Origin: Enterobacter oligotrophicus
GTDB taxonomy: Bacteria; Pseudomonadota; Gammaproteobacteria; Enterobacterales; Enterobacteriaceae
Direction: 5' to 3'
NCBI RefSeq assembly: GCF_009176645.1
Contig: NZ_AP019007.1
Coordinates: forward strand, 2,418,001 to 2,482,000
DNA: 64,000 bases
Below are positions 1 to 64,000 of this stretch, one piece after another (the first letter of the stretch is position 1; each line of letters opens with the position of its first letter). A program made the translations under genes and the position numbers. The notes beneath the pieces were generated by a model. That model searched no databases. It saw only the letters and a list, made by a program, of their open reading frames with translations, and was not told where the DNA came from.

Positions 1-776
1 CCGAGAGAGAGCGGGTGCGCTTTAGGCAGCATGCCGAGCGCCATCAGTGTCATGGTGGTGGGCAGGTTAGCTTTTTCAGCGAACTGGCGGATTTCATCCG
101 CGGCGTTAATCGCCCCGCCGCCCAGATAGAGCACCGGACGTTTGGCGGCGTTAATCATCGCCGCCGCATCGCGCACGCTCTCAGCGCTGAATGCCGGCGC
201 GGGGGCACGCTCGCCCGGCTCCGGCAGCACGTCGATCTCAATTTCTGCGGTCTGGACATCCTTAGGAATGTCTATCCACACCGGGCCTGGGCGGCCAGAC
301 TGCGCAATGCGAAATGCATCGCTGATAACCTGTGGAAGCTCGGCGATATTGCGAACTAAATAGTTATGTTTGGTGATGGGGATAGAGATGCCGTAGGTGT
401 CCACTTCCTGAAACGCATCAGTACCTATCATTGAGGACGGCACCTGGCCGGTGATGCAGATCAGCGGAATGGAGTCGAGCCGTGCGTCGGCGATGGCGGT
501 CACCAGGTTGGTTGCGCCAGGGCCGCTACAGGCCATGCAGACCGCCGGTTTGCCCTGAGTACGCGCCATGCCCTGAGCGATAAAACCTGCGCCCTGCTCA
601 TGGCGCGCCAGTACGTGGCGGATCTGCGTGCTTTGGCTTAACGCATCATACAGCGGCAGCACTGTCCCGCCAGGGATGCCCGCAACCGTGGTAATACCCT
701 GTCGTTCCAGTAAGTGAACGATTAACTGCGCGCCCGTAAAACGCGTCTTCGTGGATGTTGTGCCCGAAATTGCCAT
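1..776 (-). CDS. ilvB: Acetolactate synthase I large subunit (5' part only)
   Basis: ThDP-dependent catalytic subunit of acetohydroxyacid synthase I, which condenses pyruvate into acetolactate at the start of valine/leucine/isoleucine synthesis. About 258 N-terminal codons are visible; the rest, and presumably ilvN, lie beyond the left edge. The start is the ATG at 776-774 (MAISGTTSTK...). The segment RHEQGAGF places the family's catalytic glutamate at residue 60, in the ThDP domain; IPGG near residue 34 is also typical. It sits downstream of the ivbL leader and an attenuator-type terminator, so it is expected to respond to valine/leucine tRNA charging as in E. coli. Identification is by recognition of the family sequence and the ivbL context. 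Confidence 0.95.
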   Translation of the reverse strand, partial: MAISGTTSTKTRFTGAQLIVHLLERQGITTVAGIPGGTVLPLYDALSQSTQIRHVLARHEQGAGFIAQGMARTQGKPAVCMACSGPGATNLVTAIADARLDSIPLICITGQVPSSMIGTDAFQEVDTYGISIPITKHNYLVRNIAELPQVISDAFRIAQSGRPGPVWIDIPKDVQTAEIEIDVLPEPGERAPAPAFSAESVRDAAAMINAAKRPVLYLGGGAINAADEIRQFAEKANLPTTMTLMALGMLPKAHPLSL

Positions 777-821
777 GCTCCAGTCCTTTTATGAGCCGAC
801 TTTCCGGGAGGCGTTTAAACG

Positions 822-855
822 AAAAACCCCGCCCGGTTTGCGCCGGCGGGGTTTT
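822..855 (-). terminator. ilvB attenuator terminator
   Basis: A GC-rich inverted repeat (AACCCCGCC... paired with ...GGCGGGGTT) is followed on the minus strand by a T run. It lies between the end of the ivbL leader peptide and the ilvB start. This is where the attenuator of the E. coli ilvBN operon sits, so it is read as the leader-peptide-controlled terminator. Confidence 0.85.
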
Positions 856-878
856 GGATTCGTGTGTTGATCCAGTCC

Positions 879-977
879 CTACGGCGCATTGCCGACGACC
901 ACCACCACACGCACGACGACCACTGCGGCTGGTTGCGCAGTTTTTAGTAGAGTCGAAGTGAACAGAGATGGAGTCAT
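879..977 (-). CDS. ivbL: ilvB operon leader peptide
   Basis: A 32-residue leader peptide too short for ordinary gene finding. The start is the ATG at 977-975 and the stop is TAG at 881-879. The C-terminal half is VVVVRVVVVVGNAP, which matches the end of E. coli IvbL, and the total length is the same. The run of valine codons makes ribosome progress depend on charged Val-tRNA; stalling there should prevent the downstream hairpin (822-855) from terminating transcription before ilvB. The N-terminal half (MTPSLFTSTLLKTAQPAA) differs from E. coli but keeps the two leucines. Confidence 0.93.
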   Translation of the reverse strand: MTPSLFTSTLLKTAQPAAVVVVRVVVVVGNAP

Positions 978-1010
978 TAGGAACCTGTGTTTGGAATCAT
1001 TGATAGAATT

Positions 1011-1085
1011 TATACAACCACAGGTTTTTCAGCGTGACAATGGAAATATTTTCATCTGCGCAAAAATGCGTCAGGGATCACGTTT
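1011..1085 (-). promoter_or_regulatory. ivbL-ilvB promoter and possible CRP site
   Basis: On the minus strand TTGTCA (1040-1035) and TGTATA (1016-1011) are 18 bp apart and fit a sigma-70 promoter about 34 bp upstream of the leader start. Further upstream, ACGTGATCCCTGACGC (about 1083-1068) resembles the CRP site known upstream of E. coli ilvB. The CRP assignment is inference; only one half-site is good. Confidence 0.5.
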
Positions 1086-1124
1086 CGTTTGTTGAATGCT
1101 GACACTCAAAAAGTCGGTTTTAAC

Positions 1125-1544
1125 TCACTCAATAAAAAGCGCAGGCGATATACCAAAGCGGGCCGCCAGTTTTTTAATGTGGCTCAACGTGAGCTGTCGC
1201 TGCCCATTAAGCACCCTTGAAACCATTGATTTACTGCCGATTTCATCCTGAAAATCGGAGAGAGTCAGTTTGTATTGATCCATAAGGGTTCTTAAAACCG
1301 CAATCCCTACTGGAACAGATTCCATCTCCTGGCGTAATGCGACCATTTCAGGTCGGTTCGCTTCGTAACGGCTAATTCTGGCGCACACCAGATCCAGTAA
1401 CGGGCTACCAGGCTCGTTTATGAGCAAATATTCCACCAGTTCGAGTGCGTCCTGGTAATCTTTCTCGTTCGGATGTTCACCCAGTAAAGGAACAGCGGCA
1501 ACCAGGGCATGCGTTGCTTTCATTGCATCAGCGACGATCATCAT
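1125..1544 (-). CDS. higA: HigA-type antitoxin, HTH protein
   Basis: 139-residue antitoxin of a type II toxin-antitoxin pair. The C-terminal third (about residues 95-139, LSDFQDEIGSKSMVSRVLNG and the following residues) is an XRE-like helix-turn-helix closely resembling E. coli HigA (YgjM), which is 138 residues. The N-terminal part is the toxin-neutralising region. Its ATG overlaps the end of higB by 4 bp (ATGA), so it is translationally coupled as second gene in the operon. It is expected to bind both HigB and the palindrome at 1877-1891 to repress its own promoter. In E. coli the ivbL-istR interval has no such module, so this is an insertion relative to that arrangement. Confidence 0.92.
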   Translation of the reverse strand: MMIVADAMKATHALVAAVPLLGEHPNEKDYQDALELVEYLLINEPGSPLLDLVCARISRYEANRPEMVALRQEMESVPVGIAVLRTLMDQYKLTLSDFQDEIGSKSMVSRVLNGQRQLTLSHIKKLAARFGISPALFIE

Positions 1545-1855
1545 TTCTTCCCCTTAGTGCGATGTTTCTCCGTAAAACGGTCATATTCCTTATGAGTAAA
1601 AACATGGCGCACATAAAACTTTTGGCTTTCAAAGAAGATGAGAGCCACTACTCTGAGATTGTTGTTTGCAACATCAATAACATAATGCTTATCGAGATAT
1701 TTGAAGTTATCTAGCGTCGGAAAGATTTTTCTTAGCGCAGCAGGCGTTGGGCAATGGCTTTTTTCGATAATACGTCCTAAAAAAAGAAGTTCTTCCTTGT
1801 GCTGCGGAAACTGGGTTACCGCATCCAAAATTGCCTTCATAGAGATTAAATGCAT
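1541..1855 (-). CDS. higB: HigB-type mRNA interferase toxin
   Basis: 104-residue RelE-superfamily toxin, the same length as E. coli HigB (YgjN). HigB toxins cleave mRNA at the ribosome. The core LDNFKYLDKHYVIDV and the C-terminal HKEYDRFTEKHRTKGKK are characteristic. The start ATG at 1855 (MHLISMKAIL) aligns with the E. coli start (MHLI..KA). The Shine-Dalgarno is weak and the predicted 5' leader is about 20 nt. Toxin-first order is typical of HigBA. The promoter and operator lie directly upstream. No inactivating change is seen. Confidence 0.93.
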   Translation of the reverse strand: MHLISMKAILDAVTQFPQHKEELLFLGRIIEKSHCPTPAALRKIFPTLDNFKYLDKHYVIDVANNNLRVVALIFFESQKFYVRHVFTHKEYDRFTEKHRTKGKK

Positions 1856-1876
1856 ACTGCATGCCTGCCGCGTCCG

Positions 1877-1910
1877 TTGCCATTATGGCAACGATAACAG
1901 TTGTTGCCAA
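1877..1910 (-). promoter_or_regulatory. higBA promoter with operator palindrome
   Basis: On the minus strand TTGGCA (1910-1905) and CATAAT (1887-1882) are separated by exactly 17 bp. The -10 element lies inside the palindrome TTGCCATTATGGCAA (1877-1891), whose 6-bp arms are perfect. A further TTGCCA copy overlaps the -35 element. This is a good candidate for autorepression by HigA, alone or with HigB. Confidence 0.75.
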
Positions 1911-1949
1911 TAAGTCAACGGGAGACATCATTTTCGCTAAGCCAGAAAA

Positions 1950-2026
1950 CAAAAAACCCCGCCTAAGCGAGGTTTTTATCAGGGTTTTGCGGTTGGTCGC
2001 CGCAGAACACACTGTGTTACGTCAAC
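1950..2026 (-). ncRNA. istR: IstR-1 antisense RNA (antitoxin of tisB)
   Basis: Small RNA of about 77 nt that blocks tisB translation. The 5' end predicted from the promoter is G at 2026, followed by TTGACGTAACACAGTGTG. Those 18 bases (2025-2008) are perfectly complementary to the tisB mRNA at 2255-2272. The 3' end is the Rho-independent terminator at 1951-1977. Length, 5' pairing region, terminator and position between ilvB and tisB match E. coli IstR-1. It points toward higBA and terminates about 40 bp before the higBA promoter. A longer SOS-inducible IstR-2 sharing the terminator is known in E. coli, but I cannot place its start here. Confidence 0.92.
1951..1977 (-). terminator. istR terminator
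   Basis: The inverted repeat ACCCCGC-CTAA-GCGAGGT is followed on the minus strand by a T run, with A/T tracts on both sides. It ends the IstR RNA and separates it from the downstream higBA transcription unit. Confidence 0.85.
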
Positions 2027-2032
2027 GCAAAA

Positions 2033-2061
2033 AGTATACGCGATCGCAGACGAACGCGCAA
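2033..2061 (-). promoter_or_regulatory. istR-1 promoter
   Basis: On the minus strand TTGCGC (2061-2056) and TATACT (2038-2033) are 17 bp apart. They lie 7 bp upstream of the predicted IstR-1 start at 2026. No LexA box overlaps it, consistent with the constitutive IstR-1 known in E. coli. Confidence 0.8.
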
Positions 2062-2121
2062 TTCCGGCACGGATTTTGACGTTTTTGAGTATGGATCGCC
2101 TTCTAAAATTTGTCCATAAAA

Positions 2122-2153
2122 TACTGTTCATGCATACAGTATTTATCTATACT
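2122..2153 (+). promoter_or_regulatory. tisB promoter with LexA box
   Basis: TACTGTTCATGCATACAGTA (2122-2141) is a 20-bp LexA operator of the CTGT-N8-ACAG class. It is followed by a -10 element TATACT (2148-2153), so LexA would cover the core promoter and tisB should be transcribed only in the SOS response. The -35 region lies inside the LexA box (TGTTCA, 17 bp upstream of the -10) and is poor. The predicted transcript starts near 2160 and has a roughly 185-nt leader. Confidence 0.9.
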
Positions 2154-2254
2154 GAAGGTGTTCGCAGTGAGCGAGGGGGCCGCAGTTCTACCGGCGCAAC
2201 GACGTCCTGGCTGAAACGGGTGGTGCCGTCAGTGCCTTAACCCCCTGAAGTGAG

Positions 2255-2272
2255 CACACTGTGTTACGTCAA
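2255..2272 (+). promoter_or_regulatory. IstR-1 pairing site / tisB standby region
   Basis: CACACTGTGTTACGTCAA in the tisB 5' leader is an exact 18-nt copy of 2008-2025, so IstR-1 RNA made from the opposite strand pairs with it perfectly. In E. coli the equivalent region is the ribosome standby site that IstR-1 occludes, about 70-90 nt upstream of the tisB start, as here. Confidence 0.88.
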
Positions 2273-2343
2273 TCCAGGTGCTGGCAACAGGCGGCGGAAA
2301 GGTACGCCAGCATCGTGCTCCTTTTGACCAGAAGGAGACGCGT

Positions 2344-2433
2344 ATGAGCGTAGTGGATATGGTGGTTCTTATCCTCAAACTCATTGTTGCTGTACTGCAA
2401 CTGCTTGATGCTGTCCTGAAATACCTTCGGTGA
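2344..2433 (+). CDS. tisB: TisB membrane toxin
   Basis: 29-residue hydrophobic peptide (MSVVDMVVLILKLIVAVLQL then LDAVLKYLR), the same length as E. coli TisB and sharing LILKLIVA.LQLLDAVLKYL. It forms a single amphipathic membrane helix. In E. coli SOS-induced TisB inserts in the inner membrane, lowers proton motive force and favours persister formation. The start ATG is preceded by GAAGGAGACGCGT, a strong ribosome-binding site. Transcription is under LexA (2122-2141) and translation is under IstR-1 (pairing site 2255-2272). An intrinsic terminator follows 22 bp after the stop. No tisA-like reading frame is convincing in the leader. Confidence 0.95.
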   Translation: MSVVDMVVLILKLIVAVLQLLDAVLKYLR

Positions 2434-2454
2434 TTCAGGTTCAAGTCGCACCTG

Positions 2455-2482
2455 AGAGGGGCGGGCAACCGCCCCTCTTTAA
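2455..2482 (+). terminator. tisB terminator
   Basis: A perfect 10-bp stem AGAGGGGCGG / CCGCCCCTCT with a GCAA tetraloop (2455-2478) continues into TT, directly downstream of tisB and 15 bp before the next start codon. Confidence 0.88.
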
Positions 2483-2497
2483 TAACGAGGGAATGCT

Positions 2498-2944
2498 ATG
2501 TCGCGTCTGTTAATTGAGCCTGTTACGCCAGATGAACCGGGCTATATCGCCCTGAAGGCGGAAAGTATCGCATTGAATTTCAACATGCTGCGCAGGCTGG
2601 AAGAGAACTGGCAGCGCGGTGAAAACCGCTTTAACGCACCGGGTGAAAAGCTGCTGGGTGCGTTTCTCAACGGCAAACTGGTGGGCGTATGCGGCCTCAA
2701 CCGCGATCCGTTCAGCCAGCAGCCACGCGCCGGGCGCATCCGTCATCTCTACGTGAGCGAGAAGTGCCGCGGGCTGGGCATTGGCAAGCAGCTGTTAACC
2801 GTGGTGATGGCCGATGCCAGCATCTGGTTTGATTTCCTGAATACCCATGCGCCGGATGCCGCTTACGGGTTTTATCACCGGGCGGGTTTCACGCTGGTCT
2901 CGGACGAACCGCGGGTAACGCACCGTCTTTTTTGCGCGGTGTAA
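2498..2944 (+). CDS. GNAT family N-acetyltransferase
   Basis: 148-residue single-domain acyltransferase. The acetyl-CoA-binding motif A is visible as HLYVSEKCRGLGIGKQLL (about residues 82-99, with RGLGIG as the Q/RxxGxG/A signature), and the late YGFYHRAGF motif (about 121-129) is typical. It probably acetylates an amine of a small molecule or protein; the substrate cannot be read from sequence. The start ATG follows AACGAGGGA. It lies 15 bp after the tisB terminator and has no counterpart between tisB and emrD in E. coli, so it is cargo with the next gene. Confidence 0.85.
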   Translation: MSRLLIEPVTPDEPGYIALKAESIALNFNMLRRLEENWQRGENRFNAPGEKLLGAFLNGKLVGVCGLNRDPFSQQPRAGRIRHLYVSEKCRGLGIGKQLLTVVMADASIWFDFLNTHAPDAAYGFYHRAGFTLVSDEPRVTHRLFCAV

Positions 2945-3006
2945 CCGGCTGGCAGCATCAGGATGTGAATGTTACAGTTGAGTGACAATTCACCACCCGA
3001 TACGCC

Positions 3007-3840
3007 ATGACCATCACCGTTTTCTGCATTTTGCTGTTCGCCGCACTGCTGCATGCCAGCTGGAACGCCATCGTTAAAGCCGGAACGGATAAGCTCTATT
3101 CCGCGATCAGCGTCAGCGGCTCCGCCACGCTGATTGCCCTGGTGCTGCTCCCCTTCTCTCCACAGCCCTCTGCCGCAAGCTGGCCGTTTTTGATCGTCTC
3201 CTGTGCCTTACAGGTGGTGTACACCGTGCTGGTCGCGAAAACCTATCAGGTCTCCGATATGAGCCAGACCTATCCGCTGATGCGTGGCACCGCGCCGCTG
3301 CTGGTGGCGCTGATCAGCGTACTGGCGCTCGGGGATCACCTTTCCTGGCTTGCCTGGTCCGGCATCGGAGTGATCTGCCTGTCGATACTGGCGTTGGCGA
3401 TGAACGGGCGCATGCAGTCACGCAAAGGGATCTGGCTGGCGCTGCTGAACGCCTGTTTTATTGCCGGGTATACCCTGGTGGACGGCACCGGCGTGCGGGT
3501 ATCGGACACCGCGCTGGGCTATACGCTGTGGACCTTCTTTATGAACGGCTTCTGCCTGCTGAGCTGGGCGATGGTGGCGCGTCGGCGCGAAGCGTCCAGC
3601 TACCTGCGTCTGCACTGGAAAAAGGGGCTGCTCGGCGGGGTTGGCACCATGGGCTCTTATGGTCTGGCGCTCTGGGCGATGACGCAGGCACCGCTGGCGG
3701 TGGTCGCGGCGCTGCGTGAAACCTCGATTCTTTTCGGGGCGCTGATTGCGTTTGTGCTTTTAAAAGAAAAGGTTGCGGGCCTGCGCGTCGCGGCAGCACT
3801 GGGTATTGCAGGCGGAGCTATTCTGCTGCGCCTCGCATAA
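3007..3840 (+). CDS. EamA/DMT-superfamily membrane transporter
   Basis: 277-residue hydrophobic protein with about ten membrane segments arranged as two EamA repeats (roughly 1-135 and 145-277), the usual length of drug/metabolite transporter family members. The second repeat ends AALRETSILFGALIAFVLLKE, a typical EamA signature. Such proteins export amino acids, metabolites or drugs; the substrate is unknown. It starts 62 bp after the GNAT gene on the same strand with a weak ribosome-binding site. A short hairpin (GGCAAC...GTTGCC, 3846-3859) follows the stop. Its pairing with an acetyltransferase could reflect modify-and-export, which is inference. Confidence 0.85.
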   Translation: MTITVFCILLFAALLHASWNAIVKAGTDKLYSAISVSGSATLIALVLLPFSPQPSAASWPFLIVSCALQVVYTVLVAKTYQVSDMSQTYPLMRGTAPLLVALISVLALGDHLSWLAWSGIGVICLSILALAMNGRMQSRKGIWLALLNACFIAGYTLVDGTGVRVSDTALGYTLWTFFMNGFCLLSWAMVARRREASSYLRLHWKKGLLGGVGTMGSYGLALWAMTQAPLAVVAALRETSILFGALIAFVLLKEKVAGLRVAAALGIAGGAILLRLA

Positions 3841-4015
3841 ATTACTGGCAACATTAGTTGCCGTTCTTGTTTACAAATCCTGCCTTATCGCTCTCATTCA
3901 TTCATCACAGTAATGCTTAAATTGTCATCTTACTGTGGTAGATTCCTCGCGCATTTATGGGAATGCGTAGTCACTTATTCTTTATTTCTCTCTTTTGGCA
4001 AAAGTATTCAGCGAC

Positions 4016-5200
4016 ATGAAAAAACAAAGGAACGTTAACTTATTGTTGATGCTGGTGTTACTGGTGGCCGTCGGTCAGATGGCGCAAACCATCTACATTC
4101 CGGCGATTGCCGACATGGCAAAGGAACTTAACGTCCGCGAAGGCGCGGTGCAAAGCGTGATGGCGGCCTATCTGTTGACCTACGGCGTCTCGCAGCTGTT
4201 CTACGGCCCGCTTTCCGATCGCGTCGGGCGTCGCCCGGTCATTTTAGTGGGCATGAGTATTTTCATGGTGGCGACGGTGATTGCTATCACCACCCACAGC
4301 CTCACCGTCCTGATTGCCGCCAGCGCGCTACAGGGCGTCGGAACGGGTGTCGGCGGGGTGATGGCACGCACGTTACCGCGCGATATGTATCAGGGCACTC
4401 AGCTTCGCCATGCTAACAGTTTGCTTAATATGGGCATTCTGGTCAGCCCGCTTCTCGCTCCGCTGATTGGTGGTCTGCTGGATACACTGTGGTCCTGGCG
4501 CGCCTGCTACGCCTTCCTGCTGGTGTTGTGCATGATTGTGACGTTCAGCATGGCGCGCTGGATGCCGGAAACGCGTCCACAGGATGCGCCGCGCACCAGA
4601 CTCATCGCCAGCTACAAAACGTTGTTCGGCAATGGCGCGTTTACCTGCTATCTGCTGATGCTGATTGGCGGTCTGGCGGGCATTGCCGTGTTCGAAGCCT
4701 GTTCCGGTGTGCTGTTAGGCGCAGGGCTTGGGCTGAGCAGCATGGTGGTGAGCATTCTGTTTATTTTGCCGATCCCGGCGGCGTTCTTCGGCGCATGGTT
4801 TGCCGGACGTCCGAACAAGCGTTTCACCACGCTGATGTGGCAGTCTGTAATAAGTTGTCTGCTGGCGGGTGTAATGATGTGGCTTCCGGGTCTGTTCGGC
4901 GTGATGACCGTCTGGACGCTGCTGATCCCGGCGGCACTGTTCTTCTTCGGCGCGGGGATGCTGTTCCCGCTCGCCACCAGCGGCGCAATGGAGCCGTTCC
5001 CGTTCCTCGCTGGCACGGCGGGGGCGCTGGTCGGCGGTTTGCAGAATATCGGTTCCGGCGTGCTGGCCTGGCTTTCCGCCATGATGCCGCAAACCGGGCA
5101 GGCTAGTCTGGGTTTACTGATGACCCTGATGGGGTTGCTGATTTTACTGTGCTGGCTGCCGCTGGCGTCGCGTGTTCCGCATCACGAACAGCCTGTTTAA
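4016..5200 (+). CDS. emrD: Multidrug efflux MFS transporter EmrD
   Basis: 394-residue major facilitator with about 12 membrane helices, a proton-driven exporter of amphipathic compounds and uncouplers in E. coli. The sequence is close to E. coli EmrD throughout, including DRVGRRPVIL (the MFS loop 2-3 motif) and the N-terminus RNVNLLLMLVLLVAVGQMA. I chose the ATG at 4016 (MKKQRN...) because it gives the E. coli length; an upstream in-frame TTG at 3995 is unlikely. Its last 98 bp overlap, on the other strand, the 3' end of the GH5-like gene. A strong terminator lies at 5211-5233. Confidence 0.97.
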   Translation: MKKQRNVNLLLMLVLLVAVGQMAQTIYIPAIADMAKELNVREGAVQSVMAAYLLTYGVSQLFYGPLSDRVGRRPVILVGMSIFMVATVIAITTHSLTVLIAASALQGVGTGVGGVMARTLPRDMYQGTQLRHANSLLNMGILVSPLLAPLIGGLLDTLWSWRACYAFLLVLCMIVTFSMARWMPETRPQDAPRTRLIASYKTLFGNGAFTCYLLMLIGGLAGIAVFEACSGVLLGAGLGLSSMVVSILFILPIPAAFFGAWFAGRPNKRFTTLMWQSVISCLLAGVMMWLPGLFGVMTVWTLLIPAALFFFGAGMLFPLATSGAMEPFPFLAGTAGALVGGLQNIGSGVLAWLSAMMPQTGQASLGLLMTLMGLLILLCWLPLASRVPHHEQPV

Positions 5201-6191
5201 CCGCATGATGGCCCGGCTTAGCGCCGGGCTTTTCACAATCAGGCGCGATCATTGCCTGCAAAAGCGGCTCCGGCGCAGACCGCCAGGCCCCCTCTTCCCC
5301 GTCGTAAAACTGGATATCGGCATTAATCGCATACGGGATTTTCGCCTTTTGCAGCTCGCAGGCCATAAACGTGGCGAATGCCATTTGCGACGCGGTTGGC
5401 GTCAGTCGGCTGGACTCACCCACGCCCCAGCCCCCAACCCAACTGGTATGTCCGGTTTTTTGCTGCCAGTGAAGTGCCGTATTGATGCGGTTTCGGATTG
5501 CCGCTTTCTCCGCCGCTGTGCCCGACGTCCACGGGTATTTACCGTTACTTTTCAGCGGCCCCCACGGGAAAATATGCCACTCCGCCAGCACATAGTTTTG
5601 GCTGTGTGCGGGCAATTTCAGGCTGGATAGATCTTCCGGCGCGGCACGCAGCCGGGGGGCAATGAAGATCATGCGGTTCGCATCAATGTCATGAATGACC
5701 TTAATCGTTTTCTCATACACCCGGTTAAGGGAAGCCACGTTATGGTTGAGCTTATCAGCGGGCTCGTAGATCAGGTCGAAACCGAGCAGCGGCGATTGTT
5801 GACCAAAATAGTGCGCCACGGCAATCCACCAGTTGATCACCTCTTTTTCTGTATCGGCCTTCGGGGCATTTTTATATTCATCAGCCTGATAAGCGATGAT
5901 GGGGATCACGCCGTAGTGCTCGCAGGCTTCTACCAGCTTACGCAGATGAATCAGCCGCGCTTCGGTCGGTTCTGCTGCCACCCGAATACGCACGTGGGTA
6001 ATGCCTTTCGCGCGGAAATCGCGGACCACCAGCGGGTCAAACTCGCGGATACCGCGCTCGGTGCGCGCCCAGTCGACATCAAGGCCCACGCCAAGCTGCT
6101 GCGCGTAATGCGCGGCGGTCAACGGCGGCTCAGCGGCAACGGTCCAGCCGGAAGCAATCAATAACGCGGTGACAATGAAGGGCTTAAACAC
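5103..6191 (-). CDS. Secreted GH5-like (cellulase-family) glycoside hydrolase
   Basis: 362 residues with a signal peptide (MFKPFIVTALLIASGWTVAA, cleavage near residue 20) and a TIM-barrel cellulase-family layout: HVRIRV (66-71), FDLIYEP with a probable acid/base Glu143, AEWHIF (203-208), and GGWGVGES with a probable nucleophile Glu259. It should hydrolyse a beta-glycan in periplasm or medium; the substrate is not clear. The start is GTG at 6191 after AAGG. The last ~33 residues (rich in A, S, P, T and K) are antisense to emrD codons and the frame passes through the emrD terminator, so the tail may be a readthrough extension of an older, shorter protein. It is absent from this position in E. 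coli. Confidence 0.78.
   Translation of the reverse strand: MFKPFIVTALLIASGWTVAAEPPLTAAHYAQQLGVGLDVDWARTERGIREFDPLVVRDFRAKGITHVRIRVAAEPTEARLIHLRKLVEACEHYGVIPIIAYQADEYKNAPKADTEKEVINWWIAVAHYFGQQSPLLGFDLIYEPADKLNHNVASLNRVYEKTIKVIHDIDANRMIFIAPRLRAAPEDLSSLKLPAHSQNYVLAEWHIFPWGPLKSNGKYPWTSGTAAEKAAIRNRINTALHWQQKTGHTSWVGGWGVGESSRLTPTASQMAFATFMACELQKAKIPYAINADIQFYDGEEGAWRSAPEPLLQAMIAPDCEKPGAKPGHHAVKQAVRDAEHATPAAASTVKSATPSGSSVNPD
5211..5233 (+). terminator. emrD terminator
   Basis: Stem GCCCGGC/GCCGGGC (5211-5217 with 5223-5229) and loop TTAGC are followed by TTTT, 11 bp after the emrD stop. The same bases encode part of the C-terminal region of the minus-strand hydrolase. Confidence 0.88.
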
Positions 6192-6285
6192 GGAGTACCT
6201 TGCAAGAAATCAAAAGCAATAACCTGTATTTAGCACGCTTTTTCACATTTGGTGTAGAGTCTGAATAAACTAAATTCTGAGATGA

Positions 6286-7581
6286 ATGATGAAAACCGAT
6301 CACACCCACGCCCTTGTCGCGCAGTTTCCTCTGATTGAGGAGCTGATCGCCCTGAAAGAAATCACCTGGTTTAACCCGCGCACCACTTCGCTTGCCGAAG
6401 GATTGCCGTATGTCGGGCTGACCCAGTCCGATGTGGACGACGCCCACGCACGCCTGAACCGCTTCGCGCCGTATCTGGCGAAAGCGTTCCCCGAAACGGC
6501 AGCCACCCACGGTATTATCGAATCTGAGCTGGTTGCTATCCCGGCGATGCAAAAACGGCTGGAGCAAGAATGTAGCACCACAATCCCTGGCACATTGCTG
6601 CTGAAAAAAGACAGCCATCTGCCCGTCTCCGGCTCGATCAAAGCGCGCGGCGGCATCTATGAAGTGCTGACCCACGCAGAAAAACTGGCGCTCAACGCCG
6701 GGCTGCTCAACGTCAATGACGATTACAGCGTCCTGCTGGAACCACGCTTCAAAGATTTCTTCAGCCAGTACAGCATTGCCGTGGGCTCGACGGGCAACCT
6801 CGGCATGTCCATTGGTATAATGAGCGCGCGCCTCGGCTTTAAGGTGACGGTGCATATGTCTGCCGACGCTCGTGAATGGAAGAAAGCTAAACTGCGCAGC
6901 CACGGCGTGATTGTCGTTGAATATGAGCAGGATTACGGCGTGGCGGTGGAGCAAGGACGTAAAGCGGCCGAAAGCGATCCGAACTGTTTCTTTATTGACG
7001 ATGAAAACTCCCGCACCCTGTTTCTGGGCTATGCGGTGGCAGGCGGACGCCTCAAGGCGCAATTTGCCCAACAGGGCCGCGTGGTTGATGCGGATCACCC
7101 TCTGTATGTCTATCTGCCGTGCGGCGTAGGCGGTGGCCCTGGCGGTGTGGCGTTTGGTCTGAAACTGGCGTTTGGCGATCACGTTCACTGCTTCTTCGCC
7201 GAACCAACCCACTCCCCTTGCATGCTGCTGGGCGTTTATACCGGCCTGCACGATGAGATTGCAGTACAGGATTTGGGTATTGATAACGTAACGGCAGCCG
7301 ATGGGCTGGCGGTAGGACGTGCGTCCGGCTTCGTGGGCCGCGCGATGGAGCGCCTGCTGGACGGCTTCTACACACTTTCCGACCAAAGCATGTATGACAT
7401 GCTCGGCTGGCTGGCGCAGGAGGAAGGGATTCGCCTGGAGCCGTCGGCACTGGCGGGTATGGCCGGGCCGTTGCGTGTGACGGGCACCCCGGAGAACACG
7501 ACCCATCTGGTCTGGGCAACCGGCGGCGGCATGGTGCCGGAAGCGGAGATGGCAAGGTATCTGGCGAAAGGCAGGTGTTAA
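6286..7581 (+). CDS. dsdA: D-serine dehydratase
   Basis: 431-residue PLP enzyme converting D-serine to pyruvate and ammonia, which detoxifies D-serine and uses it as carbon source. Very close to E. coli DsdA. The PLP lysine is in SGSIKARGG (Lys119) and the phosphate-binding glycine loop is GSTGNLG. It is about 11 residues shorter than E. coli, mostly through loss of a loop near the C-terminus: [17 protein letters not shown] replaces a longer segment in E. coli. The start may be the ATG at 6286 or 6289. No dsdC regulator or dsdX transporter is adjacent, unlike the E. coli dsdCXA locus, so it is an orphan copy here. It converges on yidF with a 10-bp gap. Confidence 0.95.
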
Positions 7582-7591
7582 TTTCCGGCGG

Positions 7592-8695
7592 TTACGCGCT
7601 GGCGTCCAGCATCCTCATCAGCTCAACTGGGGAACGGCGGAGCCGGATAAGATCTCGCATGACCCGCATATGTGGCGCGCTGTAACAGAAGAAATCCCGA
7701 TAGCCTTCGCAGAGCATACTTTTGCCGTTAACGCGATGTTTGGGGCAGTCGCCGTTGCACAGGCGACGCACCGGACATTGCCTGCACTCTTCCGTCAGCG
7801 AAGCCTGTTTATGCTCACCAAACCCACGCGCAGCGCCGCTTGAGTTAAGTGCTCGCAGCGGCGTGTGGTGAATATTTCCCAGGCGATAGTCCGGGTAGAC
7901 GTAGTGGTCGCACTGGTAAAGATCGCCGTTCGCCTCCAGCGCAAAGGCATGCCCGCAGCGCTCGGCCAGCGAACACATCTGCGAAGGATAACCGCTCCAG
8001 ACGCCCAGCGTTGAGTCAAAGAGCTGCACAAAAACACGGCCAATATCCTCCCGCACCCAGATATCGAAAACCGTCTTCAGGAATGTCCCCCACTGTCTGT
8101 CAGTGACCGATTCAGGATTCTCGCGCTCTGCCAGGGGGATAAACTGTAAAAAGGGCGTGCCGAGGTCGCGAAGGTAGCGGTATACCTGCTCCGGCTGCTG
8201 GCTGTTTTGTTGATTGACCACCGTCAGCAAATTGAAGGAGACCTGGTGTGCGCGCAGCCGTTCAATGGCCGCGATAACCTTGTGATGGGTGGGATTGCCT
8301 CGCCGGTTAACGCGGTACGCGTCGTGCAGTTTGGCCGGGCCATCCAGCGAAATGCCCACCAGCCAGCCGTTTTCACGGAAAAAGCGACACCATTCGTCAT
8401 TCAGTAATATGCCGTTGGTCTGGAAAGCATTATGGATACGCTTGCCTTGTCCGTAGCGTTGCTGCAGCGCCACCACACGACGGAAAAAATCAACGCCGCA
8501 CAGCGTCGGCTCGCCCCCCTGCCAGGCAAACTGAACGTCGTCGCCCGGCTGCGCAGCGATCTGCTGGCGAATGAGGGCCTCCAGCGTGGCGTCGTCCATG
8601 TGCGGCTGTTCGGGTTTATCGAGATAGAAACAGTATCGGCAGTTCAGGTTACAGCGGGAGCTGGCCGGTTTGACCATCACATGACATCCTGTCAT
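7592..8695 (-). CDS. yidF: Anaerobic sulfatase-maturase-type radical SAM enzyme
   Basis: 367 residues. The radical SAM cluster motif CxxxCxxC is Cys15-Cys19-Cys22 (RCNLNCRYC), and the C-terminal SPASM region carries further cysteine clusters (CSLAERCG, CDHY, CRQCPVRRLCNGDCPKH). This is the anSME family, which converts the active-site Cys or Ser of sulfatases to formylglycine without oxygen. It is last in the yidKJHGF operon with the sulfatase YidJ, its obvious client. The ATG overlaps the yidG stop (TAATG). From memory, E. coli K-12 YidF is much shorter (about 165 residues), so this looks like the intact ancestral form. Confidence 0.9.
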   Translation of the reverse strand: MTGCHVMVKPASSRCNLNCRYCFYLDKPEQPHMDDATLEALIRQQIAAQPGDDVQFAWQGGEPTLCGVDFFRRVVALQQRYGQGKRIHNAFQTNGILLNDEWCRFFRENGWLVGISLDGPAKLHDAYRVNRRGNPTHHKVIAAIERLRAHQVSFNLLTVVNQQNSQQPEQVYRYLRDLGTPFLQFIPLAERENPESVTDRQWGTFLKTVFDIWVREDIGRVFVQLFDSTLGVWSGYPSQMCSLAERCGHAFALEANGDLYQCDHYVYPDYRLGNIHHTPLRALNSSGAARGFGEHKQASLTEECRQCPVRRLCNGDCPKHRVNGKSMLCEGYRDFFCYSAPHMRVMRDLIRLRRSPVELMRMLDASA

Positions 8696-9054
8696 TACAC
8701 GTCCTTAAGAAATACGATGATTTGATGTAAGTGCGTTACAGCAAACAGTAATGCAAGAGAAAGAACCGCGAGAGCGATCAAAAATTTGTCACGCACGGCG
8801 TTGGGTTGGGCAAAATCACCGTGGTCGACGTCCATCAGGTTCCGGCTACGGGTGTAGCGCCACAAAATAATAGCCACCAGCGCCAGCACGACCAGTGAAA
8901 CCCAGAACGGCAGCCCGGCGCGATGCCAGTTATGTTTAATGGCGAGCGCGATAAGTGCGGCATAACCCAGTAAAGTGCGCAGCCATGCCAGAGAAGTTCG
9001 CTCCGGCTGCAGGCCGGGATCGGCCTGGCGGCGGGCTTTGCGGCTATCCGGCAT
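8695..9054 (-). CDS. yidG: DUF202 inner-membrane protein YidG
   Basis: 119 residues, about three membrane helices, DUF202 family, with the N-terminal motif ERTSLAWLRTLLGY typical of the family. Function is unknown. It overlaps yidH by 11 bp upstream and shares one base with the yidF start, so it is tightly coupled in the sulfatase operon. Its length and order match E. coli YidG. The paired DUF202 genes suggest a hetero-oligomeric membrane complex, which is inference. Confidence 0.9.
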   Translation of the reverse strand: MPDSRKARRQADPGLQPERTSLAWLRTLLGYAALIALAIKHNWHRAGLPFWVSLVVLALVAIILWRYTRSRNLMDVDHGDFAQPNAVRDKFLIALAVLSLALLFAVTHLHQIIVFLKDV

Positions 9055-9391
9055 AGAGCACCAGCCCCATCACCACCACGGCAACCACCAGCAGGATTGT
9101 GCTGATCACCAGCAGCCCGCGGGTATACGGCAGATCCTCTTTCAGACGCATCGCTTTCTCGTTACGCAGCCAGCGCAGATAGCCATAAATCGCCAGCACG
9201 CCCGCAAACAGACACAGCAGCAGCGCCAGAACTTCGCGGATCAACGGCGTGGCGAAATCCGGCGCGAGCTGGTCAAGACCAACGCCTGCGGCCAGAAAAC
9301 CCAGCGCGGTACGGACCCACGCCAGGAAGGTGCGTTCATTCGCCAGCGAGAAACGGTAATCCGGCGCTTCGCCGACGTGGGAAATTTTCAT
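9044..9391 (-). CDS. yidH: DUF202 inner-membrane protein YidH
   Basis: 115 residues with three predicted membrane helices and the DUF202 signature NERTFLAWVRTALGFLAAGV near the N-terminus; same length as E. coli YidH. A Shine-Dalgarno AAGGAG precedes the start. It is 9 bp downstream of yidJ and overlaps yidG. No biochemical role is established for the family. Confidence 0.92.
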   Translation of the reverse strand: MKISHVGEAPDYRFSLANERTFLAWVRTALGFLAAGVGLDQLAPDFATPLIREVLALLLCLFAGVLAIYGYLRWLRNEKAMRLKEDLPYTRGLLVISTILLVVAVVVMGLVLYAG

Positions 9392-9400
9392 GGGTTCTCC

Positions 9401-10897
9401 TTAAAACTTCTGCTTTTTCTCTTCCACCTTTACCCCCTGTGTCGGCAGCCCGGTGTCGTAATCGCGCACAACGGGCGAGTAGCCATCCTCCGGGCGCGGG
9501 CGGAAAGCGCCCATCCAGCGCGGTGCAGCGTCAGGACGCCACGGGCGACATGCCCACTGGTACGTGCGGAACGGATCGCGGATTTTATCCATATAATCCA
9601 GCAGCGCATCGTGCATCTGGTTGCGGTGCCCAGCATAGCGCGGCGAGTCGATCAGGTTATGCATCTCGTCCGGGTCGTTATGGCGGTCGTACAGTTCATC
9701 AGTGGTAAATAAATTCAGCACCAGCTTAAACGCATCCGTTACCCAGCAGCGTACCGGAATAAAGCCGCCAAAGCTGTCATGTTCTATCTCGTAACGGTTA
9801 AATTCCACCATCACGCCACGCTGCGCATCAGCCGCCAGGATATTTTCACCAGGCAGAATAGCGGGCTGGTGTATCCCCGCCAGCGCCATCATCGTTGGCA
9901 GCAGGTCAATATGGCTGACTGGCGTATCGACCTGCTTCGGCGCGCCCTGCGGCGGACGCATGATCAGCGGAATGCGGGTAATGTCGTCGTACATTGCCGC
10001 CCCTTTGCTGATCAGCCGGTGCGCACCCATCATCTCGCCGTGATCGGAGGTGTAAATTACCCAGGTATTGTCACGCTGTTCGGGCGTGAGGGCGTTAATC
10101 ACGCGGCCAATCTGGTCGTCTACAAAGTCGTTGCAGGCGAAATAGAGCGGGTGATGGTAATAGCGGCTCCCCTCCGCCACTGGCGACGGCATGGCCTGCG
10201 ACCACAGGCGGTGATGAACCGGTTTATCCGCCAGCGTATCCTGCGCCTTTTCGCCTAAATCGTAGTAAAAATCCTGATATTTCTCGAGATATTCGACAGG
10301 GCAGGTGAACGGATGGTGTGGCTCGTCATAGGAGACCACCATTAAAAACGGTTCGTCCTCTGGCTGTGTGCGCTGTAGAAAATCGACGGCGCGATTGCTG
10401 ATGCGGTACGCCCAGGTGAAGGTTTCATCAATATTGTTCGCCTGCAGCTCCTCAACGCTGTTGAGGCCGTTACGCCACAGATTGATCTGCTCTTCGGTAA
10501 GCTCCGCCAGGTAATTGGCCCCGTCAAACCAGTATTCTTCGTTCCACTCCGGCGGGCAGACGCCTGTACCGAAATAGTCATGGCCATCGAGGTGCCATTT
10601 GCCGATGTAGCAGGTCTGGTAACCGGCATCCTTAAAGTAGCGTCCCATGGTGGAGATATTCTTCCCAGGCGCAACGTTGTTGGTCCACGGCCCGGACTGA
10701 TTAGCGTAAATTCCGGTGAACAGCCCTGCCCGCGCAGGCGTGCAGACCGGTGAGCAGGTATAGGCCGCATTAAAGCGAATGCCTTCATCGGCAAGCTGGT
10801 CGATATTATTAGTATTCAGCGGCTTACCACTATAACAACCCACCATATTGGTGGCCTGGGTATCGGTCATGATGAACAGAAAATTCGGGCGTTTCAT
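9401..10897 (-). CDS. yidJ: Sulfatase YidJ
   Basis: 498-residue sulfatase of the alkaline-phosphatase fold. The activation motif is Cys-type CTPAR (Cys52, in CSPVCTPARAG), which must be converted to formylglycine; metal-site residues are seen in MTDTQ (Asp12) and TSDHGEMMGAH. It lacks an obvious signal peptide, so it is probably cytoplasmic and acts on an imported sulfate ester. It overlaps yidK by 4 bp upstream; the candidate maturase YidF is three genes downstream. Close to E. coli YidJ. Substrate unknown; the neighbouring sodium symporter suggests a small sulfated sugar or organic sulfate (inference). Confidence 0.93.
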   Translation of the reverse strand: MKRPNFLFIMTDTQATNMVGCYSGKPLNTNNIDQLADEGIRFNAAYTCSPVCTPARAGLFTGIYANQSGPWTNNVAPGKNISTMGRYFKDAGYQTCYIGKWHLDGHDYFGTGVCPPEWNEEYWFDGANYLAELTEEQINLWRNGLNSVEELQANNIDETFTWAYRISNRAVDFLQRTQPEDEPFLMVVSYDEPHHPFTCPVEYLEKYQDFYYDLGEKAQDTLADKPVHHRLWSQAMPSPVAEGSRYYHHPLYFACNDFVDDQIGRVINALTPEQRDNTWVIYTSDHGEMMGAHRLISKGAAMYDDITRIPLIMRPPQGAPKQVDTPVSHIDLLPTMMALAGIHQPAILPGENILAADAQRGVMVEFNRYEIEHDSFGGFIPVRCWVTDAFKLVLNLFTTDELYDRHNDPDEMHNLIDSPRYAGHRNQMHDALLDYMDKIRDPFRTYQWACRPWRPDAAPRWMGAFRPRPEDGYSPVVRDYDTGLPTQGVKVEEKKQKF

Positions 10898-12609
10898 GGC
10901 TTTTCCTTAACGTCGGAAGCATAGATAAGCGAAGGGTTACGGCGCTGGCGGATGGCATCAATGATCAGGTAAATGACCACCACCGCGACCACCAGATAAC
11001 TGAAAATGGTGAGCCAGCGGCTGGCATAACCGCCAAACTGCGCCAGCCCGGAATAGACGCCAGTCATCGCGAACAGGACGCCAACGGAGGCGATTTTGAC
11101 GTTTTTCCACGGTTTCATGTCTACCGCAAAGGCATCCTGGAACCTGAACGGCGTCTCCCGCGGGAAGAAGTAACCAATGACCAGCATCAGCACCACGTTG
11201 ATGCAGAAAGTACAGGCCAGCACGTAGAGGAAGTGGAAGTCGAACTTCACCAGGTAGTTAATGACGATATAGCTGACGATGCCGAAGAACAGCGCCGTTT
11301 TGGCGGCCACGGCAGGAATGCGCGGGAAGAAGAACCCCATGATGACGATGGTTACCAGCGGCACGTTATAAATACCGTTGAGCTGTTTCATCCACGAGTA
11401 AAGTCCCTGCGGCGCGAAGGCAATCCACGGTGCAACCAGGACAGAGACAACCGCGACAATCAGGCCAAAGCGACGCCCCACGCGCACCAGCTGTTCCGAC
11501 GAGGCATTTTCATTGATGATGCGCCGGTAAATGCCCAGGCTAAAAAGAGTACAGGCGCTGTTCAGGAACCCGCAAAACGCGCTGATAATGGCACCAAACA
11601 GCACGGCGCTGAAAAAGCCGACCAGCGGTAACGGCATGACTTTGTTGACCAGCGCCGGGTAGGCCATATCCGCTTTCGGCAGATCCTGGAAAAGGTGGAA
11701 AGCAATCACGCCGGGCAGCACCAGAATCAGCGGATCGAGCATCTTTAAGACCGCCGTCAGCAGCGCCCCTTTCTGCCCTTCGGCCAGGCTTTTCGAGGCC
11801 AGGGTACGCTGGACGATGCCCTGGTTAGTACACCAGTAAAAGGTGTTAACCAGAATCAGCCCGGTCAGCGCGGCACCGATGGGCACCGGATCGTGGCTGC
11901 CGCCAATGGAGTTGAGCATCTCGCTGTGATCGCGGGTGAGCCTGTCAATGCCGCGCATCACGCTACCGTCGCCCATTGCCATCAGGCCAAACAGCGGTAC
12001 CATCAGCCCGCCAATCACCAGCCCGATACCGTTAATGACATCCGCAATGGCGATGGCGCGCATCCCGCCCACCACGGCATACAGAATGCCGGAAACACCG
12101 AGTACCACGGCCATCGCCCAAATGGCTGTATGCTGTGAAATACCAAAGGTTTCCGTCACGTGGAACATACTGTTAAACGCCAGCGCACCAGAGTAGAGCA
12201 CGATGGGCAGAAAACAGATGCCGGTGGCGATCAGAAAACAGCAGTCCACGATAATGCGGGTGGTTTTGTCGTAACGCTCTTCAATAAAATCAGGAATGGT
12301 GGCGATACCGCGCTGCAGGTAACGCGGCAGAAAGATCAGCGCCAGAAAAATGAGCGGGATAGCGGAGATCACCTCCCACGCCATCACTGACATTCCGCTG
12401 CGGTATGCCTGGCCGGTTAAGCCCACCAGTTGTTCAGTAGAGAGGTTAGTAAGCATTAGCGACGCGGCAATGACCGGCGCTTTCAGCGACCGCCCTGCCA
12501 GAAAGTAGCCCTGCTGCGAACCGGTATCCGCTTTACGCAACTTCCACCAGGTGATGACAGCGACCAGCAGCGTAAAGGCAATGAAGCTCACAATTTGTTG
12601 AATATTCAT
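10894..12609 (-). CDS. yidK: SSS-family sodium:solute symporter YidK
   Basis: 571-residue transporter of the sodium/solute symporter family (SLC5-like), around 14 membrane helices, equal in length to E. coli YidK. Conserved family segments include AGRSLKAPVIAASLMLTNLS (about 37-56) and WCTNQGIVQRTLASKS. I start at the ATG at 12609 (MNIQQIVSF...) because AAGGGCAACAAG lies upstream and E. coli aligns there; an 18-codon upstream extension is open but unlikely. It is first gene of the yidKJHGF operon, and probably imports the sulfated substrate of YidJ (inference). Confidence 0.93.
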   Translation of the reverse strand: MNIQQIVSFIAFTLLVAVITWWKLRKADTGSQQGYFLAGRSLKAPVIAASLMLTNLSTEQLVGLTGQAYRSGMSVMAWEVISAIPLIFLALIFLPRYLQRGIATIPDFIEERYDKTTRIIVDCCFLIATGICFLPIVLYSGALAFNSMFHVTETFGISQHTAIWAMAVVLGVSGILYAVVGGMRAIAIADVINGIGLVIGGLMVPLFGLMAMGDGSVMRGIDRLTRDHSEMLNSIGGSHDPVPIGAALTGLILVNTFYWCTNQGIVQRTLASKSLAEGQKGALLTAVLKMLDPLILVLPGVIAFHLFQDLPKADMAYPALVNKVMPLPLVGFFSAVLFGAIISAFCGFLNSACTLFSLGIYRRIINENASSEQLVRVGRRFGLIVAVVSVLVAPWIAFAPQGLYSWMKQLNGIYNVPLVTIVIMGFFFPRIPAVAAKTALFFGIVSYIVINYLVKFDFHFLYVLACTFCINVVLMLVIGYFFPRETPFRFQDAFAVDMKPWKNVKIASVGVLFAMTGVYSGLAQFGGYASRWLTIFSYLVVAVVVIYLIIDAIRQRRNPSLIYASDVKEKP

Positions 12610-12742
12610 CTTGTTGCCCTTATTTATGATTATGTCCAGGCTATTCGATATCTTAAAATACAAGACTCATTTCCCCTTCACGGAAACTTTCTGATAAATT
12701 CCGCTTCAGGTTGCAGGCATAATTTGCTGACGGGAAAATAAA

Positions 12743-13606
12743 ATGAATGGAAAAATACAAAATTCGCATGTAAAAAACGAAACAACGTACAATATTCCGT
12801 TAGTTCTTGATGAAAGTGTGATCTCCAGCGGGATTTCGCTGATCTCCCTGTGGCATACCCTGGCCGATGAGAGTTACCGCGTTATATGGCCTCAGGATAA
12901 GAAAAAACCGCTTATCGCCAACTCCTGGGTGGCGGTTTATACGGTGCAGGGTTGCGGTAAAATTCAGCTCAAAGATAATTCTGAAATTACGCTGAATGGA
13001 AATAACGTTATATTCTTAAAACCTACCGATATAACCTCTTACCATTGTGACGGCTTACTCTGGGAACAATACTGGATGGAATTTATCCCTACCAGCATTA
13101 TGGAAATCCCCATATTACAAACCGGCATAATTTATAACGGCGATCAGTTTAATAAAGAACTCTGCGAAGTGGCGGAATTAATCGCCCTGCGTTCTCCGGT
13201 GAAAAATAACCTTGCGGTCGCGTTTCTCACGAAAATTATTTATCAGTGGATTTGCCTTATTTCGGAAAATGGCCGAAAAGATCGTGAGCTGCTTCGCCTT
13301 GAAAATTTGCTGGCTGAGCTGCATGCCAGCGTGCAAAAACGCTGGAGCGTGGCAGAGATGGCAAAACGTATGCAGTGCAGCGAACCCTGGTTACGACGGT
13401 TATTTCTGCGCTACACCGGGAAAACCCCGAAGGAATATTATCTTGATGCACGGCTGGAGCTGGCGCAGTCGCTGCTGCGCCAGGAAGGGAATTCCGTCAA
13501 TAAGGTGGCGGATATCCTGAACTTTTTTGATTCGTTTCACTTCAGTAAAGCGTTCAAGAATAAGTTCGGTTATGCCCCTTCAGCCGTTCGCAAGACAAAA
13601 GACTAG
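12743..13606 (+). CDS. yidL: AraC-family regulator YidL
   Basis: 287 residues: an N-terminal sensing region resembling a cupin-type pocket (about 1-150) and a C-terminal pair of helix-turn-helices (about 185-287), with [20 protein letters not shown] and [20 protein letters not shown] as the two recognition units. It is divergent from yidK (133-bp gap) and is the likely local activator of the sulfatase operon. The start ATG is preceded by only a weak purine stretch. Its stop shares the palindrome CTAG (13603-13606) with the stop of convergent yidE. Confidence 0.92.
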
Positions 13607-15264
13607 CTCATGCCCCAGAACAAGACGGCCAGCAGCTGTGGCGTGATGATGCGCAGGAACATCACCAGCGGGTACACCGTGGCGTATGACAGCGCAGCCG
13701 CACCACTGGTGGCATGGAGGTTATTGGCAAAAGCGAGCGCTGGCGGGTCCGTCATGGAGCCAGCCAGCATGCCGCAGAGCGTCAGATAGTTCATTTTAGC
13801 AAGCATCCGCGCCAGTATTCCCATCGTCAGCAGCGGGATTGCGGTGATGAAAATGCCATACCCTACCCAGCTCATCCCTTCCCCCTGAAGCAGGGTGTCG
13901 ACAAAATCACCGCCAGATTTCAGGCCGACCACCGCCAGGAACAGCACAATCCCCAGTTCGCGCAACGCCAGGTTGGCGCTCGGCGGCATAAACCAGTAGA
14001 GCTTGCCAATACACCCGATGCGCCCGAGGATCAGCGCCATTATCAGCGGCCCACCCGCCAGCCCCAGCTTAAGCGCCACCGGGAAGCCCGGTACGTACAG
14101 CGGAACAGAGCCGAGCAGCACGCCGAGCCCGATACCGATAAACACCGGCAACATCTGCACCTGCTGCAGTTTTTGCTGAGCGTTGCCCACCATATCCGCC
14201 ACGGCATCGATTGATGACGGACGCCCGACCAGGTTAAGGATATCGCCAAACTGCAGGCTGGCTTCCTGACTGGCAACCAGTTCCACGCCCGCACGGTTGA
14301 GTCGGGAGATCACCACGTCATAACGCTCTTTGACCTGCAGATCGCGTATTTTCTTACCCAAAACCTTCTCATTAGTGACGACGACGCGCTCGACACGCAT
14401 ATCGGTTCCACGGGTGGAGAGCGAGGTGTCCACTTCCTGTCCAATCACCAACCGCGCGTTGTTTAAATCCGCCGGTTGCCCAACCAGGTGCAGCAGGTCG
14501 CCGTGCTGAATAACGGTGCCGGGCGCGGGCACCATCAGCATTTCGTCGCGTTTAAGGCGCGAACAGATAATATTGGCGCTGTTCAGGATCGGCACGTCCT
14601 GAATCGCCATATTGTTCAGGTTGGGATTTTCGACGCGGATATTAATGGTTTTAATCAGCGCATGGCCGTTGGTGAGCGTGGTTTCATGATCTTTCGCCTC
14701 TTGCTCGACGTTGACCCGAAACAGCACGCGCACCAGCCACATCGAAAGCAGAATGCCGCAAATACCAAACGGATAAGCCATGGCGTAGCTCATGCCCATC
14801 TGGTCGACGATATCCGGAGAAATACCCAGATCGCGAAGAATTTGCTGGCCCGCCCCGAGCGCCGGCGTGTTGGTGACGGCACCGGAGAAAATCCCCAGCA
14901 CCACAGGAAGCGGGATAGCGAAGAGTTTGTGCAGAATAGCGGTGACCAGCCCGCCCATCACCACAATCCCGAGCGCAAAGAGGTTCAGCCGCAATCCGGA
15001 GACACGCAGCGAGGCAAAAAAGCCCGGCCCCACCTGAATACCGATGGTGTAGACGAAGAGGATCAGGCCGAACTCCTGGATGAAATGGAGCATGTCGGCG
15101 CTGAGCACCAGCCCAAGCTGGTCAGCAAAGTGCCCGACAAAAATGCCGCCAAACAACACCCCACCAATACCAAATCCGACGCCACGGATTTTGATATTAC
15201 CGATCCACAGCCCCACCACCGCGACCAGGGCCATCACGCTGACGGTTAACGCGATATCACTCAT
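13603..15264 (-). CDS. yidE: AspT/YidE-type membrane transporter with two RCK_C domains
   Basis: 553 residues, the same as E. coli YidE. Two hydrophobic blocks (about 1-180 and 375-553) flank a soluble centre (about 185-370) carrying two TrkA_C/RCK_C-like domains (NIRVENPNL..., [14 protein letters not shown]...). The fold belongs to the aspartate:alanine exchanger family; the E. coli substrate is not established. The start ATG at 15264 follows AGGAAG; the longer upstream open frame is ignored. It converges with yidL and is separated from ibpB upstream by a terminator. Confidence 0.93.
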
Positions 15265-15344
15265 GATCCACTTCCTGTGCATAACCTTAGTTATGCTAAG
15301 GATTCTCTCAGAGCGGGTGGCGTTTGTATGGGCGATGGCGCACA

Positions 15345-15371
15345 AAAAAGCCCTGCTGGTGCAGGGCTTTA
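15345..15371 (-). terminator. ibpAB terminator
   Basis: Stem AGCCCTGC/GCAGGGCT with loop TGGT is followed on the minus strand by TTTTTT. It lies between ibpB and yidE and would end ibpAB transcripts. Confidence 0.85.
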
Positions 15372-15378
15372 TCTTTTC

Positions 15379-15413
15379 ACCCTCTCCCTGTGGGAGAGGG
15401 CCGGGGTGAGGGC
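15379..15413. repeat. BoxC-like intergenic repeat
   Basis: CACCCTCTCCC-TGT-GGGAGAGGG followed by CCGGGGTGAGGG. Related copies lie at 47700-47806. It matches the dispersed BoxC-type repeat of enterobacteria and lies in the ibpB 3' untranslated region. Confidence 0.7.
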
Positions 15414-15429
15414 ACCAGCCCGCACATGA

Positions 15430-15858
15430 TTAACTGTTTAACGCTGGCCGCTCGCTAATGGCAATACGCTGCGGCGCGATGGCTTCCGGCACGTTGCGGG
15501 TCAGGTCGATGTGCAGCAGCCCGTTGGTGAACGTCGCGCCGGACACTTCCATATGGTCGGCCAGGGTAAAGCTCAGGCTAAACGGCTGAGTCACCAGCCC
15601 CTGATGCAGCCATTGGGTTTCGGTCTCTTGTTTTTCCGGCGTCCCTTTTACGGTCAAACGCGTGCCTTCAAGCTGAATATCGAGGTCTTCCTGGCGGAAA
15701 CCGGCCAGCGCCAGCGTGATGCGATAGTGGTTATCGTCGCTTTTTTCGATGTTGTACGGCGGAAATGACTGTTGCTCGGTGGTGCTTTGCAGGGCGTTAG
15801 CCAGTTTGTCAAAACCAATCCACTGACGCAGCAAGGGGGATAAATCGTAGTTACGCAT
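15430..15858 (-). CDS. ibpB: Small heat-shock chaperone IbpB
   Basis: 142-residue alpha-crystallin-family chaperone (HSP20 domain about 30-125) that, with IbpA, binds aggregated proteins and hands them to ClpB/DnaK. The I-x-I/V C-terminal anchor is IAI. The start ATG at 15858 ([10 protein letters not shown]) matches E. coli; the longer open frame upstream is not used. GAAGGAG precedes it. Second gene of the ibpAB operon, 136 bp after ibpA. Confidence 0.97.
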
Positions 15859-15994
15859 ACTAAATCTCCTTCTGAGAAGCGAGTTCGGCACAGTTTAATT
15901 TTGTGCGCAGTTGTTCCTGCAAATCCGTATGGATTCGCATATGCTCCCGTTACGGCAAGCATTTCTGAGTGGGCCGCTGTTGCGACCCGCGTAA
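15859..15994 (-). promoter_or_regulatory. ibpA-ibpB intercistronic leader, possible RNA thermometer
   Basis: 136 nt between ibpA and ibpB with a strong AGAAGGAG Shine-Dalgarno adjoining the ibpB start and an upstream segment ACTCGCTTCTC that can pair with it. In E. coli this region also controls ibpB translation by temperature. Pairing was judged by eye only. Confidence 0.45.
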
Positions 15995-16405
15995 TTAGTT
16001 AATTTCGATACGGCGCGGTTTTTTCTCTTCCGGGATCACGCGTTCCAGATCGATAAACAGCAGGCCGTTGACCAGGTTCGCGCCTTTAACGTGAATGTTC
16101 TCGGCTAACTGGAACTTACGTTCAAAGTTGCGCTCGGCGATGCCCTGGTAAAGGTAGGTGCGTTCTTTCTGCTCGGCCGTATGGGAACCTTTCACCACCA
16201 GCAGGTTGTCCTGCGCAGTGATTTCCAGCTCGCTTTCTGCGAAACCGGCGACGGCAATGGCGATGCGATAGTGGTTTTCGTCAACCAGCTCAACGTTGTA
16301 TGGAGGGTAGCCATTACTCTGGCTCTGGTTATTTTCTAAATGGTTAAACAGACGATCAAAACCAATTGCAGAACGGTATAGCGGAGAAAGATCGAAATTA
16401 CGCAT
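15995..16405 (-). CDS. ibpA: Small heat-shock chaperone IbpA
   Basis: 136 residues (E. coli 137), HSP20/alpha-crystallin domain about 30-125, with the C-terminal IEI anchor that binds the beta4-beta8 groove of neighbouring subunits. It co-assembles with IbpB on unfolding proteins in the cytoplasm. The start [20 protein letters not shown] is the conserved N-terminus. Its expression is under the sigma-32 promoter at 16511-16539 and a ROSE-type leader. Confidence 0.97.
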
Positions 16406-16503
16406 AAATAAAAACTCCTGAAATCAGCGAGAGATTGCAGCCTTCCACCATGGACAGGCTTCTGTACCCCGAACACCCCGCAGGCGTGTTCGTTCTCGGG
16501 TCA
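16406..16503 (-). promoter_or_regulatory. ibpA 5' leader, ROSE-type RNA thermometer
   Basis: About 98-nt leader between the sigma-32 promoter and the ibpA start. The Shine-Dalgarno TCAGGAG lies 8-10 nt before ATG and is preceded by GCTGCAATCTCTCGCTGATT, including the GCTG-type anti-Shine-Dalgarno element of ROSE structures. A GC-rich hairpin (ACACGCCTGCGGGGTGT) lies farther 5'. E. coli ibpA is the reference case of this thermometer; structure here is inferred. Confidence 0.7.
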
Positions 16504-16510
16504 CAATCTT

Positions 16511-16539
16511 AAAATGGGTCTGGTTACGGGCTTTTCAAG
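16511..16539 (-). promoter_or_regulatory. Sigma-32 heat-shock promoter of ibpAB
   Basis: On the minus strand CTTGAAAA (16539-16532), a 13-bp spacer and CCCATTTT (16518-16511). This is the sigma-32 consensus (CTTGAAA, 13-15 bp, CCCATNT) and matches the E. coli ibpAB promoter. The rest of the 16540-16718 gap is AT-rich and must hold the divergent yidQ promoter, which I cannot assign. Confidence 0.9.
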
Positions 16540-16718
16540 CGTTTTTAGACGAGATTTTTTTGCACTTTACCGGTACTCGCATAGACTGGGACAACAGCAC
16601 AAAGCGTTAAATTGCGATGGCTGCCACAGAGCGGGGATTCCGGGCTATTTATTTTGAACAAGGCTCGCTATAACCCTGAGTTGCAGGTCGATGCAGTGCC
16701 ATTAACGATGACTGAGTG

Positions 16719-17051
16719 ATGATGAAAAATGTTCTGATAAAGCTGACAACGTTCAGCGGGGTTGTTTTACTTTGCGGGTGTTCGAGCATGATGTCTCATA
16801 CCGGCGGTAAAGAAGGAACATATCCGGGAACCCGAGCCAGCGCGGCGATGATCTCCGACGACGATACTAACTGGGGCACCAAATCCCTGGTCATCCTGGA
16901 TATGCCATTTACGGCGGTTGCCGATACGCTCCTGCTGCCGTGGGATCTGTTCCGCACGGACAGCTCCGTGCGCTCGCGCGTGGAAAAAAGCGAGCAGGAA
17001 AATCTGGCAACCAATGCCGTCATCCCGCCCGCGGCACTGCCTCCGCGCTAG
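16719..17051 (+). CDS. yidQ: Outer-membrane-type lipoprotein YidQ
   Basis: 110 residues with a lipoprotein signal: a hydrophobic stretch then LLCGCSS, giving a lipidated Cys near residue 21. A DUF1375-family protein; the conserved TGGKEGTYPGTRA and LDMPFTAVADTLLLPWDLFR segments match E. coli YidQ. Cell-envelope role unknown. Start choice is ambiguous: GTG 16716, ATG 16719 and ATG 16722 are tandem; 16719 gives the E. coli length. It converges with yidR, both stop codons lying in CTAG (17048-17051). Confidence 0.9.
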   Translation: MMKNVLIKLTTFSGVVLLCGCSSMMSHTGGKEGTYPGTRASAAMISDDDTNWGTKSLVILDMPFTAVADTLLLPWDLFRTDSSVRSRVEKSEQENLATNAVIPPAALPPR

Positions 17052-18277
17052 TTCTGTACGGTTTCCGTTATCCACAGTTGACGGAAACCGCCCGTCTCTT
17101 CCATCCAGGCAATAAAGCGCCCGTCCGGGGAAAACACGACCGCATCAGCAGACGGCGGATTGCCGTGATCGGACGTCAAAAACGTCATCTCTCCGGTTTC
17201 AGCATCACAGCAGGCGATTCTGTTTTCGAGCACGAATCCCAGCATGTTCCCGGATGGGTGCCAGTTAAACGCCGACTGGATATCACTCGTGTTGTGAGTC
17301 AACTGGCGCGGCTCGCCGCCGTCCGGTGAGATAAGCCAGAGCTGAACAACACCGTTATCATCGCGCATCAGAAATGCAATCTGCGTTCCCTGAGGATTGC
17401 TGCGCACCCAGTGGCGCGGCACGTTAACCAGCCCAGGATAAGCCTTGTGGTGAGTAAAGGTTAACCGGCGCTGCATTACGCCCGCAGGCGGTGCTGGCAT
17501 GGTCTCCGGCGTTCCCTGGAGCGGTGCATCGCCCGCGCGTTTCCAGCCCAGTGCCTCTTTTGGCAGATCGACAATAAACAGTTCAGGCACCTTCTCGCCC
17601 TTCTCAGACAACGTATCACCGATAAACGCCAGCCTGCCATTGCCCACCCAGCCCTCTTCACAGGCACGGTTGATCTCATCGCTGCCCGGCTTCGGATTCG
17701 GCGTTGTGCGGCTGACCAGCACGTTCCAGAAGGTTCCGGCATATTCCCGCGCGTGATTTCCCTGCGGCGTCACCGGGCCGAAAGGCGCTGCCACGCCGAC
17801 GTTACGCAAATCGAGCTTTGGATCGCGCGCGTGCAGTACATGGTCGTTATAGGTAAAGCTCACGAACTGCCCGTTCGGGCTAAAGACGTGTACGTGGCTG
17901 CCGCCGCGCAGCGCGCCCGCGGTATACGGCGCTGTGATATCCATTGCATCCAGGTTGCTCGTCTGACCGTTGTGCGCAATCACACCCTGACGATGGTGGA
18001 AGTCGTACTGCCAGTCGGCATCCGGGTTTTCCGGTCCGTGGATAAAGACATATTTATCCTCTGTCGGATGAACGGTCACCACGCCGACATGCGCGCCATG
18101 ACTGGCGCGATAAATCACCTCCACCTCACCCGTACTGATATTGACCCGCTCGATGGTTTCACCGGTAAACGACGCGCCGGATGGACGCACATCATAGACA
18201 AGCCACTGGCTGTCTGGCGTCCAGGTGTTGATATTGGTGAGCTGGTGGTTTCGGGAAGCGAAGGTGATTTGTTTCAT
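17048..18277 (-). CDS. yidR: TolB/WD40-like beta-propeller protein YidR
   Basis: 409 residues, close to E. coli YidR (415). PD40-type propeller repeats recur (FSPNGQFVSF, FNWHPSGNMLGFV, FSPDGRFIAWMEE). No signal peptide, so cytoplasmic; resembles oligogalacturonate-lyase-like propellers but the function is not established. The start is ATG 18277 (MKQITF), as in E. coli; an upstream 14-codon extension would run through a hairpin and is rejected. The Shine-Dalgarno AGGG lies inside the 3' arm of a perfect 12-bp hairpin (18283-18313). It is the gene after dgoT on the same strand, so it may be cotranscribed with the galactonate operon. Confidence 0.9.
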   Translation of the reverse strand: MKQITFASRNHQLTNINTWTPDSQWLVYDVRPSGASFTGETIERVNISTGEVEVIYRASHGAHVGVVTVHPTEDKYVFIHGPENPDADWQYDFHHRQGVIAHNGQTSNLDAMDITAPYTAGALRGGSHVHVFSPNGQFVSFTYNDHVLHARDPKLDLRNVGVAAPFGPVTPQGNHAREYAGTFWNVLVSRTTPNPKPGSDEINRACEEGWVGNGRLAFIGDTLSEKGEKVPELFIVDLPKEALGWKRAGDAPLQGTPETMPAPPAGVMQRRLTFTHHKAYPGLVNVPRHWVRSNPQGTQIAFLMRDDNGVVQLWLISPDGGEPRQLTHNTSDIQSAFNWHPSGNMLGFVLENRIACCDAETGEMTFLTSDHGNPPSADAVVFSPDGRFIAWMEETGGFRQLWITETVQN

Positions 18278-18282
18278 GAAGA

Positions 18283-18313
18283 TACCCTGATGCGCAGTTA
18301 TCGCATCAGGGTA
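18283..18313 (-). promoter_or_regulatory. Hairpin covering the yidR Shine-Dalgarno
   Basis: A perfect 12-bp inverted repeat, TACCCTGATGCG / CGCATCAGGGTA, with a 7-nt loop. In the minus-strand RNA its 3' arm contains CAGGGTA, the only Shine-Dalgarno for yidR (ATG 18277, 7 nt away). It starts 15 nt after the dgoT stop. No T run follows the stem, so it is a better candidate for translational control or mRNA protection than for termination. Confidence 0.75.
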
Positions 18314-18328
18314 AAACATCCGGGGGAA

Positions 18329-19621
18329 TTAGCCTACTCGTTTCACATCGCCGACCAGCAGGATGTAGGAGAGCGCGCCGATCAGCGCCACGGCGGAGAT
18401 GTAAACCAGCGCCGGACCGAAGCCATAATCCTGCGCCAGGTAGCCAATCACCAGCGGCACGGTAATACCGCCCAACCCACCGACGAAGTTAAACACGCCA
18501 CCGGTCAGGCCAATCAGGCGCATCGGTGCCAGAGACGACACCAGTGACCAGGTAATAGAGGCAAAACCGTTACCGAAGAACGCCACCGCCATTAACGTCA
18601 TGATCCACACTGGATCGTTGGTGTAGTTCGCACCCATGATACAAGTGGAGATCAGCAGCCCGCAGATAATGGGTGTTTTGCGCGCCACGCCCAGCGAGAA
18701 GCCTTTTTTCACCAGCTTATCCGCCAGCCAGCCGGAGAGCAGTACGCCAAAGAACGCTGCGAGGAACGGTACAGTGGTCATGAAGCCCGCCTTCAGCGCG
18801 GTGATCCCCTTTTCCTGGGTCAGGTAGTTCGGGAACCAGGTCAGGAAGAACCACAGCGTGGAAGTGACGGCAAACTGGCCCAGATACACGCCCACCAGCT
18901 TACGGTGGAAGACCAGCTTCCAGTCCGCTTTGGTCAGTGGCTGACGCGCCTCTTTTTTCACTGGCGCATCACCGTCTACCAGACCGCCACCGTCGCGAAT
19001 GTAGTCCAGTTCAGCTTTGCTGATGCTTTTGGTCAGGCGCGGTGGCTGGTAGACCTTAAACCAGATCAGCGACCAGATGATGCCAATGCCGCCAGTGACA
19101 ATGAATACCCAGTGCCAGCTCAGCAGCTCCTGTATCCAGATCAGCAGCGGCGTCAGGAACGCAAGGCCGACAAACTGCCCGGAGGTGTAGAAGCCCACGG
19201 CAGAGGCGCGCTCATGTTCCGGGAACCAGCTGGTTACCATGCGGTTGTTGGTCGGGAACGCCGGCGCTTCGAATATCCCGGTGATGGCACGCAGGCCAAT
19301 CAGCGACATTAATCCGGTAGCAAAGCCCTGGAACAACGTGGCCACGGACCAGCCGAAAATGGCGATAAAGTAGGTCAGACGCGAGCCAACGCGGTCGAGG
19401 AACCAGCCGCCGGGGATCTGGCATAGCGTATAGAGCCAGGCAAACGCCGAGAAGACGTAGCCCATTTCCGCTTTGGTAATGCCAAACTCTTCCTGAATAT
19501 GGGCCGAGGCCACGGCGAGGTTGGCGCGGTCGACATAGCAGATGACCACGGTAATAAAGATCATAATCAGCGTCAGGTAACGGCGACGCCCGGTTTTTGC
19601 AGCAGTAACTGGAATATCCAT
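18329..19621 (-). CDS. dgoT: D-galactonate transporter DgoT
   Basis: 430-residue MFS proton symporter of the anion:cation symporter family, importing D-galactonate. About 12 helices; the MFS motif [11 protein letters not shown] is after helix 2. Near-identical to E. coli DgoT; I use the ATG at 19621 (MDIPVTAAK), ignoring 45 upstream codons. It is the last gene of dgoRKADT. The 224-bp gap to dgoD contains an ERIC element. Confidence 0.96.
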
Positions 19622-19721
19622 CGCAATCTGTCTCCAGATTTTGGGCATAGCGAAGCCGCTCACCATGCCCTGTAATTTACAGAGGGTGTATTTGATTTTT
19701 TTAATTAAAACGTAAACGGAA

Positions 19722-19841
19722 TGCGCTAAATAATTCGTGCCGGGGGAAGGCGGCAAGTTTTCGCATCACCGGGAGCATACAAAAGTATGTGACCGGGGTA
19801 AGAAAACGCAGCCAACGCATCACCAGCGCGAAGTATGACGC
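19722..19841 (-). repeat. ERIC element
   Basis: About 120 bp. On the minus strand it begins GTCATACTTC, continues GCGTTGGCTGCGTT, ACCCCGGTCACATACTTTTG, TATGCTCCC and CTTGCCGCCTTCC, and ends GAATTATTTAG. This is the enterobacterial repetitive intergenic consensus (IRU), a non-autonomous imperfect palindrome, in a somewhat diverged form. It lies inside the dgo operon between dgoD and dgoT. Confidence 0.88.
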
Positions 19842-19845
19842 GCAT

Positions 19846-20994
19846 TTACCACTCGGCTACGGAACCGTCTTCATGACGCCAGAGTGGGTTACGCCAGTCC
19901 GGCGCATTTTTACTCAGCTCAATGACTTTGGCTTCGTCAATTTCCACGCCAAGGCCCGGCTTCATTAATGGTTTGAAGAAACCGCCTTCCATGCTGAAGT
20001 CTTCTTTGTTTTTCACAAAGTCGAGCAGTTCCGCGCCCTTGTTATAGTGAATGCCCATGCTCTGTTCCTGGAACACGGCGTTGCGCGAGACGAAGTCGAC
20101 GTGCAGACAGGCCGCCAGCGCAATCGGTCCAAGCGGACAGTGCGGAGCCAGCGCCACGTCGTAGGCTTCGGCCATTCCGGCAATTTTGTAGCATTCGGTG
20201 ATGCCGCCCGCGTGAGAGAGGTCTGGCTGCAGGATCGCAATGCCGCCCGCTTCCAGCACGCGTTTGAACTCGAAGCGCGAGAACATACGCTCCCCCGCCG
20301 CGATGGGAATGTGCGTCTGTTCAGCCAGTTTCGGATAATACTCGGCCTGCTCGGCCAGCACCGGCTCTTCGATAAACAGCGGACGATACGGCTCCAGCTC
20401 TTTAATCAATACCTTGGCCATCGGCGCGCTGACGCGTCCGTGGAAATCCAGGCCAAACTCAATCTCGTTGCCGAACGCCTCGCGGATTTGCGCCACGGTA
20501 TTTACCGCACGGTCTACCGCACGCGAGTTGTCGATAACCCCCATCTCTTCACAGCCGTTGAGTTTGAAGGTGTCAAAGCCAATGCTGCGCAACTGCGTGA
20601 TACCGTCGATCACTTCCGCAGGACGGTCCCCGCCTACCCAACTGTAGGCTTTGATTTTGTCACGCACCAGGCCGCCCATAAGCTGCCAGACAGGGGCATT
20701 CAGCACTTTGCCTTTGATATCCCACAGCGCCTGGTCGATACCCGCGATGGCGCTCATCAGAATCGGACCACCACGGTAGAATCCTGCACGGTACATCACC
20801 TGCCAGAGGTCGTTGATGCGCGCCGGGTCCTGACCAATCAGGTATTCCCCTAACTCGTGCACTGCGGCTTCAACGGTGCGCGCACGCCCTTCAATCACCG
20901 GCTCGCCCCAGCCAACCACGCCTTCGTCGGTTTCGATTTTCAGGAACATCCAACGCGGCGGTAAACGGTACGTGGTGAGTTTGGTTATTTTCAT
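19846..20994 (-). CDS. dgoD: D-galactonate dehydratase
   Basis: 382-residue enolase-superfamily enzyme converting D-galactonate to 2-keto-3-deoxygalactonate, first step of the De Ley-Doudoroff-type pathway. The Mg ligands Asp183, Glu209 and Glu235 and catalytic His185 and His285 are all present ([26 protein letters not shown]) at E. coli numbering. The start overlaps dgoA by 4 bp. The stop is 5 bp before the ERIC element. Confidence 0.97.
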
Positions 20995-21608
20995 TTCACT
21001 GCCTCTCGATACGCTTTAACAAATGCAGCCGCCTGCTGTGCGGTACGTTCTACGGACTGTCCGGCGCGATACAGATCGCTGCCCAGCCCCGCGCCGACAC
21101 AACCTGCGTTTATCCACTGGTCCAGGTTTTCTGGCGTTACACCGCCCACGGCAAAGACCGGCACGCTGGCGGGCAATACCGCCTTCAGGGCTTTGATGTA
21201 GTCCGGACCAAAAGCCGATGACGGGAAAACTTTGAGCGACTGCGCACCGGCATCAAGGGCGGTAAAGGCTTCTGTTGCCGTGGCGCAACCAGGGCAGACG
21301 GTCATGCCGTAACCCACCGCACGGCGGATCACCTCTGGCTTAATATTTGGCGTCACAATGAGTTTGCAGCCCATTTTTGCAAGCTGGTCCACCTGCTCCG
21401 GCTGCAACACGGTTCCCGCGCCAATCAGCGCTTTATCGCCATACGCATCTACCACTGCCGGAATGCTTTTTTCCCACTCCGGGGAGTTGAGCGGGATCTC
21501 CACCGCGTCGAACCCGGCGTCGATCACCGCGCCGACGTGGGCTAACGCCTCATCGGGCGTGATACCGCGCAAAATCGCGATAAGGGGAAGATTAGTTTGC
21601 CACTGCAT
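20991..21608 (-). CDS. dgoA: 2-dehydro-3-deoxy-6-phosphogalactonate aldolase
   Basis: 205-residue class I KDPG/KDPGal aldolase splitting KDPGal into pyruvate and glyceraldehyde 3-phosphate. Glu37 (AVEIPL) and the Schiff-base lysine Lys126 (SLKVFPS) are in place. It overlaps dgoK by 17 bp and dgoD by 4 bp, so the four proximal genes are translationally coupled. Confidence 0.96.
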
Positions 21609-22470
21609 GAGCGATGCTCCTTATTCCTGCCTGAAATGCCGTATCGCCGGACACCGTTGAAACGTCACGCCCAATGGCGCGAAACGCCTGCTCATAGCGC
21701 GACGTCAGCGATGCGCCTGCGACAATCGTGATGACCTGCCCCTGCGCAACGAAATCACGCATGCTGGCGACTTCAGCGCCAATCAGCAGGCCGGAAAGAA
21801 ACTCGCTGACCTGCTCGCGGGGAAGCGTTCCCAGCACGTGCGAGGCGCGAACCTCGAAAAGTTGCGGCAAAACGGCAGGGGATGCGATCCCGCGCTCAAG
21901 CCCGGCGTTAAACGCCTCTGGCGAAACAATCTGTTCCGGTAACCCCGTACCCACCAGCGAATGATTAAGCAGTAAATGGTGTAATTCGCCGGTCATCACG
22001 GTACGAAAATCGTGGATCTGCTCTGTATCAGCCTGTACCCATTTGCAGTGCGTTCCGGGCATGACGTAGACAGAAGAAGGAGAAAGGGTGCGCGCACCGA
22101 GCAGTTGTGTCTCTTCACCGCGCATCACGTTGTGGTTATCGTCGCGAGAGACGCACAAGCCTGGAATAATCCAGATATTGTCGCCAACGGACGTCAACTG
22201 TTCGCCAATGGCAGAGAAATGGGCAGGAACGGGCAGATAAGGTGCAACCTTCCAGCCCACGTTGCTGCCAACCATTCCTGCCATCACCACTGGCGTGGCG
22301 CTATCGCGCCAGTTTTGCGTCACCTCTGCTAACACCGCCTTAGGGGATTTACCTTTCAGGCGCGTCACGCCTGCTTCTGATTGCCTGCTCTCCAGGCACT
22401 GCTCACCCTGATAAAGCCAGGCGCGCAGGTTGGTTGATCCCCAGTCAATTGCGATGTAGCGAGATGTCAT
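21592..22470 (-). CDS. dgoK: 2-dehydro-3-deoxygalactonokinase
   Basis: 292 residues; phosphorylates 2-keto-3-deoxygalactonate with ATP. The N-terminal phosphate loop IDWGSTNLRAWL (about 8-19) belongs to the ASKHA-type sugar kinase fold; PGTHCKWV is also conserved in the family. It overlaps dgoR by 4 bp upstream and dgoA by 17 bp downstream. Confidence 0.96.
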   Translation of the reverse strand: MTSRYIAIDWGSTNLRAWLYQGEQCLESRQSEAGVTRLKGKSPKAVLAEVTQNWRDSATPVVMAGMVGSNVGWKVAPYLPVPAHFSAIGEQLTSVGDNIWIIPGLCVSRDDNHNVMRGEETQLLGARTLSPSSVYVMPGTHCKWVQADTEQIHDFRTVMTGELHHLLLNHSLVGTGLPEQIVSPEAFNAGLERGIASPAVLPQLFEVRASHVLGTLPREQVSEFLSGLLIGAEVASMRDFVAQGQVITIVAGASLTSRYEQAFRAIGRDVSTVSGDTAFQAGIRSIAHAVAN

Positions 22471-23156
22471 GTGATTTCCTTCAACCTTCGTGTCGAGCTG
22501 GCGATCATGGTGAGCGCCGCCTGCTCTGCCGCATCGCCGTCCTGATGCCGTATCGCATCGAACAGCGCTTTATGTTCCTGGAGCGTTTTCGGCATGTTGG
22601 CCTCATCACCCATCCAGGTACGTTCAAATACTGCTCGCTGTAGCGAGCTGATCGCCACGCTAAGCTGCTGTAATACCGGGTTATGCACCGACTGCAGCAC
22701 CGCTTCGTGGTAGCGAATATCCGCCTCGTTGAACGCATCACGATTCTGGTTATTGGCGATCATGTCGTTTAAAGCCGACTCTATCTGCGCCAGGTCGCCG
22801 GAGGTTGCGCGTTCTGCCGCCCAGCGGGCGATTGCCGGTTCCACCAGGTTTCGCACCTCGCTCATCGCCCCAATCAGCCGTGGGTCGTAGTCGTTTTCCA
22901 ACACCCACTGCAATACATCGGTATCGAGGTAGTTCCACTGGTTGCGCGGCGCAACAAACGCGCCGCGATAACGCTTCATTTCAATCAGCCGCTTCGCCAT
23001 CAGCGAGCGAAAGACTTCCCGGATAATGTTGCGCGAGGTTTCAAACTCTTCGCACAGTTCAGCCTCTGCAGGTAGCGGCGAACCGGGAACGTATTTGCCA
23101 CCCACAATTTGGGTTCCCAGCGTGATCACAATGCGATCGGTTTTGTTAAGCGTCAT
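22467..23156 (-). CDS. dgoR: GntR-family repressor of galactonate catabolism DgoR
   Basis: 229 residues of the FadR subfamily of GntR regulators: a winged HTH at about 10-75 (PLPAEAELCEEFETSRNIIREVFRSL) and an all-helical FCD ligand domain at about 95-220 binding galactonate, with metal-site residues in NEADIRYHEAVLQ. First gene of the operon, autoregulated. Operators lie 70-140 bp upstream. Confidence 0.95.
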   Translation of the reverse strand: MTLNKTDRIVITLGTQIVGGKYVPGSPLPAEAELCEEFETSRNIIREVFRSLMAKRLIEMKRYRGAFVAPRNQWNYLDTDVLQWVLENDYDPRLIGAMSEVRNLVEPAIARWAAERATSGDLAQIESALNDMIANNQNRDAFNEADIRYHEAVLQSVHNPVLQQLSVAISSLQRAVFERTWMGDEANMPKTLQEHKALFDAIRHQDGDAAEQAALTMIASSTRRLKEIT

Positions 23157-23220
23157 GGAGAGTCCTTGTGCTCTGTAAGTCCATCACTACTTTACCTCGA
23201 CCGCTGAATTTCGCCTCACT

Positions 23221-23297
23221 TTTGCAGTACAAACGTGATGCTATTCGTCATTGCTGTGGTTGTAATGTAGTACAATCAATTAATGTTGTACTACAAT
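23221..23297 (-). promoter_or_regulatory. dgo operator array (DgoR sites)
   Basis: TTGTA-C-TACAA (23286-23296) is a perfect palindrome. A second site ATGTA-G-TACAA (23265-23275) is centred exactly 21 bp away, two helical turns. Together they also form a 10-bp inverted repeat with a 10-bp gap. A weaker third copy TTTGCA-G-TACAAA (23221-23233) is 43 bp farther toward dgoR. Sequence and spacing fit GntR/FadR-type operators, and E. coli DgoR is known to bind similar repeats. The core promoter was not assigned. Confidence 0.8.
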
Positions 23298-23334
23298 ACA
23301 GATCACAAAAAGAACAATTCGATAAATTCAGAGC

Positions 23335-23363
23335 CAAAAAAAGCCCCGGTTGATAACCGAGGC
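23335..23363 (-). terminator. yidA terminator
   Basis: On the minus strand AGCCTCGGTT-ATC-AACCGGGGCT is followed by TTTTTTT, a strong intrinsic terminator 20 bp after the yidA stop. Confidence 0.88.
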
Positions 23364-23382
23364 TGATGTTTTAGAGCCGCTG

Positions 23383-24195
23383 TTACTGGAGCACAAATTT
23401 CTCGATCGCCCATGCAACACCGTCTTCCAGGTTGGATTTGGTGACGAAATTAGCCACTTCTTTCACCGACGGGATCGCGTTATCCATCGCCACACCCATA
23501 CCCGCGTATTCAATCATCGCGATGTCATTTTCCTGGTCACCCAGCGCCATGATCTCTTCCGGTTTAATCCCTAACGCATCAGCAAGCGATTTCACACCTG
23601 TGCCTTTATTGACGCGTTTATCGAGGATTTCCAGGAAGTACGGCGCACTTTTCAGCACGGTGTATTTCTCTTTTACCTCCGCCGGGATGCGCGCGATGGC
23701 CTTGTCCAGGATTTCAGGCTCATCGATCATCATCACTTTCAGGAACTGGGTGCTCGGGTCCATCTTCTCTGCTTCGCAGAACACCAGCGGAATGGTGGCG
23801 ACAAAGGATTCATGCACGGTGTAGTAGCTGATATCGCGGTTGGCGGTATAGAGCGTATTGCGATCGAGCGCGTGGAAGTGGGAACCAACGTCGCGGGACA
23901 GTTTTTCCAGGAACAGGTAATCGTCATAGTTCAGCGCGGTTTGTGCCACCGTGCTGCCATCTGCGGCCTTCTGCACCAGCGCACCGTTGTAAGTGATGCA
24001 GTAATCACCCGGCTGATTCATGTGCAGCTCTTTCAGGTAGCTGTGCACGCCAGCATACGGACGACCGGTGGTCAGCACTACGTTCACCCCTTTTTCACGC
24101 GCAGCCGCAATCGCGTTTTTAACGGCAGGAGAGATAGTGTGGTCTGGCAGCAACAGTGTGCCGTCCATATCGATTGCAATGAGTTTGATGGCCAT
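23383..24195 (-). CDS. yidA: HAD-superfamily sugar phosphatase YidA
   Basis: 270-residue Cof-type HAD phosphatase. Motif I is DMDGTLL (Asp9/Asp11), motif II is TTGRP, motif III includes Lys in NKGTGVKSL, and motif IV is GDQENDIAMI. It hydrolyses sugar phosphates in the E. coli enzyme. Near-identical to E. coli YidA. Monocistronic, between dgoR and gyrB. Confidence 0.96.
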   Translation of the reverse strand: MAIKLIAIDMDGTLLLPDHTISPAVKNAIAAAREKGVNVVLTTGRPYAGVHSYLKELHMNQPGDYCITYNGALVQKAADGSTVAQTALNYDDYLFLEKLSRDVGSHFHALDRNTLYTANRDISYYTVHESFVATIPLVFCEAEKMDPSTQFLKVMMIDEPEILDKAIARIPAEVKEKYTVLKSAPYFLEILDKRVNKGTGVKSLADALGIKPEEIMALGDQENDIAMIEYAGMGVAMDNAIPSVKEVANFVTKSNLEDGVAWAIEKFVLQ

Positions 24196-24310
24196 GAGAT
24201 CCCCGGTTTGAATGAGTCTGTACTCATGCTAACGCGATTCCGCTCAAAAAACACGGTAAGAAAGGAGGATGAGCCTGGAAAGGGGATTCCCCTTTTCCAC
24301 CTAAAGAAAA

Positions 24311-24339
24311 GCCCGGTGGCGCTAACGCTTACCGGGCCT
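24311..24339. repeat. REP element / gyrB 3' hairpin
   Basis: GCCCGGTGGCGCTAACGCTTACCGGGCCT, a single REP (palindromic unit) between gyrB and yidA. On the minus strand the stem is followed by TTTTC, so it may also end gyrB transcripts. Confidence 0.8.
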
Positions 24340-24362
24340 GTTGAACCTACAGAGACAACGAT

Positions 24363-26792
<2,430 letters not shown>

Positions 26793-26802
26793 TCAACTTG
26801 GG

Positions 26803-27876
26803 TTAATCCGTTATTTTACCCTTTTCCACGGTAAACATCTTCGAATTTTCGTCCGACATGTCTATAACGTGTTCAGCGCTAATGGCGCTGACGAAAACCT
26901 GCGACTGCGTAGCTTTTAAGCGGCTGGCAAGCAGCCCGCGCCGCGCGTCATCAAGTTCCGAGGCAAAATCATCTATCAGATACAGGCAGCGTCGCCCGCT
27001 CTCGCGGGTTAAAAACTCCCCCTGCGCCAGGCGCAGCGCGCACATCAGCAGCTTGAGCTGCCCACGTGATAGCGTATCTTCGACCGGCGCGCCGTCTGCA
27101 CGAATGCGGAAATCCGCCTTGTGCGGGCCGTGCGCGGTGTAGGTCAACATGCGGTCGCGCTCGAAATTTCTCTCCAGCACGTCGGCATAATCAGTCTCTT
27201 TCTCCCAGCCGCGCTGGAAGGAGAAGGTAAGAGAAAACTCGGGTAAAAACTGTTTGCAGGTGTCGGCCATATCTTCGGCGATACCTGCGCTGTATTCGGC
27301 ACGCCAGCGGCTGATTTGTTCCGCGAGGGGAATTAATTCCTTGTCCCACGGACGTAACTGGGCGTAACGCGTGACCTGGCGCAACGCGGCGTTACGCTGC
27401 TTGAGCAGACGCTTCAGGTTACTCCAGGCGTTAAAGAAACCGGCTTCGTTGTGAAAGCATCCCCAGTCGAGGAACGCTCTTCTGTATTTGGGGCCGCCGT
27501 TGAGTAAAGTAAACCCCTCAGGCGTAATCAGCTGCATCGGCATCAACAGCGCCAGCTCCGCCACTTTGTGACCGTCGGTGCCGTCAATGCGCACCTTGCT
27601 GTCGCCCTGCTTGTCTTTGGTCAGGCCGATGGCGGTTTCCCGCTCTTCACCCTGTAAACGCCCGTGCAGAACAAAAGATTCCTGCTCATGGCGAATAACG
27701 CGACCAATCTGCAAACTGCGAAACGCCCGACCGTGGCCGAGCGTATAGATGGCTTCCAGCACGCTGGTTTTGCCGCTGCCGTTCGCGCCAACCAGGAAAT
27801 TAAAGCCAGGGGATAAAGCGAGATCCGCGCTTTCAATGTTGCGAAAGTCGCGGATCAACAGACGGGTGAGCGACAT
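26803..27876 (-). CDS. recF: RecF recombination mediator
   Basis: 357-residue SMC-like ABC ATPase that helps load RecA at gapped DNA with RecO and RecR. Walker A is GANGSGKTS (30-38); the ABC signature SRGQLKLL and Walker [12 protein letters not shown] are near the C-terminus. It overlaps dnaN by 1 bp (TAATG), typical of this operon. Confidence 0.98.
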
Positions 27877-28976
27877 TACAGTCTCATTGGCATGACAACA
27901 TAAGCAGCCGACTGTGATGCGGCATCTTCAATCTGTACGCTCGAAACGGAGTCGATCAGCAGAATGCGAACGTTCTCGCATTTCAGTGCATTCAGCACAT
28001 CCAGCACGTAGCTGACGTTGAAGCCGATTTCCATCTCAGCCCCGGCGTAGGTGACGTCCAGAATCTCTTCTGCCTCTTCCTGCTCCGGGTTATTGGCGGT
28101 GATTTTGATCTGGTTTTCACTCACGTACAGACGCACGCCGCGGAATTTCTCGTTAGAGAGAATAGCCGCACGGGCAAATGCCTGCTTGAGGATATCGCAG
28201 CCCGCTTCCAGCGTTTTGTCCGGGTTCTTCGGCAATACGCGGCGATAATCCGGGAAACGTCCATCAACGAGCTTGGAGGTGAAAACAAAATCGCCTACGT
28301 GTGCGCGGATGTTATTGCTGCCGATCTGCACGCGCAGCGGCGTATCGCCACCGTCGAGCATACGCATCAGCTCAATGACGCCTTTACGCGGCACGATCAC
28401 CGAATGGTTTGGCAATGAATCGCCAATCGGCATGGAGCAGACCGCCAGACGGTGGCCGTCGGTCGCTACGGTACGCAGCTCTTCACCTTCGGTTTCGAAC
28501 AGCATGCCGTTTAAGTAGTAACGAACGTCCTGGTGCGCCATGGAGAACTGCGTGGCTTCAATCAGACGTTTCATCGTCGCCTGCGGCAGGGTGAATTCCA
28601 CTTCACTCTGCCAGTCGTCCAGATTCGGGAAATCTGCAGCAGGTAACGTAGAGAGCGAGAAACGGCTGCGGCCAGAGCGTACCAGCATACGGTCGCCCTC
28701 CAGCTGCACCGCAATTTCAGCGCCTTCCGGCAAGCCGCGGCAGATATCAAAGAATTTACGTGCCGGAACCGTGGTCGCGCCTGCGTCGTGCGGCTGAGTC
28801 AGCGTAACGCGCGCGATCATTTCCATTTCCAGGTCTGTTCCGGTCAGCGACAGCGTACCGTCCGCGACCTGAAGCAGCAGGTTTCCGAGAATAGGCAGCG
28901 TTGGGCGGCCACCTAATGGGCCACTCACCTGTTGCAGCGGTTTTAATAAATGTTCACGTTCAACGGTAAATTTCAT
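27876..28976 (-). CDS. dnaN: DNA polymerase III beta clamp
   Basis: 366 residues, three repeated clamp domains of about 120 residues, a dimeric ring that tethers polymerase to DNA. The C-terminus YVVMPMRL is the conserved end. It starts 4 bp after the dnaA stop and overlaps recF. Confidence 0.99.
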
Positions 28977-28980
28977 AGCG

Positions 28981-30375
28981 TCACGATGATAATGTTCTGA
29001 TTAAATTGGAAAAATCTTCTTTTATGTCGTGGCTTTCTTCGCGTAACTGCTCAATCTTACGACAAGCGTGCAGCACGGTCGTATGGTCACGGCCACCAAA
29101 CGCATCGCCGATTTCCGGCAGACTGTGGTTGGTTAACTCCTTTGCCAGCGCCATCGCCATCTGACGCGGACGCGCCACCGAGCGGGAACGACGTTTAGAC
29201 AGTAAATCTGCCACTTTGATTTTGTAATACTCGGCCACGGTCTTCTGAATATTGTCGATAGTGACCAGTTTTTCCTGCAATGCCAATAAATCACGCAGCG
29301 CTTCACGCACAAAATCGATGGTGATGGCGCGACCGGTGAAGTTGGCATTGGCGATAACGCGGTTCAGCGCCCCTTCCAGCTCACGGACGTTAGAACGCAG
29401 ACGTTTTGCGATAAAGAACGCCACTTCACCCGGCAGGCGAATGTCGTTCTCATCGGCTTTTTTCATCAGGATCGCTACGCGGGTTTCCAGCTCCGGTGGC
29501 TCGATCGCCACGGTCAGGCCCCAGCCGAAGCGGGATTTCAGACGATCTTCAACACCGTTGATCTCTTTTGGATAACGATCCGAGGTCAAAATGATCTGCT
29601 GATTACCTTCCAGCAGCGCATTGAAGGTGTGGAAAAACTCTTCCTGCGATCGTTCTTTGTTGGCGAAGAACTGAATGTCATCGATCAGCAGCGCGTCAAC
29701 GGAACGATAGTAGCGTTTAAACTCTTCGATCGCATTGTTTTGCAGGGCTTTTACCATGTCCTGAACGAAGCGCTCGGAGTGCATATACACCACTTTCGCA
29801 TTGGGCTTGCGCGCCATAATACCGTTACCCACTGCGTGCAGCAGGTGCGTTTTACCGAGACCCGTGCCGCCATACAGGAACAGCGGGTTATAAGCGCCAC
29901 CGGGGTTATCGGCAACCTGGCGAGCCGCCGCGCGCGCCAGCTGGTTCGATTTACCTTCAACGAAGTTATCGAACGTGTGTTTAACGTTAACGTTAGAGCG
30001 GTAGGTTGGCTCGGCGGGTGCAGGAACATTATCCCAGCCCTGACGGGCAGGTGCGACGCGAGGGGCCGGAGCGGGTGCCGCCTGAGCAGGCGTTGCCACA
30101 TTCACGGTTTCACGAACAGTTTGGGTGACCGGCTTTGTTCCCACTTCAAAGCGCAGCTGCGGGGCATCCGTCCCGCAGAAATCGTTCAGCAGTCCATTGA
30201 TATTATTAAGGTACTTGTCCCTTACCCAATCGAGCACAAAACGGTTTGGCGCATACAAAGCCAGCGTGTTATCGCTCAGTTCCGCCTGCAACGGGCGGAT
30301 CCACATACTGAATTCTGTGGCTGGTAACTCATCCTGCAATCGGGCAAGACACTGCTGCCAAAGCGAAAGTGACAC
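28981..30375 (-). CDS. dnaA: Replication initiator DnaA
   Basis: 464 residues. Domain I (1-85) recruits DnaB/DiaA; a linker domain II (about 86-130) is rich in Ala/Pro and slightly shorter than in E. coli (467 in total). Domain III is the AAA+ ATPase, with Walker [10 protein letters not shown] and Walker [10 protein letters not shown]. Domain IV is the DNA-binding HTH with the signature [15 protein letters not shown]. The start is GTG at 30375 (SLSLWQQC...), as in E. coli, after GGAG; a second GTG four codons upstream is in frame but lacks that spacing. First gene of the operon. Confidence 0.99.
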
Positions 30376-30640
30376 GGCGGACTCCACTCGAACAATAAAA
30401 GAAAACTATTGAATATTCATGATTGTTGGCGCACATCGACATGACCCTGTGCAAAAGGGTGACGTGCGAATTGCTATCTGCAATTTTATCCTGACCAGGC
30501 TCCTGAGATCCCGATCGGGACCGCGGATCATAGCCTAAACTGAGCCAGAGATCTTCTGTTTCTCACAGATTCTTCCCGATTTATCCACAGGAAGATCCGA
30601 AACCGGGTAAGTGTAAACGATCCTGGCGCAAGTGCCCCAC
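30376..30640 (-). promoter_or_regulatory. dnaA promoter region with DnaA box
   Basis: A consensus DnaA box TTATCCACA (30581-30589) lies upstream of a -10 element TATGAT (minus strand, 30532-30527) in a context matching the E. coli dnaA2 promoter (CTGTGAGAAACAG...TTTAGGCTATGATCC). GATC sites (for example 30518-30540) cluster around the -10, so Dam/SeqA control is expected along with DnaA autorepression. The box-proximal arrangement implies an upstream promoter 1 that I do not place. Confidence 0.8.
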
Positions 30641-30847
30641 GATTTAGGCCGCATATTGGAAAAATTAATGAGCACAGACAATTTTTTGCTTAAATGATCT
30701 AACGAAGATCCGGGACGATCCTTGCGCTTTGTCGGGGAGGCCGTATAATCCTCGACCCGGCGCGTGATGCTCATCTTCCTGCGTCGTCCGTTGCTCATTT
30801 TTCACGCGAAAACGTGCGGAAATACGCAGGGATTTAAGGAAAGAGAA

Positions 30848-30876
30848 TTGACTCCGGAGTGTACAATTATTACAAT
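30848..30876 (+). promoter_or_regulatory. rpmH promoter
   Basis: TTGACT (30848-30853) and TACAAT (30871-30876) with an exact 17-bp spacer, about 95 bp upstream of the rpmH start. Divergent from dnaA. Nothing else was assigned in the 30640-30847 stretch. Confidence 0.8.
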
Positions 30877-30965
30877 CCGGCCTCTTTAATCACCCACGGC
30901 TTCGGCGTCCGTCATTCGAAACTCGGTCGGGCATCCGCAAAAGTCATGAATTTTTTCAAGTTTAG

Positions 30966-31118
<153 letters not shown>

Positions 31119-31134
31119 TAAAGCTAACCCCTGA

Positions 31135-31494
31135 GTGGTTAAGCTCGCATTTCCCAGGGAGTTACGTTTGTTAACTCCCACTCATTTCACTTTCGTCTTC
31201 CAGCAGCCACAACGGGCTGGCACGCCGCAAATCACCATCCTCGGCCGCCTGAATTCGCTGGGGCATCCCCGCATCGGTCTCACAGTCGCCAAGAAAAACG
31301 TTAAGCGTGCGCATGAACGCAACCGGATTAAACGTCTGACGCGTGAAAGTTTCCGTTTACGTCAGCACGAACTGCCTTCAATGGATTTCGTGGTGGTGGC
31401 TAAAAAAGGGGTTGCCGACCTCGATAACCGTGCTCTCTCGGAAGCGTTGGAAAAATTATGGCGCCGCCACTGTCGCCTGGCTCGCGGGTCCTGA
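31135..31494 (+). CDS. rnpA: Ribonuclease P protein component
   Basis: 119 residues; protein cofactor of RNase P, which trims tRNA 5' leaders. The RNR signature is [20 protein letters not shown] (about 52-71). The start is GTG at 31135, as in E. coli. Its 3' end overlaps yidD by 37 bp in another frame. Confidence 0.98.
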
Positions 31495-31715
31495 TAGCCC
31501 TTATCAGGGTCTATCAACGCCTGATTAGTCCGCTACTCGGGCCACATTGCCGTTTCACGCCAACGTGCTCAAGCTACGGAATTGAGGCATTGCGCAGGTT
31601 TGGAGTGATAAAAGGCAGTTGGTTGACGGTGAAACGCGTATTAAAATGCCACCCTTTACACCCAGGTGGAGACGATCCCGTCCCCCCCGGACCCTTTGAT
31701 ACCAGAGAACACTAA
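31458..31715 (+). CDS. yidD: Membrane protein insertion efficiency factor YidD
   Basis: 85 residues. Small Cys-containing protein ([28 protein letters not shown]) associated with the inner membrane that helps YidC-dependent insertion. It appears identical to E. coli YidD. It starts inside rnpA and ends 2 bp before yidC. Confidence 0.97.
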
Positions 31716-31717
31716 CG

Positions 31718-33361
31718 ATGGATTCGCAACGCAATCTTCTTATCATCGCTTTGTTGTTCGTGTCTTTCATGATCTGGCAGGCATGGGAACAGGATAAAAA
31801 TCCTCAACCCCAGCAGCAGACCACGCAGACCACGACCACCGCAGCGGGTAGCGCCGCCGACCAGGGCGTACCGGCCAGTGGCCAGGGGAAACAGATTACG
31901 GTTAAGACCGATGTGCTTGAACTGACTATCAACACCCGTGGTGGTGATGTTGAGCAGGCGCTGCTGTTGACCTACCCGAAAGAGCTGAAGTCTACCGAAC
32001 CGTTCCAGTTACTGGAAACCACGCCTGAGTTTATCTACCAGGCTCAGAGCGGCCTGACCGGTCGTGATGGCCCGGATAACCCGGCTAACGGTGCGCGTCC
32101 ACTGTATAACGTCGAGAGCGATACCTTTGTACTGGCTGATGGCCAGAACGAACTCGCGATCCCGATGACCTACACTGACGCCGCGGGCAACACCTTCACC
32201 AAAACCTTCACCCTGAAGCGCGGTGAGTATGCGGTGAACGTGGGCTACAGCGTGCAGAACGCCGGTGCGAAACCGCTGGAAGTGTCGACCTTCGGTCAGC
32301 TTAAGCAGTCCATCAATCTGCCGTCTCACCGTGACACCGGAAGCAGCAACTTTGCGCTGCATACCTTCCGTGGCGCGGCGTACTCCACGCCTGATGCGAA
32401 GTACGAGAAATACAAATTCGACACCATTGCCGATAACGAAAACCTGAACGTCAGCGCTAAAGGCGGTTGGGTGGCGATGCTGCAACAGTATTTCGCGACG
32501 GCATGGGTGCCGAATAACGACGGAACAAATAACTTCTACACCGCGAACCTGGGCAACGGTATTGCAGCCATCGGCTACAAATCTCAGCCGGTTCTGGTTC
32601 AGCCGGGTGAAACCGGTAAGCTGGCAAGCACCCTGTGGGTCGGCCCGGAAATCCAGGACAAAATGGCTGCCGTGGCACCACACCTGGACCTGACCGTAGA
32701 TTACGGCTGGTTGTGGTTCATCTCTCAGCCGCTGTTTAAGCTGCTGAAGTTCATCCACAGCTTCCTGGGTAACTGGGGCTTCTCCATCATCGTTATCACC
32801 TTTATCGTTCGTGGCATCATGTACCCGCTGACTAAAGCGCAGTACACCTCCATGGCGAAGATGCGTATGCTGCAGCCGAAGATTGCGGCAATGCGTGAGC
32901 GTCTGGGCGATGACAAGCAGCGTCAGAGCCAGGAGATGATGGCCCTGTATAAAGCAGAGAAAGTGAACCCACTGGGCGGTTGCTTCCCTCTGATTATCCA
33001 GATGCCAATCTTCCTTGCGCTGTACTACATGCTGATGGGCTCCGTTGAGCTGCGCCATGCGCCGTTCGCGCTGTGGATCCATGACTTGTCTGCACAGGAC
33101 CCGTACTACATCCTGCCGATCCTGATGGGCGTGACGATGTTCTTCATCCAGAAGATGTCTCCGACCACCGTGACCGACCCGATGCAGCAGAAGATCATGA
33201 CCTTTATGCCGGTCATCTTCACCGTGTTCTTCCTGTGGTTCCCGTCAGGTCTGGTGCTGTACTATATCGTCAGCAACCTGGTGACCATCATCCAGCAGCA
33301 GCTGATTTACCGTGGTCTGGAAAAACGTGGCCTGCATAGCCGCGAAAAGAAAAAGTCCTGA
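31718..33361 (+). CDS. yidC: Membrane protein insertase YidC
   Basis: 547 residues. N-terminal membrane anchor (about 5-20), large periplasmic P1 domain (about 25-340), then the five-helix 60KD_IMP insertase core (about 345-535) including the hydrophilic-groove region [20 protein letters not shown]. Basic C-terminal tail SREKKKS. Inserts and folds inner-membrane proteins with or without SecYEG, including the AtpE subunit encoded elsewhere in this window. One residue shorter than E. coli. Confidence 0.99.
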
Positions 33362-33385
33362 TTCGGTAAGTTAACGCTAAAATAA

Positions 33386-33410
33386 GGGCGGTCGATTGAC
33401 CGCCTTTTTT
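33386..33410 (+). terminator. yidC terminator
   Basis: Stem GGGCGGTC / GACCGCC with an ATT loop is followed by TTTTTT, between yidC and mnmE. Confidence 0.85.
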
Positions 33411-33433
33411 ATTTGTATTGAACGAGACCAACT

Positions 33434-34798
33434 ATGAGCCATAACGACACTATCGTCGCCCAGGCAACCCCACCGGGACGCGGTGGTGTAGGCATTCTGC
33501 GTATTTCCGGCCTGAAGGCGCGCGAGGTGGCTGAAGCGGTGCTGGGTAAACTGCCAAAGCCGCGCTACGCTGATTACCTGCCGTTTAAAGATGCCGACGG
33601 CACCCCGCTGGACCAGGGCATTGCGCTGTGGTTCCCCGGCCCGAACTCCTTTACCGGTGAAGACGTGCTGGAACTTCAGGGCCACGGCGGGCCGGTTATC
33701 CTCGACCTGCTGTTAAAACGTATTCTGACATTACCTGGCCTGCGTATAGCAAAGCCGGGTGAATTCTCCGAGCGTGCATTTCTGAACGATAAGCTCGACC
33801 TGGCGCAAGCCGAGGCGATTGCTGACCTGATCGACGCCAGCTCTGAACAGGCGGCCCGCTCCGCGCTGAACTCGCTGCAGGGGGCATTTTCCGCGCGCGT
33901 GAATCATCTTGTGGAAGCACTCACTCACCTGCGCATCTACGTGGAAGCCGCTATCGACTTCCCGGATGAGGAGATCGATTTCCTCTCTGACGGCAAAATC
34001 GAAGCTCAGCTCAACCAGGTGATGAACGATCTCGACGCCGTTCGCGCCAAAGCGCGTCAGGGCAGCCTGCTGCGTGAAGGGATGAAGGTAGTCATTGCCG
34101 GACGTCCTAATGCCGGGAAATCGAGCCTGCTGAACGCCCTGGCGGGACGTGAAGCGGCGATCGTGACCGATATAGCCGGAACCACCCGCGATGTATTGCG
34201 CGAACATATTCATATCGACGGGATGCCGCTGCACATCATCGACACCGCCGGTCTGCGCGATGCCAGCGACGAAGTGGAACGCATCGGTATCGAACGTGCC
34301 TGGCAAGAGATCGAGCAGGCTGACCGCGTGCTGTTTATGGTGGACGGCACCACGACTAATGCCGTTGACCCGGCAGAGATCTGGCCGGACTTTATCGCCC
34401 GTCTGCCCGCCAAATTGCCGATTACCGTGGTGCGTAACAAAGCGGACGTTACCGGCGAAACGCTGGGCATCAGCGATGTGAATGGTCACTCACTCATTCG
34501 CTTGTCGGCGCGTACCGGTGAAGGCGTGGACGACCTGCGTAACCATCTCAAGCAGAGCATGGGCTTTGATACCAGCATGGAAGGCGGCTTCCTGGCGCGT
34601 CGTCGTCATCTTCAGGCGCTGGAAGAGGCAGCACGCCATCTTGACCAGGGCAAAGCGCAGCTGATTGGCGCGTGGGCGGGTGAACTGCTGGCGGAAGAAT
34701 TGCGCCTGGCACAGCTGAATCTGAGCGAGATCACCGGGGAGTTTACGTCGGACGATCTATTAGGGCGAATTTTCTCGAGCTTCTGTATTGGTAAGTAA
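33434..34798 (+). CDS. mnmE: tRNA modification GTPase MnmE
   Basis: 454 residues. N-terminal tetrahydrofolate-binding domain (1-118), helical domain, inserted G domain (about 215-375; G1 [10 protein letters not shown]2 TTRD, G3 DTAG, G4 NKAD) and the C-terminal catalytic CIGK. With MnmG (60160-62049) it makes the 5-carboxymethylaminomethyl modification of wobble uridine 34. Same length as E. coli. Confidence 0.99.
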
Positions 34799-34812
34799 CC
34801 CTCGCTAACCCG

Positions 34813-34839
34813 TGGTGATTTCCTCCCAGGAAATCACCA
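34813..34839. terminator. Hairpin after mnmE
   Basis: A perfect 12-bp stem TGGTGATTTCCT / AGGAAATCACCA with a CCC loop, 14 bp after the mnmE stop. No T run follows, so it may be a weak terminator or a 3' stabiliser. In E. coli the tna operon follows mnmE; here mdtL follows after 111 bp. Confidence 0.55.
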
Positions 34840-34909
34840 TTGTCCAAACGGCAACTCGCTTAATCCCTTTTATCCCCCTATTCTGCATGCCTGCATCTAT
34901 GGGGGGTTT

Positions 34910-36085
34910 ATGGCTCGTTTTCTGTTTTGTAGTTTTGCGCTGGTTCTGCTTTATCCGTCGGGCATTGATATGTATCTGGTGGGATTACCGCACATCGCCC
35001 GCGATCTGGGTGCCAGCGAAGCGCAACTGCATATCGCGTTTTCGGCCTACCTCGCGGGAATGGCATCGTCGATGGTCTTTGCCGGGAAAGTCGCCGACAA
35101 AGCCGGTCGTCAGCCCGTCGCCATTACCGGTGCCATTATCTTTGCGCTGGCTTCTGTACTGTGTTCGCAGGCACAGGACAGCACCCTGTTCCTGGCGGGG
35201 CGTTTTATCCAGGGTATTGGTGCCGGTGGCTGTTACGTCGTCGCCTTCGCGATTCTGCGCGACACCTTAAGCGCCCAGCGCCGCGCTAAAGTGCTCTCCA
35301 TGCTGAACGGTATCACCTGCATTATTCCGGTGCTGGCACCGGTTGTCGGTTACCTGATCATGCTGAAATTCCCGTGGCAAAGCCTTTTCTGGACCATGGC
35401 GGCCATGGGCGCACTGGTCTTTATCCTGTCGATTGCGGTGCTGAAAGAGACCCATCCCGGCGCACAGAAAACGGGACATACCGCAACGATTCACCCGACA
35501 GAAAAGCTCCTGAACCGCTTTTTCCTCAGCCGTCTGGCTGTCACCACGTTGAGCGTGGCGGTGATCCTGACCTATGTAAACGTTTCCCCAGTTCTGCTGA
35601 TGGAAACCATGGGCTTCGATCGCGGCGAATATTCGACAGTGATGGCATTAACCGCAATGGTCAGTATGGCCGTCTCTTTCTCAACACCGTTTGCACTGAA
35701 TATCTTTCGCCAGCGCACGCTGATGCTCACCTCGCAGACGCTGTTCCTGGCCGCGGGTGTGATTCTGGCAACCGCCAGCTCACACGCGATTATGCTGGCC
35801 GGTATCACGCTGATCTGCGCCGGGTTCTCAGTTGGGTTTGGCGTAGCAATGAGCCAGGCACTTGGTCCGTTCTCGCTGCGCGCGGGCGTGGCAAGTTCGG
35901 TACTGGGCATCGCACAGGTCTGCGGTTCGTCGCTGTGGATTTGGCTGGCAGCGGTAATCGGCCTTAACGCGCTGAATATGCTGATCGGGATACTGATTGG
36001 CTGTAGCATGGTCTGCATCACCTTACTTATGGTCATCCATCCCGCAGCGCATTATGAAGAAGCCCATCAGCAGTCTCGATCTTAA
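34910..36085 (+). CDS. mdtL: Multidrug efflux MFS transporter MdtL
   Basis: 391 residues, 12-helix major facilitator of the DHA1 family, same length as E. coli MdtL. Family motifs include [14 protein letters not shown] (loop 2-3) and FIQGIGAG. In E. coli it contributes to chloramphenicol-type drug efflux. Starts after GGGGGTTT. Its last 32 bp overlap the start of yidZ. Confidence 0.96.
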
Positions 36086-37025
36086 CCTTTTGCTTTGCCT
36101 TCAGCTTTTGCTGCAGGAGCGCAGCGTTACCAAAGCCGCGAAACGGATGAACGTGACGCCGTCTGCGGTGAGTAAATCGCTGGCCAAACTGCGTGACTGG
36201 TTCGACGACCCGCTGTTTGTGAAAACGCCGTTAGGGTTATTGCCAACGCCGCTGACGGTAAGCCTGGAGCAGGATCTGGCAGACTGGATGCAGATTGGCA
36301 ACCAGATCCTCGATAAATTCCATCACGACTCACCGGGCGGACTAAAGTTTGAGCTGGCAGCGGAAACGCCGCTGATGCTGATACGGTTTAACGATCTGCT
36401 GGAAAAGGTAAACCAGCGCTACCCGCAGGCCACGGTGAAGATGCGCCACTGGGACTATGACTCACTGGACGCCATTACGCGCGGGGAAGTGGATCTCGGC
36501 TTTACCGGGCGTGAAACACACCCGCGCTCACGCGAGTTGCTGAAGCTGATGCCGTGGTTTATCGACTACGAAATCCTGTTTAGTGACCGCCCGTGCGTCT
36601 ACCTGCGCGAAGACCATCCGGCTCTTCAGGAGGAGTGGGATCTGGAGACGTTTCTGCGCTACCCGCATATCAGCATCTTCTGGGAGCGCAGCGACACCTG
36701 GGCGCTTGATGAGGTGCTAAAAGAGATGGGGCGTGAGCGAAATATTGCCATGAGCCTGCCTGGTTTCGAGCAGTCGATGTTTATGGCAGCGCAGCCCGGC
36801 CATAATTACATTGCTACCGCACCGCACTACTGCCATCACTATAATCAACTCCACCAGCGGAAGTTGATCACCCTCCCCATTCCCATCGATGAAGCGCAGG
36901 CAGAGAAGCTGACCGTACCCTTTACGCTGATCTGGCATAAACGGAACAGCCACAATCCTAAAATCGTCTGGCTGCGCGAGACGATTAAGGCGCTGTACGC
37001 TGCTTCAGGTCCTGTTTTTGCCTAA
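36054..37025 (+). CDS. yidZ: LysR-family regulator YidZ
   Basis: 323 residues, LysR-type: N-terminal HTH ([20 protein letters not shown], then [21 protein letters not shown]) and a periplasmic-binding-like effector domain from about residue 90. In E. coli YidZ has been linked to anaerobic nitric-oxide protection. The start ATG 36054 ([11 protein letters not shown]) matches E. coli and lies within the 3' end of mdtL; the longer upstream frame is not used. Confidence 0.94.
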
Positions 37026-37147
37026 GAAAATGTAAAGTTCGGTCCTCAGGCTTCTCTTACGGCCATTTACTGATTAAAACAGGAGCTAAGTTGAGCGATA
37101 ATAATGTAACCGTTTAACTAACAACGACCATTATCAAGGAGCGACAA

Positions 37148-37894
37148 ATGGCTACGCACTTTGCACGAGGGATGCTGACAGAAGGGCGTCTCGTATCGGC
37201 CAGAATGTCTTCGGCCTGTCACAGTGAAGCGCTCAAGCTGCCGGAACATCGCAGGACGCGGTTTTTGGCTTCCCGAGCGCTCCTCGCAGAACTGATGTTT
37301 ATGCTCTATGGCACCAGTGAATTGCCGGATATCATCACCCAGCCGGAAGGTCGCCCGGTCTTTGCGGACCCGGAGCTTCCACGCTTTTCCATCGCCTATA
37401 CCGGCAATATTGTTGGCGTTGCGCTTACCACCGAAGGCGACTGCGGGCTGGATCTGGAACTTCAGCGCGCCACGCATGGTTTCCTCGGCGCAAACCCGCA
37501 CGATGATTACCCGCTCTCCAGCAATGAAAAACTGTGGGTGCGCAACCAGAACGATCCCATTGAGGCCAGAGCCCAACTCATCACCCTGCGCCAAAGCATT
37601 CGCAAACTCTGTGGCTGCGCGTCAGACGACGCCAGCCTGTTACAGCTGCTTCCAGGCTCCGGACGCCTGCGCGCCGCTAAAGCAGCGCTGGTGGAAGCGC
37701 TCAGCGACGCAGAGGACGTATTGATCTGGTCTGTAGCCGTCACTCCCGCCATTGAGCGACTGAAAATCTGGGAATTTGACAGCAAACGTGGATGGCGTAG
37801 CCTTCCTGATGTGCCCGAGCGCGCCAACGAACCCGCCGCGCGCCTGATGCGATTAACCAGTTTACCGGCAGAAAAAGCATTCACCCTTAGCTGA
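37148..37894 (+). CDS. yieE: 4'-phosphopantetheinyl transferase-family protein YieE
   Basis: 248 residues resembling Sfp/AcpT-type phosphopantetheinyl transferases: RTRFLASRALLAELM (about 38-52), FSIAYTGNIVGVAL, and the magnesium-binding GLDLEL (about 100-105). It probably transfers the CoA arm to a carrier protein; in E. coli no partner is known. AAGGAG precedes the start. Followed 36 bp later by chrR. Confidence 0.88.
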   Translation: MATHFARGMLTEGRLVSARMSSACHSEALKLPEHRRTRFLASRALLAELMFMLYGTSELPDIITQPEGRPVFADPELPRFSIAYTGNIVGVALTTEGDCGLDLELQRATHGFLGANPHDDYPLSSNEKLWVRNQNDPIEARAQLITLRQSIRKLCGCASDDASLLQLLPGSGRLRAAKAALVEALSDAEDVLIWSVAVTPAIERLKIWEFDSKRGWRSLPDVPERANEPAARLMRLTSLPAEKAFTLS

Positions 37895-37930
37895 TCCGTT
37901 CAGGGTCATCATGATGAAACAGGAGTAATC

Positions 37931-38497
37931 ATGTCTGATACGTTGAAAGTCGTTACGTTACTGGGAAGCCTGCGCAAAGGTTCATTTAACGGGATGGTTG
38001 CCCGCACGCTGCCACAGCTGGCACCAGCAGGCATGGAGATCGCCGCCCTGCCTTCCATTGGTGAAATCCCGCTTTATGATGCGGATGTGCAGCAGGAAGA
38101 AGGGTTTCCGCAAAGCGTTGAAGCGCTGGCGGAGCAAATCCGTCAGGCCGATGGCGTGGTCATCGTCACGCCAGAATACAACTATTCGGTTCCGGGTGGC
38201 CTGAAGAACGCCATCGACTGGTTATCCCGTTTACCGGAGCAGCCGCTATCGGGTAAACCCGTGTTGATCCAGACCAGCTCGATGGGGGCGATTGGCGGCG
38301 CGCGCTGTCAGTATCACCTGCGCCAGATCCTGGTGTTCCTGGATGCGATGGTGATGAACAAGCCGGAATTTATGGGCGGTGTGATTCAGAATAAGATCGA
38401 CCCGCAAACGGGTGAAGTGGTGGATCAGAGCACGCGTGATCATCTGTCTGGCCAGTTGACGGCGTTTGGGGATTACATTAAGCGGGTGAAAGCCTGA
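37931..38497 (+). CDS. chrR: NADPH:quinone / chromate reductase ChrR (YieF)
   Basis: 188-residue FMN flavodoxin-fold reductase. The FMN phosphate loop is GSLRKGSFN (12-20), and TPEYNYSVPGGLKNAIDWLS is the signature of the NADPH-dependent FMN reductase family. It reduces quinones and, incidentally, chromate. Strong AGGAG. Almost identical to E. coli. Confidence 0.96.
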   Translation: MSDTLKVVTLLGSLRKGSFNGMVARTLPQLAPAGMEIAALPSIGEIPLYDADVQQEEGFPQSVEALAEQIRQADGVVIVTPEYNYSVPGGLKNAIDWLSRLPEQPLSGKPVLIQTSSMGAIGGARCQYHLRQILVFLDAMVMNKPEFMGGVIQNKIDPQTGEVVDQSTRDHLSGQLTAFGDYIKRVKA

Positions 38498-38504
38498 TAA
38501 AAAA

Positions 38505-38573
38505 GCCCGGTGGCGCTAACGCTTACCGGGCCTACACTCGTCAGTAGGTCAGGTAAGCGAAGCGCCACCTGAC
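38505..38573. repeat. Pair of inverted REP elements (BIME)
   Basis: GCCCGGTGGCGCTAACGCTTACCGGGC is followed by an inverted partner GTAGGTCAGGTAAGCGAAGCGCCACCTGAC, between convergent chrR and adeP. Can protect both mRNA ends. Confidence 0.88.
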
Positions 38574-38588
38574 ACCACAAACCGCACC

Positions 38589-39926
38589 TTAGTGCGCGTC
38601 AATAAACACAATCTTCAGCACAAACAGCAGCGCCACCACAATCACGCATGGGCTAAGTTCGCGGAAGCGACCAGTCCCGACTTTCATCACGCAGTAAGAG
38701 ATAAAGCCCAGCGCGATACCTTCGGTGATCGAGAAGCTGAACGGCATCATCACCGCGGTAATAAACGCCGGAACCGCTTCGGTCAAATCTTCCCACTTCA
38801 CACGCGCCAGGCTCGACGTCATGAGTACACCGACATAAATCAGCGCACCGGCTGCCGCATACGGTGGAACCATGCCCGCCAGCGGCGAAAGGAAGATCAC
38901 CAGCAGGAACAGGATACCCACGACAACCGCCGTCAGGCCGGTACGACCACCCACGGACACGCCGGAAGAAGATTCAATGTAAGCGGTAACAGAAGAGGTG
39001 CCGATAAACGCGCCGGTAACAGAGGAAACACTGTCAACAAACAGCGCCTGCTTCATACGCGGGAATTTGCCTTTCTCATCCGCCAGGCCTGCTTTATCGG
39101 TCACGCCGATCAGCGTACCGGACGAGTCAAACAGGTTCACCAGCATGAAGGAGAAAATCACCCCCGCCAGGCCCAGGTTCAGGGAACCCGCCAGGTCTAC
39201 GTGGCCGATCACGCTAGAAACGCTCGGTGGCGCAGAGACGATACCGCTGTAATGCACATCGCCCAGCATCCAGCCCAGCAGGGTGGTCACGACAATAGAG
39301 ACCAGCACTGCCGCGTGAATATTACGGGAAGCCAGAATCGCGATGATAAAGAAGCCCAGCACCCCCAGCAACACGCTGTGAGAAGTCAGGTTACCGATAC
39401 TCACCAGCGTTTCCGGGTTCGCAACAATCACACCCGCGTTTTTCAGGCCCATCATACCAATGAACAGACCGATACCGCTGGTGATGCCCACGCGCAGGCT
39501 TACGGGGATATTAGCAATCATCCAGTAACGCACGCGGAAAATGGTCAGCAACAGCAGGCCAATCGCGCCCCAGAAGATAGCCCCCATCCCGACTTGCCAC
39601 GGCAGGCCCATCGCCTGAACCACCACGAACGCGAAGAACGCATTCAGGCCCATTGCCGGAGCTAGCGCAACCGGAAGGTTGGCAAATACACCCATAAGAA
39701 TGCTGCCAAGCGCCGCGATCAGACAGGTAGTAACGAAGACGGCGCTGGTATCCATGCCAGCCACGCCCAGAATTTGTGGGTTAACAAAAACGATATAGAC
39801 CATCGTCAGGAAGGTGGTGAAACCGGCGATCACTTCGGTGCGTGCCGTGGTGCCGTGCTCGCGCAGTTTGAACACGCGCTCAAGCAGACCCTGACCAGAT
39901 GTCTGGGTAGTGTGTTGTTGACTCAT
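38589..39926 (-). CDS. adeP: Adenine permease AdeP (YieG)
   Basis: 445-residue NCS2/AzgA-type nucleobase:cation symporter with about 12-14 membrane segments (NLPVALAPAMGLNAFFAFVV; FDSSGTLIGVTDKAGL). High-affinity adenine uptake in E. coli. The start is taken at ATG 39926 (MSQQHTTQT); two further in-frame start codons lie immediately upstream. Monocistronic. Confidence 0.96.
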   Translation of the reverse strand: MSQQHTTQTSGQGLLERVFKLREHGTTARTEVIAGFTTFLTMVYIVFVNPQILGVAGMDTSAVFVTTCLIAALGSILMGVFANLPVALAPAMGLNAFFAFVVVQAMGLPWQVGMGAIFWGAIGLLLLTIFRVRYWMIANIPVSLRVGITSGIGLFIGMMGLKNAGVIVANPETLVSIGNLTSHSVLLGVLGFFIIAILASRNIHAAVLVSIVVTTLLGWMLGDVHYSGIVSAPPSVSSVIGHVDLAGSLNLGLAGVIFSFMLVNLFDSSGTLIGVTDKAGLADEKGKFPRMKQALFVDSVSSVTGAFIGTSSVTAYIESSSGVSVGGRTGLTAVVVGILFLLVIFLSPLAGMVPPYAAAGALIYVGVLMTSSLARVKWEDLTEAVPAFITAVMMPFSFSITEGIALGFISYCVMKVGTGRFRELSPCVIVVALLFVLKIVFIDAH

Positions 39927-40092
39927 CATCAATTTCCGAACAAGGAGGGAAAATTCGTCGCTATCCTATACCAAAATGCGACAATAAGGGCGGTTACGAG
40001 ATACTTTTTTTCATTGATTTTGCTTATACGGCAACGATTGCGTCTCGTTAAACTGCAGTACGTAAACGTTAAACTTGTTAAAAGGGAAAGGC

Positions 40093-40758
40093 ATGTCCGA
40101 AATTGAAGCGGTATTTTTCGACTGCGACGGTACGCTGGTCGACAGTGAGGTCATTTGTTCCCGCGCGTATGTCGCCATGTTCCAGGAATTTGGCATTACG
40201 CTCGATCTCGAAGAGGTGTTCAAACGCTTTAAGGGCGTGAAACTCTACGAGATTATCGACATCATTAACGAAGAGCACGGGGTAGATCTGGCAAAAGCCG
40301 ATCTGGAACCGGTGTACCGCGCCGAGGTCGCACGCCTTTTCGACTCAGAACTGGAAGTTATCGCTGGTGCTAACGCGCTGCTGGACGCGATGACGGTACC
40401 AATCTGCGTGGTCTCAAACGGCCCGGTCAGTAAAATGCAGCATTCGCTGGGTAAGCTGGAAATGTTGCATCATTTCCCGGAAAAACTGTTCAGTGGTTAC
40501 GATATCCAGCGCTGGAAGCCCGATCCGGCCCTGATGTTCCATGCGGCGAAGGCAATGAACGTCAACGTAGAGAATTGTATTCTGGTCGATGACTCGTCTG
40601 CGGGCGCGCAGTCGGGAATTGATGCGGGCATGGAGGTGTTTTACTTCTGTGCCGATCCGCACAACAAGCCGATCGATCATCCAAAAGTGACGACCTTTAC
40701 CGATCTGGCGCAGTTGCCGGAGCTGTGGAAGGCGCGCGGGTGGAATATTACTCGTTGA
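40093..40758 (+). CDS. yieH: HAD-family 6-phosphogluconate phosphatase YieH
   Basis: 221 residues, beta-phosphoglucomutase-like HAD phosphatase: motif I FFDCDGTLVDSE, motif II VVSNG, motif III KPDPALMFHAAKAM, motif IV LVDDS. In E. coli it dephosphorylates 6-phosphogluconate. Start ATG 40093 after AAGGGAAAGG, as in E. coli. Confidence 0.95.
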   Translation: MSEIEAVFFDCDGTLVDSEVICSRAYVAMFQEFGITLDLEEVFKRFKGVKLYEIIDIINEEHGVDLAKADLEPVYRAEVARLFDSELEVIAGANALLDAMTVPICVVSNGPVSKMQHSLGKLEMLHHFPEKLFSGYDIQRWKPDPALMFHAAKAMNVNVENCILVDDSSAGAQSGIDAGMEVFYFCADPHNKPIDHPKVTTFTDLAQLPELWKARGWNITR

Positions 40759-40767
40759 AAAAACAAA

Positions 40768-40836
40768 GCCGGATGGCGCTAACGCTTATCCGGCCTACAG
40801 AGCTCGTAGGCCCGGTAAGCGCAGCGCCACCGGGCA
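40768..40836. repeat. Pair of inverted REP elements
   Basis: GCCGGATGGCGCTAACGCTTATCCGGC and an inverted GCCCGGTAAGCGCAGCGCCACCGGGC between convergent yieH and phoU. Confidence 0.9.
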
Positions 40837-40848
40837 TATTTACGCGGA

Positions 40849-41574
40849 TCACTCTTTCGGATCTTTCCCCGCCAGCAGCTTGTCCAGCTCATCACCGCCC
40901 ACGTGACGGAAATCCTGCCCCTTCACGAAATAGAAGATGTATTCGCAAATGTTCTGGCAACGGTCACCGATACGCTCGATTGAGCGCGCGCAGAACAGCG
41001 CGGTCAGAACGCTTGGAATGGTTCGTGAATCTTCCATCATGTAGGTCATCAGCTGACGCACAATGCCTTCGTACTCTTGGTCGACTTTCTTGTCTTCACG
41101 GTAGATACGAATGGCTTCGTCAAGATCCATACGCGCGAAGGCATCCAGCACGTCGTGCAGCATCTGCACGGTGTGGCGGCCCAGCGACTCCAGGCTTACC
41201 AGTAGCGGCTGGTGCTGCTGAGAGAATTTCTCCAGCGCGGTGCGGCAAATTTTGTCCGCAACATCACCAATGCGTTCCAGTTCAGCGATAGTTTTGATGA
41301 TCGCCATCACCAGACGCAGGTCGCTCGCCGTCGGCTGACGCTTCGCGATAATGCGCACACAGGCTTCGTCGATAGCGACTTCCATCATATTGACGTTTTT
41401 GTCGCCTTCGATAACGCGCTTCGCCAGTTCGCTGTCCTGGTTATGCATGGCGGTAATCGCATCAGAAAGCTGCTGCTCCACCATACCGCCCATGGTCATC
41501 ACCTGAGTGCGGATGCTTTCCAGTTCAGCGTTGAACTGTCCAGAAATATGTTTATTAAGGTTGAGATTATCCAT
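40849..41574 (-). CDS. phoU: Phosphate signalling regulator PhoU
   Basis: 241 residues, two three-helix bundles with metal-binding acidic clusters ([35 protein letters not shown]). Couples the Pst transporter to the PhoR sensor and keeps the Pho regulon off in high phosphate. Last gene of pstSCAB-phoU; 13 bp after pstB. Confidence 0.98.
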
Positions 41575-41587
41575 AGCGCACTCCTAA

Positions 41588-42373
<786 letters not shown>

Positions 42374-42407
42374 TCATTCGACGCCGCGATGTGCCGCGCC
42401 GTAAAAA

Positions 42408-44260
<1,853 letters not shown>

Positions 44261-44291
44261 TTACTCTTCTGTTAAACGCGTTTACGAAATC

Positions 44292-44363
44292 GCCGGGTGG
44301 CGCTTGCGCTTACCCGGCCTACAGTCGGAACCGTAGGGCGGGTAAGCGCAAGCGCCACCCGCC
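44292..44363. repeat. Pair of inverted REP elements between pstS and pstC
   Basis: GCCGGGTGGCGCTTGCGCTTACCCGGC and the inverted partner GGGCGGGTAAGCGCAAGCGCCACCCGCC. Lies inside the pst operon directly after the pstS stop, so it can stabilise the upstream pstS segment. Confidence 0.9.
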
Positions 44364-44383
44364 ATTTTCGTCAGAATGCTAAA

Positions 44384-45457
<1,074 letters not shown>

Positions 45458-45491
45458 TTAGTGGCTACGATGAGCAAAATAGGACAAACAG

Positions 45492-45531
45492 GTGACAGAT
45501 AAATGTACGAATTATGACAGTTTTATGACAA
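45492..45531 (-). promoter_or_regulatory. Tandem Pho boxes of pstS
   Basis: Minus-strand heptamers at 11-bp steps: TTGTCAT (from 45531), CTGTCAT (45520), CGTACAT (45509), CTGTCAC (45498). These make two adjacent 18-bp PhoB boxes (45531-45514 and 45509-45492), the same layout as E. coli pstS. Isolated CTGTCAT-like heptamers also occur at about 45590-45600 and 45645-45665. The remaining 45540-45710 stretch is AT-rich with no gene. Confidence 0.88.
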
Positions 45532-45710
45532 TGAAAGTTTCACTTAAAAATCAGCAAAACTATTCTTAATTATCATTATGTTAGCCGCAAACATGACAGT
45601 ACGTTTTCAGTAATATTTTCTTTATGTGACACTGAAAAAAGTAGCTGAAGATGACAGATTGTCATAAATAAAAACGAGAAAGAATTGATTAAAAACAAAC
45701 CAGGCAAGGT

Positions 45711-45735
45711 AAAAAGCTCCACCAGAAGGTGGAGC
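45711..45735 (-). terminator. glmS terminator
   Basis: On the minus strand GCTCCACC-TTCT-GGTGGAGC is followed by TTTTT, 10 bp after the glmS stop. Confidence 0.9.
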
Positions 45736-45744
45736 CTGGAGAGA

Positions 45745-47574
45745 TTATTCGACGGTTACGGATTTCGCCAGGTTACGCGGCTGGTCAACGTCGGTGCCTT
45801 TGATCAGCGCAACGTGGTAAGCCAGTAACTGCAGCGGAACGGTGTAGAAGATAGGTGCAATCATCTCTTCCACATGCGGCATCTCAATGATGTGCATGTT
45901 ATCGCTGCTGGCGAAACCGGCATCTTTATCCGCAAAGACGTACAGTACACCGCCGCGGGCGCGCACTTCTTCGATGTTGGATTTCAGTTTTTCCAGCAGT
46001 TCGTTGTTTGGTGCCACAACGATAACCGGCATATCCGCATCAATCAGCGCCAGCGGGCCGTGTTTCAGCTCGCCTGCCGCGTAGGCTTCCGCGTGGATGT
46101 AGGAGATCTCTTTCAGCTTCAGCGCGCCTTCCAGCGCAATCGGATACTGATCGCCACGGCCCAGGAACAGCGCGTGATGTTTGTCAGAGAAATCTTCTGC
46201 CAGCGCTTCAATGCGTTTGTCCTGAGACAGCATCTGCTCAATGCGGCTCGGCAGCGCCTGCAGACCATGAACGATGTCGTGCTCAACGGAAGCATCTTCG
46301 CCTTTCAGGCGCGCCAGTTTCGCCACCAGCATCAGCAGAACGGTCAGCTGCGTGGTGAACGCTTTGGTCGATGCTACGCCGATTTCAGTGCCCGCTTTGG
46401 TCATCAGCGCCAGATCGGACTCGCGTACCAGCGAGGAGCCCGGCACGTTACAAATCGCCAGCGAACCCAGGTAGCCCAACTCTTTAGAGAGACGCAGTGC
46501 CGCCAGGGTATCCGCCGTTTCGCCTGACTGAGAAAGGGTAATCATCAGGCTGTTACGACGCACCGCGGATTTGCGGTAGCGGAATTCAGAGGCGATTTCG
46601 ACATCACACGGCACACCTGCCAGGGATTCAAACCAGTAGCGAGACACCATACCGGAGTTGTAAGAGGTGCCACAGGCCACGATCTGAATGTGCTCAACCT
46701 TGCCCAGCAGTTCGTTCGCGTTTGCGCCCAGTTCGCTCAAATCAACTTCACCGTGGCTGATACGCCCGGTCAGGGTGTTTTTGATGGCATTCGGCTGCTC
46801 GTAAATCTCTTTCTGCATGTAGTGACGGTAAGCGCCTTTGTCGCCTGCGTCGTACTGCAGGTTAGATTCGATCTCCTGGCGCTTCACCTGCTCGCCTTTG
46901 GTGTTGAACACCGTCACGCTGCGACGCGTCACTTCCGCAATATCGCCCTCTTCCAGGAAGATAAAGCGACGAGTAACCGGCAGCAGCGCCAGCTGGTCAG
47001 AGGCGATAAAGTTTTCCCCCATGCCCAGGCCGATAACCATCGGGCTACCGGAACGCGCGGCCAGCAGCGTGGACGGGTCGCGGGAATCCATGATCACCGT
47101 ACCGTAGGCACCGCGCAGCTGAGGAATAGCACGCAGCACCGCGTCACGCAGCGTGCCGCCCTGCTCCAGCTCCCGGTGCACCAGGTGAGCAATCACTTCG
47201 GTGTCGGTTTCAGAGACGAAGGTATAGCCTTGCGCTTTCAGCTCTTCGCGCAGTGGTTCGTGGTTTTCGATAATGCCGTTATGCACCACCACAATGTGTT
47301 CAGACACATGCGGGTGCGCATTGCCTTCAGACGGTTCGCCGTGGGTCGCCCAGCGGGTATGCGCAATACCAGTGCCACCATGCAGCGGATGTTCTTCCGC
47401 GGCCTGAGCCAGCATTTGCACTTTACCGAGACGGCGCAGACGGGTCATATGACCTTCTGCATCCACGACAGCCAGACCGGCAGAGTCGTAACCACGGTAT
47501 TCCAGACGACGTAAGCCTTCGAGAAGGATTTCAGCAATATCACGCTGCGCAACTGCGCCAACAATTCCACACAT
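45745..47574 (-). CDS. glmS: Glucosamine-6-phosphate synthase
   Basis: 609 residues. N-terminal class II glutaminase with nucleophile Cys2 ([10 protein letters not shown]) and two SIS isomerase domains (about 290-425 and 460-600; [28 protein letters not shown] end). Makes GlcN-6-P from fructose-6-P and glutamine for peptidoglycan and LPS. Distal gene of glmUS. Confidence 0.99.
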
Positions 47575-47699
47575 AGTTAGATTTCCTGATTATGGCGTTA
47601 TGCCATGCGTTGTCGCTGACCTGTATTTGCCCTTTCCGGGCACCCCGAGCCTTGTAGAGAGTGGGGTTATTTTTATGGGTACTGCTTGTGGGGGGAGGA

Positions 47700-47806
47700 T
47701 TATATTATCCCCTCACCCCGGCCCTCTCCCCAAAGGGGCGAGGGAGAAAAACACCGCACCGTTCAGTTCCCCTCTCCCCTGGGGGAAGAGGGTCAGGGTG
47801 AGGGGT
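47700..47806. repeat. Inverted pair of BoxC-like repeats
   Basis: CCCCTCACCCCGGCCCTCTC... (47700-47743) and an inverted copy CCCCTCTCCCCTGGGGGAAG...GGGTGAGGGG (47767-47806). The two can fold together into a long stem within the glmU-glmS intercistronic RNA (47575-47817), the region where glmUS mRNA is processed in E. coli. Confidence 0.75.
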
Positions 47807-47817
47807 GACTATTGTTG

Positions 47818-49188
47818 TTACTTCTTCTTCACCGGGCGTTTCCAGCCCTGCTTGTGAACCTGTGGCACACGGCTTAATACCAGTTCGTTGTCCGCCACAT
47901 CGCGCGTCACGGTTGTCCCGGCGGCAATGGTCACACCGTTGCCGATGGTCACAGGTGCCACCAGCTGCGTATCGGAACCGACAAACACGTCATCGCCGAT
48001 AATGGTTTTGAATTTATTGGCCCCGTCATAGTTGCAGGTGATAGTGCCTGCACCGATATTCACATTGTCGCCAATTTCCGCATCGCCCAGGTAGGTCAAA
48101 TGACCGGCTTTGGAACCTTTCCCCAGACGCGCTTTTTTCATCTCTACGAAGTTACCAACATGTGAGCCTTCCAGCAGCTCAGCCCCCGGACGCAGCCGCG
48201 CAAACGGGCCAATAGTACATGCCGTGTCCAGACGGGCATCTTCCACCACGCTGTATGGGCTGATTTCGCAGTCGTCACCGATGACGCTGTTTTTAATCAC
48301 ACAGCCAGCGCCAATTTTGACGCGGTTACCTAACGTGACGTTACCTTCAAGGATAACGTTAGTATCAATTTCGACGTCGCGCCCGTGGGACAACGTTCCG
48401 CGCAGATCAAAGCGCGCCGGATCGCGCAGCATCACACCTGCCAGCAGCAGTTTTTCAGCCTGCTCAGCCTGGTAAATACGCTCAAGGCGAGAAAGCTGCA
48501 GGCGGTTATTCACACCATCCGTTTCGCTAATGCGTGCCGGATGAACGGCAGCAATTTCACGCCCTTCCTGATACGCCATCGCAATGATATCGGTGATGTA
48601 GTATTCACCCTGTGCATTGTTATTGTTGAGCTTCGACAACCAGCGTTTCATATCTGCACCGTTGGCAATCAGGATACCGGTGTTGATCTCCTGAATCAGG
48701 CGCTGTTCTTCGCTCGCATCTTTGTGCTCGACAATCCCCGTGACGTTACCGTTTTCACGGGTGATACGGCCATAGCCGCTCGGGTCGTCCAGCACCACGG
48801 TTAACAAACCGATGCCGCCCTGCGGTTTGGCTTCACGCAGGCGAGTCAGTGTTTCAACGGAGATCAGCGGGACATCGCCGTAGAGCATCAGGATATCTTC
48901 GTCATCCGCAAAATACGGAGCGGCCTGCTGCATCGCATGGCCGGTGCCCAGCTGTTCAGCCTGAAGCACCCAGTTGAGCTTGTCATCGCTCAGCGTTTGT
49001 TTCAGCAGATCGCCGCCGTGGCCGTAGACCAGGTGTACCTGGCGTGCACCCAGTTCATTCGCTGCATCAATGACATGCTGCACCATTGGCTTTCCCGCCA
49101 GGGTGTGCAGCACCTTCGGAAGATCGGAATACATGCGGGTGCCTTTGCCTGCGGCAAGGATGACCACGCTCATCGTATTGTTCAACAT
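47818..49188 (-). CDS. glmU: Bifunctional GlcNAc-1-P uridyltransferase / GlcN-1-P acetyltransferase
   Basis: 456 residues. N-terminal pyrophosphorylase ([20 protein letters not shown]) and a C-terminal left-handed beta-helix with hexapeptide repeats (about 250-440). Makes UDP-GlcNAc. The start follows MLNN as in E. coli, whose length it equals. First gene of glmUS. Confidence 0.99.
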
Positions 49189-49532
49189 ACGCGTCCTGAC
49201 TGTAATTTGAGTGAGAAGTAAAACCCTTTGACGTTGAAAATTCTACATATTTTGCGCCATAAAATGGAGTGGTGCGAAAACGTTCAACATCTGCCGTTAA
49301 CGGCTATTTGAGGCTAGTTTCAGGGGCAGAGTAAATCACTTTTTCTCTGGAAAATAGCATTCTTGTGGTAAGTCGCTAACCCACACAATAGGTTAGCTAT
49401 TTTTTTGGATCATGAATAAAGATCCCTTTAAAGCAAAACACTGTTTTAATTCTTCAATAGTGTGACGTTTGAAAAAGAAACAGCGTTTCATCTTGATGAT
49501 AATGGCGCTCAATTATCAATCAGGAGAATAAG
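49189..49532. other. glmU/PL9 intergenic region
   Basis: 344 bp, AT-rich, between divergent glmU and the pectate lyase gene. It must hold both promoters, but I could not assign either with confidence. AATCAGGAGAATAAG just before 49533 is the lyase ribosome-binding site. A 5'-ATTCTACATATTTTGCGCC stretch near 49240 was not matched to a known operator. Confidence 0.5.
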
Positions 49533-51629
49533 ATGAACTATAAAATACCTCTGTCCTTAATGGTGTGTAGCGCCTTTACTGCAACGGCTGCGGATCAGCC
49601 AGTCTGGAAAGCCATTGCTTTTGGGCAGTCAACCGATCTGAATTTTTCGTCGAACGTACTGCCGGAAAAAATCGGCGTTAACGATGTCACTATCGACGGG
49701 AAAAAACTCTCTGCACAGGATACAGCCAACCTGTCTAAACCCGTCACCCTTGAAAGTCGTGGCGGTAAGATCGCCAACTCACATGACGGGTTAACGTTTT
49801 TCTATACCGAGCTGCCAGCAAAGGAGAACTTCGTTTTACAGGCCACTGTTCGGGTAGATCAATTTGGCCCGGAAAACGGGGCGAAACCCGCCGCCCAGGA
49901 AGGGGCTGGTCTGTTGGTGCGCGACATCCTCGGCGTGCCACGCCAGCAGCCGTTGAAAGAGGGTTATGAGGAGTTCCCGGCGGCATCGAATCTGGTGATG
50001 AATGCCATTATGACGCAGGATAAAAAAGACCATCATCGGATAAAACTGCAGGCCATAACCCGCGAAGGGATTTCTCATCCGTGGGGTGATGCCGGGGCGG
50101 CAATTAAAAAGCAGAGCTACCAGGAAGAGGTGGATATTAGCAAGACGCCAGCGTTTCGTTTAAAGCTGGAACGCACCAACGATGGGTTTATCACCGCGTG
50201 GGCTCCCGCAGGCAGTGACGCATGGGTGAGTAAAAGTGTGCCACGCGCCGATCTCATTTCTGTACAGAACAAAGATCATTACTACGTGGGCTTTTTCGCC
50301 TCGCGTAATGCCAAAATCACCGTATCCGACGCGATGCTGACTACTTCAGCAGCGAACACCGTGGTGTCTCACCCCTGGCAGGCAAAACCTGTTCCCGTTG
50401 TTGTTCAACTTGCTTCTGCGAGCAAAAGCCTGACTGACCACTATCTGGTTCAGGCCCGTGCGAACTACGACGGGGTATTCAGCGTTCGGCAAAACGAAGT
50501 GGTGATCGGGAGTGATAAACCGGTCAAAGCGGGAGAAATGTACGTCGTTCCCGCGACGCTAACGGAGAGTAATGCGTTTAGTCTGACATTCACCCCCACC
50601 AGCGGTGAAGCCGTTCATCAGACGTTTACCGTCGATAAGGTGAACGGTATTGATACAACAACGCTTCACGTTTCACCGGTGGGTAAAGCGGATGGAAGAG
50701 GTACGCAGGAATCTCCTGTGGATTTAGCCACCGCGATCGGTCTGGTTGCGCCGGGCGGAAAGATTATCCTGAGTGCGGGTGATTATCCACGGAGCGAAAT
50801 TCCTCTGACGGCCAGCGGCAGTGCGGGAAAAATGACGACGTTACAGGCTGAAGGCAAAGCGGTAATCCACGGTTTGCTGGTGGATGCAAACTACTGGCAT
50901 CTCAAAGATATTGAGGTAACAGATAAAAGTCTGCGCGTACAGGGGAGCCACAACGTTATTGAGAACGTCACCGCTTATCGCAACGACGATACTGGCATCC
51001 AGATCTCCTCCCCGGAAAATATTGGCCGACCACTGTGGGCCCGCGACAACCGGGTAATCAACTCTGAATCATATGCCAATGAAGATCCGGGCAAAATAAA
51101 TGCCGACGGCTTTGCGGTCAAAATGCGCGTCGGCGAGGGCAATCGCCTGGAAAATTGCTATTCCCATGACAACATCGATGATGGCTTTGACCTGTTCAAC
51201 AAGATTGAGGACGGTGCTAATGGCGTTGTGGTGATCGAGAATTCAATTGCCCGTAACAATACCAGCAACGGTTTCAAACTCGGCGGGGAGGGCCAGCCTG
51301 TCGCACATGAAATCCGCAATAGTAAAGCAATCGGCAATCATCTGGATGGTTTTACCGATAACTTCAACCCAGGCGCGCTGGTGGTGGCGAATAATATCGC
51401 GATAGATAACCTGCGCTTTAACTTTATCTTCCGGCCCAGCCCGTATGGTGAAACAACCACACAAGGTGTATTTACCGGTAATAAATCGGTGCGCACAACA
51501 CCCGGAAAGTATGACGATGCCGTAACGGGGAATATTGATGAGTCGAACTATTTTATCGTGAAAGGGGAAAGCGTGAACGACAGCGGGGAGATACTGCCAG
51601 ATGGCGCTTCGCTTATCTCACAACGGTAA
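49533..51629 (+). CDS. Secreted PL9-type pectate / exopolygalacturonate lyase (PelX-like)
   Basis: 698 residues with a signal peptide (MNYKIPLSLMVCSAFTATAA, cleavage near 20-21), a beta-sandwich-like N-terminal half (about 21-370) and a right-handed parallel beta-helix (about 378-690). Calcium-site aspartates are spaced as in PL9: Asp525 (NADGF), Asp549, Asp550 and Asp553 (DDGFDLF); the proposed catalytic Lys582 is in NGFKLGG. It cleaves polygalacturonate by calcium-dependent beta-elimination. Size and domains resemble Dickeya PelX, a periplasmic exo-lyase. No kdu/ogl genes or transporter adjoin it. Absent here in E. coli. The last codons overlap a REP-like sequence. Confidence 0.85.
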   Translation: MNYKIPLSLMVCSAFTATAADQPVWKAIAFGQSTDLNFSSNVLPEKIGVNDVTIDGKKLSAQDTANLSKPVTLESRGGKIANSHDGLTFFYTELPAKENFVLQATVRVDQFGPENGAKPAAQEGAGLLVRDILGVPRQQPLKEGYEEFPAASNLVMNAIMTQDKKDHHRIKLQAITREGISHPWGDAGAAIKKQSYQEEVDISKTPAFRLKLERTNDGFITAWAPAGSDAWVSKSVPRADLISVQNKDHYYVGFFASRNAKITVSDAMLTTSAANTVVSHPWQAKPVPVVVQLASASKSLTDHYLVQARANYDGVFSVRQNEVVIGSDKPVKAGEMYVVPATLTESNAFSLTFTPTSGEAVHQTFTVDKVNGIDTTTLHVSPVGKADGRGTQESPVDLATAIGLVAPGGKIILSAGDYPRSEIPLTASGSAGKMTTLQAEGKAVIHGLLVDANYWHLKDIEVTDKSLRVQGSHNVIENVTAYRNDDTGIQISSPENIGRPLWARDNRVINSESYANEDPGKINADGFAVKMRVGEGNRLENCYSHDNIDDGFDLFNKIEDGANGVVVIENSIARNNTSNGFKLGGEGQPVAHEIRNSKAIGNHLDGFTDNFNPGALVVANNIAIDNLRFNFIFRPSPYGETTTQGVFTGNKSVRTTPGKYDDAVTGNIDESNYFIVKGESVNDSGEILPDGASLISQR

Positions 51630-51656
51630 GCTCAGCGCCACGCAGTATTCAGCGGA

Positions 51657-51728
51657 TTAGTGGTTGAACGTACCGAAAGAGACGTTCATGTTGCTGAAGA
51701 GAGCGATGATTTTATTGACCAGTTTCAT
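51657..51728 (-). CDS. Unannotated 23-residue amphipathic small protein
   Basis: The start is ATG 51728 and the stop is TAA 51659-51657; Shine-Dalgarno AGGA lies 7 nt upstream. The sequence begins MKLVNKIIALFSNM and ends FGTFNH: a short basic, hydrophobic amphipathic helix. A sigma-70-type promoter (51781-51809) and two perfect CRP-type palindromes (51759-51774, 51816-51831) lie immediately upstream. It is in the gap between the PL9 gene and atpC, antisense to neither. I do not recognise a homologue; the general character (short basic N-terminal helix, CRP sites) recalls the E. coli small protein AzuC, but that is resemblance, not homology. Confidence 0.65.
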   Translation of the reverse strand: MKLVNKIIALFSNMNVSFGTFNH

Positions 51729-51758
51729 GATGGCATCCTGATTTATTGAGGTTTGTTT

Positions 51759-51831
51759 TGTGACACACTTCACAAAAAAGAGTCTACGCCTCATTTTTTA
51801 ACCGATCAATATTTTTGTGACGAAAATCACA
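51759..51831 (-). promoter_or_regulatory. Promoter with two CRP-type sites
   Basis: TGTGA-CACACT-TCACA (51759-51774) and TGTGA-CGAAAA-TCACA (51816-51831) are both perfect TGTGA-N6-TCACA palindromes. Between them on the minus strand lie TTGATC (51809-51804) and TAGACT (51786-51781), 17 bp apart. The predicted start is near 51774, giving a roughly 46-nt leader to the small gene. The upstream site centres near -50 and the downstream one near +8, so net repression by cAMP-CRP is plausible. Confidence 0.75.
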
Positions 51832-51880
51832 AAATAATAAAACAGCTTTTCAGTTTCATTTTTCATGAAACGAAACCATA

Positions 51881-51910
51881 AAAAAAGCCAGTCTGAAACC
51901 AGACTGGCTT
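51881..51910 (-). terminator. atp operon terminator
   Basis: An 11-bp perfect stem AAGCCAGTCTG / CAGACTGGCTT with an AAAC loop, followed by a T run on the minus strand, 20 bp after the atpC stop. Confidence 0.92.
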
Positions 51911-51929
51911 TATGCTTTTCAAGCCGGTG

Positions 51930-52349
51930 TTACATCGCTTTTTTGGTCAACTCGATAACGCGCAGTTTGGCGATCGCTTTGGCCAGCTCCGCAGACGCCT
52001 GAGCGTAATCCACGTCACCATGAGAGCTGTTAATGTGCTCTTCAGCCTTACGCTTCGATTCCAGGGCTCGCGCTTCGTCGAGATCCTGGCCACGAATAGC
52101 GGTATCGGCCAGAACGGTCACACTACCTGGCTGCACTTCGAGAATGCCGCCGGACAGATAGATAAACTCTTCATGACCGAACTGTTTAACGATGCGGATC
52201 ATACCAGGCTTAATGGCGGTGAGCAGCGGCGCGTGACCAGGGAAGATACCCAGTTCACCTTCACTACCCGTTACCTGGATTTTCTCGACCAGACCAGAGA
52301 ACATTTGTTGCTCTGCACTGACGACGTCCAGGTGGTAAGTCATTGCCAT
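51930..52349 (-). CDS. atpC: ATP synthase epsilon subunit
   Basis: 139 residues: N-terminal beta-sandwich (1-85) and C-terminal helical hairpin that can inhibit F1. [19 protein letters not shown] is the standard N-terminus. Last gene of atpIBEFHAGDC, 20 bp after atpD. Confidence 0.99.
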
Positions 52350-52369
52350 ATCACCCTCCGATTAAGGCG

Positions 52370-54647
<2,278 letters not shown>

Positions 54648-54698
54648 GAGCTTCTCCTCAATGCCTGGCGGCCTGTCCTGAGACAAGCCGCCGGACGA

Positions 54699-56240
54699 TT
54701 ACCAGGATTGGGTTGCTTTGAAGGAATCGAGGATAGCTTTCAGCTTGCCTTCGATTTCGTCGTTATAGCCACCGGTCTGGTTGATCTCTTGCATCAGCGG
54801 AGCGTGATCACGGTCGACGTAAGCCAGCAGAGCGGCTTCGAAGCTACCGATTTTCGCCAGTTCCACATCTTCGAGGTAACCGCGTTCAGCCGCGAACAGC
54901 ACCAGACCCTGCTGAGCAACAGTCATTGGAGCGTACTGTTTCTGCTTCAGCAGCTCGGTCACTTTCTGACCGTGGCTCAGCTGTTTACGGGTTGCTTCGT
55001 CCAGATCGGATGCGAACTGAGAGAACGCAGCCAGTTCACGATACTGTGCCAGCGCGGTACGGATACCACCGGACAGTTTCTTGATGATCTTGGTCTGAGC
55101 AGCACCACCCACACGGGATACGGAGATACCAGGGTTAACTGCCGGACGAATACCGGAGTTAAACAGGTTGGTTTCCAGGAAGATCTGACCATCGGTAATG
55201 GAAATTACGTTGGTCGGAACGAACGCAGAAACGTCACCCGCCTGGGTTTCAATGATCGGCAGAGCCGTCAGAGAGCCCGTTTTACCCTTCACTTCACCTT
55301 TGGTGAAGTTCTCGACGTATTCCGCGTTAACGCGGGAAGCACGCTCCAGCAGACGAGAGTGGAGGTAGAATACGTCGCCAGGGAACGCTTCACGTCCAGG
55401 TGGACGACGGAGCAGCAGGGAAACCTGACGATAAGCAACAGCCTGTTTAGACAGGTCATCGTATACGATCAGTGCATCTTCACCGCGGTCACGGAAGTAT
55501 TCGCCCATTGCGCAACCGGCGTATGGTGCCAGGTATTGCAGTGCAGCAGATTCAGACGCGGTCGCCACCACAACGATGGTGTTAGACAGCGCGCCGTGCT
55601 CTTCCAGTTTACGAACCACGTTAGAAATGGTGGACGCTTTCTGGCCGATAGCCACGTACACACATTTGATGCCGGAGTCACGCTGGTTGATGATGGCGTC
55701 GATTGCCATCGCGGTTTTACCGGTCTGACGGTCACCGATGATCAGTTCACGCTGACCACGACCGATTGGGATCATGGCATCAACGGACTTATAACCTGTC
55801 TGAACAGGCTGATCTACGGACTGACGGTCGATAACGCCTGGTGCGATAACTTCGATTGGGGAGAAGCCATCGTGCTCAACCGGACCTTTACCGTCGATTG
55901 GCGCACCCAGGGTGTTAACAACGCGACCCAGCAGGCCACGGCCAACCGGCACTTCCAGAATACGGCCAGTACACTTAACCTTCATGCCTTCGGCGAGGTC
56001 AGCGTATGGACCCATCACAACGGCACCCACGGAGTCGCGCTCCAGGTTCAGTGCGATGGCGTAACGGTTACCCGGCAGGGAAATCATCTCACCCTGCATA
56101 CAATCGGCCAGGCCGTGAATGCGGATAACACCGTCACTTACAGAAACAATAGTACCTTCGTTGTGAGCTTCACTCACAACATTGAACTGAGCAATGCGCT
56201 GCTTGATCAGTTCGCTGATTTCGGTGGAATTCAGTTGCAT
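54699..56240 (-). CDS. atpA: ATP synthase alpha subunit
   Basis: 513 residues, regulatory F1 subunit. Walker A GDRQTGKT (about 169-176) and signature [10 protein letters not shown]. Same length as E. coli. Confidence 0.99.
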
Positions 56241-56252
56241 GCTCCAGTCCCC

Positions 56253-56786
56253 TTAAGACTGCAAGACGTCTGCAAGGCGCTCAAGACGGCCGCGTACGCT
56301 GCCATCAATGACCATATCACCCGAGCGGATGATTACGCCTGCCATTACAGACTTATCGATTTTGCAATTCAGCTTAACTTTGCGTGACAGACGTTTTTCC
56401 ATCGCGGCGGTAATTTTCGCAAGCTGTTCTTCACTCAGTTCAGTTGCGGAAGTCACTTCGACTTCGGCAGTAGCTTCACTGAGGGCACGTAAGTGCTCAA
56501 ACTGCTCGAGAACATCCGGGAGCACACGGAGACGACCATTTTCTGCCATCACCTTAATCAGGTTCTGGCCGTTGGCATCCAGTTGCTCTCCGCACACGGC
56601 GATAAACGACGCGGCGAGGGTTTCAGGTGCTAACGCACCGGAAAGCAACTCAGCCATTTGTTCGTTTTTCGTCACCTCAGCGGCAAACGCCAGCATATTC
56701 TGCCAGCGATCGACATTTTGGTGTTCGACAGCAAAGTCAAAAGCTGCTTTGGCGTAGGGGCGAGCTACCGTAACAAATTCAGACAT
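56253..56786 (-). CDS. atpH: ATP synthase delta subunit
   Basis: 177 residues, all-helical N-terminal domain that caps F1 and a C-terminal part binding subunit b. Signature [20 protein letters not shown] (about 109-128) and [20 protein letters not shown]. Twelve bp before atpA. Confidence 0.98.
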
Positions 56787-56800
56787 CAGCCCCTCCCTCC

Positions 56801-57271
56801 TTACAGTTCAGCGACAAGTTTGTCCACGATGTCGCTGTTAGCAGCTTCATCCACGGAACGTTCGATGATCTTCTCGGCGCCAGCAACAGCCAGAATCGCA
56901 ACCTGCTTACGCAGTTCTTCACGAGCACGTTTACGCTCAGCTTCAATTTCAGCCTGAGCCTGTGTCACGATCTTAGTACGTTCCTGTTCTGCTTCAGCTT
57001 TGGCTTCGTCCAGGATCTGAGAACGGCGTTTGTTAGCCTGTTCAATGATTACCTGAGCTTCCGCTTTCGCTTTTTTCAGCTGGTCTGTCGCGTTGGCCTG
57101 TGCAAGGTCCAAATCTTTCTTAGCGCGTTCTGCAGAAGCCAGACCGTCAGCAATTTCTTTCTGACGTTTTTCGATGGCAGCCATTAAAGGCGGCCATACA
57201 TACTTCATGCAGAACCAGACAAAGAGAATAAACGCGATGGCCTGGCCGAGGATTGTTGCGTTCATGTTCAC
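56801..57271 (-). CDS. atpF: ATP synthase subunit b
   Basis: 156 residues: one N-terminal membrane helix (about 4-26) and a long charged helix that dimerises as the peripheral stalk. Same length as E. coli. Fourteen bp before atpH. Confidence 0.99.
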
Positions 57272-57302
57272 AGCACAATACCTCTTAAATATCTGTGGCT
57301 TA

Positions 57303-57577
<275 letters not shown>

Positions 57578-57608
57578 TCAATTAAAACGTAGTAGTGTTG
57601 GTAAAAAA

Positions 57609-58813
<1,205 letters not shown>

Positions 58814-58903
58814 CACGTTTTTACTCCTGCTCCCTTCGAGGTATGCCGCGTGTCGTATAAAACGTCCTTTAAGGCTCAGAGTCAAGCATCAAAAAGCGGT
58901 CAA

Positions 58904-58932
58904 ATTATACGGTGCGTACCCGTGATTTCAAA
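58904..58932 (-). promoter_or_regulatory. atp operon promoter
   Basis: On the minus strand TTTGAA (58932-58927) and a perfect TATAAT (58909-58904) with 17 bp between, about 90 bp upstream of atpI. Confidence 0.75.
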
Positions 58933-59429
58933 CATTAAGTAGCGAAAAGGTGAATAAATGTTTAAATATTTTTCCCCGTCGCTGTTTTTTAACTTTTGTC
59001 GAAAGCGTCCACCTTCAGGCAAAACTGCAAACCACGCGAAAACGTTGGTGATAAAGCGTGCACGAGATCACAAAATACACATTTACGATAAGGATGTATT
59101 TATCAAAGACGTAAATCGATTAATTTCATCTTTATGAAATTAAAGACAAAATATCGCAACTATTTTCAAAACAGCCCTGTATACAACAAAAACCTTTCAT
59201 TGACATTCTTAATAAAAATTTAACACTGCGTTCTTGTTGCAGGTTTCTATATTTAGCAGGCTGATATTTCCGCGCTTGATTATCTTCCTGATAAACAATT
59301 TTAGTAACGTTAACCGTAAGAAAACCCCTGGTAACAATCCGGTTAAATTTGCTTCAGTGAAATCTCTCCATGTGTGCTCATTTTTAACACAACAAGAACA
59401 GCACAAATTCCACATTTTTTATTAATTAT
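58933..59429. other. AT-rich atpI-rsmG intergenic region
   Basis: About 500 bp, strongly AT-rich, no convincing gene. It corresponds to the long gap upstream of atpI in E. coli and likely holds extra atp promoter elements. TTGACA occurs on the plus strand at 59200-59205 without a clear -10. A 68-codon minus-strand frame at 59209-59415 has unlikely composition and no good start. Confidence 0.6.
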
Positions 59430-60053
59430 TTAAAAATTTTTTGGCTTAATAATCACCAGGTGACGCTCACCGTCGAGATGAGGAATCTGTAATTTCTCAA
59501 TAGATTCGACGGAAAAACCTTCCGGTAACTGTTCAATTTCGTCTTCAGGAACCTGCCCTTTCAGGGCGTAAAAACAGCCATCTTCTGCCGGCAAGTGCTT
59601 GCACCAGCTCACCATGTCGTTGAGTGAGGCGAATGCGCGGCTAATGACGCCATCAAACGGCGGCTCTGCCGGGAACGCCTCTACCCTGCTCTGGACGGGA
59701 GTGATGTTTTCCAGCTTCAGTTCATGCTGCACCTGGCGTAAGAAGCGGACGCGTTTCCCGAGGCTATCCAGCAGCGTGAAATGGCTTTCAGGGCGGACAA
59801 TCGACAAAGGGATTCCCGGCAGGCCTGGGCCTGTGCCGACGTCAATAAAGCGCTCGCCGTTCAGATAAGGTGCCACCACGATGCTATCGAGAATATGGCG
59901 AATCAGCATCTCGTTGGGATCGCGTACGGAGGTCAGATTGTACGCTTTGTTCCATTTATGCAGCATTTCGACATACGCCACCAGCTGGTTTTTCTGGTGA
60001 TCGGTGAGCGAAATACCTGCTTCTTCCAGCAGACGAGAGAGTTTATTGAGCAC
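59430..60053 (-). CDS. rsmG: 16S rRNA m7G527 methyltransferase RsmG
   Basis: 207-residue SAM-dependent methyltransferase. The SAM-binding loop is [17 protein letters not shown] (about 70-86); ends [10 protein letters not shown]. Methylates G527 of 16S rRNA. Follows mnmG on the same strand with a REP pair between. Confidence 0.98.
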
Positions 60054-60079
60054 GGTAAATACCTGTTGAGACGCTTAAT

Positions 60080-60147
60080 GGCGGGTGGAGCTTCGCTTAC
60101 CCGCCCTACGGAGTTCAGTAGGCCCGGTAAGCGCAGCGCCACCGGGC
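60080..60147. repeat. Pair of inverted REP elements
   Basis: GGCGGGTGGAGCTTCGCTTACCCGCCCTAC and the inverted GTAGGCCCGGTAAGCGCAGCGCCACCGGGC, between mnmG and rsmG. Confidence 0.9.
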
Positions 60148-60159
60148 GATTTTCAAACA

Positions 60160-62049
60160 CTACGCGCTGCGGCGCAGCATGCCTTGTTTTTTCAGCCACA
60201 CCAGCAGAATTGAGATAGCGGCAGGTGTGACGCCGGAGATACGGGAAGCCTGGCCGATCGACACAGGCTTGTGATCGTTCAGCTTGGCGATCACTTCGTT
60301 AGAAAGGCCCGTCACCTGCCGATAGTCCAGCATTTCCGGCAACAATGTATTTTCGTTGCGTTGCTGTTTTTCGATCTCGTCTTGCTGACGTGCAATGTAA
60401 CCTTCGTATTTCACCTGAATTTCGACCTGCTCAGCCGCTTCAGCGTCTTCAAGGCCCGGCGCAAACGCGGTCAGTTTAACCAGGTTCTCATAGGTCACTT
60501 CAGGACGACGCAGTAAATCTTCACCACTGGCTTCGCGTGAAAGCGGCGCTGTTAAGTGAGCGTTCACTTCAGCAGCGGTTTCCGCCTGTGGGTTCACCCA
60601 CGTTGTTTTCAGGCGCTGACGTTCCTGTTCAATGCGTTCCAGCTTCTCGTTGAAACGCGCCCAACGTTCGTCATCCACCAGACCCAGCTCGCGGCCCTTT
60701 TCGGTCAGGCGCAGGTCGGCGTTGTCTTCGCGCAGCATCAGGCGGTATTCCGCACGTGAAGTGAACATGCGGTACGGTTCTTTGGTTCCCAGCGTGCAGA
60801 GATCGTCAACCAGCACGCCCAGATAGGCCTGAGAGCGACCCGGTGCCCAGCCCTCTTTCTCAGCGGAGAAGCGTGCGGCATTCAGACCTGCAAGCAGTCC
60901 CTGTGCTGCGGCTTCTTCGTAGCCGGTGGTGCCGTTAATCTGGCCCGCGAAGAACAGACCGTGGATGAATTTGCTCTCCAGAGTCGGCTTCAGGTCACGT
61001 GGGTCGAAGAAATCGTACTCAATAGCGTAGCCAGGACGAACGATTTTCGCGTTCTCCATACCCTGCATTGAGCGAACAATTTGCATCTGCACATCAAACG
61101 GCAGGCTGGTGGAGATACCGTTCGGGTAAATTTCATTAGACGTCAGTCCTTCCGGCTCAAGGAAGATCTGGTGCTGGTTACGATCGGCAAAGCGCATCAC
61201 TTTGTCTTCGATCGACGGGCAGTAACGTGGGCCGATCCCTTCGATCACACCCGCATACATTGGGCTGCGATCGAGGTTATTGCGGATCACGTCATGGGTT
61301 TTCTCGTTGGTATGCGTGATGTAGCACGGCACCTGTTGCGGATGCTGCGCGGCATTGCCCATAAACGAGAAGACCGGCATTGGGTTATCACCGTGTTGCT
61401 GTGCCAGTACGCTGAAATCGATGGTTCGCGCATCAATGCGTGGAGGCGTGCCGGTTTTCAGGCGGCTGACGCGCAGCGGCAGTTCACGCAGACGGCGAGA
61501 CAGCGGAATAGACGGCGGATCGCCTGCACGGCCGCCGCTGTAGTTGTCCAGACCAATATGGATTTTACCGTCCAGGAATGTCCCGACGGTCAGCACCACC
61601 GCTTTGGCCCGGAATTTGAGCCCCATCTGGGTCACCGCACCGACAACGCGATCGTTCTCAACGATCAGATCTTCAACGGCCTGCTGGAAGATCATCAAAT
61701 TCGGCTGGTTCTCCAGCGCGGTACGTACAGCCTGGCGATAAAGCACGCGGTCTGCCTGTGCACGGGTAGCACGAACGGCAGGGCCTTTACTCGCGTTTAG
61801 TATCCTAAACTGGATGCCCGCCTGATCGATGGCTTTCGCCATCAGGCCGCCAAGCGCATCCACTTCTTTTACCAGGTGTCCTTTCCCAATGCCGCCAATC
61901 GCCGGATTACAGGACATTTGTCCCAGCGTGTCGATATTGTGTGTCAAAAGCAGGGTCTGCTGACCCATTCGCGCTGCGGCCATTGCGGCCTCAGTGCCTG
62001 CATGACCCCCGCCAATGATGATGACGTCAAAAGGATCCTGATAAAACAT
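60160..62049 (-). CDS. mnmG: tRNA uridine-34 modification enzyme MnmG
   Basis: 629-residue FAD protein partnering MnmE. The dinucleotide-binding motif is [19 protein letters not shown] (about 10-28); the family signatures include [11 protein letters not shown] and [17 protein letters not shown]-terminal helical domain binds MnmE. Adjacent to oriC; its transcription influences origin topology in E. coli. Confidence 0.99.
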
Positions 62050-62134
62050 GGTGGTCTGCCTCGCGTAAAGCGGTATGAAAATGGATTGAAGCCTGGGCCG
62101 TGGATTCTACTCAACTTTAGTCTTTCGAGAAAGC

Positions 62135-62415
62135 ATTGGGATCCTGGGCTATTAAAAAGAAGATCTTTTTATTTAGAGATCTGTTCTATTGTGATCTCTT
62201 ATTAGGATCGCAACTCTTTGTGGATAAGTCCGATCTCGCAAAGAAGATCATGCGGTTAGAAAGGATCGTTTGCTGTGAATGATCGGTGATCCTGGACCGT
62301 ATAAGCTGGGATCAGATCGCGACTTTATACACAGGCCAAAAACACCAGCAGAGTTATTCGTTGGATAACTACGGGTTAATACGAGCTTTTAAGCGTAGTT
62401 ATCCACATCTGTTTG
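62135..62415. other. oriC: Chromosomal replication origin oriC
   Basis: The AT-rich unwinding element starts GGATCCTGGGCTATTAAAAA (62139) with GATCT-type 13-mer repeats (62161-62205). DnaA boxes: R1 TGTGGATAA (62219-62227), R2 TTATACACA (62325-62333), R3-like GTTGGATAA (62360-62368) and R4 TTATCCACA (62399-62407). The block GAATGATCGGTGATCCTGGA (62278-62297) is identical to E. coli oriC, and more than ten GATC sites occur. Placed between mnmG and mioC as in E. coli. Confidence 0.98.
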
Positions 62416-62423
62416 CGTGATCT

Positions 62424-62873
62424 TTAATCGTTTTTGAGTAAATTTTTCCATTCACCCAGCCAGATCTCCGCCGGATCTTCCGGAATATCATGATCGAGGA
62501 TGTTGATCTTCAGCGTTTCACCCAACTGTTTTGCCCCACAAGAGGTCACAGCGGCTTCGACTTTCTCTATTGCACCGCAGAAAGTGTCATATTCACGGCT
62601 ACCGATACCGACTGCACCAAACCGGACATTTGACAGGTCGGGCTGTTGTTCCAGTAGTTCGTCATATAAAGGTTGCAGGTTATCCGGCAGATCGCCCGCA
62701 CCGTGCGTGGAGGTGATCAGCAGCCAGACCCCGTCAGTCGGGAGATCTTCAAGTAACGGGCCGTGCAGCGTTTCTGTTGAGAAACCTGCATCTTCCAGCT
62801 TCTCAGCCAGATGTTCCGCTACATATTCCGCACCGCCCAGGGTGCTGCCGCTGATAAGAGTAATGTCCGCCAT
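62424..62873 (-). CDS. mioC: Flavodoxin-like protein MioC
   Basis: 149-residue FMN flavodoxin (E. coli 147); FMN-phosphate loop ISGSTLGGAEYVAEHLAEKL (about 7-26) and STHGAGDLPDNL. Required for biotin synthase activity in vitro in E. coli. The start is ATG 62873 (MADITLISG); five upstream codons are ignored. Transcribed toward oriC. Confidence 0.97.
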   Translation of the reverse strand: MADITLISGSTLGGAEYVAEHLAEKLEDAGFSTETLHGPLLEDLPTDGVWLLITSTHGAGDLPDNLQPLYDELLEQQPDLSNVRFGAVGIGSREYDTFCGAIEKVEAAVTSCGAKQLGETLKINILDHDIPEDPAEIWLGEWKNLLKND

Positions 62874-62933
62874 TGATCGCTCGCTCACAGAAAGAGGCGG
62901 CCATTGTACGCTGTGAACGAGCTGGGATCTACC

Positions 62934-62942
62934 TGTGGAAAA
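62934..62942 (+). promoter_or_regulatory. DnaA box-like site upstream of mioC
   Basis: TGTGGAAAA, one mismatch from TGTGGATAA, lies about 60 bp upstream of mioC. DnaA repression of the mioC promoter is known in E. coli. Confidence 0.55.
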
Positions 62943-62963
62943 TGTGGGAATGAATTTGCCCGA

Positions 62964-63422
62964 TCACGGGCGGATGGTCCGCATGATCGGGTTTTGCAGG
63001 GAGATCAGGGTCTCGGTGGACTGAATTTCATCAATTGTTTGGATCTTGTTGATAAGTACCTGCTGGAGGGCGTCGATGGATCGGCACATCACCTTTATAA
63101 AGATGCTGTAGTGCCCGGTGGTGTAATACGCCTCTGTGACTTCATCCAGCGCGTTCAGTTTTGCCAGGGCTGAAGGATAGTCTTTGGCGCTTTTAAGAAT
63201 AATGCCAATGAAGCAGCAGACGTCGTAACCGAGTTGCTTAGGGCTAACGTCAATACGCGCGCCCGTAATGATCCCCGCCTGTTTCATCTTCTCTACGCGA
63301 ACGTGAATCGTCCCCGGACTGACGCCAAACTGTTTAGCCAGTTCGGCATAGGCGGTGCGCGCATTGGCCATTAAGGCCTCCAGGATGCCGCGATCCAGAT
63401 TGTCGATCTGATAATTTTCCAT
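62964..63422 (-). CDS. asnC: AsnC transcriptional regulator
   Basis: 152-residue Lrp/AsnC-family protein: N-terminal HTH (YAELAKQFGVSPGTIHVRVE, about 25-44) and a C-terminal RAM domain binding asparagine. Activates the divergent asnA when asparagine is low. Same length as E. coli. Confidence 0.98.
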   Translation of the reverse strand: MENYQIDNLDRGILEALMANARTAYAELAKQFGVSPGTIHVRVEKMKQAGIITGARIDVSPKQLGYDVCCFIGIILKSAKDYPSALAKLNALDEVTEAYYTTGHYSIFIKVMCRSIDALQQVLINKIQTIDEIQSTETLISLQNPIMRTIRP

Positions 63423-63573
63423 AGGTTTTTCTTATGAAGATTGATGAATCTCTCTATTCTAGCGCCTTATTTTAACGAATCAAAAGTGAAGGTGGCTTTT
63501 TGTTGTTTGAATATTGAATTCAAGGCCATTTCTGTTGCTTAATCAATACCAACAGGACGCAGGAGTATAAATA
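63423..63573. promoter_or_regulatory. asnC/asnA divergent regulatory region
   Basis: 151 bp, AT-rich, holding both promoters and presumably AsnC sites. I could not assign individual elements. GCAGGAG lies 8 nt before asnA. Confidence 0.6.
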
Positions 63574-64000
63574 ATGAAAACCGCTTACATCGCAAAACAA
63601 CGCCAGATCAGTTTCGTTAAATCCCATTTTTCTCGCCAGCTGGAAGAAAAACTTGGCCTGATTGAAGTCCAGGCACCGATTCTCAGCCGCGTGGGGGACG
63701 GGACGCAGGATAACTTATCCGGATGCGAAAAAGCGGTACAGGTGAAAGTGAAAACACTGCCAGACGCTCAGTTTGAAGTGGTTCATTCACTGGCGAAGTG
63801 GAAGCGTCAAACTCTGGGACAACACGACTTCAGCGCGGGCGAAGGGCTTTACACGCACATGAAAGCCCTTCGCCCCGATGAAGACCGCCTGACGCCCATT
63901 CACTCTGTCTACGTTGACCAGTGGGACTGGGAGCGCGTGATGGGGGATGGTGAGCGCCATATCGGTACGCTGAAATCGACGGTTGAGGCGATCTACGCCG
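63574..64000 (+). CDS. asnA: Ammonia-dependent asparagine synthetase AsnA (5' part)
   Basis: 142 codons visible of about 330; cut by the window edge. [20 protein letters not shown] is the standard N-terminus and the class II synthetase-like core follows ([22 protein letters not shown]). Makes asparagine from aspartate, ammonia and ATP. Divergent from asnC. Confidence 0.98.

Follow-up and report, generated by a model that had tools for sequence, protein, structure and literature searches.

A probable micropeptide gene between atpC and a pectate lyase gene

The gap between atpC and a gene for a PelX-like pectate lyase holds a short minus-strand reading frame with a predicted control region of its own. 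The features, in coordinates of the window (the whole 64-kb stretch of DNA that was analysed), are as follows.

49533..51629, + strand: PelX-like pectate lyase gene, the convergent neighbour (NCBIfam NF041903, below the curated cut-off)
51657..51728, - strand: micropeptide gene, 23 codons and a stop codon, MKLVNKIIALFSNMNVSFGTFNH (sequence reading, dN/dS)
51736..51739, - strand: Shine-Dalgarno core AGGA, 7 nt 5' of the ATG ('gga' kept in the atpC-site alignment)
51759..51774, - strand: downstream CRP site (CRP2), a perfect palindrome centred at about +8.5 relative to the predicted transcription start
51774, - strand: predicted transcription start, 7 nt after the -10 hexamer (deduced from the sequence)
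51781..51786, - strand: -10 hexamer TAGACT (sequence and conservation)
51804..51809, - strand: -35 hexamer TTGATC, with a 17-bp spacer to the -10 (sequence and conservation)
51816..51831, - strand: upstream CRP site (CRP1), a perfect palindrome centred at about -49.5, 57 bp from CRP2
51884..51911, - strand: terminator-like hairpin after atpC (hairpin scan)
51930..52349, - strand: atpC (ATP synthase epsilon), the upstream neighbour

Direct reading of the minus strand placed the ATG at 51728 and the end of the stop codon at 51657. The preliminary description of this DNA had proposed a 23-codon frame with a Shine-Dalgarno sequence, and a TTGATC-N17-TAGACT promoter flanked by two flawless TGTGA-N6-TCACA palindromes; the start codon, stop codon and AGGA were all verified in the sequence, as were the promoter and both palindromes. 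The hairpin at 51884-51911 sets the micropeptide gene apart from the atp operon, and no terminator-like hairpin was found in the window within 300 nt 3' of the micropeptide stop codon.

The two palindromes are the sole matches to TGTGA-N6-TCACA with one mismatch or fewer in the 64-kb window. Their number is itself ordinary (1.95 expected with one mismatch allowed; two or more in 57 of 100 shuffles). The pair stands out because both palindromes are perfect and lie at this spacing in a host genome (4.48 Mb) that contains 23 perfect CRP palindromes in total. A generic promoter scan missed TTGATC-N17-TAGACT, which has 8 of 12 matches where the rule demands 9, and the promoter call therefore rests on conservation among relatives.

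Selection on the reading frame

Because residues fixed by search patterns are conserved by construction, selection was tested only on loci found through DNA similarity. The sample comprised 35 non-redundant 23-aa loci from the atpC site, collected without the peptide pattern and giving 29 distinct coding sequences. The dN/dS of the frame was 0.12, compared with a mean of 0.73 and a minimum of 0.24 in the column-permuted null (0 of 300 as low), which indicates purifying selection on the atpC-site frame. In the alignment of these 35 loci, the conserved blocks correspond to CRP1, TTGATCG, GTAGACT, CRP2, the ribosome-binding site and the frame. In the approximately 70 nt 3' of the stop codon, just scattered bases are conserved, and no conserved base-pairing region outside the ORF was found there. 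The preliminary description had called the locus a small-protein gene and had named conservation and codon substitution as one way to check it; the dN/dS, the conserved frame and the peptide-pattern counts given below all back that claim. Its further suggestion of a dual-function RNA found no support at the atpC site, where conservation drops within the stretch examined after the stop codon.

A family of micropeptide genes at several chromosomal sites

The gene belongs to a family of 135 non-redundant loci encoding 80 distinct peptides, chiefly in 23-aa and 16-aa forms, whose members were recognised by a loose motif. The loci lie at six or more chromosomal sites, of which the commonest is downstream of atpC.

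Downstream of atpC: 73 of 135 loci
Near ycaQ, lpxK or kdsB: 34 of 135 loci, every one of the 16-aa form
Beside a purine permease: 20 of 135 loci
psiE-pgi: 3 of 135 loci
rssA-ychJ: 2 of 135 loci
Other: 3 of 135 loci (L095 and L206 at a common site next to a TPR gene; L178 on a 4-kb contig)

The ycaQ/kdsB label was given to loci with kdsB, ycaQ or lpxK no more than about 1.5 kb away; three of these (L117, L118, L120) have an XdhC-like frame on the opposite side. For most site types, a single representative served to check the names of the neighbours. Two loci were excluded from the 135, namely L062, which has no family peptide, and L090, which comes from an AT-rich small genome and has no CRP site; L135 was retained though it lacks CRP2. 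At the atpC site the frame occupies nearly the same place in 50 non-redundant loci (35 of 23 aa, one of 22 aa and 14 of 16-17 aa).

Among 392 sampled genomes of the host's taxonomic family, a 270-bp region query gave matches in 122 at E 0.01, the weaker of these being partly chance or CRP sites alone. The peptide-level DNA pattern ATGAARNNNNTNMAYAARATHATHNNNNYNTTY matched 95 of the 392 genomes, at one place each, with one match for the reversed control; L090, among the 95, is probably a chance match. By a rough count from the two lists, about 103 of the 392 genomes have a member. Equally, G239, one of five sampled genomes of the host genus, gave no match by either the DNA query or the peptide pattern, and the gene is therefore dispensable. 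A strict pattern requiring both a perfect CRP site and the frame, applied across the order, matched 11 of 394 genomes, all within the 34 from Enterobacteriaceae, and none of the 360 sampled from other families of the order.

A scan of named genomes yielded 62 stretches. The hosts, with many gut and plant bacteria among them, include Pectobacterium, Brenneria, Samsonia, Prodigiosinella, Edaphovirga and Serratia, as well as Leclercia, Kosakonia, Enterobacter, Citrobacter, Kluyvera, Raoultella, Klebsiella, Buttiauxella, Cedecea, Silvania, Pseudocitrobacter, Pseudescherichia, Intestinirhabdus and one genome labelled Escherichia sp. ESNIH1. In one K. pneumoniae and one K. aerogenes record, the 16-aa form lies downstream of atpC and has a perfect CRP site; no gene is listed at the 16-aa locus in these two records, whose gene table is known to be incomplete. 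A widespread gene, hidden by its short length, is added to the well-studied Enterobacter, Citrobacter, Kosakonia, Pectobacterium and Klebsiella. The larger fact, absent from the preliminary description, is the existence of a multi-site family with a common promoter cassette.

Four genomes carry a 23-aa member at rssA-ychJ together with a 16-aa member at ycaQ/kdsB: G324 (L070, L139), G257 (L066, L141), G040 (L284, L138) and G176 (L285, L140). Because both forms occur in the same genomes, they are separate loci and not alleles. At L017 and L019-L021, a gene for a membrane protein, YccA-like by eye, separates atpC from the micropeptide gene, which is kept together with its cassette.

The 23-aa member L178 is found on Buttiauxella gaviniae contig NZ_LXEP01000068.1 (4 kb), with its ATG near 2781. 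The contig also holds a relaxase, a resolvase fragment and a RelB/ParE-type pair, and mobile carriage of the micropeptide gene on it is possible. The family peptide had no match in plasmid and phage collections. Searching plasmids by blastn with the window gene returned two Klebsiella records, each containing the atpC locus, and the L178 region returned four records, in which 32-35 nt beyond the gene matched.

We found no orthologue in E. coli by blastn of the window region over 5426 genomes, in the K-12 atpC-glmU gap or with one 16-aa region, in agreement with the earlier remark that no gene is known in this gap in E. coli. The blastn search gave weak 60-nt matches in two of the 5426 genomes, the K-12 gap has no palindrome with fewer than three mismatches and no related frame, and the region of the 16-aa form had no match in the E. 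coli genome set. One of the two 60-nt matches was rejected as unrelated, lying between argR and yhcN.

No Pfam or NCBIfam model matches the three member peptides tried, and Rfam gives nothing at the micropeptide locus at gathering scores. In the openly licensed literature, no description was found for the peptide strings, the atpC/glmU gap, the ycaQ/kdsB site or the AzuC homologues, and the family is apparently unnamed. According to the accessible part of the Entero67K preprint (PMC11188072), that set comprises 67,297 intergenic smORF clusters of 15-70 codons under selection in Enterobacteriaceae, clustered genus-wise. The micropeptide family would qualify by length and may be listed in the Entero67K tables; the main text, in that accessible part, names neither atpC nor AzuC.

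Conservation of the CRP sites

A CRP palindrome with one mismatch or fewer lies 26-51 bp 5' of the start codon in 134 of the 135 family loci. This site, CRP2, is perfect in 104 loci and has one mismatch in 30, and in all 134 it is positioned over or beside the predicted transcription start. It was present in 35 of the 36 non-redundant loci added by the peptide-level pattern, which has no CRP requirement (L090 omitted), and in 30 of 30 loci added by the named-genome scan. The best-scoring -10 ends 5-7 bp 5' of CRP2 in 82 of the 87 members of 22-23 aa, and CRP2 therefore covers the first transcribed bases. CRP1 (one mismatch or fewer) is found 52-58 bp upstream of CRP2 in 86 of these 87 members. 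At the ycaQ/kdsB site, CRP1 was seen in 0 of 34 members and CRP2 is kept in 33 of 34, 1-6 bp after the -10, which would be the position expected of a repressor. Judged by position, an operator placed to repress, close after the best-scoring -10, is thus a feature of the family, and the operator over the predicted transcription start that the preliminary description had pointed out is backed by a geometry kept across relatives.

Paired CRP palindromes precede micro-ORFs

Of the 392 genomes, 45 contain a pair of perfect palindromes spaced 52-60 bp apart, each at one place, and the reversed-pattern control gave 0. By raw count, a micro-ORF follows at 44 of the 45 places. At 37 places it is a member of this family; this figure combines 23 read among the dual-CRP loci, 11 already-known members, L070 and two read separately. 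L257 was counted in the 23 by the frame start in its printed tail, and L262 and L263 in the 23 are the known members L013 and L012. The one place without such a micro-ORF, in G330, adjoins a short-chain dehydrogenase gene.

At the remaining seven places the promoter is laid out in the same way, but the micro-ORFs are different ones, of 27, 32 or 47-52 aa. These are MKIINFIKSLLEKQAEIHTLAAKLTLS, MKFLPRLKAFLKKQGEIHTQAARLSLY, MKLMKKINKLMKELGDIYLEAAKVTKY and MKTMLAISKFFEKLDEAYSDLCKRIGSIVLPF, plus 47-52-aa frames ending GKRMY, at loci L253, L254, L256, L258 (also L062) and L259-L261, the last three at the purine-permease site. Next to L254 is an MFS gene; its product and that of the gene adjoining the host azuC share 66% identity over 381 residues. 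This resemblance between neighbours suggests, without proving, one extended class that includes AzuC.

The search rule that two perfect CRP palindromes at this spacing lead to a micro-ORF opens the CRP-repressed micropeptide set (so far AzuC, SpfP and VcdP) to direct tests of its size and function. Somewhat short of an even chance, in our judgement, is a more general reading, in which the two-operator CRP cassette would be a movable module spreading diversifying 'fed-state' amphipathic micropeptides around enterobacterial chromosomes, with AzuC as the sole characterised branch of a far larger CRP-repressed set, given the MFS neighbour of L254. As part of that reading, the module would have brought the 23-aa family to the atpC, purine permease, psiE-pgi, rssA-ychJ and TPR sites and to the relaxase contig, a one-operator version would drive the 16-aa form near ycaQ/kdsB, and in other genomes the cassette would serve the different micro-ORFs of 27, 32 and 47-52 aa.

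Comparison with AzuC and other CRP-repressed micropeptides

In logic, the nearest known system is AzuC of E. coli. The accessible text of PMC8672173 states that AzuCR and Spot 42 are CRP-repressed and that AzuC raises GlpD activity; AzuCR is also linked to GlpD in that of PMC10746267. The host has its own azuC orthologue, MKLRKILKSMWANYCNTFKDVPPGAMF, at approximately 688.7-688.9 kb of G000:C1. The two genes differ in synteny, E. coli azuC (b4663) lying between yecJ and yecR and the micropeptide gene beside atpC. Among the matches listed, azuC is also present in 33 of the 50 atpC-site genomes, and no family member was seen in 45 of 78 azuC genomes; azuC was taken as present in at least 78 genomes with near full-length matches, further listed matches being short.

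The micropeptide begins MKL, as AzuC does, and N13 and F18 are in register in both E. coli and host AzuC; F11 is found in E. coli AzuC, whereas host AzuC has W11. Both genes have a CRP palindrome followed by N6-TTGAT, and a further CRP site lies close by in each. Host azuC and the micropeptide gene are identical at 24 of the 26 bases from CRP1 into the -35; the search pattern fixes 14 of the 26, and 10 of the 12 free bases are identical. In the host genome, three places show the arrangement TCACA-N5-7-TTGA after a perfect palindrome: azuC, the micropeptide gene and one beside a GST-like frame. Three perfect CRP palindromes also lie within 133 bp at G000:C1 2646397-2646529, beside a GST-like frame, in what we take to be, probably, the mtlA control region.

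The micropeptide gene thus has the CRP-site and promoter architecture of AzuC with the second CRP site placed differently: in azuC it is 30 bp from the first and over the -10 region, whereas the distance in the micropeptide gene is 57 bp. The products differ too, AzuC having 27-28 aa and a KDVPPG tail and the family 23 or 16 aa and FGTFN. Scored with a family profile over positions 2-18, AzuC reached at most 3.5 bits and host AzuC -8.0, compared with 44 or more for members, which had trained the profile. Five of eight distinct AzuC N-termini outscored all 1595 background frames (best 3.5 vs -1.6). The score of host AzuC was equalled or exceeded by 4 of the 1595, and two of the best background frames are AzuC variants. 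Without positions 1-3, between 2 and 56 of the 1595 background frames scored as high as AzuC. Because AzuC scores far below family members, its function is not transferable by homology.

Two further systems were compared by description, from the accessible part of their sources. Spot 42/SpfP is likewise a CRP-repressed locus and codes for a 15-aa protein, but Spot 42 is known above all for RNA base-pairing and SpfP binds CRP. VcdP of Vibrio cholerae is a CRP-repressed 29-aa micropeptide activating a carbon-metabolism enzyme, GltA, but VcdRP is a dual-function RNA with a conserved base-pairing site. By kind, we rate the present family as a CRP-repressed micropeptide, but as a new family with a distinctive recurring cassette.

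Predicted properties and proposed role of the micropeptide

The N-terminal part of the peptide reads MKLxNKIIAxF, and the polar FGTFN tail is strongly conserved. F18, G19 and T20 are invariant in all 72 distinct 23-aa coding sequences, partly by construction for the named-scan loci; the single 22-aa member (L010) has S20. Over residues 1-13, a stretch chosen by the analyst, the hydrophobic moment is 0.56 and the charge +2, with 44 of 2000 shuffles as high. Over residues 1-16 the moment is insignificant (204 of 2000 shuffles as high). The basic amphipathic helix proposed in the preliminary description is therefore plausible but weak.

We think it likely that the locus is a genuine stand-alone micropeptide gene, amphipathic in its product and CRP-repressed, that is, glucose-on. 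The frame, the selection on it, the geometry of promoter and operators and the recurrence at unlinked sites come from the sequence itself; from these, and by analogy with AzuC, we infer the repression, the membrane location and the enzyme target. Since the operator covers the start site, and given the likeness to AzuCR and its stated repression, the gene would be repressed by cAMP-CRP and expressed when a preferred carbon source is present. In the proposed mechanism, a sigma-70 promoter would be flanked by two high-affinity CRP operators, and cAMP-CRP bound to the downstream one, over the transcription start, would block it. The peptide would be made at low cAMP, when glucose or another preferred carbon source is present; with its short basic amphipathic N-terminal helix and conserved FGTFN tail, it would most likely sit on the cytoplasmic face of the inner membrane. 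There it may modulate a membrane-peripheral enzyme that belongs to carbon or energy metabolism, as AzuC reportedly does with GlpD; a membrane-surface peptide acting on an enzyme, like AzuC, is the leading reading of its function.

The functional product could instead be an RNA, a CRP-controlled small regulator in the style of AzuR or Spot 42 with an incidental or secondary frame. AzuCR, Spot 42 and VcdRP are dual-function according to the accessible text of their sources, and the computed fold of the window transcript is slightly more stable than those of shuffled sequences (z -2.30, with 4 of 200 as low). In 38 of 49 members of 16/17 aa (L090 included) and in 20 of 87 members of 22-23 aa, a terminator-like hairpin follows no more than 110 nt beyond the stop codon, which would give a transcript of sRNA size. 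Given the constraint on codons, the drop in conservation after the stop codon in the atpC-site alignment and the lack of an Rfam family at the locus, we regard an RNA product as unlikely. We place at about the same low level the idea that the CRP sites activate the gene, so that the peptide is made in carbon-poor conditions. CRP1 does lie upstream of the promoter, with the conservation in 22-23-aa members described above, but at about -49.5 it occupies neither of the usual activating positions, -41.5 and -61.5. CRP2 is the more widely kept site and the sole one in ycaQ/kdsB-site members. Moreover, E. coli azuC, with CRP1 at about -48.5 from the annotated RNA start, is stated to be CRP-repressed (PMC8672173, accessible text).

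A membrane-active peptide resembling a type I toxin would also be short, basic and partly amphipathic and might be expected behind tightly placed operators, as here. This reading is distinctly improbable in view of the absence of any antisense antitoxin family in Rfam at the locus, the retention of the gene at syntenic positions over many genera and the conserved polar tail. Least credible of all, and very improbable, is a role as leader peptide or cis-element acting on a nearby gene (PelX or glmU): although neighbouring genes are close at each site, the sites are unlinked, number at least six and have unrelated neighbours, often in the opposite direction, and the next downstream gene in the window is convergent.

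Other features of the window

Rfam matches elsewhere in the window are IstR at 1951-2081 (-), a ROSE-type thermometer at 16399-16472 (-) and AsdA at 29794-29874 (+).
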